Notes: generated from the sequence alone by a model not told the origin. 62,781 nucleotides of DNA from a virus (IMGVR_UViG_3300030202_003006:1-62781), one strand, 5' to 3'. Numbered from the stretch's first letter, positions 1 through 62,781 are shown. Made by a program: numbers and translations.

Positions 1-557
1 GGTGTAGCACTATTACTCAAAATTCTTTTATAAAATTCATAGACATGTGTTAATTCATGAAATAAAACTGATTCAGCATAAGGTTTAATATCTGTATCAA
101 AAAGTTCTACAAAACTACCATTATCATAAGACGATTCTGGAATCCTAAGTTCAATATTAATAGTACCACCCACCAACAAAGGAATGGTTCTACCCTCTTC
201 AAAGGTCGCGTCCCTTAAACTAATATCTTCAGTATCAAAAGACGCGTTCATAATATAATCACCACCATTTCTAATAACATTATCTGGAACTATTTCTATT
301 TGTAGATTAAGCTGGGGTTCAGCTAAAGGAAAATCAGAAAAATTTTTATTAAGACTATTCCAGCCTAAAGATACAGCTTTATCTTGTACATCCCCACCTT
401 CAAAAAAAACCTCTCTATCTTCAGAAGACAATAACATCATTAAACCATCCTTAACCAAAGCAGAAAAGGTGTCAACCCAAAACTCAATAGGTTTAGGGAC
501 ACCTAACGCTTCTTTAATAAGACGTACCGATTGTTTTTGTGTTATTATAAATTTCAT
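1..557 (-). CDS. Putative zinc metallopeptidase-like protein (3' end outside window)
   Basis: The reading frame starts at an ATG at 557 and stays open for about 185 codons to the window edge, so the C-terminus is missing. I read the frame by hand. Near the end of the visible part is FHELTHVYEF (His167, Glu168, His171), an HExxH zinc-binding motif of the gluzincin/metzincin type; the third ligand would lie beyond the edge. The rest is not recognised. A TATTTATA box ends 4 nt before the start, which suggests late expression and a virion or lysis role. A HELTH-type motif can occur by chance, so the enzymatic call is tentative; the gene itself looks real. Confidence 0.6.
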   Translation of the reverse strand, partial: MKFIITQKQSVRLIKEALGVPKPIEFWVDTFSALVKDGLMMLLSSEDREVFFEGGDVQDKAVSLGWNSLNKNFSDFPLAEPQLNLQIEIVPDNVIRNGGDYIMNASFDTEDISLRDATFEEGRTIPLLVGGTINIELRIPESSYDNGSFVELFDTDIKPYAESVLFHELTHVYEFYKRILSNSAT

Positions 558-561
558 CGGC

Positions 562-569
562 TATAAATA
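562..569 (-). promoter_or_regulatory. Putative late promoter box TATTTATA
   Basis: Sense-strand TATTTATA ends 4 nt before the ATG at 557. It matches the box found before most virion-type genes in this window. Confidence 0.5.
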
Positions 570-577
570 TCATAAGG

Positions 578-2614
578 TTATGGTTTATCAACCACTTTAA
601 GCTTATCAGTTGATTTAACATAACTAATAGTATACTTACCATTTTCCGATATAGTATTTTTAAGAATTTGTGCCGCAATAAAGTCTTCTACCTCAGATTG
701 GATGGCTCTTTTAAGTGGTCTAGCTCCAAATTTTTCATCATAACCAATCTTACAAATATAATCACTAACACTAGGACCAAATTTTATATCATAACCTTTT
801 TCGGTTAGTCTACCAGTCAAACTAGCTAATTCTATTTTAACAATTTTCTTAATACTTTTTTCATCTAATTCCTCGAAGATAATAATATCATCTAAACGAT
901 TTAAAAATTCTGGGTTAAAAGTATTCTTCAATGATTTTGATATTATAGTTCTTATACGTTCCTTGTCGGTTTGTTCAGTAGCTTTAGTTTTAAAACCTAG
1001 ACCGCCACTAAAATCCTGTGATTTTTTAACCCCTATATTAGATGTCATCATTATCAAGGTATTTCTAAAATTAATTTTTCTACCCGATGCGTCCGTAACG
1101 TAACCGTCATCCAAAATCTGTAATAAAATATTAAATATTTCTCTATGACCTTTCTCTATCTCATCAAATAAGATTAGAGAATATGGGTTTAATCTAACTT
1201 TTTCAGTAAATTGACCACCTTCATTATAACCAACATATCCTGGAGGTGAACCGATTAGTCTAGATACTGAGTGTTTTTCTTGGTATTCGGACATATCCAC
1301 TCTAATCATAGATTCCTCAGACCCAAACATTAACTCAGCCAACTTTTTAGCTAAATGAGTTTTACCAACCCCTGTAGGACCCAAACAAATAAAAGAACCA
1401 ATAGGTTTATCTAACTCTTTAATACCTACAGAATTTCTACGTATTGATTTTACGATAGTATTAATAGCCACATCTTGTCCGATAACTGATTTTTTTAATT
1501 GTTTATCTAAATTAAGTAAATTCTTTTTTTCATTTTGATTCATTCTACTTAAAGGTATTTTAGTTATCTTGGAGACTACATGCATTACATCCTCTACTGA
1601 AATTGGTATTTTATTTTGTGATTGTCTCTTTTCCCATTTAGTTGTGTAGTCCTCTAATTTCTTAATTAACTTACGTTCAGTATCTCTTAAATCAGCAGCT
1701 TTTTCATAGTTTTGGGATTTTACCACAGAAATTTTTTCTTCCTTAAGGTCATCTATTTCCGCCTTAAGTTTCTCTATATACTTAGGGGTTTTAACTTCTA
1801 TTTGTACCATAGACCCCACCTCATCAACCACATCTATTGCTTTGTCTGGAAAAGCTCTATCACTAATATAACGGTCTGCTAGTTTAACACATAATTCTAC
1901 ACATTCTCTATCATAACTAACATTGTGGTGATTTTCATATACATGTTTAATGTTTTCTAAAATTTCTATTGTCTCTTCTAAACTAGGTGGGTCAATAATA
2001 ACTTTTTGAAACCTCCTTTCTAAAGCACCATCCTTTTCAATCTTTTCTCTATACTCATCTAAGGTTGTAGCACCAATACATTGAACTTCACCTCTAGACA
2101 ATGGTGGTTTAAAAATATTGGCCGCATCTAAATTACCAGAAGAATTACCAGTACCCACAACTGTGTGGATTTCATCTATAAAAATTATAACATCTTTATT
2201 TTCACGTAACTCATCTATAATCGCTTTCATCCTCTCTTCAAACTGACCTCTATATTTGGTACCAGCTACTAAAGAAGATAGTTCTAATAAAACAATTCTT
2301 TTCCCTAAAAGTTTTCGAGGACAATCTCCTTTGTGAATCATAGTAGCTAACATCTCCACAACAGAAGTTTTACCAGCACCAGGTTCACCAATTAAAACAG
2401 GATTATTCTTTTTTCTACGAGCTAATATTTGAACTATTCTCTTAACCTCATCATCTCTACCTATTACAGGGTCTAATTTACCTTGAGAGGCCAAAGATGT
2501 TAAATCTCTTGAAAAATTATCCAATATAGGTGTCCCATTCTCACTTTGTGGTTCTATAGGTCTTTCACTTCCACTAATTTCACCCATCTCTGAGTCTGCA
2601 CTAAAATCTATCAT
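578..2614 (-). CDS. clpC: ClpC-like AAA+ unfoldase without the N-terminal repeat domain
   Basis: This is a double-ring Hsp100 ATPase that would unfold proteins, either for refolding or for ClpP. Visible in order: D1 module (VIGRDDEVKRI; Walker A GEPGAGKTS; Walker B IIFIDEIHT), a UVR-like coiled middle segment (YEKAADLRDTERKL), D2 module (Walker A GPTGVGKTH; GSPPGYVGYNEGG; ILFDEIEKG), then the C-terminal small domain. The loop GGLGF in D2 resembles the ClpP-docking loop of ClpC, and the short middle domain also favours ClpC over ClpB. The Clp-N repeats of typical 810-850 residue ClpC are absent. I chose the ATG at 2614 (about 678 aa). An upstream ATG at 2695 is in frame, but that extension runs through a dense palindrome cluster and reads like leader sequence. 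It is divergent from dnaK. No ClpP is in the window. Confidence 0.85.
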   Translation of the reverse strand: MIDFSADSEMGEISGSERPIEPQSENGTPILDNFSRDLTSLASQGKLDPVIGRDDEVKRIVQILARRKKNNPVLIGEPGAGKTSVVEMLATMIHKGDCPRKLLGKRIVLLELSSLVAGTKYRGQFEERMKAIIDELRENKDVIIFIDEIHTVVGTGNSSGNLDAANIFKPPLSRGEVQCIGATTLDEYREKIEKDGALERRFQKVIIDPPSLEETIEILENIKHVYENHHNVSYDRECVELCVKLADRYISDRAFPDKAIDVVDEVGSMVQIEVKTPKYIEKLKAEIDDLKEEKISVVKSQNYEKAADLRDTERKLIKKLEDYTTKWEKRQSQNKIPISVEDVMHVVSKITKIPLSRMNQNEKKNLLNLDKQLKKSVIGQDVAINTIVKSIRRNSVGIKELDKPIGSFICLGPTGVGKTHLAKKLAELMFGSEESMIRVDMSEYQEKHSVSRLIGSPPGYVGYNEGGQFTEKVRLNPYSLILFDEIEKGHREIFNILLQILDDGYVTDASGRKINFRNTLIMMTSNIGVKKSQDFSGGLGFKTKATEQTDKERIRTIISKSLKNTFNPEFLNRLDDIIIFEELDEKSIKKIVKIELASLTGRLTEKGYDIKFGPSVSDYICKIGYDEKFGARPLKRAIQSEVEDFIAAQILKNTISENGKYTISYVKSTDKLKVVDKP

Positions 2615-2657
2615 ATTTTTTTTATTTAAATTTACTATATTTCTTATAATAATCAAT

Positions 2658-2695
2658 ACCTGACATAATGTCACTAGTGATGTCAGGTTTGACAT
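2658..2695. promoter_or_regulatory. Palindromic operator-like cluster of TGACAT half-sites
   Basis: Four half-sites are visible: TGACAT at 2661-2666 and 2690-2695, and ATGTCA at 2668-2673 and 2680-2685. They nest inside an inverted repeat, ACCTGACAT (2658-2666) with ATGTCAGGT (2680-2688), around the palindrome TCACTAGTGA (2671-2680). The last half-site overlaps the -33 element of the dnaK promoter, and the cluster lies in the leader of the clpC-like gene. It could bind a repressor controlling both genes, or form an RNA hairpin in the clp leader. The binder is unknown. Confidence 0.5.
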
Positions 2696-2719
2696 TTAAA
2701 CTATACTTTATTACCTTTG
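2688..2719 (+). promoter_or_regulatory. Bacteroidota-type promoter for dnaK
   Basis: TTTG at 2688-2691, exactly 20 nt, then TACCTTTG at 2712-2719. This fits the Bacteroidota primary-sigma consensus TTTG-N19-21-TAnnTTTG. Transcription would begin near 2726, giving a leader of about 65 nt before dnaK. Confidence 0.65.
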
Positions 2720-2736
2720 GTATACTATTTGTAGTA

Positions 2737-2767
2737 CAAAAGTAATGAAAATAATTTCATAAACAAA
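2737..2767 (-). promoter_or_regulatory. Bacteroidota-type promoter for the clpC-like gene
   Basis: On the minus strand, TTTG (2764-2767) is followed after 19 nt by TACTTTTG (2737-2744), matching TTTG-N19-21-TAnnTTTG. It is back-to-back with the dnaK promoter. Transcription would start near 2730. Confidence 0.6.
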
Positions 2768-2791
2768 TAAAATAAAAGAAAATTAATAAAA

Positions 2792-4654
2792 ATGGGAAAA
2801 GTAATTGGAATTGATTTAGGGACCACGAATTCGTGTGTTTCGGTGGTAGAAGCGGGTTCACCCGTAATAATTGTAAATTCAGAAGGTAAAAGGACCACCC
2901 CTTCTGTAGTATCGTATAAAGAAGGTGATAGGTCTGTTGGTGACCCAGCTAAAAGACAGGGGGTTACGAACCCTAAAAATACAATTTATTCGGTAAAAAG
3001 ATTTATAGGGAGTAAATTTAGTGAGATTAGTAAAGAAGCTAAAAAAATGCCTTATGATGTTGTTAAAGGTAATAAAGATATAGTAACTGTTAAGGTGGAT
3101 GATAAATCTTATGTACCACAAGAAATTTCTGCCGTAGTTTTACAAAATCTAAAAAAAACAGCTGAGGATTATTTAGGAACTAAAGTTACTGAAGCTGTAA
3201 TTACTGTACCAGCTTATTTTAATGATGAACAAAGAAATGCAACAAAAGAAGCTGGGGAAATAGCCGGACTAAAAGTACTAAGAATTATAAACGAACCAAC
3301 AGCTGCAGCATTAGCATATGGATTAAACGAAAATGAAGATAAGGTGGTTGCTGTATATGATTTAGGGGGTGGTACTTTTGATATTTCTATCCTTGAAATT
3401 GGTGACGGAATATTTGAGGTTATGTCCACTAATGGTGATACACATCTGGGTGGTGACAACTTTGATGAAAAAATCATAGATTGGTTACTGAGTGAGTTTA
3501 AAACAGAAAATGGTATGGATTTAAGTAAGGATGCTTCAGCTTTACAGAGATTAAGAGAGGCGGCAGAAAAAGCAAAAGTAGAATTATCGAACTCAACAAC
3601 AACAGAAATTAACCTACCATATATTACAGCAGATAATACAGGACCAAAACACCTTGTCCGTACACTATCTAAAGCTAAATTTGAATCAATGGTGGAGGAA
3701 TTAGTTAAAAAAAGTTTAACACCGTGTAGAAAGGCAATTAAAGATGCTGGTCTAAAAGTTACTGATATTGATGAGATATTATTAGTAGGAGGCTCAACTA
3801 GAATTCCTGTAATTCAAGAAGCTGTTGAAAAATTATTTAAAAAGAAACCTTCTAAGGGTGTAAATCCAGATGAAGTTGTGGCGATGGGAGCAGCAATTCA
3901 AGGAGGAGTGTTAGCGGGAGATGTTAAAGATGTGTTATTATTAGATGTAACCCCACTTTCATTAGGTATTGAAACTATGGGTGCTGTAATGACACCGTTA
4001 ATTGAGTCCAATACAACAATCCCAACCTCTAAGTCACAGATATTTTCTACAGCAGCGGATAATCAACCAGCGGTAGACATACACGTATTACAGGGAGAAA
4101 GACCTCTGGCAACAGACAATAGAACACTAGGTAGATTCCAATTAACAGACATACCACCATCCCCAAGAGGAATCCCACAGATTGAGGTTACTTTTGATAT
4201 TGACGCAAACGGTATTATAGATGTTAAAGCTGTGGACAAAGGAACGGGTAAACAACAAAACATTAAAATTGAATCTGGTAGTAGTTTATCTGAAGAGGAA
4301 ATAGATAGAATGAAAAAAGAAGCAGAGGCAAATGCTGTAGAAGATGCTAAAAAACGTGAGGAAATTGATAAAATAAATCAAGCTGATAGTATGGCATTCC
4401 AGACAGAAAAACAACTAAAAGATAATGAAGATAAGATTGATGAAAGTAGTAGGGAAGAAATGACATCTTTAGTTAGTGACCTTAGAAAAGCTATCACAGA
4501 AAAAGATTTAGTAAAAATTGATGAGTTAATGGAGTCCATGAACACTAAATGGCAAGAAGTTTCACAACAAATGTATCAAGAGACACAAAATGAAGATACA
4601 CAATCTGAGACAGATTCTACAACAACCGATGTTGACTTTGAAGAGGTAAAATAA
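2792..4654 (+). CDS. dnaK: DnaK (Hsp70) molecular chaperone
   Basis: ATP-driven Hsp70 chaperone that binds exposed hydrophobic peptides, normally cycling with DnaJ and GrpE, neither of which is in this window. The 620-residue length is essentially complete (E. coli DnaK 638). Visible: N-terminal phosphate loop [24 protein letters not shown], the second phosphate motif [12 protein letters not shown], the adenosine motif [10 protein letters not shown], the interdomain linker [16 protein letters not shown], the substrate-binding beta domain and the helical lid. It ends in DVDFEEVK, like many cellular DnaK proteins. The degree of conservation suggests acquisition from a bacterial host. DnaK is rare in phages. 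It has its own host-type promoter and is divergent from the clpC-like gene, so the two probably form one co-regulated chaperone unit. Confidence 0.97.
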
Positions 4655-4655
4655 A

Positions 4656-4699
4656 TATATTTGTTAAAGGAATACTCTAAAAGGTTTCCTTTAACAAAT
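4656..4699 (+). terminator. Hairpin after dnaK, possible terminator or leader element
   Basis: A 14-bp inverted repeat (arms 4659-4672 and 4686-4699, core TTGTTAAAGGAA) is followed by a T-rich stretch, so it may end dnaK transcription. TATATTTG at 4656-4663 also fits a host -7 box for the glutaredoxin gene, but the -33 partner is poor (GTTG at 4631-4634). The hairpin might therefore instead sit at the start of the next transcript. Confidence 0.4.
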
Positions 4700-4728
4700 T
4701 TAATTTTTAAGTTTAAAAAAAAAATATT

Positions 4729-5142
4729 ATGAAAATATATACAAACCCAACATGTCACTACTGTAAAAGAGTAAAGGAAGTATTAGATACGAATGAAATC
4801 AAATACGAAGAAATATTAACAGGTGAAAACCAACAAGAATGGAATGAGTTGATAAGAGTTACTGGTTTAGCTATGACACCAACTATTGTAATGCAGGAAG
4901 AAATATGGTTACCTACTAGAGATTTTAGAACACCTGAAGATTTGGTGAACAGAGTTAAACACTTCCAACAAAATCCAATGAAAGTGTTAGTTTTAGAAGA
5001 AAGAATTGAACAACTTAATAATCAGGTAAAAAATATGTCATTATTATTTAACCAGATGAACCAATCTTTACAAAAAATAGAAAGAAATACAACACCGGTT
5101 GCACCAGACCAAAATCCAATTAATCAACCACCAGTAGGATAA
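4729..5142 (+). CDS. Glutaredoxin-like thiol oxidoreductase with coiled-coil tail
   Basis: Residues 1 to about 80 form a glutaredoxin fold: an N-terminal strand, then the CHYC active site (Cys9, Cys12), a MTPT cis-proline motif around residue 50, and the C-terminal helix. Phage glutaredoxins typically donate electrons to ribonucleotide reductase or reduce disulfides; no reductase gene is present here. After residue 85 comes a heptad-like helix (EERIEQLNNQVKNMSLLFNQM) and a Pro/Asn-rich end not found in classic 75-90 residue glutaredoxins, which suggests oligomerisation or tethering. The stop codon overlaps the next start (TAATG), so the two genes are translationally coupled. Confidence 0.85.
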   Translation: MKIYTNPTCHYCKRVKEVLDTNEIKYEEILTGENQQEWNELIRVTGLAMTPTIVMQEEIWLPTRDFRTPEDLVNRVKHFQQNPMKVLVLEERIEQLNNQVKNMSLLFNQMNQSLQKIERNTTPVAPDQNPINQPPVG

Positions 5143-5387
5143 TGGGAGTAAAAAAAGAAAAAATATCAGGTAAACTAATCATAAATGAATATGATTCATC
5201 TAACCTCAAAGGAAGTGAATATAACACAGAAACTGAGGAATTAATTGTTGAGTTTAAAAAAGGGGGAAAATATTCATATACAAAAGTACCGATAAAAATA
5301 TTCACACAAATGAGAAAAGCAGAAAGCCAAGGTTCTTACTTTTCTAAAAATATATCTAGAAACTATAAATACCGCAAACTGTCATAG
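5142..5387 (+). CDS. KTSC domain protein
   Basis: The 81-residue protein matches the KTSC pattern: YDSSNLKGSEYNTETEEL, then VEFKKGGKYSYTKVPIKIF, ending in GSYFSKNISRNYKYRKL. KTSC domains are short, widespread in phages and bacteria, sometimes fused to nucleic-acid enzymes, and lack a firmly established function. The start overlaps the glutaredoxin stop by one base. The 3' end lies inside the large inverted repeat at 5363-5409. The domain assignment is fairly sure; the role is unknown. Confidence 0.75.
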   Translation: MGVKKEKISGKLIINEYDSSNLKGSEYNTETEELIVEFKKGGKYSYTKVPIKIFTQMRKAESQGSYFSKNISRNYKYRKLS

Positions 5388-5409
5388 TTATAGTTTGTTG
5401 TATTTATAG
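5363..5409. repeat. 18-bp inverted repeat carrying a late-promoter-like box in each arm
   Basis: Left arm 5363-5380 (CTATAAATACCGCAAACT) and right arm 5392-5409 are complementary at 16 of 18 positions around an 11-nt loop. The right arm contains the plus-strand TATTTATA at 5401-5408 and the left arm contains its mirror, TATAAATA. It could act as a terminator for the upstream genes, a bidirectional promoter, or both. Confidence 0.6.
5401..5408 (+). promoter_or_regulatory. Putative late promoter box TATTTATA
   Basis: The box ends 4 nt before the ATG at 5413, so a transcript starting 5-7 nt downstream of the box would be leaderless or nearly so. Confidence 0.5.
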
Positions 5410-5412
5410 TAT

Positions 5413-6156
5413 ATGGATAATAAAAAAATCATATCAAGCTTTAAGGTAAAAGACAAACTAAGTTCTAAAATTTGGGAAAAAGTAGGGGACTCTTATAAAA
5501 TGAAACCAGAAATAAGAAATTCTCTACTAAAAATAGTGCAAGATTATTTAGATTTCATAGATGTTGATTTGGATATTGATGATGTAACACTAACTGGTTC
5601 CCTATCTAATTTTAATTGGTCTGATTTTTCGGACGTGGATTTACATTTATTAGTAGATTTTGGTGGTGACAAAAATTCCCTACTAAAAAAATATCTAGAT
5701 AGTAGAAGAATTATATGGAATTCTATTAGAGATGTAGACGTTAAAGATTTTGATGTAGAAATATATGTACAAGATGTCGACGAACCACACTTTGCTAGTG
5801 GTGTTTATTCAGTATTACTAGATGAATGGATTAATGAACCAAAACAAGAAGAAGAGGTTAATATAGATTCCCAAAAATTATTAGAAAAAGCACGACAATG
5901 GATGGATATGATAGACTCTATTGAGGATGATAAAAACAGAAAAGAACCAGAAGAGGTTTTAGATAGAATTGATAGACTTAAAAAGAAGTTAAAAAAGTAT
6001 AGAAGTTGTGGTTTGAAAGGTGACGGTGAGTACTCATATGAAAACCTAACATTCAAATTTTTAAGAAGAAACGACTATCTAGGTAAATTAAATAATATAA
6101 AAAATGAATTAATTGACCAAACTCTTACAGTAGAAGGAAAAGTTTCTAGTATTTAG
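5413..6156 (+). CDS. Polymerase-beta-type nucleotidyltransferase
   Basis: Residues 60-82 carry the nucleotidyltransferase signature: LTGSLSNFNWSDFSDVDLHL has the GS pair (Gly62, Ser63) and the metal-binding pair Asp74/Asp76. A further acidic strand, DFDVEIYV (112-119), should supply the third carboxylate. Such enzymes transfer a nucleotide to a protein, RNA or small molecule; the substrate cannot be read here. The C-terminal half is helical and highly charged (EEVLDRIDRLKKKLKKY). Uncharacterised nucleotidyltransferases of this form are seen in other large T4-like phages. A TATTTATA box directly precedes it, suggesting late expression, possibly for a packaged or assembly-related protein. Confidence 0.7.
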   Translation: MDNKKIISSFKVKDKLSSKIWEKVGDSYKMKPEIRNSLLKIVQDYLDFIDVDLDIDDVTLTGSLSNFNWSDFSDVDLHLLVDFGGDKNSLLKKYLDSRRIIWNSIRDVDVKDFDVEIYVQDVDEPHFASGVYSVLLDEWINEPKQEEEVNIDSQKLLEKARQWMDMIDSIEDDKNRKEPEEVLDRIDRLKKKLKKYRSCGLKGDGEYSYENLTFKFLRRNDYLGKLNNIKNELIDQTLTVEGKVSSI

Positions 6157-6159
6157 GTA

Positions 6160-6167
6160 TATTTATA
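6160..6167 (+). promoter_or_regulatory. Putative late promoter box TATTTATA
   Basis: It lies 26 nt before the ATG at 6194 and probably drives the run of virion-like genes 6194-10598. It overlaps a TATAAATA on the same strand (6164-6171). Confidence 0.5.
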
Positions 6168-6193
6168 AATAAATAAAAAATAATTAATTAATT

Positions 6194-6592
6194 ATGGCTG
6201 GAGGAAATTACGGAGGATTATCAAACCCAACTACCCCTATTCCGGGTGATGCATTATATTCGGGAAGGTCAACAACTTACCTTAATTGGAAGTGTAGTTT
6301 GATGCAATCAGACACAGCAAAGGATGTAGTTATAGATGGTTTAAATGTGTATGTAGCCGCAGGAGTACAATCAGTTATAAACATAAGTCCAAATAGTCTA
6401 ACATCAGACCCAGGAGCGGGTGTGACTTTTTGGTGTTATAGTTGTAGTTGTTCTGGTCCTATGTCAGGAACAACATTTCCTGGCACAGCGTTTTACACAG
6501 GAAACACAATTAACGCGTTAGGTGAAGGAGGTCCATCAAATAGGTTGTTTAGACCAGTAATAATTGGTGGTGGTGGTGGATTAAATAGTTAA
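6194..6592 (+). CDS. Unknown small Gly/Ser/Thr-rich protein, likely virion component
   Basis: Not recognised. The 132-residue protein is rich in Gly, Ser, Thr and Pro. It has a hydrophobic beta-like core (DGLNVYVAAGVQSVINISP), a Cys cluster (FWCYSCSCSG, residues 76-85) and a Gly-rich C-terminus (IIGGGGGLNS). There is no signal peptide or membrane segment. The composition resembles small phage decoration or fibre proteins, and the gene sits after a late-type promoter at the head of a run leading to the terminase. The virion assignment is inferred only from context. Confidence 0.6.
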   Translation: MAGGNYGGLSNPTTPIPGDALYSGRSTTYLNWKCSLMQSDTAKDVVIDGLNVYVAAGVQSVINISPNSLTSDPGAGVTFWCYSCSCSGPMSGTTFPGTAFYTGNTINALGEGGPSNRLFRPVIIGGGGGLNS

Positions 6593-6619
6593 AATAAATA
6601 AATTAAAAAATAAATTAAG

Positions 6620-7819
6620 ATGGGAAAATTAAAACCTATAGGAAGTGAAAAATTAACGGGAGATGCTAAGATTAAAAGAATCATAGAAATTTCTAGATTT
6701 GGTGAAGTAGATAAAAACACAGAACTTCACACTGAAACAAATTCATTCACTAAAAAAGGAGCGGACGGAAATGTTTACGCTATTATCCAGGAAAGAGATG
6801 GGTACTATTTGAAATGTGGTATTAATGAATCTACATTGGACTATGTTAGTGGATTTATGAATAAAAAAAGAGACAGGTTTAAAAGTTATGGAGCGGCTCT
6901 TAAAAGAATGAATCTAATATTTAAACCATTAAATGAAGAACATAATGAAGGTAAAGGGATACCAATGTACGAACAATACACAACAGTAGTTTCTAACGAA
7001 GATATTAATAAGGAAGAAAAAGAAGTTGACGAACAAGAAAAATTTGTTTTAAACGTACCGAATGAAGGTGGTGATGAAGAAGTTGTTGACACGGAAGTAG
7101 CTGATATAGGTGGTGAAGACACGGTAGATGACGTAGATGTGGATGTGGAAGATGAGATGGGTGACGAAGAAATGGATGTTGATGTTGATGTAGAAGATGA
7201 AGGTGGTGAAGAAGACATGGAAGGTTTTATGAAATCCATACAAAAACTAACAGGTAAGTTAGGACAAAAACTTCGTGATGTTGAAGAAGAAATGGGTAGT
7301 GCAGACATAAAATATGTGATAAATTCTGTTATCTCAGCGGTAGATTTAGATAATCTAGATGATGAGGATAGAGAAGATATATTAGATAGATTTGAAGAAG
7401 ACGAATCCGATTATGGTGATGAGGAGCCTATTGAAGATTTAGAAATGGATGATGAGGAGTTGGATTTAGATATGGGTGATGAAGATATGGGTGATGATGA
7501 ACTTGAAGTTGAGGACGAGGAAATGATAGCTATGGAATCACTTAAAAAAAGAGTCGGTAATATTTTAGAAGCATATATAGATAAACGTGAACCTAAAAAA
7601 CAAAATCCTAAGGATTTTTTAAAAAATAAAATTGACACCATAATTAAAAAAGAAAAAATTAAAGAAAGTTGTTCGTCTATAGAACAAGAATTGGGTACAA
7701 AAAAGTTTTTAAAAGAAAATAAAGGTTTTGTATTTGATGGCGTAACTAAACAGGGTACGGTAGTTTTAGTTAAAGAAAATGAAAAAGTTTTTATTAGTAA
7801 AGGTGGTGAAATACAATAA
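6620..7819 (+). CDS. Unknown protein with long Asp/Glu-rich repeats
   Basis: The 399-residue protein has three parts. Residues 1-115 look folded (KLKPIGSEKLTGDAKIKRIIEISRF begins it). Residues 120-320 are extremely acidic, with imperfect repeats of the type DVDVDVEDE and GDEDMGDDELE around a short helical island (MKSIQKLTGKLGQKLRD). The C-terminal 80 residues are Lys-rich and end in a compact beta-like segment. No family is recognised. Similar acidic low-complexity stretches occur in the scaffold gene in this window, so an internal head, scaffold-associated or DNA-mimic role is possible. It lies 2 bases before the next gene. Confidence 0.7.
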   Translation: MGKLKPIGSEKLTGDAKIKRIIEISRFGEVDKNTELHTETNSFTKKGADGNVYAIIQERDGYYLKCGINESTLDYVSGFMNKKRDRFKSYGAALKRMNLIFKPLNEEHNEGKGIPMYEQYTTVVSNEDINKEEKEVDEQEKFVLNVPNEGGDEEVVDTEVADIGGEDTVDDVDVDVEDEMGDEEMDVDVDVEDEGGEEDMEGFMKSIQKLTGKLGQKLRDVEEEMGSADIKYVINSVISAVDLDNLDDEDREDILDRFEEDESDYGDEEPIEDLEMDDEELDLDMGDEDMGDDELEVEDEEMIAMESLKKRVGNILEAYIDKREPKKQNPKDFLKNKIDTIIKKEKIKESCSSIEQELGTKKFLKENKGFVFDGVTKQGTVVLVKENEKVFISKGGEIQ

Positions 7820-7821
7820 TA

Positions 7822-8229
7822 ATGAAACTTTTATTTATAAATGAGTTAGGTCCAAACTATAAAGGGCAAAATATTTATGAATTTATTTTTGGGGAATCTG
7901 GTGAAGAATTATGGGGTGAAGATTGGGACAGTGTTCCCGCTCATGGTAAACCGGGACCACCAGAAGTAGATTATATAAAAAATGTTGGGGTTTTAAAAGG
8001 TACAAAAATAAAATTAGATTTAGTACAGAATTCTGACTATTTTAGTATGGAACACGCATTAGACAACGTAATAGCTCTAGGGTGGGAAACATATGAAGAT
8101 GAATATGAAAATGGTGACGAGGAAAGACTAGTTTTTCATTTTAATGAAGAATTAGAAAAAGTAAAAGATAAGTTATACGCAAGAGACATAATATTAAAAT
8201 TTGATAAATCATTAGAATATGTTAAATAG
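7822..8229 (+). CDS. Unknown 135-aa acidic protein
   Basis: Not recognised. It is soluble, has no membrane segment and is rich in Glu, Asp and Trp (EELWGEDWDSVPAHGKPGPP near residue 30). The C-terminal half looks like an alpha/beta fold with FHFNEELEKVKDKLYARDI. It is tightly linked to both neighbours: 2 bases after the acidic-repeat gene, and its last 11 bases overlap the next start. It is therefore part of the same presumed late operon leading to the terminase. Confidence 0.65.
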   Translation: MKLLFINELGPNYKGQNIYEFIFGESGEELWGEDWDSVPAHGKPGPPEVDYIKNVGVLKGTKIKLDLVQNSDYFSMEHALDNVIALGWETYEDEYENGDEERLVFHFNEELEKVKDKLYARDIILKFDKSLEYVK

Positions 8230-9283
8230 AAAAAACTTAATCAAAAAATTTGTAAATGAAGGGTTCTCTCACAGAACCCTATCTTTGTTTTCAGACGAAC
8301 AACTAAACCAGTTAAGTAAAAAATTATTCAACGAAGCTGAAACAAGTACAGTAAAAAAGACAACATATACTAAATCAGAAGTGGATAAAATGAAGCAGGA
8401 TGATGGTGGGTTAAAGGTTGATGGGACAGTAACACCTAATGACGATGGCTCTGTGACAGTAACTACGAATGAAGAATATGAAACAGAAGAAGAAAAAGAT
8501 ATAGAGACTGATGACACTGGTAACCCAGATGTGGATATTGATGGGACACCACTATTAAGGGAAAAAGAAGTAGAGGAAGACTTCGCCTCTAAAGCTCAAC
8601 AAAGATATCTTTACGCTGTTAATCCCGCAGCAGCTGAAAAATTAGCTTCTAAAATGACCAAAAAAGATTATGAAAATTTACCAGAAAAAGTAGACGAACA
8701 AAAAATATTAGAAGATTGGATTACTTCTTTGGTAGAAACTCATGAAAGACCAACTATAACAAAATCAAATTTCTTAAAAACAATTAAAGAATATGTAAAC
8801 CCTGATATTGAAAGTAATCCAGACAATCCATTTACACTTACTACTGCCCCACAACAAAGTTCGTTTGATATGGTAGTTAGTATAGGTAACGAAATGATTC
8901 CACCAATGGAGGTAAAAATAGATAATTTTGATGATAGTGGTCATTTAAATGGGTATTTAAAATCAGATGAATCAGATAAGATTATAGATTTAAATATATG
9001 TCCTGCAGGTGATATTAAACTAGATGGTAATCCATTAGGTCTAGTGGAACTGAGTGAAACAGATAGAGATGATGACGGTGAGTACATAGGTGCACCAGAA
9101 GCCACTACAGCACCTGTAAAAACACCTACTATCGCCCCAACCAAACCAGGTGAAAAGAAAAGAAGAGGTCCTTTTGAAAGACCTAAAACAAAACCAAAAC
9201 CTAAAGCTGGAGGTAATGAATCACCATTACCAGATTGGTTAAAATCAACTAATTTAGGTAAAGCACTAACACAACATGGCTAA
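8219..9283 (+). CDS. Unknown 354-aa protein with Pro/Lys-rich C-terminus
   Basis: Not recognised. The N-terminal 40 residues form a predicted helix (LNRKNLIKKFVNEGFSHRTL, then LSDEQLNQLSKKLFNEAE-like text), resembling short N-terminal helices of other proteins in this window. It is followed by a Thr/Asp-rich linker and a central domain, DFASKAQQRYLYAVNPAAAE (residues 121-140), of a kind I associate with small phage proteins. The C-terminal 70 residues are Pro/Lys-rich (KPGEKKRRGPFERPKTKPKP), suggesting nucleic-acid contact or disorder. It overlaps genes on both sides (11 and 8 bases). A virion or head-interior role is inferred from position only. Confidence 0.6.
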   Translation: MLNRKNLIKKFVNEGFSHRTLSLFSDEQLNQLSKKLFNEAETSTVKKTTYTKSEVDKMKQDDGGLKVDGTVTPNDDGSVTVTTNEEYETEEEKDIETDDTGNPDVDIDGTPLLREKEVEEDFASKAQQRYLYAVNPAAAEKLASKMTKKDYENLPEKVDEQKILEDWITSLVETHERPTITKSNFLKTIKEYVNPDIESNPDNPFTLTTAPQQSSFDMVVSIGNEMIPPMEVKIDNFDDSGHLNGYLKSDESDKIIDLNICPAGDIKLDGNPLGLVELSETDRDDDGEYIGAPEATTAPVKTPTIAPTKPGEKKRRGPFERPKTKPKPKAGGNESPLPDWLKSTNLGKALTQHG

Positions 9284-10598
9284 GAAAAAACTTAATGAAG
9301 CACCACCTATTGATTATGGTGATGGTAGAGAAAGAATGTCACCCGACATTGAACGTAAATTAAGGTCACAAGACCACCCATTAGGTGGACATCAAGCATT
9401 TCCAGATGTAGATGGAGATGGTATTCCCGATAATTTTGAAGAACTAATCGCATCACAAAGATTTAAAGATGTAGTACAAAAAGTAAAAGATGCTACGGGG
9501 GTAGAAAACATAGACCCACAAACATTTATGTCTTTACAACCTATGTTAATGCAAGCAGCAAGAAGAATTTTGGAAATAGAATCCCAAAACAGAGAAACTT
9601 TAGAGAATTTAGCTGTAGAATTAGTGGTGGATGAAATGGGTATACCTGAAGGAGACTTACAATTTGATGCAAAACTAGAAAAACCAGATACTTCTGGTAT
9701 GCAAACAAAACCACCAAAAAAGAAGAAAAAAGAACCAGAATTTCCTAATTTTGAAATTGAGGATGAGGCAGCTAAACGATTACAAAAATTAGATTTAGAA
9801 AAACAAAAAAGAAGATTTATAAATTCTTTAATACAAGGTTCAGCAAAGAAAGCTCATTATATGTACCATTTGGTTAATGAAAAACTAAATGAAATTAACC
9901 CTGATTTAGTGGGTTTATATTCCATAGTTATGTCAGTAAATGATTTATTATATTGGGTAATGCCTGACATGGAAGGTATGATTGGTAGTGGTGGAGCAGA
10001 ATCTGCAATGGCTGGAAAAGAAGAACTAGACTTAGAAACTGACCCACCAACAATAAAAGCTACCGGGTTAATGTTCCCTATTTTAGTACATGAATTATAT
10101 AAAGGAGTGATGGAGTATATATCAGCTCATGGATTACCATCCGACCCAGAAATGGCTGATGAGGTGATAGGTATGGAAGATACTTTACCAGCAGAAGTGT
10201 GGGATTTAAGATTAGGACCAGTAATTTGGGAAAAATTTTTAGAGGTATACCCAGATAACTTTTTTGATATGGAGGAACAAAAAAGAATTAAAAATTATTT
10301 TTATTTTAAGTTTGTAAGTTTAGAAGCTGAAGAATTTTTAACACTAGCTAAAGAAATACTATCAGGTACTCAAAAAGGTAAAGACCAGGTTAAAAAAATG
10401 ATTGATGATATCGTCAAACAATTAAAACAAGAAGATTATGAGGATGTTTCCGGAGAGGTTACTCAATCAGAACCACCACAAATAGACCAACCAGAATCTA
10501 GAGAAGAATTAGATGTTGATGTTATATTAGATAAAATCAATAAAACAGGTATGGATTCTTTAACACAAGCAGAAAAAGACTTTTTATATAACTTGTAA
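9276..10598 (+). CDS. Unknown 440-aa protein with a calcium-binding-type loop
   Basis: Not recognised as a whole. Near the N-terminus, DVDGDGIPDNFEE (residues 44-56) is a textbook Asp-rich calcium loop of the EF-hand, dockerin or thrombospondin-3 type. A Lys-rich patch (KPPKKKKKEPEF, about 147-158) follows, then a mostly helical body and an acidic tail. It starts inside the end of the previous gene (8-base overlap) and is the last gene before the terminase, separated by a late-type promoter. In T4 the small terminase precedes gp17, but this protein is much larger and I see no evidence for that role. Confidence 0.6.
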   Translation: MAKKKLNEAPPIDYGDGRERMSPDIERKLRSQDHPLGGHQAFPDVDGDGIPDNFEELIASQRFKDVVQKVKDATGVENIDPQTFMSLQPMLMQAARRILEIESQNRETLENLAVELVVDEMGIPEGDLQFDAKLEKPDTSGMQTKPPKKKKKEPEFPNFEIEDEAAKRLQKLDLEKQKRRFINSLIQGSAKKAHYMYHLVNEKLNEINPDLVGLYSIVMSVNDLLYWVMPDMEGMIGSGGAESAMAGKEELDLETDPPTIKATGLMFPILVHELYKGVMEYISAHGLPSDPEMADEVIGMEDTLPAEVWDLRLGPVIWEKFLEVYPDNFFDMEEQKRIKNYFYFKFVSLEAEEFLTLAKEILSGTQKGKDQVKKMIDDIVKQLKQEDYEDVSGEVTQSEPPQIDQPESREELDVDVILDKINKTGMDSLTQAEKDFLYNL

Positions 10599-10617
10599 AG
10601 GGTTAATAATTTTCCGA

Positions 10618-10625
10618 TATTTATA
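10618..10625 (+). promoter_or_regulatory. Putative late promoter box TATTTATA
   Basis: The box ends 4 nt before the terminase ATG at 10630, the same close spacing as at 5413 and 54051. Confidence 0.5.
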
Positions 10626-10629
10626 GCAT

Positions 10630-12369
10630 ATGACACAAGAAGAGTTAATAAAAGAATATGCTAGGTGTTTACAGGATACAAATTATGCAATAAAAACTTA
10701 TTTAGAAACTTACGACAATACACAATCTAGATATGTACCTTTTAATTTGTTTCCGGAACAAGAAATGATGTTATCTAATTTTGATAATTATAATGATAAC
10801 ATTACTAAAAAATATAGACAAGCGGGTGTATCTACCGCTACCGCAGCCTGGGTATCTAAAAAACTCCAATTCGCTTCAAAAAGTAAACCAGAAAAAATAC
10901 TTATAATCGCAAATAAATTAGATACAGCTTCAGAGTTTGCTAATAAAGTGAGGGGGTTTTTAAATCAATGGCCAGACTGGATTAATGTTGGATTCTCTAA
11001 AGAAAAAGATTCACAAAAACACTTTAAACTAAATAATGGTTGTGAAGTTAAAGCAGTTGCAACTTCTGTCGATGCTCTTAGAGGGTACACCCCAACAATT
11101 CTTATTTTTGATGAAGCTGCTTATATTGAAGCGGGTGATGATTTTTGGGCTGCATGTATGGCCTCACTCTCTACTGGTGGTAAAGTTATAGTAATATCCA
11201 CACCAAATGGATATGATAAAATATATTATGAAATCTATGAACAATCTATTAAGGGTTTAAATAGTTTTCATATTTCAGAATTACATTGGGAAAACGACCC
11301 AAGATTTACAAAAGACCTTTTTTGGGTTAAAACAAAAGACATAGTTCATTTTTTACTTAATAGAGAAGATTACAAAGAAAGTGAGTTTCTACACGAAAAA
11401 GAATTGGATAAATTCGACGAGTTAATTAAAAAAGGGTATAAACCTTGTTCATCTTGGTTTGAAAGTATGGTTAAAAAACTTAAGTACGATAGAAGAAAGG
11501 TTTCACAAGAATTAGAAAGTGCTTTTTTAGGGTCCGGTGATAACGTAATACCCGTAGAAACAATAGAACAAATTAAAGATTTACACATTCTTGAACCAGA
11601 AGAAATGTTTGTCGGTAATCAGATGTGGATATGGGAAAAACCAATAGAAGGGCATAGATACATCTTGGGGTGTGATGTAAGTAGAGGTGATTCGGAAGAT
11701 TTTACTTCTATTGTTATAATAGATTTCGACGAAAGAAGACAAGTAGCGGAATATTTAGGTAAAATACCACCTGATTTAGCTGCTGATATTGTATATAAAT
11801 GGGGTACAATATATAAAGCATATGTGGTAATTGATATTACTGGTGGTATGGGTGTAGCTACCTCTAGGAAATTACAAGAATTGGGATATAAAGATTTATA
11901 TGTTGAAGGTACTAATACGGCTAATAAATGGAAGTACAACCCTAACTCTGCTGATAAAATACCAGGACTAGCGTTTAATAATAAGAGAACACAAATTGTA
12001 GCCTCTTTTGAAGAAGCCCTAAGACATAAATTTATTATAAGGTCAAAAAGATTACTTAATGAGTTATATACATTTGTGTATATAAATGGTAAAGCTAACC
12101 ATATGAAGGGAAAACACGATGATTTAATTATGGCTATAGCTATGGCTATTTATGTGGGTGAACACTCTTTTTCACAATTACAAAAAGCAGATGCACTAAC
12201 AAAAGCAATGTTGAATAGTTGGACTACTGATGGTGAAACAAACGATAAAACCCCTTCACACAGACAACCACAACAAAATAAACCGTTATTTGGTATTCCA
12301 GGTAACACAAGTAATGACCAAAAAAGTATGTATAAAGAGTATGGTTGGTTATTTGGCAAAGTAAAATAA
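10630..12369 (+). CDS. 17: Terminase large subunit (T4 gp17-like)
   Basis: DNA-packaging motor ATPase and nuclease. The ATPase half has a deviant Walker A, RQAGVSTA (63-70), where T4 gp17 has RQLGKTT; Lys60/Lys61 just upstream may substitute. Walker B is ILIFDEA (Asp161, Glu162), and the coupling motif is VISTPNG (188-194). The RNase H-like nuclease half starts with LGCDVSRGDSEDF (about 346-358) and ends with KGKHDDLIMAIAMA. The length (579) is close to T4 gp17 (610). The portal follows directly, unlike T4, where sheath and tube genes lie between. Confidence is high from motifs and gene order. Confidence 0.95.
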   Translation: MTQEELIKEYARCLQDTNYAIKTYLETYDNTQSRYVPFNLFPEQEMMLSNFDNYNDNITKKYRQAGVSTATAAWVSKKLQFASKSKPEKILIIANKLDTASEFANKVRGFLNQWPDWINVGFSKEKDSQKHFKLNNGCEVKAVATSVDALRGYTPTILIFDEAAYIEAGDDFWAACMASLSTGGKVIVISTPNGYDKIYYEIYEQSIKGLNSFHISELHWENDPRFTKDLFWVKTKDIVHFLLNREDYKESEFLHEKELDKFDELIKKGYKPCSSWFESMVKKLKYDRRKVSQELESAFLGSGDNVIPVETIEQIKDLHILEPEEMFVGNQMWIWEKPIEGHRYILGCDVSRGDSEDFTSIVIIDFDERRQVAEYLGKIPPDLAADIVYKWGTIYKAYVVIDITGGMGVATSRKLQELGYKDLYVEGTNTANKWKYNPNSADKIPGLAFNNKRTQIVASFEEALRHKFIIRSKRLLNELYTFVYINGKANHMKGKHDDLIMAIAMAIYVGEHSFSQLQKADALTKAMLNSWTTDGETNDKTPSHRQPQQNKPLFGIPGNTSNDQKSMYKEYGWLFGKVK

Positions 12370-12381
12370 GAAATAATTTAC

Positions 12382-12389
12382 TATTTATA
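12382..12389 (+). promoter_or_regulatory. Putative late promoter box TATTTATA
   Basis: It lies 24 nt before the portal ATG and is followed by AATATAAT; the extended form TATTTATAATA recurs at 16325, 19901 and 56669. Confidence 0.5.
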
Positions 12390-12413
12390 ATATAATTTCT
12401 ATTATTAAAGAAA

Positions 12414-14249
12414 ATGGCAGATTTAACAATATATCAAAGACTAGGAAAATTATTTGGGACGGGAGGACCAACTAGGAAAGAACCCTCATACCAAAAATTT
12501 AAATTGGGTTCTAAAGAAATCCTTAAGACAGACAATAAGGCAGAATTTGACCAACAAAAGTTGCAAATGCAACAATCATTGTATCTATCAAACCAATGGC
12601 AAAAGATAGATAATGAATTATATACAAAATCTATTTACTACGAACCAACTAGATTAGCATCATATTATGATTATGAATCTATGGAGTTTACGCCGGAAAT
12701 TTCTGCAGCATTAGATATATACTCAGAAGAATGTACCACACCATCTGAAAAAGGTTACATGTTGTCTATATTTTCAGAGTCAACAAGAATCAAGTCAATT
12801 CTAGGTGACCTATTTAACAACATTCTAGATATTAACACTAATTTACCAATGTGGATTCGTAATACTTGTAAATATGGTGATAATTTTGTCTACCTTAAAA
12901 TAGACCCAGAAAAAGGAATAATGGGTTGTAATCAATTACCTAATATTGAAATTGAAAGAACTGAAGGACATAGTTACTTAAACCAAATGAATTCATCTGA
13001 AGACGACTCAGAAAATAAAATAGAATTTAAATGGAAAGAAAAAGATATGACATTTAATAATTGGGAAATGGCACATTTCAGATTATTAGGTGATGATAGA
13101 AGATTACCTTATGGTACCTCTATGTTGGAAAAAGCAAGAAGAATATGGAAACAATTACTATTATCTGAAGATGCTATGTTAGTTTACAGAACTTCTAGAG
13201 CACCAGAAAGAAGAGTTTTTAAAGTATTTGTGGGTAATATGGATGATAAAGATGTTGAAGCTTATATACAAAAAGTAGCTAATAAATTTAAAAGAGACCC
13301 GGTCGTAGACCCAAATAATGGAAATGTTGATTTAAGAATGAATCAAATGGCAGTAGACCAAGATTATTTTATACCGGTAAGAGACCAGGCAGCTCCTAGT
13401 CCTATAGATACTTTACCGGGAGCAACTAACTTAAGTGAAATAGCGGATATCGAATATATACAGAAAAAACTACTAGCATCATTAAGAATACCAAAGGCTT
13501 TTTTAGGTTTTGAAGAAGTAGTGGGTGAAGGTAAAAATTTAGCTCTATTAGATATTAGATTTGCTAGAACTATAAATAGAATACAAAAAGCTATTATACA
13601 AGAGTTAAACAAAATAGCCATTATTCATTTATACGTATTAGGTTTTGAGGATGAAATTGAAAATTTTTCACTAGGATTGACAAACCCATCTAGTCAGGCA
13701 GATTTATTAAAATTAGAACAATGGCAACAAAAAATAACTTTATATAAAGATGCGGTTGGTGACCCAGGTAGTGGAATAGCACCAGTTTCAGCAACATGGG
13801 CTAAAAAGTTTATTTTAGGTATGAGCGACGAAGAAATTAAACTAGACCTTCAACAACAAAGGTTTGAAAAAGCTGTGTCTAAAGAATTAGAAGGTACACC
13901 AGAAGTAATAAAGAAAACTGGTTTATTTAATACGGTAGATAAATTATATGGTGAACCAGCTACTGAAGATACAGGTACTGAAGATGCTGAGGATGAACCA
14001 GGTTTAGATGCTGGAAGTGAGGCTGTAGCTGATTTTGATATGGGGGGTCCAGAAACTGAAGAACCGGGAGGTGGTGATGAGGTAACAGAACCAGTACCAG
14101 CAGCAGAAGGGTTTAATACCGAAAGAGGATTACCACTAATAATGGAAGAAAAAGGTTTATCAAAAGACGGACTAGAAAAATTATTTAGTAAGAATAAAAA
14201 AACAATCGACTCAATTAATAAAGAAGTAGACTCCTTATTAGATAAATAA
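12414..14249 (+). CDS. 20: Portal vertex protein (T4 gp20-like)
   Basis: Dodecameric ring at the special head vertex through which DNA is packaged and to which the neck attaches. Family-typical segments are YYEPTRLASYYDYESMEFTP (about 74-93), ALDIYSEECT, the stretch around WIRNTCKYGDNFVYLKI, the region RLPYGTSMLEKARRIWKQL, and the stem around KKLLASLRIPKAFLGFEE. At 611 residues it is somewhat longer than T4 gp20 (524) because of an acidic, Gly/Glu-rich C-terminus (residues about 515-580). It lies between the terminase and the prohead protease, as expected. Confidence 0.93.
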   Translation: MADLTIYQRLGKLFGTGGPTRKEPSYQKFKLGSKEILKTDNKAEFDQQKLQMQQSLYLSNQWQKIDNELYTKSIYYEPTRLASYYDYESMEFTPEISAALDIYSEECTTPSEKGYMLSIFSESTRIKSILGDLFNNILDINTNLPMWIRNTCKYGDNFVYLKIDPEKGIMGCNQLPNIEIERTEGHSYLNQMNSSEDDSENKIEFKWKEKDMTFNNWEMAHFRLLGDDRRLPYGTSMLEKARRIWKQLLLSEDAMLVYRTSRAPERRVFKVFVGNMDDKDVEAYIQKVANKFKRDPVVDPNNGNVDLRMNQMAVDQDYFIPVRDQAAPSPIDTLPGATNLSEIADIEYIQKKLLASLRIPKAFLGFEEVVGEGKNLALLDIRFARTINRIQKAIIQELNKIAIIHLYVLGFEDEIENFSLGLTNPSSQADLLKLEQWQQKITLYKDAVGDPGSGIAPVSATWAKKFILGMSDEEIKLDLQQQRFEKAVSKELEGTPEVIKKTGLFNTVDKLYGEPATEDTGTEDAEDEPGLDAGSEAVADFDMGGPETEEPGGGDEVTEPVPAAEGFNTERGLPLIMEEKGLSKDGLEKLFSKNKKTIDSINKEVDSLLDK

Positions 14250-14252
14250 GTA

Positions 14253-14260
14253 TATTTATT
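14253..14260 (+). promoter_or_regulatory. Possible late promoter box, variant TATTTATT
   Basis: One-base variant of TATTTATA, 13 nt before the ATG at 14274; weak on its own. Confidence 0.3.
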
Positions 14261-14273
14261 ATAAAAAGAAACT

Positions 14274-15017
14274 ATGAAAGGATTCGCGTATTATAAAAAT
14301 AGCATAGACAGTATTTTAGAAAATTCTTACAAAGATAAGAATAAATTTAAGAAAAATTTATCAGTGATTATGGGTAGTATGAAATATTCTAAAACCCTAA
14401 GTGAATTTTTTATTCTATATAATGATGTCGCTAGTAAAAGACTTACAGAAACTAAAGATTCGGAAGTTTATATAACAGAAACAACCACATATCTTAGAGA
14501 GAAAAAAGACAAACTAAATAAAGTATTGCCAGTTTTAGATAAGATTATTTCTAGTAGAAAAGAAATTTGTGAAAATAGAGTAAACGAAATATATGATAAT
14601 TTGGATAATATAATTTTTAATGATAGTATTAAAAATATTGAGAGTATTATAGAATCTAAAAAAATATTAACTAAAAATATGTTAAAAGAAGAGGGAGAAA
14701 AATTAGGTAAAACTATAAACCCAAAGGTACTTTCTCACGTACTATCTAAAAATTATGGTAAAGCTTATAATGAAAAATTAAGTGAGTCACAAAAAGAAAT
14801 CCTTAAAAATACTATATTAATGACTGAAAGTAATTTAGAAAATGAATTCACTAATATTAAAGATATAGTATTAACTAAATTAAATTCTTTAATAAAAGAA
14901 TCTAAAGATGATAATTTAATAGTTAAATTAGTAGAGACTAAAAACAAAATTACCACCTTAAAAACTTCTAAAAAATCTTATATTCAGGTTAGGGGCCTCT
15001 TAGAGGACTTGAACTAA
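14274..15017 (+). CDS. Unknown Lys/Glu-rich helical protein in the prohead-core position
   Basis: No family recognised. The 247 residues are almost entirely charged helix (KDKNKFKKNLSVIMGSMKY, RLTETKDSEVYITETTTYL, KEEGEKLGKTINPKVLSHVL). Lying between portal and prohead protease, it occupies the place of T4 genes 67 and 68, whose products are small prohead core proteins cleaved by gp21. A core role is therefore plausible but is inferred from position, not sequence. Several (I/L)-x-E tripeptides could serve as protease sites. Confidence 0.65.
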   Translation: MKGFAYYKNSIDSILENSYKDKNKFKKNLSVIMGSMKYSKTLSEFFILYNDVASKRLTETKDSEVYITETTTYLREKKDKLNKVLPVLDKIISSRKEICENRVNEIYDNLDNIIFNDSIKNIESIIESKKILTKNMLKEEGEKLGKTINPKVLSHVLSKNYGKAYNEKLSESQKEILKNTILMTESNLENEFTNIKDIVLTKLNSLIKESKDDNLIVKLVETKNKITTLKTSKKSYIQVRGLLEDLN

Positions 15018-15058
15018 AACACTCTATTTTTTATATTTAACTAGTAAACTTAATTATT

Positions 15059-15496
15059 ATGTTAAAACAAGGTAGAGAGATAAAAATAGACATTTCAGAC
15101 TTATTCAAAACATCATATGGTACTGTAGATGTTACAAAATTAAAATCAATTTTTTTAAATGTTTCTAGTTGGGTGGAGCCAATTAATGAATCTAGTAATT
15201 GGTCTGTCCCTGTAAATAGAATTAAAAGTAAAATAAAAAAATCACTACACAACCAACTAGTCAGTACCCCATTTAAAGATAAGGCTATAATAGATTTAGA
15301 TTTAAGAACTAGTGGTATAAGAAAAGGTAAAAGAAGTTTTATGAGATGTGAGGTTACCTTATTTCTAGACAGTAAAAGAAAAATAGATTTAAGGTCTTTA
15401 GAAATGTCACACTCTATAAATAAGATAACTAATAACATTATTAAAGAGTCTTTACTATCCTCACAAACTTTTAAATTCTACAATAGTAAGAAATAA
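15059..15496 (+). CDS. Unknown 145-aa basic protein
   Basis: Not recognised. A compact alpha/beta protein (ISDLFKTSYGTVDVTKLKSI, then GIRKGKRSFMRCEVTLFLDS), net basic, with no membrane segment. It lies between portal and prohead protease and is followed by a terminator, so it belongs to the head module; whether it is a core protein, chaperone or vertex component cannot be told. No late-type box immediately precedes it, so it probably shares the portal transcript. Confidence 0.65.
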   Translation: MLKQGREIKIDISDLFKTSYGTVDVTKLKSIFLNVSSWVEPINESSNWSVPVNRIKSKIKKSLHNQLVSTPFKDKAIIDLDLRTSGIRKGKRSFMRCEVTLFLDSKRKIDLRSLEMSHSINKITNNIIKESLLSSQTFKFYNSKK

Positions 15497-15521
15497 AACA
15501 AAAATATTCTCAAACTATAAT

Positions 15522-15543
15522 AAAAACCCTTAGGGGTTTTTTT
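15522..15543 (+). terminator. Rho-independent terminator
   Basis: Stem AAAAACCC (15522-15529) with GGGTTTTT (15534-15541), 4-nt loop TTAG, then a T run. It is followed at once by two late-type boxes for the prohead protease. Confidence 0.7.
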
Positions 15544-15554
15544 ATTTATATTCA

Positions 15555-15562
15555 TATTTATA
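15555..15562 (+). promoter_or_regulatory. Putative late promoter box TATTTATA (one of a tandem pair)
   Basis: It lies 13 nt before the prohead protease ATG; a second copy lies at 15543-15550, overlapping the terminator T run. Confidence 0.5.
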
Positions 15563-15575
15563 GTAAAAGTAATCT

Positions 15576-16277
15576 ATGAGAGTTTTAGAAGCCAGAGAAT
15601 GTGGGCATGGTATATTAGTTGAACAAGATGGGTATATTTCACCTGATGATAATAAATCTATTATTAAAGAAATGAAGGAAGGAAATCTTGGTAGTGAAAT
15701 ATACATGAACGCGATTTTACAAAAATATGATACACCTAATAGAAACGGTAGGATTTATCCCGAACATATTTTAAGAAGAGAAAATGAAAGATATCAAGAA
15801 ATCATAAATAAAGGTGGAGCTATTTCAGAACTTAATCACCCAGAGTCATCTCTTATAGATTTAGATAGAGCATCTCATATAATCACAGAAACATGGTGGG
15901 ATGGTAATAGACTTATAGGTAAATTAAAATTATTAACTTCACCGGGATACATAAACGAAGGTGTAATATCTTGCGTTGGTGATATGGCAGCTAATTTATT
16001 AAGACAGGGTGTTACTCTAGGTATTTCTTCTAGGGGTGTTGGTTCTCTAACAAAAAAGGGTGAGTATAATGAAGTACAAGAGGATTTTGAATTAATTTGT
16101 TTTGATTTAGTATCGTCACCGTCTACTCCAGGGTCTTATTTATTTAAGGAAGATGAAAATGCGGATAGTGTAGACGAACCTAATGGTGTTGTAGAATCAT
16201 CCAAAAACACCCAACCTACTGGTTTGGACAAATCAATTTCTCTAATGTCTAGATTAGACAACTTTCTAAATAGATAA
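15576..16277 (+). CDS. 21: Prohead core protease (T4 gp21-like)
   Basis: Serine protease (peptidase family S80 type) that sits inside the prohead and cleaves core and shell proteins after (L/I)-x-E during maturation. Visible: RNGRIYPEHIL (57-67), the catalytic His88 in ISELNHPESS, and a Ser in GISSRGVG (Ser151 or Ser152), at spacing like T4 gp21. The 233-residue length is near T4 gp21 (212). It lies directly before scaffold and major capsid genes as in T4. The likely cut site in the major capsid protein is described there. Confidence 0.93.
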   Translation: MRVLEARECGHGILVEQDGYISPDDNKSIIKEMKEGNLGSEIYMNAILQKYDTPNRNGRIYPEHILRRENERYQEIINKGGAISELNHPESSLIDLDRASHIITETWWDGNRLIGKLKLLTSPGYINEGVISCVGDMAANLLRQGVTLGISSRGVGSLTKKGEYNEVQEDFELICFDLVSSPSTPGSYLFKEDENADSVDEPNGVVESSKNTQPTGLDKSISLMSRLDNFLNR

Positions 16278-16311
16278 AATCCCCACTAAAAACCCCCAAA
16301 TAAGGATTTTT
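16276..16311 (+). terminator. Weak hairpin after the prohead protease gene
   Basis: AAAATCC and GGATTTT arms flank a long (about 22-nt) C/A-rich loop, followed by a T-rich end. It might be a weak or partial terminator. The rest of the 117-base gap up to 16394 holds the late-type box at 16325 and an A-rich leader. Confidence 0.3.
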
Positions 16312-16324
16312 TACAATACCAATA

Positions 16325-16332
16325 TATTTATA
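16325..16332 (+). promoter_or_regulatory. Putative late promoter box TATTTATA for scaffold/capsid genes
   Basis: The extended form TATTTATAATAAAA lies 62 nt before the GTG start of the scaffold gene and would drive scaffold and major capsid expression. Confidence 0.5.
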
Positions 16333-16394
16333 ATAAAACTACTTGCGTGGTGCAGGATAGTTTTGTAATAAACTTATAAAAAAAATAAAAAAAC

Positions 16395-17987
16395 GTGAGT
16401 GAATCAATTTTAGAAAAAGCGTTGCTCGAGGCGGAACAGTTGGAAGAAACTATGAAGTCTAATGCAAAAGAAATACTGTCTTCAACTATGAAGGGAGAAA
16501 TTCAAGAACTGGTAAAAGAATCGTTAGAAGACGATTACCTTAAGGAGCAAGAGGAAGAAGAAGAAGTTGATGTTTTAGATATAGATGATGAAGTGGAAGG
16601 TGATGACCTTGAAGCTGAATTACCTATAGCTGCAGACATTGAACTTGATGTTGAGGACGAGACAGACGACATGATGACTGAACTGCCACCTCTAGATTTA
16701 ACATTAGCATCCGATGCAGAAGTATTGAAAGTGTTTAAAGCAATGGGAGACGAAGACGGAATCATTATCCAACAGGATGGTGACGAAATCGACTTGACCG
16801 ATACCACTACAGATACTGAATACATCATTAAATTAGACGAAGAAAAAAAATCAAAAACAATGAAAAAAACAGTCAATGAAACTAAAGAAGTTTCTGAAAT
16901 GGAAAACATGGATGAGATGGATAAAGAAATGGACGAAATGCATCATGAAACCAAAGAAGCCTATATGGACGAAATGGAAGATGATGAAGTTGTTTACGAA
17001 ATTGAATTGTCTGAGGATGACGATGTTGATGAAATGGAAATGGAAGAGGGTAAAGGCTATAAAGGACCTGGTTATACTGGAAATCAAAAGAAAGAAGGTT
17101 ATAAGAAGGACGTTATAGGTGTATACTCTAACATTGATAAGCAAAGGATGGGAGAAGATGAAGACCTTGAAGAAGGCGGTATGTATAAACACGACCAAGG
17201 TGGTGTGGATTACAAACACTTCAAAGACACAGACCCAAAGTACCATGGACACGATGGTGAATCACATGGTGACCAAGGAGGTTCAGATTTTGGTGCAAAG
17301 GGACGAAGTCAAAAAACCAGACATGAAGGTGAAATGAAAGAAGGTCATAAAGGTAAGAAAAAATCTCCTTACGGAATGAATATGGGTGATAAATTTCATA
17401 GACATGACGTAGATGGTGTGGAGAAAGAAGCTGGAGAATATGGAGCTTATGGTGAAACTGAAATGAAAGAAGCTTCTAGAACTTTAGGGTTAGGAAGAAA
17501 ATCTAACGGTAAACATAAACCTTCCGGTATTAGAAAAGCTATTACTCCAAATCGTAACCTTGGTGAAAGTCGTATAAGAAAGTCCTACAATCTTCTTAAA
17601 GAAGAGGTAGAAACTTTAAAAGTTAAAAATTCTGACTATAAGAAAGCTTTGACAACTTTTAGAGATAAACTGAATGAAGTAGGTGTGTTTAATTCAAATT
17701 TAGCTTACGTAACACGTCTATTTACTGAACATTCAACTACCAAGCAGGAGAAAATCAACATTTTAAAACGTTTTGATGGTGTAAATACATTAAAAGGTTC
17801 TAAAGGGTTGTATAAGGTAATTAAAGAAGAACTTTCTCAGGAAGTAGCTAAACCTACAAAAACAATTTCTGAGTCAGTGGAGAAGAAAATTACTAAATCA
17901 CCTACTAGTGGAGGTAAATTATTGGAATCAAAAGTTTACGAAAACCCACAATTTAGTAGGATGAAAGACTTAATGTCTAAATTATAA
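16395..17987 (+). CDS. 22: Prohead scaffold protein (T4 gp22 position)
   Basis: Internal core protein that shapes the prohead and is digested by the gp21 protease. Starts with GTG. Visible: an N-terminal helix, a very acidic low-complexity region (residues 40-240, with EEEEEVDVLDIDDEVEG and Met/Glu-rich repeats), a Gly/His/Lys-rich middle (GMYKHDQGGVDYKHF), and a C-terminal coiled segment, SRIRKSYNLLKEEVETLKVK, about 395-414, whose style matches gp22-type C-termini. At 530 residues it is about twice T4 gp22 (269). The assignment rests on position between protease and capsid plus composition. The many (I/L)-x-E sites would allow fragmentation. Confidence 0.8.
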   Translation: MSESILEKALLEAEQLEETMKSNAKEILSSTMKGEIQELVKESLEDDYLKEQEEEEEVDVLDIDDEVEGDDLEAELPIAADIELDVEDETDDMMTELPPLDLTLASDAEVLKVFKAMGDEDGIIIQQDGDEIDLTDTTTDTEYIIKLDEEKKSKTMKKTVNETKEVSEMENMDEMDKEMDEMHHETKEAYMDEMEDDEVVYEIELSEDDDVDEMEMEEGKGYKGPGYTGNQKKEGYKKDVIGVYSNIDKQRMGEDEDLEEGGMYKHDQGGVDYKHFKDTDPKYHGHDGESHGDQGGSDFGAKGRSQKTRHEGEMKEGHKGKKKSPYGMNMGDKFHRHDVDGVEKEAGEYGAYGETEMKEASRTLGLGRKSNGKHKPSGIRKAITPNRNLGESRIRKSYNLLKEEVETLKVKNSDYKKALTTFRDKLNEVGVFNSNLAYVTRLFTEHSTTKQEKINILKRFDGVNTLKGSKGLYKVIKEELSQEVAKPTKTISESVEKKITKSPTSGGKLLESKVYENPQFSRMKDLMSKL

Positions 17988-18017
17988 TAAACGCTTTTTA
18001 AAAAAAAATAAAAAACT

Positions 18018-19832
18018 ATGGGAGCACTATTAGAATCAGGTATGGTTGGTAACATCGGGTTAAAACACCTTAAAGTTATCAAAGAAGATACCTTAAACAA
18101 ATGGAACGGTCTTGGTTTTCTTGATGGTCTTAAAGGACACATTAAAGAAAATATAGCTCAGCTATATGAAAACCAGGCTACAAGCCTAATCAACGAGCAG
18201 ACTACTGCTTCTGATTCAGGTTCATTCGAAACAGTTGTTTTCCCAATAATTAGAAGAGTATTCTCTAAATTATTGGCAAACGATATCGTTTCTGTACAAG
18301 CTATGAACTTACCGATTGGTAAATTATTCTACTTTGTACCTAAAATCGCACCTTATAAAGCGGCTGGAACACATTTCGGTCCTTTCGGAGCACCAAATGG
18401 AACTGGTCCAGTATCACCAGGTGACCCTTTCTCAGCAGCAACAACAAGTTTATATGATGAGTACTACGCACCTAACGCACCAGATAGCCCAACTGATGGT
18501 CTTTATGACTACTCAAGAGGTAACTATACTGTTTCTTCAGGAACAGGAGCTGAGGTAGCATGGAGTGGTAATAAATTAGTTAAGGTTGATAACACTTCAC
18601 ACTTATCAGCTTGTACTAGATACGTAATTGTACAAGTTAGTGGATTCTCACAAACAGCACCAGGTAGATTAACTGGTCCTGATGGGAACGAACAAGATAG
18701 TGAAGAGTTCTTAGCTTCATTTACTATGCAAGCAAACGCAGACATCGTTTGTTGTGATACAGACTCTTCTACATCAGGAGACCAAGGTTCAGCAACAACA
18801 ACTAAAAGTGGAACACCGTTATTATTCCGTGTTGTTACACAAAGATATGGTGTTGGTATAGTTGATAGAACTGATACTTGTGACTCAATGGGTAATATCT
18901 ATATTGAAGTTGACTTATCTTGTCCAGCTTGTATTAGTTGTACTTCAGTTGACGGATATGTTGGTTCTTCCGCTACAACTTTAGCAGCAGCATCTGCATA
19001 TGTATTCAACGCTACGTGGAGAAATTACGCTACTTTAGAATTTGAGGATGAAATGGGTGAAGTTTCTTTCGACTTACAGGCTGTTACAGTTTCTGTTACT
19101 GAAAGAAAATTAAGAGCTCAATGGTCACCAGAACTTGCACAAGACGTTTCTGCATTCCATAACATTGATGCTGAAGCTGAATTAACAGCTTTATTATCTG
19201 AAGAAGTTGCAGCTGAAATCGATAGAGAAATCTTGAGAGACCTTAGAAAAGGTGCAGCATGGACTTTAAGATGGGACTACAACGGATGGAAGAGATTTAC
19301 GCAAGGTCAAGCTCCATATACTCAAAAAGATTGGAACCAAACATTAATTACAGCTATTAACCAAATTTCAGCACAGATTCACAAATCTACGTTGAGAGGT
19401 GGGGCTAACTGGATTGTTTGTTCTTCTGAAGTTTCTGCAATATTTGATGACTTGGAATACTTCCACGTTTCAAATGCAGCACCAGAACAAGACCAATACA
19501 ATATGGGTATTGAGAAAGTAGGTACATTATCAGGTAGATTTACTGTATATAGAGACCCTTACTTCCCAGCTAACCAAGTGTTAATTGGACACAAAGGAAC
19601 ATCTTTATTGGATACAGGGTACGTTTACGCACCGTATGTACCATTACAGTTAACACCAACAATGTATAACCCATTCAACTTTACACCAATCAAAGGTATC
19701 ATGACTAGATACGCTAAGAAAATGGTGAACAACAGATTCTACGGAAAAATCACTGTTGATGGAGTTAGAACATTTGACGTTAGAGAATTGAAAAACAATA
19801 CACCATCAGGTGGAGCAGCTTTAGGTGTATAA
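18018..19832 (+). CDS. 23: Major capsid protein (T4 gp23-like)
   Basis: Main shell subunit with the HK97 fold. Recognisable gp23 segments: KWNGLGFLDGL near residue 28, FPIIRRVFSKLLANDIVSVQ (75-94), MNLPIGKLFYF, EMGEVSFDLQAVTVSVTERKLRAQWS, and the C-terminal YDPYFP/FTPIKGIMTRYAKK-type region. A (L/I)-x-E site at SLINE60-Q61 is a good candidate for removal of the N-terminal propeptide by gp21. At 604 residues it is larger than T4 gp23 (521); a Cys-rich insertion near 245-305 (CCDTDSSTSG, CPACISC) may be an extra surface domain. Codon choice is richer in GGT and other C-ending codons than in neighbours, fitting high expression. A degenerate late box (AAATTATA, 17979-17986) precedes it. Confidence 0.96.
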   Translation: MGALLESGMVGNIGLKHLKVIKEDTLNKWNGLGFLDGLKGHIKENIAQLYENQATSLINEQTTASDSGSFETVVFPIIRRVFSKLLANDIVSVQAMNLPIGKLFYFVPKIAPYKAAGTHFGPFGAPNGTGPVSPGDPFSAATTSLYDEYYAPNAPDSPTDGLYDYSRGNYTVSSGTGAEVAWSGNKLVKVDNTSHLSACTRYVIVQVSGFSQTAPGRLTGPDGNEQDSEEFLASFTMQANADIVCCDTDSSTSGDQGSATTTKSGTPLLFRVVTQRYGVGIVDRTDTCDSMGNIYIEVDLSCPACISCTSVDGYVGSSATTLAAASAYVFNATWRNYATLEFEDEMGEVSFDLQAVTVSVTERKLRAQWSPELAQDVSAFHNIDAEAELTALLSEEVAAEIDREILRDLRKGAAWTLRWDYNGWKRFTQGQAPYTQKDWNQTLITAINQISAQIHKSTLRGGANWIVCSSEVSAIFDDLEYFHVSNAAPEQDQYNMGIEKVGTLSGRFTVYRDPYFPANQVLIGHKGTSLLDTGYVYAPYVPLQLTPTMYNPFNFTPIKGIMTRYAKKMVNNRFYGKITVDGVRTFDVRELKNNTPSGGAALGV

Positions 19833-19862
19833 TCTAGAGTAGTTTTTTAATTTTAATATGAG

Positions 19863-19891
19863 AAAAGCCCCTCTTTGAGGGGCTTTTTTTT
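19863..19891 (+). terminator. Strong Rho-independent terminator after the capsid gene
   Basis: An 11-bp stem AAAAGCCCCTC/GAGGGGCTTTT with a 3-nt loop, followed by at least seven T residues. Confidence 0.9.
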
Positions 19892-19900
19892 ATGTATGTA

Positions 19901-19908
19901 TATTTATA
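19901..19908 (+). promoter_or_regulatory. Putative late promoter box TATTTATA
   Basis: It lies 12 nt before the ATG at 19921, directly after the capsid terminator, so this small gene has its own late transcript. Confidence 0.55.
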
Positions 19909-19920
19909 ATAAAAACGCCT

Positions 19921-20211
19921 ATGAACTTTTTTAAAAACATGTTAAGTAGTGAAGGTAAAGTCTCTAGTAAAAGATTTGTTACCTTTGTATGTCTTCTATT
20001 TATGTTAATTGGTTATACAGCAAATCTTTTTTGGGATTTCACAATTGACGATAATTTATTTGAGTCTTTACAATGGATTGTAATGGCTGGACTTGGTTTT
20101 ACAGCCGCAGAAAATTTCTCACCTAAAGATGAAGTTGTTGTTGAGGAAGAACCAGAACCTAGTAGAACTGTTGTAACTCACGAATATGATTATGATGAGG
20201 AAGATATCTAA
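19921..20211 (+). CDS. Small two-helix membrane protein, possible holin
   Basis: The 96 residues contain two predicted transmembrane helices (about 19-38, FVTFVCLLFMLIGYTANLFW, and 48-65, around QWIVMAGLGFTAAENF) and a charged cytoplasmic-type tail ending in EYDYDEEDI. The layout (basic N-terminus, two helices, acidic tail) and the GKVSSKR start resemble holin-like proteins of Bacteroidota phages. It has its own late-type box and is enclosed by two strong terminators, as expected for a separately timed lysis gene, but no endolysin is adjacent. Holin is a suggestion, not a proven family match. Confidence 0.6.
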   Translation: MNFFKNMLSSEGKVSSKRFVTFVCLLFMLIGYTANLFWDFTIDDNLFESLQWIVMAGLGFTAAENFSPKDEVVVEEEPEPSRTVVTHEYDYDEEDI

Positions 20212-20216
20212 AAAAC

Positions 20217-20244
20217 AAAAACCACTCTTTTGAGTGGTTTTTTT
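20217..20244. terminator. Bidirectional terminator between convergent operons
   Basis: An 11-bp stem AAAAACCACTC/GAGTGGTTTTT with a 4-nt loop; T runs follow on both strands. It separates the plus-strand head genes from the minus-strand tail genes. Confidence 0.9.
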
Positions 20245-20265
20245 ATATCTATATGTTTTATTTAA

Positions 20266-20661
20266 TTATCCTTTTGAAGCGTGAAATGCGTCTAAAATTT
20301 CTTCACAATGTTTTTCACTATCACACTTTCTCCACACACCACCTTTTTTATTGTTTAATATTACCCATCCGTTTCCTCTTTTTTTGATACAACCTGAACC
20401 ACCTTCAGATTCAGCACAACCTTTACCTTCTTGTTCGTTTAATTTGTTTCTTAATCTATTGATTAGTTGTGACTCTGTTATACTTTCCATAGTATCGGAA
20501 TCATCATCCATACCATCAGGTGCCATATCGTCTTCATCGTGTGGTGTTTCCTGACCAGTAAGTTTTTCACCAGCTAATTTATCTAAATTACTTTCTTCTT
20601 TTATCACTAATTTTTCGATTAAGTCAATTAGTTCACTTTCTGTTATTCTTATTTTTTTCAT
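20266..20661 (-). CDS. Unknown 131-aa protein with tandem ITESxL motifs and Cys-rich end
   Basis: The protein begins KKIRITESELIDLIEKLV, and a second similar helix follows at SITESQLINRLRNKLNE (about 60-76). Between them is an acidic linker. The C-terminal 50 residues are Cys-rich and compact (GCAESEGGSGCIKKRGNGWV, ending in CEEILDAFHASKG). No family recognised. The N-terminal helix resembles, in length and in the presence of an IKE tripeptide, the capsid-targeting sequences of T4 internal proteins; that is a guess. Last gene of the minus structural operon; its start overlaps the preceding gene by 4 bases. Confidence 0.6.
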   Translation of the reverse strand: MKKIRITESELIDLIEKLVIKEESNLDKLAGEKLTGQETPHDEDDMAPDGMDDDSDTMESITESQLINRLRNKLNEQEGKGCAESEGGSGCIKKRGNGWVILNNKKGGVWRKCDSEKHCEEILDAFHASKG

Positions 20662-22151
20662 AATTGGTTAACTACTTGAAATTTTATTACTTTCCTATAA
20701 GTATCTATTTGTTGATTAGAAGTTGCCTTTATATCTAAATAGTATTCATTAGGTATCATCCATCCCGTATCTAAGAGGAAATAATTACTAGTAAAAGACA
20801 TATTAACGGGTGTCCAAGGGATTACCTCCACTTGAGTGGTACCTTGTGTCACATATAACCTATATTGCAAATTATCGACTAATACTTGTGCCTCTGTAGT
20901 ATATGGAACTCTTGTAGAAACAAACACTTTACGTGTATCTCCATTAGTTATTTTTTCATCTTCTTTAATGCCAGAAACTGAATAACCATATACTTTAGGT
21001 TGTCCAGCTGTAGGTCCCACACTAAAACTATTTTCATAAACTATAAATTCATTAGTTACATTAGGTTGTGCTATACCGTTAATTGATATATTACTCCACA
21101 CATCCTCAAATAGAACAGGTGTACTTTGTGTAATACTAGCCCATGTTAGTGATATGTAATAGACACCACAAGTTAAGAAGTTTACTGTTGGTGTAGCCAC
21201 TATAACACCATTACAATCTAAAATATCGACTGTTGGTAAAGAATCTAAACAAATAGGTTGACCATTATAGTCATATACATACAAGAATAAATTATTGGTT
21301 TTACCTAAAGTAAAGTTTGAACGATTATCCACAACGTAGTCATCATATAAGGTTTCTACAAAAGGTTCGAAAAAAGTCTGAGTATACTTAGTAAAAAACC
21401 CAACCGAATAAGCCTCAGTTAATCCACTAAGATTTTCAAAAGCTGGAACAAAAGCTATACCATATGTAATACCAGTGGTACTACTAGTTGTACCAGTAAT
21501 TAGATGATTTATTTCATGGGTAAGTGTCGCTGATGTAAAAAATATATTTTCATTACCATTATCAAAATGTTGAGTAGCTAATACTTGATATGAGAATGGA
21601 TTAAGATTATTATAAGTTCCATCTACTAACCACGTATTAATAGTTGTAGAAGAAAACCAATTACTAGGTCTTATAGAGTATGTGGTATCAAATTCCGGTT
21701 CGAACATACCAGGAGGGACTAAGTAGTCATACCCTACACCTTCATCCCAAGTATTTCCAGTAACTTTAAATAACATTAAATCAAAAGAAGTAGCCCTTCT
21801 AGTGTCATTAACTAAGATTCTATCATTTATTAAAGTATCATCAAAGTTAGAAGTATTAGTCATTCTCACACCATGATACTTTACAGTACCTAAATCTAAA
21901 CAACAACTATTATATTTTTCTTTTAGGTCATCTAAATTAACATCAAATATAAATCTACTATATCCTTCTACCATTGAGGTAGTAAATCCAGTGTTACCTT
22001 GACATGTATCACCAGATAATCCCGTAAATTTACATTTACCTTGAGCATTTTGTCCAAAAAATAATTGAGTAACTGGGTTTTTTGCTGTATTAACCTTACT
22101 ATTAGCTACTATAGTATTATTTTTACTAAAATATGACCTGTGTATAGACAT
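20658..22151 (-). CDS. Virion structural protein, beta-rich, unknown location
   Basis: The 497-residue protein is rich in Asn, Thr, Tyr and Val with no long helices, typical of tail or baseplate proteins. No family could be named. The C-terminal half contains Ig-like strands (LGKTNNLFLYVYDYNGQPIC, VYYISLTWASITQSTPVLFE, SVGPTAGQPKVYGYSVSG). It also contains THEINHLITG, which looks like HExxH but lacks other protease context. It lies in a run with a gp5-like hub candidate, so a baseplate or tail-tip role is the best inference. A TATTTATT variant box precedes it. Confidence 0.65.
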   Translation of the reverse strand: MSIHRSYFSKNNTIVANSKVNTAKNPVTQLFFGQNAQGKCKFTGLSGDTCQGNTGFTTSMVEGYSRFIFDVNLDDLKEKYNSCCLDLGTVKYHGVRMTNTSNFDDTLINDRILVNDTRRATSFDLMLFKVTGNTWDEGVGYDYLVPPGMFEPEFDTTYSIRPSNWFSSTTINTWLVDGTYNNLNPFSYQVLATQHFDNGNENIFFTSATLTHEINHLITGTTSSTTGITYGIAFVPAFENLSGLTEAYSVGFFTKYTQTFFEPFVETLYDDYVVDNRSNFTLGKTNNLFLYVYDYNGQPICLDSLPTVDILDCNGVIVATPTVNFLTCGVYYISLTWASITQSTPVLFEDVWSNISINGIAQPNVTNEFIVYENSFSVGPTAGQPKVYGYSVSGIKEDEKITNGDTRKVFVSTRVPYTTEAQVLVDNLQYRLYVTQGTTQVEVIPWTPVNMSFTSNYFLLDTGWMIPNEYYLDIKATSNQQIDTYRKVIKFQVVNQL

Positions 22152-22166
22152 TCCTTTTCTTTATAT

Positions 22167-22174
22167 AATAAATA
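22167..22174 (-). promoter_or_regulatory. Possible late promoter box, variant TATTTATT
   Basis: Minus-strand TATTTATT, 15 nt before the start at 22151, in the 23-base gap between two structural genes. Confidence 0.3.
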
Positions 22175-23929
22175 TCAATTAATTCTTATATTACTATTTA
22201 ATACATTTTTCTTTGCATCATTCATTAATTTTGCGATATCTTCTTTTCGTGTACCATCATGCCCTTGTGGTACTGGAGCTAATCCAGGAAAGGCATGACA
22301 ATGGTTATTCATAAAACTAACCATTTTTTCTAACAACTCTAATAATTTTTCTCCTCTAACCATAGAGTTAGTTTTATCCATAAGTCCAGAAACCATTTCT
22401 TTTTGACTCATTCCGTAATTACTAGATAAAGCGATAGGACCATTTAATTCACTAGAATTATAAGAAAGTAAATATATTTTTTCTCCACCAACCCCAACTA
22501 AACCTTGTTGACCTGGACTTAAAGTTTCGATAGACTCCACACTAGTTTCATCAACCACAGGAACTTTTCTTTTACCAGAATTTTCTGTAAAAGCCAAACC
22601 ATGACCTTTAGTTAATACACCTTCTAGTTCTATTTTTTCTTTTATTATGTTGGAGTTGGTTTTATTTAACGACCAACTAGTACTTGCACCTACAGAAGGT
22701 TCAGCTTCATCCATCATTCTTTGAGTCATCAGTGTTGGTCTAAAATACATTGGATGTGACATCTGTAAAAATGACCCCACATTATCCTTATTATTTAAAT
22801 CAACTTCAGGATTATATGTTTTAGTACAGTATTCGATAGGTTTGATAAATTTATTCCATTTTCCTTTATCTACTTGTAAAATAAAATTATTTATTATTTG
22901 AGATACTTTATTGAGGGTTGGGACACCAGTAAAATTTAATCTAGCCACAAAAGTTGATTGGGTAATTGTCTCTTGAAGATTGAATTCTCCAGCCATTTTT
23001 ATTGCTGGTGGGGTAGACACAGATGTTGGTGGGCCAATATTTGTTGTCTTATATGGTAGTTTAAGTAAATTAACATAACCACTAATACTATTACCAGATA
23101 AAGTTGTTGGGTCTAAGTGGTATTCTATTAATGTACGTAAAATATCATCTTTAGGTACCGATTTAGTTTCTGTTTTCTCTTCTATAGTTAAGGTTTCTGG
23201 GAAAGTACTTAATTGTATAAAAGTAGGTTTATCATTCCATTGGGGTTTGGATGTAAATGTATTATTTGGTATTAATTTACCACTTCTTAGTAGAATTTGT
23301 GGGTACCATTCCTCTATTTTATCTTTTGTTTTTCTCTCATAAGCTTTTTCTCTCATACCCAATAAAATATCACAATTTTCTCTACCATATATTGCTATAT
23401 CATCTGGATTAGGAAAACAACCAAACTGGTCTTCTAAAGGTAACCCATTAGGTGCATAGGCAGGAGCAGAAATATTATTATTACCAAAACTAGTATTCTC
23501 ATCACCACTAGAATAATTATCACCTCTAATTTCACCTGGTTGGGAAATCATAGGTCCTATATATTCTTGATTTAAAGAATCTTTTACTGTTTCATAGGTT
23601 ATAATTTTAACAGCTTCTCCAGGTCGGGGAATTACATTTAAATGTAACGGTAAAAAAGAAGCGAATAAATAAGGGTCATTTTGTTTACCCTCCTCACCTT
23701 TAGTCCAGGGCTTATAACTACCTGTTGACGATGCTTGACTATCTAATTTTTTTATAGCTTTTAATGGGTCATTAATTTGGGAATCAGTAATACCTTGACC
23801 TTTAACTTTTATAGCACGGATTCTTCCAGCACGCATAGGGTCTTTATTATCTACACATACAGCATAGGTAATTATCCTACTATAATTAATATCTAAATTA
23901 CTTTCCTTATTAGCTACATTATCATTCAT
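22175..23929 (-). CDS. Putative baseplate hub/spike protein with OB-like domain (gp5-like)
   Basis: The N-terminal third reads like the OB-fold of gp5/VgrG-type hub proteins: AGRIRAIKVKGQGI near residue 33, then DPYLFASFLPLHLNVIPRPGEAVKI (roughly 85-109), the usual strand-loop-strand with PxxGExV. The C-terminal part has a Ser/Asn-rich repeat-like segment and a conserved-looking helix (MVRGEKLLELLEKMVSFMNN), then HCHAFPGLAPVPQGHDGTRK; this arrangement is common in baseplate proteins of large T4-like phages. No lysozyme domain is visible, unlike T4 gp5. The role is inferred from the OB-like segment and structural neighbours. Confidence 0.55.
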   Translation of the reverse strand: MNDNVANKESNLDINYSRIITYAVCVDNKDPMRAGRIRAIKVKGQGITDSQINDPLKAIKKLDSQASSTGSYKPWTKGEEGKQNDPYLFASFLPLHLNVIPRPGEAVKIITYETVKDSLNQEYIGPMISQPGEIRGDNYSSGDENTSFGNNNISAPAYAPNGLPLEDQFGCFPNPDDIAIYGRENCDILLGMREKAYERKTKDKIEEWYPQILLRSGKLIPNNTFTSKPQWNDKPTFIQLSTFPETLTIEEKTETKSVPKDDILRTLIEYHLDPTTLSGNSISGYVNLLKLPYKTTNIGPPTSVSTPPAIKMAGEFNLQETITQSTFVARLNFTGVPTLNKVSQIINNFILQVDKGKWNKFIKPIEYCTKTYNPEVDLNNKDNVGSFLQMSHPMYFRPTLMTQRMMDEAEPSVGASTSWSLNKTNSNIIKEKIELEGVLTKGHGLAFTENSGKRKVPVVDETSVESIETLSPGQQGLVGVGGEKIYLLSYNSSELNGPIALSSNYGMSQKEMVSGLMDKTNSMVRGEKLLELLEKMVSFMNNHCHAFPGLAPVPQGHDGTRKEDIAKLMNDAKKNVLNSNIRIN

Positions 23930-23931
23930 AA

Positions 23932-24117
23932 TTAACCATTATTTCTTTTCTTTAACTCATTATCCAGCAGGTTAAATTTCTTCTCAATATCCTCTATATG
24001 TAAAGTTAACTTAATTAATAAATCTTTAGTTTTATTAAATTCCTCCTTTAACGTAAACATAACATCTACAATTTCTTTTGTTGGTTTTTCTTTATATTGT
24101 TTAAAAAATTCACTCAT
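23932..24117 (-). CDS. Small coiled-coil protein
   Basis: 61 residues, nearly all amphipathic helix with heptads (VMFTLKEEFNKTKDLLIKLT, IEDIEKKFNLLDNELKKR). No family recognised. It lies 2 bases upstream of the hub-like gene and 7 bases after the large 707-residue gene, so it is co-translated with the baseplate/tail set. It could be an assembly chaperone or small structural coiled coil. It is short, but the tight spacing supports it being real. Confidence 0.6.
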   Translation of the reverse strand: MSEFFKQYKEKPTKEIVDVMFTLKEEFNKTKDLLIKLTLHIEDIEKKFNLLDNELKKRNNG

Positions 24118-24124
24118 GTATAAA

Positions 24125-26248
24125 TTATTTTAAAATACCATCTGCCGTGGTAAAAGGTTTTATTAATCCTGGTCCTAAAGGGTGAATAACTTGACCCATC
24201 ATTATAACAGAACTTACCGAGGCATTTTCTGCCCTCTCTTCTTCGTCCGATTGAATCCCTAGAAAATCATGAATTAACATTAAATTAGGGGAGCCGTCAG
24301 GCATATCACCTACAGGTATTCCAGCAGCTTGCAATTTACTAATCAATCTTTCAAAAGTACCTAATGCACTAGTACCTGGTCTCATTTTAGCTGCAGCCAC
24401 TAAGAATGGAGGTACACCAAAAGGTATATCCGGCATGTTAGCCATTAATGTTGTTAATAGAATCTGATATATTTCTTTACAGTTTTTTGCGTTTTGCAAA
24501 GCAGTTATCAAAGGGAATAGTATATCTATTAATTTTTTAATTATTCTAAGTCTTTTCTTGGCTTTTTCTGATAATTTTTCTTTAATCAACTGCTGTATTA
24601 ATTTTAATAGTATTTGTTTCAAATACCTTAAAAGTATCCTACCCACTTCATTTAAAAATTCTTTAATTACCCTAATTAATACTCTTTTAAATATTTTAGC
24701 CCACATATCTATAGAAGTTACTGAAGTAGCATTTTGATTTAACATTTTAGCGGTCAATACCACCGGTAACACCCCCTTAGGGTTTAATATACCATAAGCT
24801 AGAATTTGAGGTAGTTTCTTAATTAAATTTTCTTTAAAGTCTATTTCTAAAGGTAAACTCATAGAACCCAACGAAAGGTCATAACCTTCTTTAGCAGCGG
24901 AAGCAGCAGCAAATCTTTGTAACACCAAGTCAAAAGCTTTTATTTGTTCATTTTGATTTGCACTAGATAATATATCATCCAACCCATCATCTACAACAGC
25001 ATTATCAACAGGAACATCAATAACACCACAAGACTCAAAACTAATAACATTCTTAGATTTTCTAACAGCCTCAAGTTCAATATTTCTTTCTTCTTCTATA
25101 TTAAATTCAAAAAAACTATCGTCATCATAAAGTTCCGATAAATGACTAACACTATCCGTAGAAATTTCACCTAGGTCTGCACCATCACAAGACTCTAAGA
25201 TATTTTCTACCATATTTAGAAATTTTTGAACAGCTTTTATATCATCTAAATTTATATTTTTATTTCTCACACTCATAAACCCAGTTAAAATTTCCATTAA
25301 AGCCGCTAATAGATTTTGCATTTCTATTAATTTGATATTTTGAAAATAGTCTTTTAAAAATTCTAATATGGTAAATTTTTCAGAATTACCAGGTAAGGCG
25401 GCTGTACCCAGAGGTGAGCCGGGTGATGTTTGGTAGTTAGGTTGACCACCTGGGTCATTATCTACTTTATAATATGGGTAAATTTCTAGTTGACCGTTAC
25501 CTATAGATACGACATCGAATAAAGCTCTACCACTTTTACCATAAATGGTTTGTGTGGTACCTGGTGTACCAAAATTAACACCGTTATTCATAATAAGTTC
25601 GTGTAAGAATATGTTAACTGGAAATGGAGACTGACCTACAGGGTAAGCACCAAAGTTTAAACCACCAGATTCATACATATATTTACCCACATCACTATTA
25701 GGGTCATTATACAATTGTTTTAGTAAATCAATCTCAGCTATTTTAATTAAAATTGGGTTGGTTAAACCGTCACCCACAACGGGTACCAACATAGATAAGT
25801 CACAACTAAAAGCTTTAATTATTTCTTCATATAGTATATCATCTACTCTAGGTAAAACGTTGATTATAGCTTCCCTTATTATACCATTTAATGTACGTAA
25901 CCATACATCAGCTGCCGGGTCTAAATTAAATTTTTGTGCAAATGTTTTTTTAGTGGCTTTAAAATCAGCGTCTCCAGTCTTACCTTTTTTTGTTTTTTTA
26001 CCGGCAGCTTTCATTTTTTTAGCTTTCGCACCTTCCTTTTTAGAATTTTTACGAGATTTTAAGGTTTTTAGTATCTCTAATAAAAAAGGTAATGGGTTAG
26101 CGGTTATATCTCTTAAGGATTCTAAGACCTCTTTCCACTGTTCTAGGTTTTCTCGACTTCTTTGTTTTTCTGTAGTGTCTAAAAAAGCTAATAAACTTTG
26201 TATTTTAGTAAATATTTCTTTTTGTGAATCTTGTGCGTCGCTAGCCAT
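24125..26248 (-). CDS. Large helical structural protein, probably tail or baseplate
   Basis: 707 residues, not recognised. The N-terminal 100 residues are helical with a strongly basic stretch (KSRKNSKKEGAKAKKMKAAG, about 65-84). The centre has a domain around ADVWLRTLNGIIREAIINVL and LSMLVPVVGDGLTNPILIKI. A long helical region lies near residues 530-620 (RILLRYLKQILLKLIQQLIK). The basic linker and amphipathic helices suggest a protein bridging other components or tape-measure-like behaviour, but it is short for a tape measure. It overlaps the upstream gene by one base. A late virion role is inferred from the operon with the hub-like protein. Confidence 0.65.
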   Translation of the reverse strand: MASDAQDSQKEIFTKIQSLLAFLDTTEKQRSRENLEQWKEVLESLRDITANPLPFLLEILKTLKSRKNSKKEGAKAKKMKAAGKKTKKGKTGDADFKATKKTFAQKFNLDPAADVWLRTLNGIIREAIINVLPRVDDILYEEIIKAFSCDLSMLVPVVGDGLTNPILIKIAEIDLLKQLYNDPNSDVGKYMYESGGLNFGAYPVGQSPFPVNIFLHELIMNNGVNFGTPGTTQTIYGKSGRALFDVVSIGNGQLEIYPYYKVDNDPGGQPNYQTSPGSPLGTAALPGNSEKFTILEFLKDYFQNIKLIEMQNLLAALMEILTGFMSVRNKNINLDDIKAVQKFLNMVENILESCDGADLGEISTDSVSHLSELYDDDSFFEFNIEEERNIELEAVRKSKNVISFESCGVIDVPVDNAVVDDGLDDILSSANQNEQIKAFDLVLQRFAAASAAKEGYDLSLGSMSLPLEIDFKENLIKKLPQILAYGILNPKGVLPVVLTAKMLNQNATSVTSIDMWAKIFKRVLIRVIKEFLNEVGRILLRYLKQILLKLIQQLIKEKLSEKAKKRLRIIKKLIDILFPLITALQNAKNCKEIYQILLTTLMANMPDIPFGVPPFLVAAAKMRPGTSALGTFERLISKLQAAGIPVGDMPDGSPNLMLIHDFLGIQSDEEERAENASVSSVIMMGQVIHPLGPGLIKPFTTADGILK

Positions 26249-26625
26249 TACATTTTATAATTTGTAGAAGTACTATTATCACCATCCTCATTAGATTTAT
26301 TAATTAACTCATGTATGGATTCTCTCATATCACTATCTATAGTTATATTACCCTGAGACATTTCTTGATTTTTAGAAACGATAGTAGACATTAATTTAGA
26401 AAGTTGAAGTTTTTTCTCTATGGAGGAGTCTATTATTTTTTGTTGCTCTTTTAAAACAGGACCAATTAAGGCCATATCCGCAGCCTCTTTCATGAAACCA
26501 ATCATCTTGTTTTGTATCCTAATAGCTGTTGTTCTTTGTTCCACACATTCATTGTAGATTTCTTGCATTAGGGAAACCGCACTTTCGTGAGTTAGTTTTA
26601 TTTCTTTTCTTTTAGGTCTAGGCAT
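26248..26625 (-). CDS. Unknown 125-aa helical protein, first gene of late structural operon
   Basis: Basic start (MPRPKRKEIKLTHESAV) followed by about 80 residues of helix (YNECVEQRTTAIRIQNKMIG, KEQQKIIDSSIEKKLQLSKL) and a polar tail. No family recognised. The stop overlaps the next ATG by one base. A TATTTATA box ends 3 nt before the start, immediately after the late sigma gene, so this is the first gene transcribed in the late structural block. It could be a tail-assembly helper or small structural protein. Confidence 0.6.
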   Translation of the reverse strand: MPRPKRKEIKLTHESAVSLMQEIYNECVEQRTTAIRIQNKMIGFMKEAADMALIGPVLKEQQKIIDSSIEKKLQLSKLMSTIVSKNQEMSQGNITIDSDMRESIHELINKSNEDGDNSTSTNYKM

Positions 26626-26628
26626 ACC

Positions 26629-26636
26629 TATAAATA
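26629..26636 (-). promoter_or_regulatory. Putative late promoter box TATTTATA at the early/late boundary
   Basis: Minus-strand TATTTATA ends 3 nt before the ATG at 26625 and begins 5 nt after the stop of the gp55-like sigma gene. It marks where the long upstream operon gives way to late structural genes. Confidence 0.55.
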
Positions 26637-26641
26637 TATTA

Positions 26642-27346
26642 TTACTTATTTACTATGGCCTCCAGTAAGTTCTTATATATATTTTTATAAGGTTTTAAAG
26701 CAGCTCTAATTTCTTTAGTCGTCAAACCACTCATTTCTCTAAGCTGATATAAAATAATATTCTTGTTAAATTTATTACCTTTTCCGGCAATAAAGATAGT
26801 TTCGTAGTTTTCAAATACATCTATTAAACAATAACCAACTTTTTCCTCATTTATATTTAGTCTATTCTCACTTATAAAAACTTTAATGTCTTTAATTAGG
26901 TCTAGTATTAATTTTTCCACAGGTATTGAGGTGTCCGCAAACATTTCATAAGAATATTTTTCATTTTGTTCCAAACTACCAGATATGTCTTCGTAAGAAA
27001 TTTTTCTATTCCTATCCCTAGTATCTTTCATTATTTGTCCCATAAGATAATTCTTACAAATAGTACCAAAATAAGAATAAGCTTTTTTACCTTTAGCTGG
27101 TTTAAACTTTTCCATTTTTGTAACTAAAAAAGATAAAGTATCTGTGTGGATATCCGTAAATTCCATACCTGGTCTATATAGTCTATACCTACGTATAATA
27201 CTTTCTATCATCTTTATTAAAGGTTCACGTAAAAATGTATTATATACTTTATTTTTTTCATCCCAAGTAGTGGCCGTTAAGAATACCCTAACAGCCTCTT
27301 CTTGTGGTGGACCAAAATATTGTTTGGTTAAAGGTTTTCTTCCCAT
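26642..27346 (-). CDS. 55: Late-transcription sigma factor (T4 gp55-like)
   Basis: Minimal phage sigma subunit that directs host RNA polymerase to late promoters. The region-2-like core is visible: EFTDIHTDTLSFLVTKMEKF (about 61-80), then KPAKGKKAYSYFGTICKNYL (81-100) and MGQIMKDTRDRNRK; the AYSYFGTIxKNYL pattern is characteristic of gp55-type proteins. A C-terminal helical segment (REMSGLTTKEIRAALKPYKN) could correspond to a second DNA- or clamp-contacting part. At 234 residues it is longer than T4 gp55 (185). It is the last gene of the minus operon containing PhoH and the glycan genes, fitting early/middle synthesis, and is followed directly by a candidate target promoter. Confidence 0.88.
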   Translation of the reverse strand: MGRKPLTKQYFGPPQEEAVRVFLTATTWDEKNKVYNTFLREPLIKMIESIIRRYRLYRPGMEFTDIHTDTLSFLVTKMEKFKPAKGKKAYSYFGTICKNYLMGQIMKDTRDRNRKISYEDISGSLEQNEKYSYEMFADTSIPVEKLILDLIKDIKVFISENRLNINEEKVGYCLIDVFENYETIFIAGKGNKFNKNIILYQLREMSGLTTKEIRAALKPYKNIYKNLLEAIVNK

Positions 27347-27352
27347 AATTAA

Positions 27353-28168
27353 TTACCCCTCGAAAGCCACCTTTCTATCAGTAGTGAAGAAGTACTCTTT
27401 TTTAGCCGTATCAATCCAAAATTTAGCTTCTTGACCCTCTAATCTGAAACCTTCTTTAAGTTTATAATTATAAAATAAAGAATTTTCTCTTTGGTTTGTA
27501 TGTTTATAACCCACTTTTGGGATAGTCATAATTACCGCATCATTGTATGTTGCTCTAAGTAAAAACTCATAAGCAAATGTAAGTCTAATTGATGATTTAA
27601 AACCACCTATCTCAGTAAATTTTTCAGTACGCATTATCATACCACTAGTTTGAAAGTTTTGGTACCTCAATAAGGTGTTATTATCTAAATGACCTAAGTC
27701 TTCCGAGAATCCCATTGCCCATAAAGCTTCATTTGTAAAACCTATAAATTGACCATTAGGGTCAGTATCTACTACTAGAGGAAGGAATACATCTACTTCA
27801 TCATAATATGACACATACTCGTTAAATTGTTTAAACCAAATATTAGAATATTCATCATCACACTCTAATACAGAAAAGAATTCAGTATCACAATTTTCCA
27901 CACCATAATTAATTTGTGAACAAAAATCAGTTTCACCGTTATTATAAATAACCTTAATATCAAGGTCAGAAGGTTTTTCCCACGACTCCATAAAACTTTT
28001 TACGGATTCATCTTCTGAACATACTATTAATAGTTTACCAGGTTTAACCTGTGACTGTAGTAAACTTCCTATGGCTTTACCATACCATTCATTGAATTTA
28101 CCGGACACATCGTGTACCGGTAGAATTACTGTTATATCATTACTATTCATATTATTAAGCGTTTTCAC
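27353..28168 (-). CDS. Glycosyltransferase family 2-like
   Basis: GT-A fold: NDITVILPVHDVSGKFNEWY at residues 9-28, AIGSLLQSQVKPGKLLIVCS, and the metal-binding region FFSVLECDDEY (about 96-106), where CDD is the DxD-like motif. The later GGF motif (EIGGFKSSIRLTFAYEFLLR) is typical of GT2 enzymes. It transfers a sugar from a nucleotide-sugar donor; donor and acceptor cannot be read. It overlaps the upstream gene by 14 bases and is separated from the sigma gene by 6 bases, so it is co-transcribed with both. Confidence 0.8.
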   Translation of the reverse strand: MKTLNNMNSNDITVILPVHDVSGKFNEWYGKAIGSLLQSQVKPGKLLIVCSEDESVKSFMESWEKPSDLDIKVIYNNGETDFCSQINYGVENCDTEFFSVLECDDEYSNIWFKQFNEYVSYYDEVDVFLPLVVDTDPNGQFIGFTNEALWAMGFSEDLGHLDNNTLLRYQNFQTSGMIMRTEKFTEIGGFKSSIRLTFAYEFLLRATYNDAVIMTIPKVGYKHTNQRENSLFYNYKLKEGFRLEGQEAKFWIDTAKKEYFFTTDRKVAFEG

Positions 28169-29216
28169 TTACAGGTGTAAGTTTGTTTATAGAATTTTTA
28201 AAATCTACAATTTTATCATCCACTAATTTCTTAAAGAAATTTAATAAATTCTTTTTTTCATTTTCCGTAGAAAAAGTATCAGTAGTTTCCTTCATTTTTT
28301 CATAAATCTGTGGTGGTAAAGAATCCTCCAACCAATTTTTTAGATAATTACTCAACATGTCGTTAATTTTACTTTCATCAAAAACCCAAAGACCATTTTC
28401 TTTATTAATCCAATCCGGTTGTACTATAGGTAAAACACCAATTACTGGAGTATTTGATAACATAGACTCTATTGGGAATGTACCAAAACCACTAATTCTA
28501 TCAACCCAAACTGAAACACAAGCTTCACTTAAAGCTTCAGCGAAGTCTTTTTTACTCATATTTCTCATATCTCTAAAAGTAATCCATTTAAATTGTGGGT
28601 TTTTAAGATAAAACTCTTTTATTATTTTCATCGTATCTCTAGGGTCTCTAGTATGTATTGTAACTAAAGGTGTTTTAGGTTTTTGAGATGGTTTAAACAT
28701 TTCAGAAAATGTTGGTCTAATTATCGTAGTTTCTATCGTCGGAAATAATTTTTTAATATATTCTTCTTGTGATTTAGAAGTAGTAATACATTTAGTAACA
28801 CCATAATTAACCCAACCAAAACCAGGATTTAAAGTTTCTAAAATATAGTCATAAGCTTGACACAAAACTAATTTTGTACAAGGCATATCTTTTATTTGTT
28901 CTAATACATGACCAAATAATTCAGGTATGATTACAAAATCTTGTGGACCTACTTTTAATTCACCACTTTCTATACTTGCTACGGGGATAGAATCAAATTC
29001 TTCACCCAACCACTCCCATACTGGTTTGTGTTCATTTTTTTCATATAAGACATAAGCATCATAACCGTTTTCCACTAACGTCTTAACAAAATTATATATT
29101 ACATCTACCGATGCTAATGCTCTACCATCAGTGTCTTGAACTAGAAAATAAAATTTAGATTCTTTGTTTTCTAGTTTCTTTAAGCCGTTTTCCAACTGCA
29201 TTAATTGTTTTTCCAT
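28155..29216 (-). CDS. GT-B fold glycosyltransferase (GT4-like)
   Basis: 353 residues. The N-terminal part has a short coiled lead (MEKQLMQLENGLKKLENKES), then a Rossmann-like domain. The C-terminal domain carries IHTRDPRDTMKIIKEFYLKN and the donor-binding style segment VWVDRISGFGTFPIESMLSN, in which GFGTFPIESM matches the GT4 pattern of a Gly-rich turn followed by Glu. This supports a retaining glycosyltransferase of GT4 type. It lies between a GT2-like gene and small unknown genes in the glycan operon. Substrate unknown. Confidence 0.75.
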   Translation of the reverse strand: MEKQLMQLENGLKKLENKESKFYFLVQDTDGRALASVDVIYNFVKTLVENGYDAYVLYEKNEHKPVWEWLGEEFDSIPVASIESGELKVGPQDFVIIPELFGHVLEQIKDMPCTKLVLCQAYDYILETLNPGFGWVNYGVTKCITTSKSQEEYIKKLFPTIETTIIRPTFSEMFKPSQKPKTPLVTIHTRDPRDTMKIIKEFYLKNPQFKWITFRDMRNMSKKDFAEALSEACVSVWVDRISGFGTFPIESMLSNTPVIGVLPIVQPDWINKENGLWVFDESKINDMLSNYLKNWLEDSLPPQIYEKMKETTDTFSTENEKKNLLNFFKKLVDDKIVDFKNSINKLTPVSENA

Positions 29217-29220
29217 ATTA

Positions 29221-29544
29221 CTAAAGTTTTTTAATTATTTTATATTTTATTAATGTATTTAATGATAATTTATAAGGGACGGATAATTTGTTTAAAGACA
29301 CCATACCTAATTTATCGTCAACATCCTCAACTATACCACACACAGTATCTAACATTAGTTTAAAAAATTCAAATCTAGGAAGATTTATATTGTTACTATT
29401 CTCTTCTGTTGTGGCAGAAACCACAAAAGGTTTTTCTACTTTTATTTGGTTTAAAAATTCGTCCACGTCAAAGTATAGTGATTCTGAACCCACCCTGAGA
29501 GTTAAATTACTTAATTTATCTAATTTCTTCATATGTTGTTTCAA
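29221..29544 (-). CDS. Unknown 107-aa protein
   Basis: Not recognised. A small soluble alpha/beta protein, LRVGSESLYFDVDEFLNQIK at 17-36, with a helix around FEFFKLMLDTVCGIVEDVDD. The start lies 28 bases inside the preceding gene; a second in-frame ATG at 29532 would shorten the overlap. It sits between a GT4-like gene and the gene at 29516, so it is part of the minus operon. No functional clue beyond context. Confidence 0.6.
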   Translation of the reverse strand: MKQHMKKLDKLSNLTLRVGSESLYFDVDEFLNQIKVEKPFVVSATTEENSNNINLPRFEFFKLMLDTVCGIVEDVDDKLGMVSLNKLSVPYKLSLNTLIKYKIIKKL

Positions 29545-30079
29545 ACGAGTTAAGTTGTTTTAAATTTTTTATTCGGGTATCACACTTTAAGTCTTCGTTA
29601 TATACCCTATCTATTACTATTAATTTTTTATTATCTGGTTTAGATTTAATTATGTCCACATCTGCAGTAATAATTACATCACTATCTAACCATAAAGATT
29701 CAATCTGAGAAGAAGAATAAAATCTTATCTCATCCATACAACACCCATATTTAGCTAAAAACCAAAGTGTTGATGCTTTCGCTCTTCCGAAATCGTCACT
29801 TACTAAACGCAATTTATAATCGCTAGGCATAGATTTGTAAAGGTCAACTAAATGTGTTATCACATTATGTTCAGATTCTTTAGCTTGACCAAAAATTTCC
29901 ATTGGGGCTTCATCATATAAAAAATCTAACAATTCGTCTTCGTTTTCGAAATGTACATATTTCATTAAATCTGGTGTGATAACATCAGTATCTATTTCTT
30001 TATAGTATTTTTCATATACCGCTTGAAATTTAGATAAAACATCTCTAAGTACTTCATTTATTGTTATTGTTATTACCAT
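29516..30079 (-). CDS. Unknown 187-aa protein, possibly HAD-like fold
   Basis: Not firmly recognised. The C-terminal half alternates strands and helices (KLRLVSDDFGRAKASTLWFL, SDVIITADVDIIKSKPDNKK, LIVIDRVYNEDLKCD), which loosely resembles a HAD-type Rossmann domain, but the canonical DxDx(T/V) nucleophile motif is not seen. The N-terminal half is helical and acidic. It lies directly downstream of PhoH (15 bases) and overlaps the next gene. A nucleic-acid or nucleotide role is possible from the neighbour but unproven. Confidence 0.6.
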   Translation of the reverse strand: MVITITINEVLRDVLSKFQAVYEKYYKEIDTDVITPDLMKYVHFENEDELLDFLYDEAPMEIFGQAKESEHNVITHLVDLYKSMPSDYKLRLVSDDFGRAKASTLWFLAKYGCCMDEIRFYSSSQIESLWLDSDVIITADVDIIKSKPDNKKLIVIDRVYNEDLKCDTRIKNLKQLNSFETTYEEIR

Positions 30080-30094
30080 ATTTAAACCTAATTA

Positions 30095-30838
30095 TTATTT
30101 ATTCTTTTGTAAAGAATCAAAAACCCTTTCTATTTTAGCAATTAATGGATTTCTTACCACATCTGATTTATTAAATTGTACACAACCAATCTCCTCAATG
30201 TCTTGAAAATGGTCCATTAAAAAGGTTAAACCATTATGTCCTCTAGAATCTTGTTGTCTTTCATCTCCTAAGAATATCATTTTAGAATCTCTACCTAATC
30301 TTGTCATAATTGTCCTTATATTTTCTTGGGAGATATTTTGAGCCTCATCAATAATAATAATAGACCTATCCAAATTAATCCCTCTCATATAAGCTATAGG
30401 TAATTCCTCTATAGTTTTTAACTCCCTTAGTCTAGATGTTATAGCTTGTCCCACCAACTTTTCAAAGTTATGTACAAATGAAAACATAAAAGGTTCCATC
30501 TTTTCTCTTAAACCACCTTTTAAAAAACCAATTTCTTCATTTTTTAATGTTGTTACGGATTTTACAATAACAATCTTTTTATATTTAGCATAACGTTTAA
30601 TTAATTTTAATGCTTCAGCACAGGCTAAATAAGTTTTACCTGTTCCAGCAGGACCAGAACAAATAATTACTTCTTTTTCTTTTATAGCATTTACGAGAGC
30701 TTTTTGATTTTCAGTTTTACACTTAACATTTACTGTCATAGTATCTGAAATTCTTTTTTCTTCAGTATTATTCTGATAAATCCATTCTTCTACTTCCATT
30801 TGTTCCTCTCTACTTAATTTTTTACTTCTTCTCCCCAT
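30095..30838 (-). CDS. phoH: PhoH-like P-loop ATPase
   Basis: Helicase-like ATPase common in marine and T4-type phages; the cellular role is thought to involve RNA metabolism or stress, but the phage role is unsettled. Visible: Walker A GPAGTGKTY (62-70), KKIVIVKSVTTLKNEEIGFLKGGL, Walker B IIIIDEAQN, and a sensor-like FLGDERQQDSRG; the order and spacing are those of PhoH. The 247-residue length is normal for the single-domain form. It lies within the early/middle minus operon with fcl upstream (18-base gap). Confidence 0.92.
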   Translation of the reverse strand: MGRRSKKLSREEQMEVEEWIYQNNTEEKRISDTMTVNVKCKTENQKALVNAIKEKEVIICSGPAGTGKTYLACAEALKLIKRYAKYKKIVIVKSVTTLKNEEIGFLKGGLREKMEPFMFSFVHNFEKLVGQAITSRLRELKTIEELPIAYMRGINLDRSIIIIDEAQNISQENIRTIMTRLGRDSKMIFLGDERQQDSRGHNGLTFLMDHFQDIEEIGCVQFNKSDVVRNPLIAKIERVFDSLQKNK

Positions 30839-30856
30839 TATTGATATTTTAAATTT

Positions 30857-31807
30857 TTATTTTCTAGCTATTTCATAGTTGTTATTAAACCACTCTATGG
30901 TTTCTTTTAACCCCTCATCTAAACTGGTAAATTTAAAATCTGGTAAATAAGATAACAATTTAGTATTGTCACTAGGTTTTCTAAATTGCCCATCGGGTTT
31001 GTCACTTTGCCAAATAACTTCACCACTAAACTCCATATGTTTAACTATTAGGTTAACCACTTCTTTTATAGAAATTTCTTCAGAAGTACTCAATATTAAT
31101 GGTTCTTCCTCATTATAGTTTTCTATTACCCATTCAGTTAATTTACCAACATCTTTTGAGTATATAAATTCTCTTAGGGGTTTACCACTTCCCCACACCA
31201 TAAAAGGGGTATTGTTCTTTTTAGCTAAATAACATTTGTGGATTAATGAGGGTATAACATGACCATTTTCTATATTAAAATTATCGTTTGGTCCGTATAT
31301 GTTAGTTGGTATTACGGATACGTAATCTAAACCATATTGTTCTCTATATGCACGAATTTGTACATCTGCCATTCTTTTAGCATAGGCGTAAGGGTAGTTA
31401 GAATTGTGGGGTTCACCTAGATGTATTTTTTTCTCAGTAAGGGGATACTCCACATTATCTGGAAAAACACATGTAGATAAAAAACATACTAATTTTTTCA
31501 CACCGTATTTCCTACAAGACTCTATTACATTTGTGTTAATCATAATATTGTCGTAAAAAAATTCACCTTTCATATTCATATTACCACCTAGACCCCCAAC
31601 CCTAGCTGCACAATGAACAACATTTAATGGTTTTTTATTTTTAAATAGGTCATCACATATAGTTGGATTACGTAAATCTTGAGAGCTATCGGTTTTTATA
31701 TCTGCGGATATTTGAGAACCGACCAAACCTCTACCACCAGTAACTAATAATTCAGGTCTCCTTACGTGTGACTCACCAATATCTATTATTTCCATATCAC
31801 TTTTCAT
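30857..31807 (-). CDS. fcl: GDP-L-fucose synthase
   Basis: NADPH-dependent epimerase/reductase that turns GDP-4-keto-6-deoxy-D-mannose into GDP-L-fucose. It is an extended short-chain dehydrogenase: nucleotide-binding TGGRGLVGSQ (about 23-32), the family-specific HCAARVGGLGGN, the catalytic Ser in FLSTCVFPD and the Tyr/Lys pair in YPYAYAKRMAD, then IPTNIYGPNDNF and VWGSGKPLREFIY. At 316 residues it is normal for Fcl (about 320). It overlaps gmd by 11 bases, so the two steps are translationally coupled and the phage makes GDP-fucose once GDP-mannose is supplied by the host. Confidence 0.93.
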   Translation of the reverse strand: MKSDMEIIDIGESHVRRPELLVTGGRGLVGSQISADIKTDSSQDLRNPTICDDLFKNKKPLNVVHCAARVGGLGGNMNMKGEFFYDNIMINTNVIESCRKYGVKKLVCFLSTCVFPDNVEYPLTEKKIHLGEPHNSNYPYAYAKRMADVQIRAYREQYGLDYVSVIPTNIYGPNDNFNIENGHVIPSLIHKCYLAKKNNTPFMVWGSGKPLREFIYSKDVGKLTEWVIENYNEEEPLILSTSEEISIKEVVNLIVKHMEFSGEVIWQSDKPDGQFRKPSDNTKLLSYLPDFKFTSLDEGLKETIEWFNNNYEIARK

Positions 31808-32774
31808 AGTACTCTAACCAATATTCAATCATTTCATCCATCATACTTCTAAAGTCATATTCTGGACTCCACCCTAATTGAGCTTTTATTTTTGTACAGT
31901 CACCTTTAAGATGCTCCAACTCCTCAGGTCTCAAATATTTCTTATCCTGTTTTACGTATTTTTCCCAATCTAGTTCCAAAGAACTAAAAACATATTCAAC
32001 TAAATCTTTAACACTATGAGAAATACCAGTAGAACATACAAAATCATCACTTTTATCGTGTTGTAAAATTAACCACATAGCGTACACATAGTCTTTTGCG
32101 TGACCCCAGTCACGACTTGCATATAAATTTCCTAATTTTAATTCATTGGATAAACCTAATTTTATTTTTACCGCTTCTTTAGCGACCTTATTAGTTACAA
32201 AGTTTGTACCTCTCCTTGGTGATTCATGATTAAATAATATTCCATTAGAGATAAACATTTTATAAGAGTTTCTATAATTTCTACAAATATTATAAGAAAA
32301 AACCTTAGCACACCCATAAGGTGATACTGGGTCCATAGGGGTGGTCTCTCTTTGATACCCATCTTCATCTATATTATTACCAAACATTTCTGAACTACTT
32401 GCTTGATATACTCTTATTTTTGTATTGGTTAATCTAATAGCCTCTAATAAATTTAATGTACCTAAACCAGTTACTTGAGAGGTGTAAAGTGGTTGGTCAA
32501 AACTTATTCTCACATGTGATTGTGCAGCTAAATTATAAACTTCATCAGGTTTACATTTTTGTAAAACATTAATTAATGACGACATATCTAATAAATCTCC
32601 ATAAACTAAGTTAAGTTTTTTGTATATATTATCAGGTATTCTTGCTGTTTGATTTTCAGAAACTGAATTTCTTTTAAGAATACCCCATACATCGTAACCT
32701 TTTTTTAACAATAATTCTGCTAGGTATGAACCATCTTGGCCATTTATCCCAGTTATTAAAGCTGTTTTTTTCAT
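31797..32774 (-). CDS. gmd: GDP-mannose 4,6-dehydratase
   Basis: Converts GDP-D-mannose to GDP-4-keto-6-deoxy-D-mannose, the branch point to fucose, perosamine, colitose and related sugars. Visible: TGINGQDGSYLAE (8-20), NLAAQSHVRISFDQP (81-95), the catalytic region QASSSEMFG (124-132) and YGCAK (Tyr153, Lys157), NHESPRRGTNFVTNKV, and the RPEELEHLKGD segment typical of GMD. At 325 residues it is slightly shorter than E. coli Gmd (373). The following fcl gene overlaps it. The same product could also feed the DegT-type aminotransferase at 40713. Confidence 0.95.
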   Translation of the reverse strand: MKKTALITGINGQDGSYLAELLLKKGYDVWGILKRNSVSENQTARIPDNIYKKLNLVYGDLLDMSSLINVLQKCKPDEVYNLAAQSHVRISFDQPLYTSQVTGLGTLNLLEAIRLTNTKIRVYQASSSEMFGNNIDEDGYQRETTPMDPVSPYGCAKVFSYNICRNYRNSYKMFISNGILFNHESPRRGTNFVTNKVAKEAVKIKLGLSNELKLGNLYASRDWGHAKDYVYAMWLILQHDKSDDFVCSTGISHSVKDLVEYVFSSLELDWEKYVKQDKKYLRPEELEHLKGDCTKIKAQLGWSPEYDFRSMMDEMIEYWLEYYEK

Positions 32775-32797
32775 ATATATTTATTTTAGTAAAAAAA

Positions 32798-33262
32798 TTA
32801 AAAATGGAAAGAGGTGGTGTTATCCTGTTTACCTCTATACTTTGATATATAATCACTACAAATACCCTCACATTCGGATATTTTATCATTATTAATTTCA
32901 GGCATTACCGCTATACTATTTTTTAATGGTTGTTTTCCTGGATAAGCCCACAAATACCCCTTGCTAGTCAAAGTTACATCATCATCTTGATGCCAAAAAT
33001 AATTAAGTTCTGGGTATTTTTTCATTTCCACCATAGCTTCTAAGTTTTTTGCATGACACCATAAACGTGAAGAGTTAGATGTTAAAAAAATAGACTCTAT
33101 CTTATATTCCGGTGCGTCATGACCTAACCAGAATCCTTTGTCATACCACACATCCACCTCCACATCATACCCTAAAACTAGAGCAGATTCAACATACTCA
33201 GGACTATTCTCAAGAGTAGATTTTTTACCATCTATATTACCTCTATGTGAAATTAATATCAT
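32798..33262 (-). CDS. GDPD/PI-PLC-like phosphodiesterase fold, short form
   Basis: The start ISHRGN (His6, Arg7), ENSPEYVESAL (Glu18, Asn19), GYDVEVDVW (Glu35, Asp37) and LGHDAPEY (His48) reproduce the N-terminal catalytic pattern of glycerophosphodiester phosphodiesterases. At 154 residues it is much shorter than the usual 240 or more, so part of the TIM barrel is missing or replaced. Short proteins of this type occur in bacterial surface-glycan clusters; they might cleave or install phosphodiester-linked groups. Function is inferred from motifs only. Confidence 0.65.
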   Translation of the reverse strand: MILISHRGNIDGKKSTLENSPEYVESALVLGYDVEVDVWYDKGFWLGHDAPEYKIESIFLTSNSSRLWCHAKNLEAMVEMKKYPELNYFWHQDDDVTLTSKGYLWAYPGKQPLKNSIAVMPEINNDKISECEGICSDYISKYRGKQDNTTSFHF

Positions 33263-33264
33263 TA

Positions 33265-33876
33265 TTAATTGATTTGGTTATATAGTTTAAAATCCTCAGG
33301 GTATAACAACTCAATCCTATCTTTATATTTTTCTAGTAATGGACTTAAAGCCTCTTTTACAGTGACGTTACCCACATTAAACTTTTCTATTACAACTTCA
33401 TCACCCACAAGAGTACTAATTTGGTCATTCATCTCTTCGAACCTTAAAAAATTAGTTACATTTTTTATTTTCCTAGGTATTAAAAATAAGTCCGGTACTG
33501 TATAACCTTCTAAAAAAGTATATTGTGGTAAGTTATGACTATCGAAAAAACCATTACGTTCTATTTCACTAATATAAAGTTCAAAAGATTCTGGTAACTT
33601 AGATTTTCTAAATATATCATCTTCTACGTTTGGTGGTAACTTACGAAAGGTATGTTCTTTATTTCCCATACCATAAAGTTTTTTAACTTCTATATACCCA
33701 GATAAAAATCTTTTTAAAGGATTTCTTATCATAGTAAATATTTTTCTATCTTCTGGTAAAAGTTGTATGTCGGTCCATACTAAAGGTAAACTGTTTATTA
33801 TAGCAGTCATCCCATTTTTAGTTATGTGGTAAAATTCCACATTGTAGTCTTTGTTGTATAATGTTTTATTTATCAT
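33265..33876 (-). CDS. Sulfotransferase-like protein
   Basis: Visible elements of PAPS-dependent carbohydrate sulfotransferases: the 5'-phosphosulfate loop HITKNGMTAI (residues 17-26, Lys20) and the 3'-phosphate motif MIRNPLKRFLSGY (49-61, Arg51 and the downstream Ser), followed by a helical C-terminal half. The 203-residue length fits compact bacterial sulfotransferase-2 members. It would add sulfate to a sugar hydroxyl, using PAPS from the host. It overlaps the upstream glycosyltransferase gene by 4 bases. Sulfated surface glycans are common in marine Bacteroidota environments, which fits. Confidence 0.7.
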   Translation of the reverse strand: MINKTLYNKDYNVEFYHITKNGMTAIINSLPLVWTDIQLLPEDRKIFTMIRNPLKRFLSGYIEVKKLYGMGNKEHTFRKLPPNVEDDIFRKSKLPESFELYISEIERNGFFDSHNLPQYTFLEGYTVPDLFLIPRKIKNVTNFLRFEEMNDQISTLVGDEVVIEKFNVGNVTVKEALSPLLEKYKDRIELLYPEDFKLYNQIN

Positions 33877-34838
33877 GATATTAATTTATTTTCTAGTTCT
33901 CTATAAAAGTCGTAAGATTTCTGTCGATTATCCGTGTTCCTCCAAAAGGAATATAAAGTATTGTACATTGTGTGGATACCGAAACCATTTTTAACAAATA
34001 CTAATTTTTTATTATTTTGTGTGGCGTATCTATTTAGTGGGACCTCATCAAAAGGGTCCACAAATAACGTATTGTCGTTAACTATTGTTTTCCATGTATC
34101 TGTTTTTATCATAAAAAAACTATTACAAAAATATCTGTTTTTCACAGAAGTAGTTTTGTAATCTTGTTTTAGTGTAAAGGTATCTAGGTTTTCTAATATT
34201 TTAGCATTAAGTAAACTTTGTGAATCCGCGTTAATTCTAAATGGGTGTATGCCTTTATAATGGTAAGGTATTTCGTTACTAGATTTGTAAAACGCGTCAG
34301 AATCCCATTTTTCACTACCTAGAGTGTGTTTATTTAAAAAAGCTGGGTAATTAAAACCCCATATTTGTGGGAACGCAGACTCCACAACCTTTGAGTATAT
34401 TTCATCTACTACATCCCCATCAAAAAAACCTTCTATAAAATATTCTGCTGTAGGAATTCCGTTTGATAAAACTGGAGCCAGAACCAAGTTATTTTCATCC
34501 TCCAGTATAGAGGTATTCTCTATTAAAAAATCCCATAAATAATTATTTATAAAACAATCTTCATCTAATTTTACGGAATATTCACCACCATTAGTAATAC
34601 CATAATTTAATTTTTCCATATAGGAATTTAAATTATTTACGACGTTTACTTTAATACCCTCTAACTTTTTAATGTTATCTAACCATTTTTCTGTTGAGGT
34701 TTCTACACCTTCTATTTTACCTATCAAAACATTTAGTTCTACTTTTTCTTTATTTTCTTTTTTTATTTTATTTAAATAATAAAAAGTTAACGGGTGAAAA
34801 AAATCTCTTGTATGTGGTATGTAATTAATTGTAATCAT
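33873..34838 (-). CDS. GT-A-like glycosyltransferase
   Basis: 321 residues. MITINYIPHTRDFFHPLTFY, then LNVLIGKIEG, and an acidic motif, EYSVKLDEDCFINNYLWDFL (about 87-106), in which KLDEDCF fits the DxD position of GT-A enzymes. The later part, HYKGIHPFRINADSQSLLNA and NSFFMIKTDTWKTI, resembles acceptor-side segments of GT2-like proteins in large phages. No precise family is claimed. It lies next to a sulfotransferase and another putative transferase, with overlaps of 4 and 0 bases, in the glycan operon. Confidence 0.6.
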   Translation of the reverse strand: MITINYIPHTRDFFHPLTFYYLNKIKKENKEKVELNVLIGKIEGVETSTEKWLDNIKKLEGIKVNVVNNLNSYMEKLNYGITNGGEYSVKLDEDCFINNYLWDFLIENTSILEDENNLVLAPVLSNGIPTAEYFIEGFFDGDVVDEIYSKVVESAFPQIWGFNYPAFLNKHTLGSEKWDSDAFYKSSNEIPYHYKGIHPFRINADSQSLLNAKILENLDTFTLKQDYKTTSVKNRYFCNSFFMIKTDTWKTIVNDNTLFVDPFDEVPLNRYATQNNKKLVFVKNGFGIHTMYNTLYSFWRNTDNRQKSYDFYRELENKLIS

Positions 34839-35645
34839 TTATTTTGTCATTAAGGTTTCTCTTATATATTGTTTTAGTGTACAATTCTTCGTGTAATTAA
34901 CTCTTTTTACAGAAAAGTAACCATCACGTAACTTTTCATCAATCTGCTGTTGAGTTAGTATGTTATTAAACCCTAAACCAACACCAGGTCTGTTAGATGG
35001 GTCGTAAGTCCCAAAAAAAGGAGGAAATTCCCAGTCTTGACCACTTTTTAGAATCATGTAAGGTAAAAACATATTAATCATATCTTCATTAGGGTAATAT
35101 TCTAAACATAAGTCTATATATTTTTGAGCTAAAAACATAACTTCTTTAGTAACAGTTAAACACTCCCAGTTAGCCACCATAGGTGTGGTCTCTAATTCTA
35201 TGGCTTTATAAAAATCTTTAGCGTCCCATCTACCATAAGGTTGTTGTAAGGGAAAACCTTCGACAGTTTTGTCGGTATCTTTACCGTTATATTTCTGACC
35301 CCAATCCTCTTTATGATAATATTGAGCGTAATTAACCCCTAAATCAAATTTAATTTCATTTATAAAATATTGATTAGCTGAAACTAAACAAAAGTGGTCA
35401 AATGAATTTATTTCTTCTTTAGTTAAATCTTTTATTAATTTACTTAAAGGACCAAATATAAAACTAGATTTATTTAAAACACCCAAAGGTGTATTTAAAC
35501 GAGTCTTTGGGTGAGTCATATTAGGGTGTAAAATCATAAAATCACTATCAGTGTGGAAATAATTGATGTTATCAATCATATCGTCAACGTCCTCTATCGT
35601 ATGCTGAGTAGAGTGCGCAAAAATTATAAAACAAGTTTTACTCAT
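34839..35645 (-). CDS. Putative glycosyltransferase (possibly GT14-like)
   Basis: MSKTCFIIFAHSTQHTIEDV at the start, then FMILHPNMTHPKTR, FDHFCLVSANQYFINEI and TTPMVANWECLTVTKEVMFL. The opening I-I-x-A-H and the central F-x-L-V-S-A-N motif recall core-2/I-branching (GT14) transferases, but the similarity is weak and no DxD is obvious. Alternatives are another GT-A-type enzyme or a non-catalytic partner. It shares one base with the gene upstream (stop/start overlap), so translation is coupled to the aldolase-like enzyme. Confidence 0.5.
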   Translation of the reverse strand: MSKTCFIIFAHSTQHTIEDVDDMIDNINYFHTDSDFMILHPNMTHPKTRLNTPLGVLNKSSFIFGPLSKLIKDLTKEEINSFDHFCLVSANQYFINEIKFDLGVNYAQYYHKEDWGQKYNGKDTDKTVEGFPLQQPYGRWDAKDFYKAIELETTPMVANWECLTVTKEVMFLAQKYIDLCLEYYPNEDMINMFLPYMILKSGQDWEFPPFFGTYDPSNRPGVGLGFNNILTQQQIDEKLRDGYFSVKRVNYTKNCTLKQYIRETLMTK

Positions 35646-36967
35646 TATTTTTTGTATGCTTTTATGGAATTTATTAAACCTTCATTATTAAATGAAATCA
35701 AATCAACCACATTTAATATTTCTTTATTATTTATTGTTATTTTTATATCTATAGCAAATTCAGTACCGTCATCATTAGAATAAAAATTTAATGGAGTAAC
35801 CTTAATAGAATCTACAGAAAGGAAAATATTTTTATTGGCTTGAATTACATCAGCTTTACCACTTACAGATATGTCCCAATCACTCAATGTAACATCATCA
35901 GAAAACATACTTGAAAGATTGGTAATGTCTTTATTGGAAAATCGGTTAAAATAAACATTTAACTTATTTTTATTAATTTTACTATCTTCTACCATATTTT
36001 GTATTTTATTTTTTATAACATTCTTTATTTTGGTGTCTATGTTAACACCTAACTTATTTTTTAAGTTTACGAATCTTTTATCAGAAAATACATAGTGACC
36101 ACAGATATTAATTAACTCCTCTTTATTCTCTAAAGGATTAAATTCTGGTGACACCCATTTCTCCCAACGTCTAGACTCTAAACAAATATCAAATAATTCA
36201 TCTAGTAATGTAACGTCAATATTTTTTATTTCTTCTATAATTACCCTAGTTTCAAGTTGACCAAATTCAGGTGCTACATTTATACTATCTAATCCAGTAT
36301 TAAATTTATTTCTAAGTAGATTACGTGTTAAGTAATCGCCATTATGTTCTTTAGATATTAAATTAGTTTTTTTAATGATATTAATCATCTTTTTTAACCT
36401 ATCACTATTGTATGTACCTATATTAGTATTACCCTGTAAAGCAGTACCAGATTGTATTACCACATATTTTATTTTATCGTATATTTCTTTAGGTAATAAA
36501 GATTTTAAATCACTTATTAGATTTGAAACTTCTGTGTGAGTAAATTTACGAATAGCTTCTTCTGTACCTATCTCATAGGTTAAATTTTTATTTAATGAGT
36601 AACCTAAGTTTATAAAGTCTACTGTGGCTTGTAACCCACTTTCATACGATTGGTGCTCTTTCCATACATCTACATGGACCACATCAAAATATTTACAATC
36701 ATTTTTAAATGACTCGATGCCATCATCTTCATAATAACCTTGACCGGGACCACTATGGTCTCTCACCAATAAAACTTTGTCTGTTTTACTTCTTACATAT
36801 TCACAAAAATCTAAAGTTTTCCAGTTATTTACGTAACCACCATCAGACTCAACCTGTCTTCTAGAAGGTATTAAACCCAAAGTAATCCCAGAATTATTAG
36901 AAAATTCAATTACAGAATCGACTATATTCTTACTCATTGGTCCGATAAATATTTTAGTCTCTTTCAT
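35645..36967 (-). CDS. GatZ/KbaZ-like aldolase barrel fused to an NTF2/SnoaL-like domain
   Basis: Residues 1 to about 310 resemble the TIM-barrel of GatZ/KbaZ (tagatose-bisphosphate aldolase family): IPSRRQVESDGGYVNN, LVRDHSGPGQG (zinc-ligand-type His), VVHVDVWKE, TYEIGTEEA, VVIQSGTALQGNTNIGTYNS, SKEHNGDYL, SINVAPEFGQLETR. Residues about 320-440 form an NTF2/SnoaL-like module (LNVYFNRFSNKDITNLSSMF, through DDVTLSDWDISVSGKADVIQ). The fusion suggests a two-step sugar-forming enzyme or an aldolase with a ligand-binding tail. It overlaps the kinase/nucleotidyltransferase gene by 4 bases (ATGA), so the two probably act consecutively. The exact sugar is unknown. The family call is from pattern memory, not a search. 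Confidence 0.6.
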   Translation of the reverse strand: MKETKIFIGPMSKNIVDSVIEFSNNSGITLGLIPSRRQVESDGGYVNNWKTLDFCEYVRSKTDKVLLVRDHSGPGQGYYEDDGIESFKNDCKYFDVVHVDVWKEHQSYESGLQATVDFINLGYSLNKNLTYEIGTEEAIRKFTHTEVSNLISDLKSLLPKEIYDKIKYVVIQSGTALQGNTNIGTYNSDRLKKMINIIKKTNLISKEHNGDYLTRNLLRNKFNTGLDSINVAPEFGQLETRVIIEEIKNIDVTLLDELFDICLESRRWEKWVSPEFNPLENKEELINICGHYVFSDKRFVNLKNKLGVNIDTKIKNVIKNKIQNMVEDSKINKNKLNVYFNRFSNKDITNLSSMFSDDVTLSDWDISVSGKADVIQANKNIFLSVDSIKVTPLNFYSNDDGTEFAIDIKITINNKEILNVVDLISFNNEGLINSIKAYKK

Positions 36968-38520
36968 AACTTTAGTGATTTATATAAATTTATTTTACCT
37001 AGATAGAATAAAAATCTCCCCATCCTAGGTTCATGTAATGGAGCCATATTTAACCAAACCAAAGAGGTTAACACTTTCACTTTTTTTAAGTCGTAACCTT
37101 TTTTTTCTATAAAATAGTGTAATTTTTTTCTACATTGTGATAATATATCACTCCTAAGAATATCACATCTAATTTCACCGTTATTAGATTTTACATTATA
37201 ATGACCTTCATTTACAATATCATGGTTAAATAATAGATTATGATTTAATTTAGCCAAATCATAATATATGTCCCCATAATATAAATCCCCACCAAAGTCC
37301 TGTCTCCAATCTAATAGTTTAAATGATAAATTACCTTCATATATAATATTGTCTAAAATATAATCACCGTGAAATTGATAGGGTGTAGATTTACACAGCC
37401 AGTCCTTATCAATACCATTTAACATTTCTAAGACAGGTGGTACATCATAACCATTAATTTTTTGTTTAGAATCTACAATATTATGTTCTTTTAGAAAAGA
37501 ATTTATTCTAGATACACTTTTATCAAAATAGAAGTTATCACAAGTAGAGTAAAAATTAGTTTTAGTAGATTTTTTGTGCCATAAATTATTTAGACTCCAC
37601 TCTAAAAATGAATCAAAAAGATTTTCATTTACTACCGTAGAAAATAAATCTCCTTTAGCATATTCATATTTATAAAAATTGTCTTTAAAGTCTAGTATTT
37701 TTGGTGTTAGTTTACCCAGAGAATTACCACGAAGAACTCTATTTTTACACATCTCTTCCGAGTAAAAAAACTTTATAACAAAAGAATCAAATAAAAATAT
37801 AGATTCGTTGACCTTATCTAGAACCTCAAACTTATCCGAAACAGATTCCCTAGATTTTTTTAGTTCCGACACGTTACCCACATCTAACCAAGAATTAAAA
37901 TTAATAACCGACCAAGTATCCTTATCTATAATTTTGTTAAGCGAATGACAATCACTTAATTTACTATTATTTGGGTCCTCTAAATAAGAAATTTCAAGTT
38001 CCTTCCAAAAATTTTGGTAGTCATTAATTCCAGCTAAACCTATATATGCAAGTTTTGAACCCATTTCACCCTTCTCAAAAATCTTTAGACTAGTATCTGT
38101 CCCAACAGTTCTATATTGAGAATGATTGATTTTTTCACAGACACCAATCCAATTACTAGTTGGTGCGTCCACTTTTTCGTTTATAATCGTATCAGAAGCG
38201 TGAAAAATGAAAGGTTGTTGTAAATATTTTTTTGTTTTTAATAGAGAATAACCTAAACTAGAACCTTCACCCTCATAATTATCTATCTCGACAAATGTGA
38301 AGTTCTTATTTGGGTACGCAAGTTCTAGAAAATCTTTTACGTGTTTACCATAATAACCTAACGTTATTACAAATTTAGTATCATTTGGATAACTTTCTAT
38401 AATATAGGATATAGCAGGTTTTTTACCTACTCTAATAAGACATTTGTTAGTGTAGGAGGTTAATTCACCCAACCTACTACCGACCCCACTAGTTGTTATT
38501 AAAACTTTATAATTTTTCAT
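36964..38520 (-). CDS. Bifunctional sugar nucleotidyltransferase / APH-type kinase
   Basis: Residues 1 to about 220 are a sugar-phosphate nucleotidyltransferase: ITTSGVGSRLGELTSYTNKC with the Gly-x-Gly-x-Arg loop, then CLIRVGKKPAISYIIESYPN and the HASDTI metal site. Residues about 235-518 form an aminoglycoside-phosphotransferase/choline-kinase fold: FHGDYILDNIIYE (about 382-394, Brenner motif), LLDWRQDFGGD and IYYDLAKLNHN. Such a pair can phosphorylate a sugar at the anomeric position and then make the NDP-sugar, as FKP does for fucose, though this is not FKP-like in sequence. It is coupled to the GatZ-like aldolase gene by a 4-base overlap. The substrate is unknown. Confidence 0.75.
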   Translation of the reverse strand: MKNYKVLITTSGVGSRLGELTSYTNKCLIRVGKKPAISYIIESYPNDTKFVITLGYYGKHVKDFLELAYPNKNFTFVEIDNYEGEGSSLGYSLLKTKKYLQQPFIFHASDTIINEKVDAPTSNWIGVCEKINHSQYRTVGTDTSLKIFEKGEMGSKLAYIGLAGINDYQNFWKELEISYLEDPNNSKLSDCHSLNKIIDKDTWSVINFNSWLDVGNVSELKKSRESVSDKFEVLDKVNESIFLFDSFVIKFFYSEEMCKNRVLRGNSLGKLTPKILDFKDNFYKYEYAKGDLFSTVVNENLFDSFLEWSLNNLWHKKSTKTNFYSTCDNFYFDKSVSRINSFLKEHNIVDSKQKINGYDVPPVLEMLNGIDKDWLCKSTPYQFHGDYILDNIIYEGNLSFKLLDWRQDFGGDLYYGDIYYDLAKLNHNLLFNHDIVNEGHYNVKSNNGEIRCDILRSDILSQCRKKLHYFIEKKGYDLKKVKVLTSLVWLNMAPLHEPRMGRFLFYLGKINLYKSLKL

Positions 38521-39237
38521 TTATTGTTTCATTTCATGGTGAAATCCTCTATCACTATTAGTTTTTAAACTAGCGTAAAATTTTTCTACTGGTTTTTGCC
38601 AAGATGTATTATGTGGTGCTACACCACACCTCCCATGTGGACCATGGTCGTGCATAAACTCACCGAATAAACTACATTCAGTTAAATCATATCCTTCAGC
38701 CTCAAATATAAATCCCCAACAACCTTCATGGTGACCAGTATCTACTTTATTATTTGGTAAAATTTTACTAAAACCTTTTTTATCTATAGAATCTAAAAGT
38801 TCGTGTTTACAAAAAAATATAGGTCCCGCCACACCAAATCCAGTATCTACATAAGTGTAGTCAGTTTCATTATCCACTCTAGATTTTAAATCATTAAAGT
38901 CAGCCATATTTCTATTAAAATAATAAAGGGTAGTTAAGTCTTTTTCTTTTAGATAGTCTAAATTTTCTTTGACTCTCATAGAGTCATGTAACATATAATA
39001 AAAAGGTCTTTTATATTTTTTAAAAGCGTGCCAATAAGCACCTACCATCCAGTTTTTATTTTGTATGTCTTCGATAATAACATTATCATATTTTGAAAGT
39101 ATGTCAAAGTAAGACTTATCTTCTGAGTCACTGTCTACCACTACTACTTCTTCATCGGGGTGAAATTTTACAATGTCATCAACCAGTTGAAGTACATAAT
39201 TATTTTTATCACTATATCTACAAGCTATTACAAACAT
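38521..39237 (-). CDS. GT-A-like protein of the glycan operon
   Basis: 238 residues: FVIACRYSDKNNYVLQLVDD, EEVVVVDSDSEDKSYFDI (a DxD-like DSD near residue 36), KRPFYYMLHDSMRVKENLDY and a His-rich C-terminal part (FGEFMHDHGPHGRCGVAPHN). The N-terminal pattern suits a nucleotide-sugar-binding Rossmann half, but the rest does not match a family I know. It sits directly (0-base gap) after the methyltransferase gene and before the nucleotidyltransferase-kinase gene. Call it a probable glycosyltransferase. Confidence 0.5.
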   Translation of the reverse strand: MFVIACRYSDKNNYVLQLVDDIVKFHPDEEVVVVDSDSEDKSYFDILSKYDNVIIEDIQNKNWMVGAYWHAFKKYKRPFYYMLHDSMRVKENLDYLKEKDLTTLYYFNRNMADFNDLKSRVDNETDYTYVDTGFGVAGPIFFCKHELLDSIDKKGFSKILPNNKVDTGHHEGCWGFIFEAEGYDLTECSLFGEFMHDHGPHGRCGVAPHNTSWQKPVEKFYASLKTNSDRGFHHEMKQ

Positions 39238-39239
39238 TA

Positions 39240-39953
39240 CTAAACTCTATCTAAAAAATGCCCACGGTCTAATGATTCTGTAAACCCCTCACTAAATATA
39301 GGGTTTGGTTTTTCTAGTTTATCTTTATATATAAAAACTAAACTATCGTAAAAGTGCACAGACTTTATTTTGGTATTGTAATCCTCAAGAGTATTCTTTA
39401 AAGGTTGTTGGTATACGTGATTTTTACCAAAAGCCCACCAAGTAACACAATCAACTAAATTTTTACTAAATTCTATAAAACTTTTAGGTTCGTTAAGCCC
39501 ACCACCGAACTTAGGCCAATATGACGTATGAAGGTCCTCAACAGCATAAATTCCACCATCATTTAAATGTGGGAATAAAGTCTTAAAACTAATATTGTGT
39601 TGGTCTGACTCATGTCCACCATCATCAATGATAATGTCTACAGGACCTATTTCTTTTATTAAATAATTTAGAAAAATTTCATCCGATTGGTCACCTATAA
39701 AAATTTTACAACCATGTTTTTCCCAAACTTTACAATTAGGGTTTAAATCAACCCCATATATTTCAGCGTTTGGAAAAAATTTTCTCCAGGTATATAGTGA
39801 ACCACCTCCTTGTACACCTATTTCTAATATTTTAATCTTTTCATTTCTTAGATGTTCGAACCTTTCTTGGTAAGCCTCTAAATAATGTGGGTATTTAACT
39901 GAATCCCCGTTTTCTTTTTTTATTGAATCAAAAATTTCTCTTAATGTTATCAT
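39240..39953 (-). CDS. Class I SAM-dependent methyltransferase, sugar O-methylation type
   Basis: Rossmann-like SAM fold: EIGVQGGGSLYTWRKFFPNA (motif I), EIYGVDLNP (motif II acidic residue binding the ribose), FIGDQSDEIF, VDIIIDDGGHESDQHNISFK (post-II), NDGGIYAVEDLHTSYW. The DDGGH and EDLHTSYW segments are typical of the CmcI/macrocin/rhamnosyl O-methyltransferase group that acts on sugars. 237 residues is normal for the group. It probably methylates a glycan sugar; the donor is host SAM. Tight spacing with genes on both sides (2 and 5 bases). Confidence 0.8.
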   Translation of the reverse strand: MITLREIFDSIKKENGDSVKYPHYLEAYQERFEHLRNEKIKILEIGVQGGGSLYTWRKFFPNAEIYGVDLNPNCKVWEKHGCKIFIGDQSDEIFLNYLIKEIGPVDIIIDDGGHESDQHNISFKTLFPHLNDGGIYAVEDLHTSYWPKFGGGLNEPKSFIEFSKNLVDCVTWWAFGKNHVYQQPLKNTLEDYNTKIKSVHFYDSLVFIYKDKLEKPNPIFSEGFTESLDRGHFLDRV

Positions 39954-39958
39954 TATTT

Positions 39959-40711
39959 TTATTTATTATTTCTTAGGAATAAAAAATCACCTTCCCAAGG
40001 AGATGTAGGTGTCTCGCCATGAACTTTAGAGTCAACAAGTTCAAAGTCATTCTCTACGGTTAGGAAATGTATAATTTCGTCTTTATTTGGTTGATTGTGG
40101 TAGTAGGGTTTAAAAGCGGCCTCAACTCTAATTATTTTAACATTATCTAATAATTTACCCATTCCTTTAAAAATAGATAATTCAGCCCCCTGAGTGTCTA
40201 ACCACATAGCGTCCACTCTAGAAACATTATTTTTTTCTGCCCATATAGATAAGTCTACAACATCTACATTAATTTTATCTATTAAGTTGCCTGTTTTTAT
40301 TAAGTGTTGTGGTTTTAAAAGAGATGAACCACCAATATTTTGTTGGGTTACATAAAATTCAGAAGTACCATTAAAGTCAGAAACGGCACAATTATGTACT
40401 TTTATATTGGGTATTGTTTCAGTAGCTAACGATACATTAGTATAGGATTCCGGATTAGGCTCAAAGGTATGTATTTGTACGGAAGAATCCAACAAATCTG
40501 AAAAAAATACACTCTCAAACCCATTTAAAGACCCAATGTCTAAAACACATTTTAAGTCGTTTAAATCAAATCTACTTTTATAGTAATCCAAATATTCTAC
40601 AATTTCATCTTTAACATCTATAACCCAATTATCGGCATACCCATTCGGAAAATGTTTGTCTTTTATCTCACCCACTTCCCAACCAGTTAAGTTATTATTA
40701 TTTTTCTTCAT
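39959..40711 (-). CDS. FkbM-family methyltransferase
   Basis: VLDIGSLNGFESVFFSDL is SAM motif I, HTFEPNPESYTNV motif II, then VHNCAVSDFNGTSEFYVTQQ and VDAMWLDTQGAELSIFKGMG, the hallmark FkbM segment (DTQGxExxIxxG). 250 residues, normal length. FkbM enzymes O-methylate hydroxyls on sugars and polyketides and are frequent in surface-glycan clusters and large phages. It lies one base after the aminotransferase gene in the operon. Confidence 0.88.
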   Translation of the reverse strand: MKKNNNNLTGWEVGEIKDKHFPNGYADNWVIDVKDEIVEYLDYYKSRFDLNDLKCVLDIGSLNGFESVFFSDLLDSSVQIHTFEPNPESYTNVSLATETIPNIKVHNCAVSDFNGTSEFYVTQQNIGGSSLLKPQHLIKTGNLIDKINVDVVDLSIWAEKNNVSRVDAMWLDTQGAELSIFKGMGKLLDNVKIIRVEAAFKPYYHNQPNKDEIIHFLTVENDFELVDSKVHGETPTSPWEGDFLFLRNNK

Positions 40712-40712
40712 A

Positions 40713-41873
40713 TCACCAACCCTTTTTTATACACTCAACAATATATTCACGTTGTTCATCCGTAACCCACCAACCGTTAGGTATACAAATCATTTTATCT
40801 GCAAGTATATCTAAATTTGGTAGGTGTGTTTTAAATTCTTTAACACAAGAATGTTTATCGTTTCTTTCGTGAACTCTACTGACCATTATATTACAATCAC
40901 GCATGTGGTCCATAAACTTATCTCTATCATCTACTTTTAGTGTGTAAATCCAGTAAGAAGATTTTCTATCAGATTTATTTTCCATGAGTTCAACACCACT
41001 AACATCTTTTAATTGTTCGTTATAATATTTAGCATTTTCTATGTGTCTACTTATAACCTTTTCTTCAATATGTGGAAAGTTATTTAAACCTATAGTAGCA
41101 TTTATATCATTCATATGAAATTTATAACCCCATTCAGCTATATCGTCTTCACATCTAAAATCTTTTGAGTTTGTTTCTCTGTCTATACCATACCACCTTA
41201 ATAGTTTTGCTCTATCATATAACTCTTTATGTGGTAAAATTAGTATGCCACCATCAGCGGTTGTAAAGTGTTTAATAGCTTGAGTACTAAAAAAACATAT
41301 GTTACCGTGATTACCTAATTTTTTACCTTTATATTCACTACCAAAAGAATGAGCACAATCCTCCACAACTGTTGGTTTAAAACCTACATTATATTTTGCT
41401 ATTTCTTGTATTTTTTTAATTTTATCTAAATCATTAGGGTATCCACCCCAGTGTACTGGAAGAATGACTTTCGTTTTTGGTGTGATTTTTCTAGCCAAAT
41501 CATCTAAATCCATATTACATGTAGCTGGGTCAACATCGACCCATTTAATTTTTAAATTATTAGCTAGTATTGGCCAGTTGGTAGCTGTACAAGTTAATGG
41601 GGTAGCTAATACCTCATCACCCTCATTTAATCCAGGCCACTCCCCACTACTATTCTTTAATAGTCTCATTGATAAATGAGTTGCGGATGTAGCAGCATTA
41701 GTGGTAACTAAAAGATAATTTCTAAAATAATTTATTAAAGTTTGTTCGTACTCTTCTACTTTTTGACCTTGTCCTATAAAACCAGACATTAGTACTTCAT
41801 TAAGTGGTTTTAAAACATCTTCACTCATGAATACTTTAAACAGTGGAATTATATTTTTAGGTTTATTTTTCAT
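40713..41873 (-). CDS. DegT/DnrJ/EryC1 PLP-dependent sugar aminotransferase
   Basis: PLP enzyme that aminates a keto-sugar nucleotide. Visible: GFIGQGQKVEEYE (31-43), TNAATSATHLSM (58-69), VVEDCAHSFGSEY (Asp172 binding the PLP nitrogen), and the Schiff-base lysine Lys201 in STQAIKHFTTADGG. The lysine is present, so this is an aminotransferase, not a ColD-like dehydratase, where it is replaced by His. With Gmd in the same operon, a GDP-perosamine-type product is one option; other keto-sugars are equally possible. 386 residues is normal. It overlaps the next upstream gene by 11 bases. Confidence 0.9.
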   Translation of the reverse strand: MKNKPKNIIPLFKVFMSEDVLKPLNEVLMSGFIGQGQKVEEYEQTLINYFRNYLLVTTNAATSATHLSMRLLKNSSGEWPGLNEGDEVLATPLTCTATNWPILANNLKIKWVDVDPATCNMDLDDLARKITPKTKVILPVHWGGYPNDLDKIKKIQEIAKYNVGFKPTVVEDCAHSFGSEYKGKKLGNHGNICFFSTQAIKHFTTADGGILILPHKELYDRAKLLRWYGIDRETNSKDFRCEDDIAEWGYKFHMNDINATIGLNNFPHIEEKVISRHIENAKYYNEQLKDVSGVELMENKSDRKSSYWIYTLKVDDRDKFMDHMRDCNIMVSRVHERNDKHSCVKEFKTHLPNLDILADKMICIPNGWWVTDEQREYIVECIKKGW

Positions 41874-42423
41874 TTTTATTCATTTTATTTTTTTTTATTA
41901 ACGTCATAGACGGATAGTCTTCATGTAGTTCTAAAATATAGTAAATATTTTTGTACTTGTTAACAATACCATTCATCTTTTTTTTGTTATATTTTTTCAT
42001 CCATTCTAAATTATCACGTTCTATAGAACCACCCTCTAATATTATCAGACCATCATTAGAAATTTTCTGCAGATAGTTATCAAAAACGAATTCATAAGTG
42101 ACACCATCATTAGCTATATCTACATGTAGTAAATCTATCGAATTATCCTCATAAGTGTTGTGAGCTTTATAAAAGTCCAACGAAGATATCTTAACTCTAT
42201 CACTAAACTTATCCATAATTTCATCGTAGTTTGAGGTGTTACCAGGAAATTCATCAAACATATCATAAGCGTGAATTTCACAATCATCACTAACAGTATT
42301 TACAAATATATCTAAGGAATAACCATCCAGAATACCAAACTCAACCACCAACTTAGGGTTTTGTAAGTAAGATATAGTTTTTAATACATTACCATATTTG
42401 TTTTCTATATAAGAACTTCTCAT
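41863..42423 (-). CDS. SAM methyltransferase-like protein, small
   Basis: 186 residues with PKLVVEFGILDGYSLDIFVN as SAM motif I, EIHAYDMFDEFPGN as motif II, VKISSLDFYKAH, NSIDLLHVDIANDGVTYEFV and GLIILEGGS. This matches the Methyltransf_24-like group, though motif I is weakly Gly-rich (EFGILDGYS), so activity on SAM is likely but not certain. Lys/Asn-rich C-terminus. Linked to the aminotransferase by an 11-base overlap. Confidence 0.65.
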   Translation of the reverse strand: MRSSYIENKYGNVLKTISYLQNPKLVVEFGILDGYSLDIFVNTVSDDCEIHAYDMFDEFPGNTSNYDEIMDKFSDRVKISSLDFYKAHNTYEDNSIDLLHVDIANDGVTYEFVFDNYLQKISNDGLIILEGGSIERDNLEWMKKYNKKKMNGIVNKYKNIYYILELHEDYPSMTLIKKNKMNKNEK

Positions 42424-42425
42424 AA

Positions 42426-43097
42426 TTAATTTATAACTTTTTCGTACCAGTTGATGATGGGTCTATCCCTCCAAGAATAACCAGTATCAAATAAACTTTT
42501 ATGTTTTACATCTTTATTCATACCAATCCAAAATTCCGCACCATGACGATACGTACCAAAATTAATAACAGAGGTGTAATTCTTGGCCTCCTCTACTGTA
42601 GGCATCTTTTTAACATGTTCACTAGTTACCCACCAGAAGTTACCGGAAAAGTGACCAGAAGGGTCATCCTGCCATTCTATACCACACGTATCGTACGTAT
42701 CTAACACTTTAAAAACGTTTTCCCATTCAGTAACACAAAAATGCATCATTAACTGTCTCCAACCAGGGTAATAATCGTTTTCATTTTTATTGTGGCTAAC
42801 ACCAGCATTACACAAATATAAAATATTATAATTAGAATTAGCTCTAGCAAATAATTCTAAATGTTCTAATGTAGGGTATTCAAACAAAGATAAATCTTTA
42901 CCTAAATCTACAATTTCAAAACTAGGGTGATTAAAGGGTAAATTTAAAGGGTTTTCCCCCATAACACACAGGTAAAGTTTTTCCAATTTATCAAGTAACC
43001 CAGACTCTAATAAAGTGGTTAACATTTCTTTATTAACTTCTTCATAATGTCCCATAGTCGCTATATGGAAAAAACAAACACTTTTTCTATTATTCAT
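42426..43097 (-). CDS. GT-A-like protein of unknown specificity
   Basis: 223 residues. KSVCFFHIATMGHYEEVNKE, LEKLYLCVMGENP, YNILYLCNAGVSHNKNENDY, then a distinctive SGHFSGNFWWVTSEHVKKMP and FWIGMNKDVK. The Y-L-C-N-A-G-V and G-N-F-W-W segments are familiar from uncharacterised putative glycosyltransferases of large phages and marine bacteria; no DxD is evident. It lies in the glycan operon between a methyltransferase and the HAD-nucleotidyltransferase fusion, with 2- and 3-base gaps. Confidence 0.5.
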   Translation of the reverse strand: MNNRKSVCFFHIATMGHYEEVNKEMLTTLLESGLLDKLEKLYLCVMGENPLNLPFNHPSFEIVDLGKDLSLFEYPTLEHLELFARANSNYNILYLCNAGVSHNKNENDYYPGWRQLMMHFCVTEWENVFKVLDTYDTCGIEWQDDPSGHFSGNFWWVTSEHVKKMPTVEEAKNYTSVINFGTYRHGAEFWIGMNKDVKHKSLFDTGYSWRDRPIINWYEKVIN

Positions 43098-43100
43098 AAT

Positions 43101-44456
43101 TTAGTTATTCTCCAAATAATATTTTAAATCTTCAGGAGTCCCTAACCCCCACATCTTTTCTATATTATATGTTTTTATTTTTTTACCATCCTTTATTGCT
43201 TCATTAAAAACTGGACACACATAAAATTCGTTATTAACTCTAACATCTTCATCTATCATTTGTTCTGCATATTTTACAAAATCAGAACCTTGTTTCCACC
43301 AGTAAAATCCTACTGTTGCAATATTTGATATTGGGTTTTTTTCTGCTACTTCAGTAACCAACCCCTCCTCATCTATTTTTGCAAATGACCATTTAGGGTG
43401 TGTAGCTTTAAATGATACGATACCTCCATCTACACCAGTCTCATTCATTTTATACATAAACTCATTTGAGTCCCACTCAACGAACTGGTCAGAGTTTGCG
43501 AAAAACAAAGGATTATCGTTATTTATATAATCTTTAGCTAATAACGCTGTACACGCGGCACCCTCAGTCATCCCATCAACTTCCACCACACTACACCCTG
43601 GAGTTATTAAGTTTAATAGTGTATCTAAGTTATATTTTTCACGATGTGATTTCTGTACCACATATATAAAATTAGCGTCTATATTAAGATTCTCAACTAC
43701 TACTTGAATCATAGGTTTATTCCTAACATCTATAAGAGGTTTTGGGAATGTGTACCCAGCTTTTTCGAATCTAGAACCCGCACCTGCCATAGGAATTAAT
43801 ACATTTAATTTTTCGTCTTTCCAAGGTGGAGTATTAGTTTTTTCTCCCATTTTTATATCTTTTATTTTTTTTATTATATTATCCAAAGTGACTTCTTTGG
43901 TGTTTTTAACTCTTAATATATGAGATTTACTTCTTGATGCAGCTAATAATCCGTACGGCGAATCCTCAACAATTAATGTTTCTTCTGGTAGACAACTCAT
44001 TTTTGAGATAGCTTTCCAGTACATTTCTGGATGTGGTTTTGAATTTTGCACATCTTCGTTTGAAATAACCAAATCCATATATTCCATAATACCTAATTTA
44101 GATAAAACTGTCAAACATGTTTTTCTTATGGAATTAGAACATACTGCTATTTTATATTTTTTTGATAGTTTTGACATTATATTTTGCAGTTTTTTACAAG
44201 ATTCTAATTCTTTTAGTTTTTTAAGAGTTATATTTTGTTTATGTATCCATATATCGTTATGTTTATTTTTAGGTAAACCCTTATTTTCCGATAGCATGTC
44301 TAGTTTTTGTCTGGTTTTTAAACCATCATAAGTACTTAAATGTTCACTCCAAGAAATGGAATATTTTTCACCCAGAGCTTCATTTAATGCCTCATAATGT
44401 AATTGTTTGGCTTCTACCAAAACACCATCCAAGTCAAATATAACTAATTTAATCAT
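43101..44456 (-). CDS. HAD phosphatase fused to sugar nucleotidyltransferase
   Basis: Residues 1 to about 200 are a HAD phosphatase: FDLDGVL (Asp8 nucleophile, Asp10), AVCSNSIRK, NSKPHPEMY (Lys140), LIVEDSPYG (Glu164, Asp165). Residues 217-451 are a nucleotidyltransferase: NVLIPMAGAGSRFEKAG (218-234), KPLIDV (Lys239), LFFANSDQFVEWD (metal site). Such fusions pair a sugar-phosphate phosphatase with an NTP-dependent activating enzyme and may make an NDP-sugar after dephosphorylating another position, as in heptose pathways. The exact substrate is unknown. One long gene with no sign of frameshift; neighbours are 3 and 1 bases away. Confidence 0.8.
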   Translation of the reverse strand: MIKLVIFDLDGVLVEAKQLHYEALNEALGEKYSISWSEHLSTYDGLKTRQKLDMLSENKGLPKNKHNDIWIHKQNITLKKLKELESCKKLQNIMSKLSKKYKIAVCSNSIRKTCLTVLSKLGIMEYMDLVISNEDVQNSKPHPEMYWKAISKMSCLPEETLIVEDSPYGLLAASRSKSHILRVKNTKEVTLDNIIKKIKDIKMGEKTNTPPWKDEKLNVLIPMAGAGSRFEKAGYTFPKPLIDVRNKPMIQVVVENLNIDANFIYVVQKSHREKYNLDTLLNLITPGCSVVEVDGMTEGAACTALLAKDYINNDNPLFFANSDQFVEWDSNEFMYKMNETGVDGGIVSFKATHPKWSFAKIDEEGLVTEVAEKNPISNIATVGFYWWKQGSDFVKYAEQMIDEDVRVNNEFYVCPVFNEAIKDGKKIKTYNIEKMWGLGTPEDLKYYLENN

Positions 44457-44457
44457 T

Positions 44458-45135
44458 TTAATTTAAATTATTAAGTAACTCCAAACTACTATCACTACAT
44501 TCAATAAAAACAGCTGGTTTATTAGGTTTAATAACCTTAACTGTAGACTTAGTATTAATAGAAAAGTTATATTTATTACTTATTCTACTTGACCATTCAC
44601 TATCTTCAGCTTGTCCCCAAACCAAAGATTCATTTAATGGTTCTTCTAACATAATATTTTTCTTAGCAACCCAGTAAGCTCCAGAAATATACATATATTT
44701 AGATAAATGAGTCATAGTATAGGGTAAAAGATATTCTCTATTAGGTAATCGATGTTGGAAAAGTCTAGGCATTAAGGTCCAGTCTCTAAATCTGGTACCA
44801 TCTATATTAATAATTTTTGTCATACAAACTTTAAAATCATCACCAAAAGAAAGGAATCCTTCGTACCATCCCTCGGTTAAAGATATATAATCATGTAAAA
44901 AAACTAAATTTTCATATTTTGCGTTAAGGGTTATTAAATTCTTTTTTTTTGTAATCCACATCGCTTTTACGGATTCGTCGAAAGGAATAATGGTCGTGTT
45001 AACCCTAGAAACTTTAGTAGCCCCAACTATAATAATTTCATAATTAGGTATATTTTGTACTTCTATAGAATCAATTATTTGATTTATATAATTATCATTA
45101 TCACCATTTGTTATAATTCCGAATGAAAAGTCCAT
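44458..45135 (-). CDS. GT2-like glycosyltransferase
   Basis: 225 residues. DFSFGIITNGDNDNYINQII, then YEIIIVGATKV, FLHDYISLTEGWYEGFL (acidic residue at the DxD position) and SGAYWVAKKNIMLEEPLNES, ending with GQAEDSEWSSRIS; the QAEDSEW segment matches the C-terminal (E/D)D motif of GT2 enzymes. Substrate unknown. One base after the HAD fusion gene and 2 bases before the GT10-like gene. Confidence 0.7.
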   Translation of the reverse strand: MDFSFGIITNGDNDNYINQIIDSIEVQNIPNYEIIIVGATKVSRVNTTIIPFDESVKAMWITKKKNLITLNAKYENLVFLHDYISLTEGWYEGFLSFGDDFKVCMTKIINIDGTRFRDWTLMPRLFQHRLPNREYLLPYTMTHLSKYMYISGAYWVAKKNIMLEEPLNESLVWGQAEDSEWSSRISNKYNFSINTKSTVKVIKPNKPAVFIECSDSSLELLNNLN

Positions 45136-45137
45136 AG

Positions 45138-45959
45138 TTAAAAGATATCATTGTAGTTGTTATAAATCCAGTCTTCAGCTAATTTAAATTGTGTACACTT
45201 ATCTAAATTATTCCTCACACTTGAAATACGATTTACATATTCTGACTCATTTAATCTAGTTAAAATACCATTAAGTTCTTCCACAGAATTAAAATGAATT
45301 ATACCTTTAGAGTCAAAAAAATCGTTTACCTTGGGGGTCCCCCAATATATTGGTATTGTACCCGTCGCAAAACAATCTATAATTTTTTCAGTAAAATAAT
45401 CATCATATTTTATATTTTCTATAATAATTGAAAACATGTAGGGGGATAGCCCATCAGCTTTATAAGGTAGATTGTTTATTCCCCTACCAAAAATATCCAT
45501 GTGGTCTCCAAATTCCTTAATAACTTCATGTCTTAATTTATGTCCTACAGTCTGGTTTTTATTTGATGCAATTATAGATAATAATTTTGTTTTATCATAA
45601 ACTTTAATATCTTCGTCTTTTACCCAACAACCACTATGTGGGTACCATTTAAATTTATCAGGGTCACTTTTAATTAGTTCCTGAGAGTAGGTAAAAACTA
45701 AATCGAATTTGTCTTTTAGATTAACGACTTGATTATATCCATTAGGGTTTACTGATGGTGGTTCTATTAACCACCCTATATTTTTTTTATATTTATAACC
45801 GTTATTTACCACTTGTCCTATAACGTAATCGGTATAAAAACATACATCAGTATCAAACTCATTACGAGTCCAATAAAAATTAGACGGCTTCCTCTCATGA
45901 CATGAAGACTCACCGTGAGCAAAACATATATCTTTTATTAGTACAGGTTTACTCATCAA
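45138..45959 (-). CDS. GT10-type (alpha-1,3/4) fucosyltransferase
   Basis: The C-terminal half carries the GT10 donor-site signature: YMFSIIIENIKYDDYFTEKI (174-193), with the Glu-Asn, then Asp-Asp-Tyr-x-Thr-Glu-Lys, followed by IDCFATGTIPIYWGTPKVND. In this family the residues bind GDP-fucose. The N-terminal half is a GT-B acceptor domain (WLIEPPSVNPNG, FTYSQELIKSDPDK, WYPHSGCWV). 273 residues, compact as in bacterial GT10. It fits the presence of gmd and fcl: the phage makes GDP-fucose and has an enzyme to use it. The acceptor is unknown. Confidence 0.82.
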   Translation of the reverse strand: MMSKPVLIKDICFAHGESSCHERKPSNFYWTRNEFDTDVCFYTDYVIGQVVNNGYKYKKNIGWLIEPPSVNPNGYNQVVNLKDKFDLVFTYSQELIKSDPDKFKWYPHSGCWVKDEDIKVYDKTKLLSIIASNKNQTVGHKLRHEVIKEFGDHMDIFGRGINNLPYKADGLSPYMFSIIIENIKYDDYFTEKIIDCFATGTIPIYWGTPKVNDFFDSKGIIHFNSVEELNGILTRLNESEYVNRISSVRNNLDKCTQFKLAEDWIYNNYNDIF

Positions 45960-46758
45960 ATATATATTTTATTTCTTTATGTGGTCCATCAATACCCTTA
46001 AAATTCATGGACTCTAACTTTATATTTATATCATCTAGATACTTGTCATTTAATTCTTTTTCTGAAAAGTAAAAAGTAATTCCTTTTCTGTTTGGGTGTG
46101 TATTGTTAACTATATTAGCTGGAACACCAACTAGATGAGATTCTGGTAAAAAATAAACGTTATTAGGTATATCACCTAAATAAAATTGTAATCTAGTTTC
46201 TAAAACATTTGGGTTTGTAAAATTACCTAAATTAGAAATTATATTTTTTATAAAACTAGTTTTAAATATATGGCCATCTACAGATAGGGGGTAACCAAAA
46301 TCACCTTTTTCATTTCTAAAATTAATTCTTATAAAATTTTCACTTTTTTTATAAGAATTTAAAGAATAATGTAAATTTGCTGGGTGAGAATAGGTGCAGT
46401 TTAAACCTAACCTTAAAGAAAAACAACAAACATCTTCCTTTATAACACCCAAAACCAAGTCCTTAGATATACCTATTTTTTTAAATAATACGTTATCATC
46501 AACCATAAAAGTTGTATATTCTATATCATCATCTATAGATTCTAAGGTATTAAGTGAAAAGTTATCCTCTAGAATAAAATTAACATATTTAAATACATTT
46601 ATTAATTTTTGATATCCCTTACCGTACTCTTCATCTGTGTGGGTATAAATAACTTTTATATCGTCAAATAGCAAATTAGAATTTTTTTCTAAAGATTCTA
46701 GGAGTAAGTGTAACTGCGAAGCTCTATTTTTAGAAAATATAATTAATTGGTTTCTCAT
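45949..46758 (-). CDS. GT-A-like protein
   Basis: 269 residues. NQLIIFSKNRASQLHLLLES at the start is a GT2-like opening, followed by IKVIYTHTDEEYGKGYQKLI and YTTFMVDDNVLFKKI, where VDDN fits the DxD position. The later part is less typical (GDFGYPLSVDGHIFKTSFIK). It probably transfers a sugar; a family cannot be stated. Overlaps of 11 bases with the GT10 gene and 4 with the GT25-like gene show translational coupling. Confidence 0.6.
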   Translation of the reverse strand: MRNQLIIFSKNRASQLHLLLESLEKNSNLLFDDIKVIYTHTDEEYGKGYQKLINVFKYVNFILEDNFSLNTLESIDDDIEYTTFMVDDNVLFKKIGISKDLVLGVIKEDVCCFSLRLGLNCTYSHPANLHYSLNSYKKSENFIRINFRNEKGDFGYPLSVDGHIFKTSFIKNIISNLGNFTNPNVLETRLQFYLGDIPNNVYFLPESHLVGVPANIVNNTHPNRKGITFYFSEKELNDKYLDDINIKLESMNFKGIDGPHKEIKYIFDE

Positions 46759-47369
46759 CGTAAATACCCATCATAGTTAACCACTCTATTTTGGATATCA
46801 GAAAATCCTTCTCTTTGAAAAGCTATGGATGGATTAGTACAATAGACGTTAAAACTTTGTTGTACTAATGTGTAATAGTTATCCACTTGTTTTTTTCTTT
46901 TAGATAAAATATTTTCTATAACATCATATACTGTAGATTTTATAGCGACACAATGTATAGCAACTGTATAGTGTAATTTTAAAGTAGTTTCGTTTATTTG
47001 TTGTGGTGGATGACTGTACTTGTGGTTGCCCCCAAAATAAATCATATCCCAATCATCAGGAATGTTAGACATATATTTATCTAAGTTCCTGAGTTCTTCA
47101 CTAAATACAACATCATCCTCTAACATAAGAAAATTAGGTAGGTTATCTTTATTAGCTTGCTTAACCAAATTTAGATTACTTTCTAAAACACCTAATTCAC
47201 CAGGTAGTAGGGGGTGAAATTTTGGTCTTGTCTTACCATCTACAGCAGAAAATCTAGTTACATTTTCTATACCGAAAGACTCAAATTCTTTTTGGGCTTC
47301 TTTCCACCTATCCTCACGTTGGTCTAGGTTTATACAAAATATGTTGTCAAAGTATTTATTAAAACTCAT
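46755..47369 (-). CDS. GT25-family glycosyltransferase
   Basis: IFCINLDQREDRWKEAQKEF (9-28) is the classic GT25 start, then FSAVDGKTRPKFHPLLPGEL with GELGVLESNLNLVKQA, and NFLMLEDDVVFSEELR (LEDD as the metal motif). This is the LPS-type glycosyltransferase family (beta-galactosyl/glucosyl, LgtB-like). 204 residues is typical. Neighbours overlap on both sides by 4 bases. Substrate unknown. Confidence 0.88.
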   Translation of the reverse strand: MSFNKYFDNIFCINLDQREDRWKEAQKEFESFGIENVTRFSAVDGKTRPKFHPLLPGELGVLESNLNLVKQANKDNLPNFLMLEDDVVFSEELRNLDKYMSNIPDDWDMIYFGGNHKYSHPPQQINETTLKLHYTVAIHCVAIKSTVYDVIENILSKRKKQVDNYYTLVQQSFNVYCTNPSIAFQREGFSDIQNRVVNYDGYLR

Positions 47370-49012
47370 AATATATCTTCATAACTTTTTAAAATATTAT
47401 TAATAGCATTTTTCGAATGAAATTTTTCTACATCATCAGGTACTTTATTAAAAGTTTTACCTAGTATATTCCCTGTTTCATCTACATCGTATATCCACCC
47501 AGGACGATTAGATAACCAACCTTCAATAGTAGTCCTACCCAATAATATACCAGCTGTTTCATCACATTCTTTAATGTATTTTTCCACATTCCAAGTAGGT
47601 TCAAAATATTTCACATGTGGTTCTAGCAAATTATCTAAATAGTCAGCTCTTTTTTTACCTACAATCCACAACTCTTTATTTTCCTCTTTTGTTGTTTTTA
47701 TCAAATCTTCTATTGTTAATTTTCTTAGGTAGTCTATCGTACCAACAAATAAAACTCTCTTCTTTTTAGGGAGTGGGTAATGTTTAAATCTAGTCTCATC
47801 GAAAGAGTTATAAATTACTGTAGTTTTTGTTGGGTCAATATCAAAACTGGTCTCTATAAAATTCTTTATTTCTGGCCTAATACAAATATATTTTTTTATT
47901 TTATCATCTTTAACAGGGTGTTCTAATTCTATAACTTCTGAATGTATAGTACAAATTATATTTTTAACGTTAAGCATATTCCCATAGATATTTAATAACG
48001 CTTTAGTTACCGGTGTGTGATTTAAATGTATCACATCAAATTTCGGGTCAGAAACCGGATATAATTTACCTTTTTCTGTTTTAATTGGTCCTTGAGGGGT
48101 TTGTACTTGTTTTTCTCCATCACCTAGCAGAAATCCTGGTGGATTATTTAAGTCCCATAAAGTAACACCAAAAGTTTTTACTCTTTTAGCAATATCACCC
48201 CCTATATTAGAACAAATATGTACATCATGTCCAGCTTTAGATAATCCTCTAGCTAATTCATAAACATATAATTCAGACCCAGTATAATCATTAAAATTTA
48301 AACAAGCTATTAGTATTTTTAATTTCTCATTTTTAAATAATGTTCTTTTTACTTTTATAGGTAAAGATTCCCCATATTTCTCTACAAATAATTTTCTTGC
48401 CTTTTCCCATTCATCATTGGTGGCACCTATAGATAGATGGGTTATTCGTATATTCGAATGAACTCCAATCTTAACCCCATCCAAGTAGTTAGGGAAACAT
48501 AACCCAACATCATAGAAGTGAAAATTAGTGAAAGACTCATCAAATGAATGTTTAAGATTTTTTCTATTTACAGAAAAGAATACACCATCAACCAATATAA
48601 CATCCTGTAGTCTATTCCCACTATCTTTAGAGTATGTACTTAACCATCTTTTTCCTTCATGTTCGTGGTATACAGCTCCATGCATTTTAGAAAAATCTTC
48701 CCACCACCTACCAGAATCTGGCATAAATCTAGTTCCCGCAACACCCATTATCCCATAGTCAGGATTTTTCTTGTGATGATTAAGAACTTTTCTCCCCCAG
48801 TTACGAGTGTCAAATTTTATATCATCATGACAAAAAACAATCAAATCATTTGTAGCGTCTTTTAAAGCCATGTTATAAACTTCACTTAAAGAATATTTTC
48901 CTGGATTTTCATAAGGTAATATTTCTATTTTATGTACACCAGAAGTAGCTTTAACTAATTCTATAAAATCTTGGTTTACTTTTTTACTACTGAATACAAC
49001 AGTTAATGACAT
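47366..49012 (-). CDS. Two-domain glycosyltransferase, GT2-like plus GT4-like
   Basis: Residues 1 to about 220 form a GT-A domain: MSLTVVFSSKKVNQDFIELV, NDLIVFCHDDIKFDTRNWG (HDD at the metal site), GVAGTRFMPDSGRWWEDFSK, VDGVFFSVNRK. Residues about 229-548 form a GT-B domain: KILIACLNFNDYTGSELYVY, ELARGLSKAGHDVHICSNIG, ICTIHSEV, TVIYNSFDETRF, KRVLFVGTIDYLRK, and the donor-site AGILLGRTTIEGWLSNRPGW. The fusion would add two successive sugars. Long for the operon (548 aa) with no sign of frameshift between domains. It follows dut by 5 bases. Confidence 0.85.
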   Translation of the reverse strand: MSLTVVFSSKKVNQDFIELVKATSGVHKIEILPYENPGKYSLSEVYNMALKDATNDLIVFCHDDIKFDTRNWGRKVLNHHKKNPDYGIMGVAGTRFMPDSGRWWEDFSKMHGAVYHEHEGKRWLSTYSKDSGNRLQDVILVDGVFFSVNRKNLKHSFDESFTNFHFYDVGLCFPNYLDGVKIGVHSNIRITHLSIGATNDEWEKARKLFVEKYGESLPIKVKRTLFKNEKLKILIACLNFNDYTGSELYVYELARGLSKAGHDVHICSNIGGDIAKRVKTFGVTLWDLNNPPGFLLGDGEKQVQTPQGPIKTEKGKLYPVSDPKFDVIHLNHTPVTKALLNIYGNMLNVKNIICTIHSEVIELEHPVKDDKIKKYICIRPEIKNFIETSFDIDPTKTTVIYNSFDETRFKHYPLPKKKRVLFVGTIDYLRKLTIEDLIKTTKEENKELWIVGKKRADYLDNLLEPHVKYFEPTWNVEKYIKECDETAGILLGRTTIEGWLSNRPGWIYDVDETGNILGKTFNKVPDDVEKFHSKNAINNILKSYEDIL

Positions 49013-49017
49013 ATCTT

Positions 49018-49623
49018 TTATTTTATACCAGTAGAACCAAAGCCACCGTCCCCTCTACTTGTTGTGTTTATATTTTTATTTTCTGTTAGTTTACACCACC
49101 TTCCAGATATTACCGGTGAAACCACCGCTTGAGCTATTCTATCCCCATTAGATACTTTAAAATCTGACTCACCTAGATTAATGAGGATAACTTTTATCTC
49201 ACCCGTATACCCCCTATCTACTGTGCCAGGTGTATTCAATACCGTAATTCCAAACTTAGCAGCCAAACCACTTCTTGGTCTTACTTGTATTTCATAACTT
49301 TCAGGTAACTCAAAATGCAACCCTGTTGGTATTAAACTTACTTTACCTGGATTAATAATTATCGGTGTATCTAAATAGGCTCTTAAGTCCATACCACTAT
49401 CGTCCAAATATTTGTGTGATGGGTTTGGGTTGGTTGAGTGGTTTACAAACCCCACCCTAACCTTAACCTCTTCCATTGCTGATTGTACGGTACTTTCTTC
49501 TAACTCTTTTAACATATCCGTATCTATCCCAACTTGTTTTAGGATAGGGTCTTCACCACCATCTCCATCATTAGACAAAGACTTAATCTTTTCCCAAGTA
49601 TTATTTAAGTTATCGTTGTTCAT
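49018..49623 (-). CDS. dut: Deoxyuridine triphosphatase (dUTPase)
   Basis: Hydrolyses dUTP to dUMP and pyrophosphate, preventing uracil in phage DNA and supplying dTMP synthesis. All five trimeric-dUTPase motifs are visible: DDSGMDLRAYL, RPRSGLAAKFGI, NTPGTVDRGYTGEI, NGDRIAQAVV, and the C-terminal RGDGGFGSTG. The 201-residue length includes an N-terminal acidic extension of about 50 residues not needed for activity. The start overlaps the upstream gene by 14 bases. The only clear nucleotide-metabolism enzyme inside the glycan operon. Confidence 0.96.
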   Translation of the reverse strand: MNNDNLNNTWEKIKSLSNDGDGGEDPILKQVGIDTDMLKELEESTVQSAMEEVKVRVGFVNHSTNPNPSHKYLDDSGMDLRAYLDTPIIINPGKVSLIPTGLHFELPESYEIQVRPRSGLAAKFGITVLNTPGTVDRGYTGEIKVILINLGESDFKVSNGDRIAQAVVSPVISGRWCKLTENKNINTTSRGDGGFGSTGIK

Positions 49624-49846
49624 AATATTTTGGTGTTAGTTGTGGGTGTAGAAAGTCTTCAAAAGGAGCTTTAACGATTGATACAACTTCTGAGTCTCTA
49701 GTATCTTCGGCTAAATAAGCCGCTAATCTTTTATTAACCTCGAAAACAGATTCTGCTTCTACTACATATTTAAATTTTTTAACTTTTGCATTACCTTCGT
49801 TATCCATAACTCCGGTTTCGAATGCGACGATTGCTTGATAGTACAT
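49610..49846 (-). CDS. DUF4494-like small protein
   Basis: 78 residues beginning MYYQAIVAFETGVMDNEGNA, then KKFKYVVEAESVFEVNKRLA; this beta-strand plus helix layout resembles Bacteroidota DUF4494 proteins, which have no known function. I set the start at the ATG at 49846: an upstream in-frame ATG (49915) would run through the newly noted CDGSH gene, whose stop is only 4 bases before 49846. Expression is with the dut operon. The family similarity is from memory and should be treated as likely rather than certain. Confidence 0.65.
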   Translation of the reverse strand: MYYQAIVAFETGVMDNEGNAKVKKFKYVVEAESVFEVNKRLAAYLAEDTRDSEVVSIVKAPFEDFLHPQLTPKYYEQR

Positions 49847-49850
49847 ATTT

Positions 49851-50030
49851 TTATCCTTTAAAATTATTTGATTTATGCGCTCCGTCACAATATGGTTGAT
49901 TTTTTGTTTGACCACATCTACATAACGCGTATTGTTCTTTTATTTCTATTTTTTTACCGTTTTTAGTAACGTTTGTTTTTCCTTTGACCAGTATTGGTCC
50001 ATTTTCTACTATATTAATTTCTACCGACAT
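49851..50030 (-). CDS. CDGSH iron-sulfur domain protein (59 aa)
   Basis: A short gene read by hand. The protein starts MSVEINIVENGPILVKGK and contains CRCGQTKNQPYCDGAHKS, residues 37-54: Cys37-x-Cys39, then P-x-Cys48-Asp-Gly-Ala-His52. This is the complete CDGSH pattern (CxC, Cys, His) that binds a redox-active 2Fe-2S cluster. It sits 6 bases after the stop-side end of the GT4-like gene and 4 bases before the DUF4494-like gene, with no other room for a gene, which supports it being real. CDGSH proteins act in redox or iron-sulfur transfer; a phage role is not established. Confidence 0.85.
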   Translation of the reverse strand: MSVEINIVENGPILVKGKTNVTKNGKKIEIKEQYALCRCGQTKNQPYCDGAHKSNNFKG

Positions 50031-50036
50031 AATTTT

Positions 50037-51275
50037 TTAAGCTTTTTTTATTATTTCTTTATACCATTGGGCTCTTGTTTTGGTGACAGTTTCTAGGGCA
50101 TACCTAGGATAAACAGTCTCATGTAATTTTTCACCCAAATCTTCTACTAATGAAGGGTTGTCTATTAGTCTTTTTATGTGTTTGTACCAATCTTTATGAT
50201 TTCTGGTTTTAGGTATCATTAATGCATTACCCTTTGAGTTAATAGTACCTCCACGTTCTAATGCATGTACACAATCTATAGTGTATGGCCCAAAATCTTG
50301 TACAATTAAAGCTTTTTTATGGAATCCAGCTTCAATAACTTTTAATTGGGATTTAACTTTGTTAAATATGTGTTCTTTTAGTGGTGCCAAACTAATATCA
50401 AAATTATTATAATTAGATGCATAAGTGGTTATGGGTTTAGTCCATACCCTTCTATAATCTGAATCCTGGGTACCACTAATACTTTTCTTCTTAAAAGACA
50501 TTAACTCATCGATATAAGAAGAATCACTAATAATTCTATAATCATCAGTCATTATTCTTTCATATTTGTACCATACAGATTCTTTTGGTAAAATAGGTCT
50601 TTGACTCTGCTTTCCAGTTTTTTGGTCAAAAGTAGTCATACTACCTCTTAAGTCGTAACCACATAATATAGTTTGGAATTTACCAGCTCTTTCATTATTA
50701 AGTCTACCAAAAACTCCAGAAAGTATTTCTAGGTCTTTGATGTGTGAAGACCCACCTAACCACCCCACACGTACTTTAGATGATTCTGTTGGTTGAGGGA
50801 CATACTGTTTTTCTTTATGGTCAATAGCGTTAGGAAATATGGTGATATTAGTATTTAATTTACTAATTTCTTTAGCAAATTCTTTAGTGGTGGTAGTAAC
50901 ATACTGAGCTAATTTAAGATTCTCTTTTATTTTCTCATCCATTTTTTGTTGTCTTACCATCATATGAGCCGGATGGTCCACAGTAGGTAACCAATAATCA
51001 TCAATATCACATACATGTGGTATTCCCCATTTAGTTAGTCTTTTAGCCAGAGCCTTTGAGGCTTCATAGTCCGGACCAATAGCTCTATGATAATGGATTA
51101 AATCATATTTTTTCCAAAAATTATCATCATAGTATGGGGGGTCGTACACAATATCTACCCAAAACTCTTCTGGGTACATAGTTTGTAAATAAATGTGTGG
51201 GTCAACAGACCTAAATTTTGATACCCCAGTTCTATCAGAGGGTAAAACGCATATTTTGTATTTTTTATTTTCCAT
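50037..51275 (-). CDS. GT4-like glycosyltransferase, first gene of the long minus operon
   Basis: GT-B fold: YKICVLPSDRTGVSKFRSVD at the start, HYHRAIGPDYEASKALAKRL, HVCDIDDYWLPTVDHPAHMM, TIFPNAIDHKEK, VRVGWLGGSSHIKDLEIL, ISLAPLKEHIFNKVKSQLKV with LKVIEAGFHKKALI (donor-side ExG). I prefer the ATG at 51275 over the upstream 51293 because a likely -7 box (51291-51298) overlaps the latter. The following genes are packed with little or no spacing down to the sigma gene, so this gene likely opens a very long transcript. Confidence 0.78.
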   Translation of the reverse strand: MENKKYKICVLPSDRTGVSKFRSVDPHIYLQTMYPEEFWVDIVYDPPYYDDNFWKKYDLIHYHRAIGPDYEASKALAKRLTKWGIPHVCDIDDYWLPTVDHPAHMMVRQQKMDEKIKENLKLAQYVTTTTKEFAKEISKLNTNITIFPNAIDHKEKQYVPQPTESSKVRVGWLGGSSHIKDLEILSGVFGRLNNERAGKFQTILCGYDLRGSMTTFDQKTGKQSQRPILPKESVWYKYERIMTDDYRIISDSSYIDELMSFKKKSISGTQDSDYRRVWTKPITTYASNYNNFDISLAPLKEHIFNKVKSQLKVIEAGFHKKALIVQDFGPYTIDCVHALERGGTINSKGNALMIPKTRNHKDWYKHIKRLIDNPSLVEDLGEKLHETVYPRYALETVTKTRAQWYKEIIKKA

Positions 51276-51290
51276 GTTTAAATGATAAAA

Positions 51291-51298
51291 CAAAAATA
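51291..51298 (-). promoter_or_regulatory. Possible Bacteroidota-type -7 box for the glycan operon
   Basis: Minus-strand TATTTTTG matches TAnnTTTG. A good TTTG is missing at the -33 position (TTTA at 51322-51325, 23-nt spacing), so this is a weaker candidate than the dnaK and polymerase promoters. Its place right before the first gene of the operon makes it worth noting. Confidence 0.4.
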
Positions 51299-51327
51299 CG
51301 AAAATGTCTACTATAAAAGTGTAAAGG

Positions 51328-51936
51328 TTATTTTATTTTTTTACTGGAAGTAATTTTACCATAAAAAAGTCTATCACCAACACGAAATTGGAAATTATCG
51401 TCATTATCTTTGGTAATCCCTAAAGTTTCATTTAAAAGTTCTTGTACTGATTCTTTAATTAAAGACTTTAAACCACTAGATGTAAGTTTTTGTGATTTTT
51501 TATTTTTATTAAGTTTTGGTTGGGGCGTACTATTTAATTTTTGTGTTGTTTCATTTTGTGTTGTGGGTATACCCTGTTTTGCCATTTCATTTTTGACACC
51601 ACTTAAAAAATCTTCACTAAGACCAACCCCACCACCATTAAATGGTATATCAGGTATTGGATTGTTAATCATAGCTGTTTTAATAGCGTCAGGTAATTTA
51701 GAATTTTTTATTTTATCTTCAGTTATTTGTGATTTTGGATTTAAATTAACTGGTGATTGACTTTGAGTTGGTGCTTGTGGGATAACTTGTTCTGTAGTTA
51801 AATTAGTAGTTTCTGTAGGCATATTAATACGTCTTGGTGTATCACCACCAGTCTTACTAAAACTACCCGAATCTACTTTATTCATCACTTTTTTAGCGTT
51901 GATTAAAGATTGTTGTAATGTTGAAATATCTGCCAT
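51328..51936 (-). CDS. Unknown 202-aa Pro/Gln/Thr-rich protein
   Basis: Not recognised. Starts ADISTLQQSLINAKKVMNKV (helix), then low-complexity Thr/Pro/Gln/Asn text, and ends with a helix, LTSSGLKSLIKESVQELLNE, and a short beta part (NFQFRVGDRLFYGKI). The C-terminal helix resembles the ITESxL-type helices of other small proteins in the window. It lies 2 bases downstream of the gene at 51939 in a group of small unknown genes. A virion-associated or internal head role is possible. Confidence 0.6.
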   Translation of the reverse strand: MADISTLQQSLINAKKVMNKVDSGSFSKTGGDTPRRINMPTETTNLTTEQVIPQAPTQSQSPVNLNPKSQITEDKIKNSKLPDAIKTAMINNPIPDIPFNGGGVGLSEDFLSGVKNEMAKQGIPTTQNETTQKLNSTPQPKLNKNKKSQKLTSSGLKSLIKESVQELLNETLGITKDNDDNFQFRVGDRLFYGKITSSKKIK

Positions 51937-51938
51937 AA

Positions 51939-52340
51939 TTAAAATTTTGAGTTGTACATCATTCTATCCATAGATTTGTCCCCCATAGGATTATATAGTG
52001 GTGGTTCTTCAAAAGTCAAGAATAAACTCTCTTCACCTTTCTTAGGTTTCATACTTTTTATCCTATCTACCCTAAATAATCTCCAATCAGGTAATGGAAT
52101 TCCTTTTTCGTTTACCTTTAGAGATGGACCAGAAGTTTGATAAGCTCTAATAACAGGGTTATTTCTTTTAGAAAACCCATAAGCTACTGGTTGTATAACT
52201 CTGGTTTGACTACCTTCAGGTAATTTTTCATCATCTAGATACCTTAAGTCACAAGTATACTTGTTAGTAATAGCATCTTTAATAACACTATTAGAAACTT
52301 GTTCAGTTAAGAGGTCTATTAATGAATTTATTAATAACAT
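51939..52340 (-). CDS. WYL-like domain protein
   Basis: 133 residues. The central part reads like a WYL ligand-binding domain: TRVIQPVAYGFSKRNNPVIR, then AYQTSG and WRLFRVDRIKSM; the spacing of xRVIxPxxxG, xxRAYxTSG and FRxDRI matches that domain closely. WYL domains in bacteria often sense small ligands or nucleic acids, for example in regulators of defence systems. No DNA-binding domain is attached here, so it may be a stand-alone sensor or a divergent structural relative. The start MLLINSLIDLLTEQV is a helix. Confidence 0.55.
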   Translation of the reverse strand: MLLINSLIDLLTEQVSNSVIKDAITNKYTCDLRYLDDEKLPEGSQTRVIQPVAYGFSKRNNPVIRAYQTSGPSLKVNEKGIPLPDWRLFRVDRIKSMKPKKGEESLFLTFEEPPLYNPMGDKSMDRMMYNSKF

Positions 52341-52345
52341 TTTTT

Positions 52346-52699
52346 TTATTGTGGTGTTTTAGTTTCGGTTTGGAAACCTGGACCTGAATCTAAATTACCC
52401 GCACTATACTCATTATCTTTACTATATAGGTTGGTTTTTATGTTATTAATTCTTCCGGTATTAGCCTCACCATTACCCATAATATCAGTTCTAGTACCTA
52501 TATCCTGTCCAAAAACATCTAAATATATAGCACTACCTCTACCTTTATCATCACCATCTGCTAATGCGTTTGGGTGTTTTGCACTATACCCATCAGAATC
52601 TGATGCTGGATATAAATTTTTAGTTAACATATCTTTCCTAAATTTTGCGGATTCGTTAGTTAATTTTTCTCCTGGTTTTTGTTGGTTAAAATCTGGCAT
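52346..52699 (-). CDS. Unknown 117-aa small protein
   Basis: Not recognised. Asp/Gly/Asn-rich with few hydrophobics (DGDDKGRGSAIYLDVFGQDI), so it is probably partly disordered. No signal peptide or membrane segment. Packed between its neighbours with gaps of 5 and 7 bases; likely co-transcribed with the surrounding minus-strand small genes. No functional inference is possible beyond possible virion association. Confidence 0.55.
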   Translation of the reverse strand: MPDFNQQKPGEKLTNESAKFRKDMLTKNLYPASDSDGYSAKHPNALADGDDKGRGSAIYLDVFGQDIGTRTDIMGNGEANTGRINNIKTNLYSKDNEYSAGNLDSGPGFQTETKTPQ

Positions 52700-52706
52700 A
52701 ATTAAA

Positions 52707-53162
52707 TTATTTTAATAAATTTTTTATTCTATCTATCTCTTCATAAATAGCACGATTATTGTTAATATCATCGACTTTAGTAGAAATTTTTATCTTTCTT
52801 ACTTTTGTTGGATTTTTTGACTTGTCTTTTGTGTGGGTTTTTTTAAATACATTTTCTTCCCCACTATTCTGTCTTATTTTTTTAGAACGATGTACGGAGT
52901 CTCTCCTATCACCTAATGATTTATTTATAAATTGCAACATATCGTCACCACCTACAACATCGTAATCAAAACCATCCAAATCATTCTCTAGTTCGTTTTT
53001 AAACTTTTTAGCTTGGGAATAGGATAGACTTCCATCGTTAATCATATTGTTGCACCTATCATAACCCTTTTGACCTGACTTTAGTGATTTTACATTATTT
53101 TTTAAAATATCTAGTAGGGATTGTGGAATTGGATATATGTCATTTTTTAAATCGTTATTCAT
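52707..53162 (-). CDS. Unknown 151-aa basic protein
   Basis: Not recognised. The N-terminal half is helical (IYPIPQSLLDILKNNVKSLK, KKFKNELENDLDGFDYDVVG); the C-terminal half is strongly basic (RSKKIRQNSGEENVFKKTHT, KSKNPTKVRKIKISTKVD), which could contact nucleic acid. It overlaps the gene upstream by 8 bases. A DNA-associated internal head protein or regulator is possible, but unsupported by any motif. Confidence 0.55.
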   Translation of the reverse strand: MNNDLKNDIYPIPQSLLDILKNNVKSLKSGQKGYDRCNNMINDGSLSYSQAKKFKNELENDLDGFDYDVVGGDDMLQFINKSLGDRRDSVHRSKKIRQNSGEENVFKKTHTKDKSKNPTKVRKIKISTKVDDINNNRAIYEEIDRIKNLLK

Positions 53163-54000
53163 CCCCCCACAAAGTTTTTATTTTGTCCATTAATTCTTCC
53201 TTAGATTTATCATTTTTATAATATCTAACAATTCTTTTTAATTTACCATCCATAATATCTGTATCTCTAGATGTTAAATCGTCCTCCGTAGATTTTTGAG
53301 CTAACAAGGTCTCAATCATTTTTCTCGCTTTATCTTCTGCTAGTTTATGTAACGACTCTTTTTCAGTTAGTCTTTGATAGTTCTCACCTTTTTTATCTAA
53401 TTTTTCTGTCTTACCCATAGCTTCAGTTCTTTCTATAGCCTCTAATTCATCCATATCATGTTCCTTTTTAAAAAATTCTATAGTTTCCTCAGCATTTTTA
53501 TCTTTTGTTTCCTCATAACCTAAAATCTCACTCATATCATTTTCTGTGACCTCCTCTACCGACTCTCCCCAGTAACGTTTAAAATAGTGTCCCGCACTAG
53601 TCCAAGTACCGGCTTGGCGTGTTGCTGCAACAACATCATCTGTTGTTTTTTTAGAACTCATGGTTCCGTTATCCGTTGTACCGGGAGGTATTTTACTACT
53701 TTGTATTGACCCATCATAATCTAATAATTCGGTAACCTCTTCTTCAGTATTATCCTCAGAATCATCCTCATCACCTAAAATATCATTTATAATTTCTAAT
53801 TGTTTATCACTATCCAAAGATTTAGATGCCTCATCCAAACATACAGCAGTAAACCTATCATCCTTAGGTTCTATAGTGAATTTAAAAACCTCAGATAACT
53901 TAACAAATTTAACTGGTGAGATATACTTTCCAGTAATAATATCTTCCTTAATTAAACTAAGTTCACCAATTACATAATTAATAGCGTCGTTTCTTTTCAT
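53155..54000 (-). CDS. Unknown 281-aa acidic helical protein
   Basis: Not recognised. Strongly charged helices with acidic linkers (EDDSEDNTEEEVTELLDYDG, EELMDKIKTLWGDE at the end). The first 80 residues look folded (NDAINYVIGELSLIKEDIIT). No motif found. It starts the minus small-gene group; upstream is a late-type variant box (TATTTATT, 54013-54020) back-to-back with the plus-strand late box for the tail gene, so late expression is likely. Confidence 0.6.
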   Translation of the reverse strand: MKRNDAINYVIGELSLIKEDIITGKYISPVKFVKLSEVFKFTIEPKDDRFTAVCLDEASKSLDSDKQLEIINDILGDEDDSEDNTEEEVTELLDYDGSIQSSKIPPGTTDNGTMSSKKTTDDVVAATRQAGTWTSAGHYFKRYWGESVEEVTENDMSEILGYEETKDKNAEETIEFFKKEHDMDELEAIERTEAMGKTEKLDKKGENYQRLTEKESLHKLAEDKARKMIETLLAQKSTEDDLTSRDTDIMDGKLKRIVRYYKNDKSKEELMDKIKTLWGDE

Positions 54001-54012
54001 ATATCTTTTTTA

Positions 54013-54020
54013 AATAAATA
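54013..54020 (-). promoter_or_regulatory. Possible late promoter box, variant TATTTATT
   Basis: Minus-strand TATTTATT, 12 nt before the ATG at 54000; divergent to the plus-strand box at 54039. Confidence 0.35.
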
Positions 54021-54038
54021 TCTAAACCAATCAAATAG

Positions 54039-54046
54039 TATTTATA
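54039..54046 (+). promoter_or_regulatory. Putative late promoter box TATTTATA
   Basis: The box ends 4 nt before the ATG at 54051, matching the near-leaderless spacing at 5413 and 10630. Confidence 0.5.
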
Positions 54047-54050
54047 ATTA

Positions 54051-56648
54051 ATGGGAACACAGAATTTAAATAACTTTTATTTTAAAAGATTAGACGCAAA
54101 ATTAAATTATAGTGAGTACTATGATATATTTTTAGCTTCTGATGAAAGAGACTTTAATCAACAAGTAGTTTATTCTAATAATATTATAGACTATAACAAT
54201 GGTAATAAATTACCGGTATGGATTGATTTAAATGACACCAACTGTAGTACACAACCAACAACAACTTGTCCATTTCAATACCCTACAGGAGCGACACCCA
54301 CTTATTATACTAATAACTCATATAGACCTTTTGTGGTATTAAGTAAAAATTATTGGTCAGGTGCTACCGTAGAATGTAATTGTCCATATTCTGGTGGGGT
54401 TCCTTTTGAGGTTTGTGACGCATTATGGACTAGTCTAGATAATGGACTTTACAACCCAGTAGACTTTTCCAATGAACAATGTTTATTACTGTACCCCACT
54501 TTACCCGCTTTAATGACATTTGATGTTTTTTCTTATGATAAAAGATTTAAAATGCATCAAGTTAAGGCTTTTGGTTTTCCTTGGTGGGTAAATACATTTT
54601 ATACAGACACTAGCATTTTAGATGCTTCAGACTATTCGGGTTACTACCAACAGTTAAGAGGGGGGTTCTATCAAGGATTTTATAAACTATATGGGTATCC
54701 TTATGAGATACTACCAACTAGACCTAATAAAGGATGGTCTTTTGAGGGATATTTAAAACTTAATACTATTGGGGACAGTTTGGCGGGTTCCGGGTCCACA
54801 GTAGACCCACATGGCAATTTTGGTAATTGTTATAATACTAGTGGTTGGAACTCCTTTAATGACGGTACTTATAGTGCCACTAATTTTTGTAGTGAAACAT
54901 CTAACCCACCTAACGGACCTTCATACCAATTAAATTATACAGAAAGAACACCAACCGGATTTAATATCGGGAGAACAGATAAGTATGGATTTTTCTTTTA
55001 TAAGGGTATTAGAGCGGAAGACAAATACTTTCATTCTGATAGATTTACTGGTACAACCTATAAAGAATCTTTTTCTGGATTATCAGCTTGTACAACATTA
55101 AGTGGAATTACCGGCTGTTGTAATAATCTAGAAGATACAGTTAAATTAACAGGTCAAAACCAATCCCCAACTGCAGAATATGATGTTTATAGTAATGCTA
55201 TAGGGTTTAGAATTACAGATGATATGCGGATTGGTTATAGGACTATTAGATATACTGGTGGTTGTATAACTACTGGTATAACAGCACAGATGTTAGATGG
55301 GTGGACTTGGGGTGACCCTTATTATTATGACGATGGTGATTCTGGTTATTGGATAAATCCTGGAGATGCAAATTACCCACTAGAAGGATTAGAAAATGTT
55401 TGCAATACGGCAAAAACTTTTGAGTGTGGGTATGAAATAGAGGAAAGTTACTCAGAACCTATATGTGCATTTATATCACAAAGTGGTACATGTGAAAATA
55501 CCTGGATTCAAGTAGACGTGGTGTTTGATAGATATCTTTATTTGGAGGACTGTGAAATTTATAATAATGGTGGTGTAAATGATTTAGTTAAAGTAAGAGT
55601 GGATAGATTCCAGAGATATGGAACCCACAAACCACATGAAGATACAAGAGGTCCATTTGGTTGTCATTGTTGTGGTGAACATGGGCATGAACCTACTTGT
55701 AAAGATGAGTATCCAGCTTTTATAGAGGACGCTTATTTTGATTTTGATTGTCATAAATCACAGGTACAAAGTTGGTTCGAGGAAAAAAACTATAGACTAG
55801 GCACACTAACTTTTTATGTTAATGGTAGAAGAGTACATAAAATAGAAAATTTTGAAGAAATAATACCAAGACAATTAAACACTAACAAACAAACTCAAGT
55901 TGGGGTGGCTTACAATATGTCGTGGGGTGGTGGAGCTTTAGGTCTAAGGGAAAATCTTTATTCTATGAGTTGTGTAACCAATAGTACACTAGGAAATTTA
56001 TACCCAGAACCAGACCAGAGATTAATCATGGAAAATTTTGCTGGCTCATTTATAGGAGGAATATCTCAAATGATGTATTATATAAAACCACTAACACCAG
56101 ACGAAGTTTATCATAATTTTTTAATTAATAGAACAAGATATGGGTTGATTGATTGTGAAGAATGTGAAGACTGTAATACAGGTTGTGGTGATTGTGTATT
56201 ACCAGGTGCTACTACAACAACAATTGACCCGAACCCAGTAGACACGTTTGAAATCCATATTTATAGAGCATGTCCAGGTACACCGGTACCACAGTATTTA
56301 GCAGATGGTTTCCCTGTCACAATTAATGGTGTTACCGGCCCTAGCAGTATGAATTTACAACAACTTATTGCCGAATCTGAAGATTTTTATCAAACTATAG
56401 GGGCACCACCTCCGGGTACAGTCATACAAAGAGGGGTAACACAAAATAACGGTTCAATATACTATAGTTGTTGGGAATATCAAGGTTTAGAAACCCATTC
56501 CATTCCTGGTGCACCACCTATGGGTACCTTTATAACTTTTAATGCTAATTTAGATGGCGTAACTAGTCCAGCACTTACAGGTGTTTTTCAGGGTGGACCG
56601 GATAATTGTGATGAGTGTGTAAGTTTAGGTCAGAACCCCGCACCATAA
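54051..56648 (+). CDS. Large Cys-rich tail protein with ConA/laminin-G-like region
   Basis: 865 residues, beta-rich and unusually rich in Cys for a phage protein (CNCPYSGGVPFEVCDALW, RGPFGCHCCGEHGHEPTCKD, DCEECEDCNTGCGDCVLPG). The middle has jelly-roll-like segments (GWSFEGYLKLNTIG; RLGTLTFYVNGRRVHKIENF near residue 585; FAGSFIGGISQMMYYIKPLT), typical of concanavalin A-like lectin domains in tail and adhesion proteins. After a Thr-rich linker (GATTTTIDPN) comes a separate C-terminal beta domain. It could recognise host glycans. It has its own late box and is followed by a small baseplate-like gene, so a tail-tip or receptor-binding role is the best inference. Confidence 0.7.
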   Translation: MGTQNLNNFYFKRLDAKLNYSEYYDIFLASDERDFNQQVVYSNNIIDYNNGNKLPVWIDLNDTNCSTQPTTTCPFQYPTGATPTYYTNNSYRPFVVLSKNYWSGATVECNCPYSGGVPFEVCDALWTSLDNGLYNPVDFSNEQCLLLYPTLPALMTFDVFSYDKRFKMHQVKAFGFPWWVNTFYTDTSILDASDYSGYYQQLRGGFYQGFYKLYGYPYEILPTRPNKGWSFEGYLKLNTIGDSLAGSGSTVDPHGNFGNCYNTSGWNSFNDGTYSATNFCSETSNPPNGPSYQLNYTERTPTGFNIGRTDKYGFFFYKGIRAEDKYFHSDRFTGTTYKESFSGLSACTTLSGITGCCNNLEDTVKLTGQNQSPTAEYDVYSNAIGFRITDDMRIGYRTIRYTGGCITTGITAQMLDGWTWGDPYYYDDGDSGYWINPGDANYPLEGLENVCNTAKTFECGYEIEESYSEPICAFISQSGTCENTWIQVDVVFDRYLYLEDCEIYNNGGVNDLVKVRVDRFQRYGTHKPHEDTRGPFGCHCCGEHGHEPTCKDEYPAFIEDAYFDFDCHKSQVQSWFEEKNYRLGTLTFYVNGRRVHKIENFEEIIPRQLNTNKQTQVGVAYNMSWGGGALGLRENLYSMSCVTNSTLGNLYPEPDQRLIMENFAGSFIGGISQMMYYIKPLTPDEVYHNFLINRTRYGLIDCEECEDCNTGCGDCVLPGATTTTIDPNPVDTFEIHIYRACPGTPVPQYLADGFPVTINGVTGPSSMNLQQLIAESEDFYQTIGAPPPGTVIQRGVTQNNGSIYYSCWEYQGLETHSIPGAPPMGTFITFNANLDGVTSPALTGVFQGGPDNCDECVSLGQNPAP

Positions 56649-56668
56649 TATTTAAATAACTGATACGA

Positions 56669-56676
56669 TATTTATA
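56669..56676 (+). promoter_or_regulatory. Putative late promoter box TATTTATA
   Basis: Extended form TATTTATAATAAAA, 13 nt before the ATG at 56690. Confidence 0.5.
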
Positions 56677-56689
56677 ATAAAATAGATAA

Positions 56690-57070
56690 ATGGAATTTTT
56701 TATAAGAAAAGACTCAATAGAACCAATACTTAAAATGCAATTGGTACAGGATGGAAGGAATGATTTCCATAACTTCCATGAAAAGTTAAGTAATTCTAGT
56801 ATATATTTCTCAATGAGAGACGTAGCTACTGAAGTTCCTAGAATTCTAAATAAACCAGCATACATAGTATCTAAAGAACCAACATCGGTAAATTCACCAA
56901 CAGAATACTATATATATTATAAATGGGTTAAAAAAGACACTAAAAAAGAGGGTAGATTTGAAGGTCAATTTGTTATATATTTCCATGATGACAACACAGA
57001 GTTAATAGCACCTATTAGAGAAAATCTATATATTAACATATCTGATTCTTTTGTTAAATCTCCTTGTTAA
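56690..57070 (+). CDS. Small protein with Ig-like fold resembling BppU N-terminal domain
   Basis: 126 residues: MEFFIRKDSIEPILKMQLVQ, SSIYFSMRDVATEVPRILNK, EYYIYYKWVKKDTKKEGRFE and GQFVIYFHDDNTELIAPIRE. The order of strands, with the G-x-F-x-G-x-F and final E-x-L-x-I-x-I pattern, resembles the Ig-like N-terminal domain of phage baseplate upper proteins (BppU). Its own late-type box and place behind the large tail protein support a tail role. Similarity is by eye only. Confidence 0.55.
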   Translation: MEFFIRKDSIEPILKMQLVQDGRNDFHNFHEKLSNSSIYFSMRDVATEVPRILNKPAYIVSKEPTSVNSPTEYYIYYKWVKKDTKKEGRFEGQFVIYFHDDNTELIAPIRENLYINISDSFVKSPC

Positions 57071-57075
57071 AATTA

Positions 57076-57107
57076 TTTGATTAACGACCTATTATTATCT
57101 ATATTTG
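57076..57107 (+). promoter_or_regulatory. Bacteroidota-type promoter for DNA polymerase
   Basis: TTTG at 57076-57079, 20 nt, then TATATTTG at 57100-57107; an exact match to TTTG-N19-21-TAnnTTTG. The ATG at 57127 lies 19 nt downstream, so transcription would begin near 57114. There is no late-type box here, fitting early expression by the host polymerase. Confidence 0.65.
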
Positions 57108-57126
57108 GACATAAACTAATTATTAT

Positions 57127-59859
57127 ATGTCGACAAACCCATTAGATAAAGCAACCACAGAAGAAATAGAAAAGTTTTTACACGGTAATGACCCGGAAGA
57201 ATACATCGTATCGTTAGAATATGGTTGGCGTTCTGGTAGAATTTACAAAATTAAAGAATACCCAGATAGAGGTAAAGTTATTGAGTCAGACACCTTTATT
57301 CCTTTTTGTTGGGTTGGGGATTTAAGTAAAAAAAATTTTTACAATGGTAGTAAAGAACAACAAAAAGCTGCTATTTCTAAACATGGAATATTAATAGAAA
57401 AATTAGAGTCCGGGGACGACGACCGATTAAAAAACGGACTAACATACCTTATAAAAACAACCAAAAGTTATAGAGACCTAGTTTCTTTTTTTAGACAAGG
57501 TGGGATTAATCCTTGGGATAGTGAAAATAGAGACGCTATAATGATACTCCCACCTATAGAACAATATTTAGTACAGAAAAAGAAAAGATTATTTAAAGGT
57601 TTTGAGGAGTATGATGATATCCATAGATTTGTTTTTGACCTGGAGACTACAGCATTAGACCCAGAAGACGGTAGAATTTTTATGGTTGGGATGAAGGATA
57701 ATAGAGGTTTTGAGAAAGTGATAGAAATTGGTGATAGTGAGGTAGAGGAATCAGAAGCTATATATGAGTTTTTTGACACAATAGATTTACTTAAACCAAC
57801 AATTATTGGTGGTTACAATTCTTCTAACTTTGACTGGAATTGGTTATTTAAAAGAGCGGAAATATTAAAGATGGATACAACTAGGTTTAAAACACTAAAC
57901 CCAAACGAAGGTTATAAAATTAATGATGGGGTATTAAAATTAGGTGCAGAAATAGAAGATTATAAACAAATAAAAATATGGGGATATAATTCATTAGATA
58001 TAGCACACGCTGTTAGACGTGCACAAACTATTAATTCTGAAATAAAAAGTTGGGGTCTAAAATATATAACTCAATTTTCTAAGTCTGAAAAACCTAATCG
58101 AGTTTATGTTGCGGGTGATAAAATCGCTTCAACATACAGAGAAAATAAAGAATTTTATTTAAATGTGGAAAATGGTAAATATAAACCAGTAGGTTCTGAA
58201 GGTTTATACAACATAGATAAGAAATTTCCTAATGTTTATAAGAAGGTTGGTGGTGCAGAAATAGTAGAAAGGTATTTAATGGATGATTTGTGGGAAACTA
58301 TGGAAGTAGACGGACAATTTAACCAAGCTTCATTTTTATTGGCGAGTATGGTACCTACTTCATACGAAAGGGTGTCAACTATGGGTACCGCTACATTATG
58401 GAAAATGTTGATGTTAGCTTGGTCTTATCATAGAGGATTAGCTGTTCCCGCAAAAGAATCAAAAAGACCTTTTGTTGGTGGGCTATCTAGATTAGTTAAG
58501 ACAGGATATTCCACAAACGTATTAAAATTAGATTTTAGTTCACTATACCCCTCCATCCAACTAGTACATAATGTTTTTCCGGAATGTGATGTAACAGAAG
58601 CTATGAAGGGTATGTTAAAATATTTTAGAGATACTAGAATTATGTATAAAAATTTAGCTTCAGAATATTACTCAAAAGATAAAAAGAAGTCAGAATCTTA
58701 TGGTAGAAAACAATTACCTATTAAGATTTTTATTAATTCTATGTTTGGTTCTTTATCTGCACCACAAGTTTTCCCTTGGGGTGATATGAACATGGGAGAA
58801 AAAGTAACTTGTACAGCTAGACAATACTTAAGACAAATGGTTAGATTTTTTATGGATAAAGGTTATGACCCACTAGTGATGGATACTGATGGTGTTAACT
58901 TTTCTTGTCCCGAAGATGTAGAAAGTAGAAGTTATGTAGGTTTAGGTAATAACGAATTAGTGAAAAAAGATAAATCTTATTCTGGTAGTGAGGCTGATGT
59001 AGCTGAATACAATGATTTGTTTATGAGGGGTGAAATGGGTCTAGATACAGATGGTCAATGGCCTTCCTGTATTAATGTCGCTAGAAAAAATTACGCTTTA
59101 TTAATGCCTAATGGTACAGTAAAGTTAACCGGTAATTCTATAAAATCTAAAAAAATACAAGGTTACTTAGAAGAATTTATAGATGTGGGATTAAGGTTAC
59201 TATTAGAAGGTAAGGGTGCTGATTTTGTAGAATATTACTACGAATATTTAGAAAAAATATATAACAAAGACATATTATTAGCAAAAATAGCTAATAAATC
59301 TAGAGTTAAACAAACAATAGAAGCGTACAAGAAAAGATGTACCCAAAGAACAAAATCTGGTAGTCTTATGGCTAGACAGGCACATATGGAATTAGTAATA
59401 AAAGATAATATACCGGTATCTTTGGGTGATACCATCTACTATGTAAATAATGGGACAGCTATGTCTCATGGTGATGTACAAAGAAAGAAAAAGAAGGACG
59501 GTACACAAGAAATTATACTTAATTCTTATTTAATATCAGAGAATGATTTAGAGAATGGGATGAAGGGAGAATATAATGTACCAAGATACATCTCCACTTT
59601 TAATAAAAGAGTAGAACCATTATTAGTTTGTTTTAAACCAGAAGTTAGAGAATCTTTACTTAAAAAGAAACCAGAAGACCGAGAATATTATACAAAAAGT
59701 CAATGTGAATTAATTAACGGAATACCAAGAAAAGAAGCTGACCAGGACTTACTAGAAGAAATTCTTAAACTATCACCAGAAGAAAATATGTTTTGGGAAA
59801 AAACAGGGGTTAGTGAGAATTATTTTATGGAAGAATTAGGAATCCTTAACACCGTCTGA
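57127..59859 (+). CDS. 43: Family B DNA polymerase (T4 gp43-like)
   Basis: Replicative DNA polymerase with proofreading. Exonuclease motifs: Exo I FVFDLETTALD (Asp171, Glu173), Exo II NSSNFDWNW, Exo III YLMDDLWET. Polymerase motifs: A, KLDFSSLYPSI (Asp469), B, LPIKIFINSMFGSLS (about 531-545), and C, MDTDGVNF (Asp586, Asp588), plus the KxY-like region around ARQAHMEL. At 910 residues it matches T4 gp43 (898); no intein or split is visible. The host-type promoter suggests early transcription. The 3' end overlaps the convergent tail-fibre gene by 24 bases. Confidence 0.97.
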   Translation: MSTNPLDKATTEEIEKFLHGNDPEEYIVSLEYGWRSGRIYKIKEYPDRGKVIESDTFIPFCWVGDLSKKNFYNGSKEQQKAAISKHGILIEKLESGDDDRLKNGLTYLIKTTKSYRDLVSFFRQGGINPWDSENRDAIMILPPIEQYLVQKKKRLFKGFEEYDDIHRFVFDLETTALDPEDGRIFMVGMKDNRGFEKVIEIGDSEVEESEAIYEFFDTIDLLKPTIIGGYNSSNFDWNWLFKRAEILKMDTTRFKTLNPNEGYKINDGVLKLGAEIEDYKQIKIWGYNSLDIAHAVRRAQTINSEIKSWGLKYITQFSKSEKPNRVYVAGDKIASTYRENKEFYLNVENGKYKPVGSEGLYNIDKKFPNVYKKVGGAEIVERYLMDDLWETMEVDGQFNQASFLLASMVPTSYERVSTMGTATLWKMLMLAWSYHRGLAVPAKESKRPFVGGLSRLVKTGYSTNVLKLDFSSLYPSIQLVHNVFPECDVTEAMKGMLKYFRDTRIMYKNLASEYYSKDKKKSESYGRKQLPIKIFINSMFGSLSAPQVFPWGDMNMGEKVTCTARQYLRQMVRFFMDKGYDPLVMDTDGVNFSCPEDVESRSYVGLGNNELVKKDKSYSGSEADVAEYNDLFMRGEMGLDTDGQWPSCINVARKNYALLMPNGTVKLTGNSIKSKKIQGYLEEFIDVGLRLLLEGKGADFVEYYYEYLEKIYNKDILLAKIANKSRVKQTIEAYKKRCTQRTKSGSLMARQAHMELVIKDNIPVSLGDTIYYVNNGTAMSHGDVQRKKKKDGTQEIILNSYLISENDLENGMKGEYNVPRYISTFNKRVEPLLVCFKPEVRESLLKKKPEDREYYTKSQCELINGIPRKEADQDLLEEILKLSPEENMFWEKTGVSENYFMEELGILNTV

Positions 59860-60816
59860 CGCTACAATAACCCAATAGTTTAGGGCATCTACAAAAACCA
59901 ATTCAACACAACTATCACCTTCTAAAGATATACTTTTCCATTTATTATCTATGAAACCACGGTCTGGTATTATATTAACACCAGCCAAAGATTTTATTTT
60001 GACTTTTTTATCTTTTTTAGTGTTTAAAAGTACATCACAAGGATTAGTGGCTATAATTAAATATTCACCATTAGTGGTATAATTGTAATCTATTACTTTA
60101 GTTGTGTTATCTTCTAAAGTTTCCCCTTTTTCGGATTTATTATGTAGTTCTTTAATTAGTTGTAAAAGAGCGACCGACAATAGCTTATAATGTATATTAT
60201 CTGGTTCATCGTCTTTATTATAACCAACTAATTCATGTAAACCTAATTGGTGTAGTTCTTCAGCTATCATTCCATAACCAGGTAATCCACTATCTTTGTA
60301 TGTAAATTTATAAGCTGGTAAATCTAGTAATGGCAAATATCTATTAGATGGTAGTTTTTCTAAATCTTTTTTATACCTTAAAGATGAGGAACTCCCTAAG
60401 GTAACATTACCATATGTGTCTATTAATAAATCATTTCCCGAACCATGAAATCCTTCAGCCACTAAACCAGTTCTTTTTATTTGTAGAGTACTTGCGGTTA
60501 AATATATATTACCAGAAGTACCAGTAATTGGGTTAGATGGTTTTTTACCGATAGATAAAACTGGGGTATGACCCGTAACATTAGTAAAATTAGTAATCGT
60601 AACATTACAACTTGCGGATGTTGCGGAAAAGGCACCAATTGTAAAGGTATCACCTGTTGAACACGCTAGACAATTATTACATGCTGCTGGTGGTACAAAT
60701 ATAGGTGACTTTACATAAAAATCTTCGTAAAATCTAGTAGAACCAGAAAATGTAGCTGTCGTGTTAGAAGCTTGTCTTAGTTGTCTATTATAATCTATTT
60801 TTGTAAAAAATCCCAT
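59836..60816 (-). CDS. Tail fibre protein with S74 intramolecular chaperone domain
   Basis: 326 residues. The N-terminal part is a beta-rich fibre shaft (FSGSTRFYEDFYVKSPIFVP, NCLACSTGDTF). The peptidase S74 domain follows: TLGSSSSLRYKKDLEKLPSN (Ser/Lys dyad region), LLDLPAYKFTYKD, GYGMIAEELHQLG, YKLLSVALLQLIKELHN; it trimerises the fibre and cuts itself off. Unusually, about 90 residues follow the helical end of the domain, ending in ALNYWVIVASDGVKDS, whereas S74 is normally terminal. The gene converges on the DNA polymerase with a 24-base overlap of coding ends. Confidence 0.85.
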   Translation of the reverse strand: MGFFTKIDYNRQLRQASNTTATFSGSTRFYEDFYVKSPIFVPPAACNNCLACSTGDTFTIGAFSATSASCNVTITNFTNVTGHTPVLSIGKKPSNPITGTSGNIYLTASTLQIKRTGLVAEGFHGSGNDLLIDTYGNVTLGSSSSLRYKKDLEKLPSNRYLPLLDLPAYKFTYKDSGLPGYGMIAEELHQLGLHELVGYNKDDEPDNIHYKLLSVALLQLIKELHNKSEKGETLEDNTTKVIDYNYTTNGEYLIIATNPCDVLLNTKKDKKVKIKSLAGVNIIPDRGFIDNKWKSISLEGDSCVELVFVDALNYWVIVASDGVKDS

Positions 60817-60817
60817 A

Positions 60818-61954
60818 CTAAACTACGAATATTGAACCTGGGTTCATAGGTCTGAAACCTAATGATTTATTTAAATTTTCAGCCTCCAAAGCTTTTCTTT
60901 CTAACATTTTATCGTTTCTAAGTCTTTCTAACCTAGCCGTTAATTCTTCTATAAGTTTTGCGTATTCATCTTTAGCTTCACTTAATAAAGTATCGTACTC
61001 CATAGTTAATTCTGAATCTGGTGTTTTTAGGTTACCCTGAAATTTACCCCTAACTCTACCTAACATTTCTTTTGCTTTTGCAAAAAAGTACCTTCTAACC
61101 CATGCTTGTGCTGGGGGGTTTAATCTAGTGTAGGTCATCTCCTCTAAATCTACATCACTAGGTAGTAGTACAATATCTTTGTTTTCTTCTAAACAAGCGT
61201 CTCTATTTTCAGGTCCAGCGTCATAATACCAGTACCAAACCCTGTGTTGATTATTCATAATACTACCAAAGTCAAATCTACCACCAGGTACATTATATAA
61301 ATGAACATATTTAGGTCCGTGTACACCACCAGCACCAGCTGTAATTCTATAAGTCATATCCCCACCTATTAGTCTATTTTTTAAATTTCTGTCCTGCATT
61401 CTTAACATAATGTCAAAAGCTGGCATTAAAAAGTAGGAACCTTGTATACCCATTTGAGCAAAACCACCAGGACCACCCAGACCCATACCACCACCAAAAC
61501 CACCAAAAGCACCTAGAAATGGGTCAATAAAAGACTCATTTAATTCTGCTCTACTATACCACATAATCTCATTAATTTCTCTTCCAGCTGGAATTTGGTA
61601 TATTTGAGTATTAGCACTTAGTGTAAAGTAGTCTTGTTTTAATTGGTAGGGACCTCCGGCTTGTAACCCAACTATTTTAGAGTAAGCGTAAGTGAATGAA
61701 GTTTCAAAACTTAAGTCCCTAGTTAGAAAAGCACTAGTTAGTGATATAACATCTAGGTCTTGACCATATAAGGAAGACCATTGATTTTCAATTAACCAAT
61801 CCTGTACATATTGGCCATAATCTAATATGGACAATTCTAAGGCGGTATCTAACATTTCATCTTCTAATTCTACACCTCTAAGTGGTGCACCTAAAAGATG
61901 ACGTATTTGTGTAAATAATCTTTGTCTTTTTACTGGGTCTATTGTTGCTGGCAT
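60818..61954 (-). CDS. Probable neck or head-completion protein (gp13-like)
   Basis: 378 residues. Starts MPATIDPVKRQRLFTQIRHL; a Gly-rich insertion lies around 150-175 (AFGGFGGGMGLGGPGGFAQM). The C-terminal third is the clearest clue: RLNPPAQAWVRRYFFAKAKE and MLGRVRGKFQGNLKTPDSEL, then a long helix around EYDTLLSEAKDEYAKLIEEL. This W-x-R/K-x-Y-x-x-A-x-A-K-E-x-L-G-R-x-R-G-K-x motif is what I associate with neck proteins of T4-like phages; the match is by memory. It has its own late-type box. Alternatives: another head-tail connector or baseplate protein. Confidence 0.6.
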   Translation of the reverse strand: MPATIDPVKRQRLFTQIRHLLGAPLRGVELEDEMLDTALELSILDYGQYVQDWLIENQWSSLYGQDLDVISLTSAFLTRDLSFETSFTYAYSKIVGLQAGGPYQLKQDYFTLSANTQIYQIPAGREINEIMWYSRAELNESFIDPFLGAFGGFGGGMGLGGPGGFAQMGIQGSYFLMPAFDIMLRMQDRNLKNRLIGGDMTYRITAGAGGVHGPKYVHLYNVPGGRFDFGSIMNNQHRVWYWYYDAGPENRDACLEENKDIVLLPSDVDLEEMTYTRLNPPAQAWVRRYFFAKAKEMLGRVRGKFQGNLKTPDSELTMEYDTLLSEAKDEYAKLIEELTARLERLRNDKMLERKALEAENLNKSLGFRPMNPGSIFVV

Positions 61955-61969
61955 ATTATATCCTTTCTA

Positions 61970-61977
61970 TATAAATA
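61970..61977 (-). promoter_or_regulatory. Putative late promoter box TATTTATA
   Basis: Minus-strand TATTTATA followed by TAGAAAG, 15 nt before the ATG at 61954; the same TATTTATATAGAAA string recurs before the gene at 62651. Confidence 0.5.
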
Positions 61978-61993
61978 CTTAGAAGTTGGCATT

Positions 61994-62017
61994 AAAAAAG
62001 GCCCCTAAAAGGCCTTC
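61994..62017 (-). terminator. Rho-independent terminator (minus strand)
   Basis: On the minus strand AAGGCC/GGCCTT (6 bp) around a 7-nt loop, then six T. It lies after the gene at 62043 and before the next late-type box. Confidence 0.65.
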
Positions 62018-62042
62018 ATTAATATATTTTAATTTTTAGTTA

Positions 62043-62651
62043 TTATCTTGATTCACAGAATGCTTTTGCAAGTCCAGCTCTACGACTCCAGATACCACCT
62101 TCTTTTTTGGCAGCGTCCCAACATTTTTTGTCACAACCACCATCATATCCATGGTCATCACACCACTCATGAAATACACCTTCAGTACCTCTTTTTTCTA
62201 TATCTTTTTCTACACCTTGCATCCAATCTTCACGTTCTGTGATTACTCTTTCTACAATTCTTCTTAGTGTGTTTTCATTAATCTTAACAACTTTATCTTC
62301 TCTAATACCTTCTAAAGCGTTATACATTTTTCCATAACCTTCAGAGTTTTCATTTCTTTCAGTTACTTCTTTTTCTTCGTTTTGTTCTTTTTCTTGTATC
62401 TCACCATCTGTTATATTATCATATAAATCCTCTATATATCTTTTAGCATTTTTAATTTTTTTATTCATAGCTTTTGTTATTGTAACATCACCTATTTTTT
62501 GACCTGTGGTAACCTGGTCTAATTTTTTTAATGCGTCAAACGAGTTTTTTAAATCTTTTTTTAGTGCGGTTTCGGAACGTGCACTTTTTTCTTCAGTTAA
62601 TGTGGTTAACTGCTTTTTAAGTTGTTTTTTCGTCAATTCTTTTTTATTCAT
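62043..62651 (-). CDS. Unknown 202-aa protein with Cys-rich C-terminal module
   Basis: The N-terminal 150 residues are charged helix (NKKELTKKQLKKQLTTLTEE, KKIKNAKRYIEDLYDNITDG), including KINENTLRRIVERVITERED, which resembles the ITESxL-type helices elsewhere. The C-terminal 60 residues form a compact Cys/Trp-rich module (GVFHEWCDDHGYDGGCDKKC, then GGIWSRRAGLAKAFCESR) of a form recurring at the ends of small phage proteins. No named family. It has a late-type box upstream and its own terminator; a packaged head protein is possible. Confidence 0.65.
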   Translation of the reverse strand: MNKKELTKKQLKKQLTTLTEEKSARSETALKKDLKNSFDALKKLDQVTTGQKIGDVTITKAMNKKIKNAKRYIEDLYDNITDGEIQEKEQNEEKEVTERNENSEGYGKMYNALEGIREDKVVKINENTLRRIVERVITEREDWMQGVEKDIEKRGTEGVFHEWCDDHGYDGGCDKKCWDAAKKEGGIWSRRAGLAKAFCESR

Positions 62652-62665
62652 AACAATTGTTTCTA

Positions 62666-62673
62666 TATAAATA
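62666..62673 (-). promoter_or_regulatory. Putative late promoter box TATTTATA
   Basis: Minus-strand TATTTATATAGAAA, box ending 14 nt before the ATG at 62651. Confidence 0.5.
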
Positions 62674-62690
62674 TAAGGAAATGTTGGTTT

Positions 62691-62781
62691 TTACAGACCG
62701 CTTAAAATTTCCCCTAAAATATCTTCTTCATTAATGTTATCACCCATAACAGTATCTATGACTGATTTCTTTTTGTTTACC
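62691..62781 (-). CDS. 3' end of an unknown gene
   Basis: An open frame enters at the window edge and ends at a TAA (62691-62693). The visible C-terminus is VNKKKSVIDTVMGDNINE followed by EDILGEILSGL, about 29 residues. It is acidic and helical; too little is visible to identify the protein. The gap to the next gene carries that gene's late-type box, so the two are separately promoted or partly co-transcribed. Confidence 0.5.
   Translation of the reverse strand, partial: VNKKKSVIDTVMGDNINEEDILGEILSGL

Follow-up and report, generated by a model that had tools for sequence, protein, structure and literature searches.

Two overlapping genes lie on the minus strand of the window, which is the whole stretch of 62,781 nucleotides of viral DNA analysed here. 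Its terminase, portal, and head genes mark the virus as a T4-like phage, and the region around the gene pair is rich in glycosyltransferases. The first gene (positions 36964 to 38520) encodes a protein of 518 aa, hereafter NT-APH, composed of an N-terminal sugar-1-phosphate nucleotidyltransferase (approximately aa 1-230) and a C-terminal APH-type kinase (approximately aa 231-518). The second gene (35645 to 36967) encodes a protein of 440 aa in which a GatZ/KbaZ-like TIM barrel (approximately aa 1-325) is fused to an NTF2/SnoaL-like domain (approximately aa 330-440), the latter encoded at positions 35645 to 35985. The stop and start codons of the two genes overlap in the four bases ATGA (36964 to 36967, minus strand), which suggests translational coupling; the two reading frames and their overlap are as the first-pass annotation had described them. 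An identical overlap is present in 15 of the 45 viral NT-APH/GatZ pairs that are directly adjacent. The marine virus record MH319741 (L002) also has both genes adjacent, with the same overlap and 50-51% identity to those of the window, but its barrel is free-standing and lacks the NTF2 domain. The next gene downstream (34839 to 35645, minus strand; 268 aa) has no family match. Homologues of this gene (cluster 18) immediately follow GatZ or GatZ-NTF2 in 10 viral loci, and it may be a glycan gene belonging to the same operon.

Searches of Pfam, PHROGs, and NCBIfam with single sequences gave weak matches only. The Pfam scores, in bits against the curated cut-off, were 21 against 26.7 for GatZ_KbaZ, 17 against 27 for SnoaL_2, 16 against 21 for NTP_transferase, and 15.5 against 23 for APH. 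Since all of them fall below the cut-off, the domain assignments rest on profiles, structural models, and conserved residues. Pattern scans built from single sequences gave no matches, while searches based on alignments succeeded. Profiles, AlphaFold models, Foldseek comparisons, and conserved residues bear out the domains initially proposed for both proteins.

The barrel (aa 4-299) shares 51% identity with the marine virus protein (E 4e-92) and around 30% with plasmid and Listeria proteins of the GatZ family (E values down to 1e-38). The Listeria matches labelled as phage are bacterial PTS-operon sequences with a GatZ-family gene, probably contamination, and were excluded from the phage evidence. 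A profile made from 55 relatives finds first E. coli GatZ (2FIQ) and S. meliloti 3TXV, and then KbaY-like aldolases. The AlphaFold (AF2) model of the 440-aa fusion is confident (pLDDT 93.1, pTM 0.83), and Foldseek places its (beta/alpha)8 barrel nearest to the solved GatZ structures: 2FIQ occupies ranks 1-4 (best E 4e-15) and 3TXV rank 5, and class II fructose-bisphosphate aldolases come after 2FIQ. Profile and structure thus assign the domain to the class II aldolase/GatZ group, inside the aldolase superfamily as initially supposed. Four residues of the barrel (D70, H71, E136, and H208) align with Asp87, His88, Glu171, and His257 of E. coli GatZ, counted along the alignment, and all four are found in 83 of 83 phage rows. 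Among the 44 cellular rows, D70, H71, and H208 are present in every one, and position 136 carries Glu in 31 rows and Asp in the other 13. The neighbouring E132 does not vary in either set and could itself be the ligand, in place of E136.

Two residues said to distinguish GatZ from fructose-bisphosphate aldolases, Glu44 and Lys279 (PMC11907403), are absent from the family studied here. They are replaced by Ile33 and by Asn230, the latter placed opposite Lys279 by its motif and the 3TXV alignment and not by a direct alignment with GatZ; the barrel therefore represents a separate GatZ subfamily. The GatZ/KbaZ proteins, formerly regarded as aldolase chaperones, are C4-epimerases that interconvert fructose-6-phosphate (F6P) and tagatose-6-phosphate (PMC11907403). 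Their class II partner, GatY/KbaY (PF01116), was not found in the 155.9-kb virus record, which is possibly incomplete, and a role in a GatYZ/KbaYZ bisphosphate aldolase is disfavoured without such a partner. Given the known C4-epimerases (PMC11907403) and the lack of a class II partner, the assembling or splitting of a sugar, as first suggested for the gene pair, is less likely than its epimerization.

The NT-APH protein matches a protein of MH319741 over 100% of its length with 50% identity, and its AF2 model is also of high quality (pLDDT 93.5, pTM 0.91). Foldseek relates the N-terminal half to RmlA, LicC, and MurU. In an alignment of 51 viral and cellular sequences, G12, G14, R16, N25, D110, K150, and D213 of the nucleotidyltransferase are invariant and K26 is nearly so; the GxGxR loop, the Lys, the two metal-binding Asp, and the fold of this class are all present. 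In the same 51 sequences the kinase has invariant K250, H384-G385-D386, N391, and D404, and it displays the ATP-binding Lys, the HGDxxxxN motif, and the DWR motif of APH kinases, with a Pfam score under the cut-off. The motifs described as intact-looking in the first-pass annotation hold up: the metal residues and the Brenner-motif residues, whose loss it had named as a refutation, are conserved in the alignments. The Pfam scan of NT-APH gave no match for a GHMP kinase domain; as the kinase is of the APH type, membership of the FKP family was rejected.

The best single-sequence match of the nucleotidyltransferase in the PDB is the phosphocholine cytidylyltransferase LicC. This match would suit a route in which NT-APH makes a CDP-alcohol, by analogy with LicC plus LicA and choline, and GatZ merely cleaves a substrate by its aldol reaction to provide a precursor with three carbons or an alditol. 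The profile of the nucleotidyltransferase, on the contrary, is best matched by glucose-1-phosphate thymidylyltransferase and also picks up many other sugar nucleotidyltransferases, and the constant partners of NT-APH in the loci described below are hexose-phosphate enzymes (GatZ or HxlB plus RPE, a KdsC-type phosphatase, and a PMI-type cupin). We consider a CDP-alcohol product very improbable.

The NTF2/SnoaL-like domain is modelled by AlphaFold as a confident C-terminal domain of the NTF2 type, a helix with a curved sheet (aa 330-440). Its fusion to the barrel was found only in the window and in the relative L006. Free-standing homologues lie beside the barrel or NT-APH in three viruses (L061, L062, and L105) and four cellular loci (L136, L148, L176, and L181); SnoaL_2 scores 35.3 bits in L061, against the cut-off of 27, and is above the cut-off in L062 too. 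The idea of an essential domain was dropped, since it occurs in just 4 of 84 viral GatZ loci. It is an accessory domain, real but uncommon, and perhaps an isomerase or a specificity module. The aldolase-NTF2 fusion of the first-pass annotation is present, as a minority detail of the system.

The association between the two main genes is common. In IMG/VR, 402 pattern matches were obtained and 362 of them encode a GatZ relative. The 84 viral loci compared, namely the 80 best GatZ matches and a few loci seeded with NT-APH, are biased to close relatives; NT-APH is found in 83 of them, with the two genes side by side in 45 loci and separated by a single gene in 37. A PMI-type cupin is encoded in 75 of the 84, either separately or, in many viruses, as the fused N-terminal part of an NT-APH protein of 638 aa. 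This cupin is a member of the phosphomannose isomerase C-terminal family (99 bits against a cut-off of 23.6). A small HAD phosphatase is present in 76 of the viral loci and an AroE-like gene in 31. The pair had been put forward as an architecture known from no phage pathway, a claim of rarity that does not hold: it recurs in these viruses and in many bacteria and archaea.

Searching GTDB genomes with the alignment of NT-APH yielded 143 relatives, and 80 loci were retained from these. They belong to many bacterial and archaeal phyla, the carriers including Chlorobium, Polynucleobacter, Massilia, Prochlorococcus, Pelagibacter, Geobacter, Patescibacteria, and Woesearchaeota, and a KdsC-type phosphatase is present in 67 of the 80. 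Two layouts are found. One comprises the KdsC-type phosphatase, GatZ, often a further gene, the cupin, NT-APH, and often a methyltransferase, while the other comprises HxlB (6-phospho-3-hexuloisomerase), an RPE-type epimerase, and NT-APH, with KdsC. GatZ occurs in 44 loci and the RPE-type epimerase in 25 (23 of these with HxlB), no locus has both, and 11, partly short contigs, have neither. The Fisher p of this mutual exclusion is 1.7e-12 over the 80 loci, a value that ignores relatedness, and trees of NT-APH were built for that reason. A careful tree with 41 NT-APH sequences requires at least 5 switches between the GatZ and RPE states (bootstrap range 5-5), and on a quick tree of 135 sequences 9 switches are counted. 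That GatZ and HxlB plus RPE have repeatedly replaced one another next to one and the same activating enzyme suggests a common intermediate supplied by both.

The chemistry of the second layout is compatible with this view. HxlB converts F6P to D-arabino-3-hexulose-6-phosphate, whose end, C3(=O)-C4-C5-C6-P, is that of ribulose-5-phosphate. RPE would therefore invert C4, and HxlB acting in reverse would then give tagatose-6-phosphate, the product of GatZ. The SIS protein of the locus passes the HxlB equivalog cut-off (195.7 against 160 bits). In 14 genomes with the HxlB plus RPE layout, no HxlA exceeds the cut-off, so that HxlB probably does not serve formaldehyde fixation there, and 13 of the 14 have a second rpe match. 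The RPE of the locus is a paralogue; in the printed alignment its loop reads NPGI.GHK, against NPGFGGQ in the housekeeping RPE.

The weak point of the exchange argument is the cupin, which accompanies GatZ in 41 of 44 loci and RPE in none of 25. The epimerization may not be the only difference between the two routes, or HxlB may replace the cupin. The symmetry of the exchange, with GatZ plus cupin in 41/44 and RPE plus HxlB in 23/25, is what would be expected if HxlB and the cupin were interchangeable ketose-aldose isomerases, the RPE acted like AlsE (F6P to allulose-6-phosphate), and this GatZ subfamily inverted C3, in which case the product would be activated allulose, allose, or altrose. 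AlsE is indeed an RPE homologue, the RPE of the locus matches the AlsE model PRK09722, and a retro-aldol enzyme could in principle rejoin its products on the other face of the enediolate. Nevertheless, the score for that model (158 bits) is far under its cut-off of 271, a protein over the HxlB cut-off points to 2,3- and not 1,2-isomerization, and the known activity of GatZ/KbaZ is at C4 (PMC11907403). Inversion at C3 is thus regarded as unlikely.

In our preferred reading, inversion at C4, the two genes of the window form the centre of a pathway that builds a nucleotide sugar de novo from F6P, for which we estimate a probability of roughly 0.5. The GatZ-like barrel, as a Zn-dependent retro-aldol/aldol enzyme, would invert C4 of F6P and give D-tagatose-6-phosphate. 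In most relatives the PMI-type cupin would probably isomerize the ketose-6-phosphate to an aldose-6-phosphate of the talose or galactose series, and the HAD/KdsC-type phosphatase would strip the 6-phosphate. The APH domain would phosphorylate the free sugar, probably on the anomeric carbon, and the nucleotidyltransferase domain would use the resulting sugar-1-phosphate to make an NDP-sugar, the donor for glycosyltransferases encoded nearby. The sugar may be destined for the virion, the DNA, or the host surface. MupP-AmgK-MurU (PMC5371407) provides a precedent for the succession of phosphatase, anomeric kinase, and nucleotidyltransferase. The computation directly shows the families, folds, motifs, and gene linkage, as well as the exchange of GatZ with HxlB plus RPE. 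From these we infer the order of the reactions, the tagatose-6-phosphate intermediate, and the anomeric position of the phosphorylation. The first-pass idea of an activated-sugar pathway is thereby supported, with the aldolase reaction replaced by a C4-epimerization.

The cupin step might also be dispensable, as the gene is missing from all 25 RPE-type loci and from the virus of the window. Tagatose-6-phosphate would then be dephosphorylated and directly activated by NT-APH to NDP-tagatose or another ketosyl donor, with the cupin acting elsewhere, for example in anomer selection. The phosphomannose isomerase family of the cupin, its fusions to NT-APH in many viruses, and its occurrence in 75/84 viral loci speak against direct activation of the ketose, which seems quite unlikely.

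With regard to the F6P pathway in the virus of the window, neither the PF01050 cupin nor KdsC was detected in the 155.9-kb record, possibly a fragment. A weak HAD match of the same Pfam families is located at approximately 153.4 kb, 115 kb from the gene pair, and may or may not belong to the pathway. Lacking a cupin and a linked phosphatase, this virus may rely on host enzymes for isomerization and perhaps also for dephosphorylation.

In a broader form, the proposal is that of a widespread, undescribed pathway for NDP-activated sugars of the tagatose series in viruses, bacteria, and archaea, in which two unrelated solutions achieve the C4-epimerization of F6P, the retro-aldol reaction of GatZ or HxlB plus an RPE paralogue via 3-hexulose-6-phosphate. 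This extension is tentative, and we place it somewhat short of an even chance. The pathway is a new variant assembled from known enzyme families; literature searches found no description of it, and no matching genes emerged when a possible link with capsular fructose (C. jejuni HS1) was looked into. If true, it would add a building block and a biosynthetic route to the microbial sugar alphabet and assign a function to proteins that are annotated, within glycan loci, as 'tagatose-bisphosphate aldolase non-catalytic subunit'. HxlB and RPE would gain a new use, and enzymes would become available for making nucleotides of tagatose or talose. Phages would carry near-complete cassettes for the activation of rare sugars.

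Several known systems share part of these features. The barrel has the fold, the gene family, and the Asp-His, Glu, and His metal/catalytic residues of GatZ/KbaZ (PF08013; 2FIQ, 3TXV), but it forms its own subfamily (around 30% identity to Listeria and Klebsiella members and around 15% in the 2FIQ structural match), is found in glycan loci instead of galactitol/GalNAc catabolism, and is here fused to NTF2. LicA/LicC also combine a nucleotidyltransferase with a kinase of the APH superfamily on one substrate, and Treponema denticola has a LicCA fusion; however, their substrate is choline and their cluster lacks hexose-phosphate enzymes. The GmhA/HddA/GmhB/HddC heptose pathway applies the same logic of isomerase, kinase, phosphatase, and nucleotidyltransferase to a ketose-phosphate, but it employs a GHMP kinase before the phosphatase, a seven-carbon substrate, and no GatZ- or RPE-type epimerase. 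FKP (L-fucokinase/GDP-fucose pyrophosphorylase), the comparison originally offered, likewise joins kinase and nucleotidyltransferase in one protein, but it is a poor parallel: it salvages free fucose, and its GHMP kinase belongs to another superfamily. The closest functional logic is that of MupP-AmgK-MurU, which recycles MurNAc to UDP-MurNAc by means of a HAD 6-phosphatase, an APH-type kinase yielding the sugar-1-phosphate, and an activating nucleotidyltransferase, MurU, itself among the Foldseek matches of NT-APH (PMC5371407). A putative 6-phosphatase is present in 76/84 viral and 67/80 cellular loci; the virus of the window has only its remote HAD gene, which may or may not play this part. 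The two systems differ in that kinase and transferase are here a single protein, and in that the sugar would be made de novo by epimerization of F6P, whereas theirs is salvaged.

Several further genes are found close to the putative sugar-activation cassette, which comprises the sugar nucleotidyltransferase-APH-kinase gene (NT-APH) and the GatZ/KbaZ-like gene (GatZ). In 31 viral loci, a shikimate-dehydrogenase-like gene of about 211 amino acids (e.g., L029:5379-6011) either separates NT-APH from GatZ or comes immediately after GatZ; the gene is also close to NT-APH in six cellular loci. Many loci, both cellular and viral, have a methyltransferase-like gene of about 377 amino acids after NT-APH or GatZ, such as L163:8576-9706 and viral cluster 10 (L019:6959-8089); its product may methylate the sugar or its glycan. 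The glycan region of the window itself contains a sulfotransferase-like gene (33265-33876, minus strand; Sulfotransfer_2, 23.6 versus 22 bits; phrog_3347).

On the same strand, the window encodes a GDP-mannose 4,6-dehydratase (403 bits), an NAD-epimerase and a GT10 fucosyltransferase (30857-32774 and 45138-45959). The epimerase could be the GDP-fucose synthase, and the three genes together perhaps form a complete phage L-fucose branch. A second sugar nucleotidyltransferase, fused to a beta-phosphoglucomutase-type HAD domain (43101-44456, minus strand; phrog_3980, E 1e-78), shows no more than a remote relationship to the NT-APH protein.

At the far end of the 155.9-kb record of the window's virus, a HAD gene (G000 153362-153922, equivalent to L195:11063-11623) shares its Pfam families with the cassette phosphatase; it is a candidate for the missing phosphatase or, alternatively, a general phage gene.

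GatZ-family genes also occur within a bacterial PTS operon in OR846727 and three similar records, all titled Listeria phage, where the operon is probably host DNA contamination.

In the alignment of viral and cellular GatZ-like proteins, Glu132 (window protein numbering) is the same residue in all 127 rows, while Glu136, which aligns with the proposed ligand Glu171 of E. coli GatZ, is less conserved. The ligand assignment may deserve re-examination.
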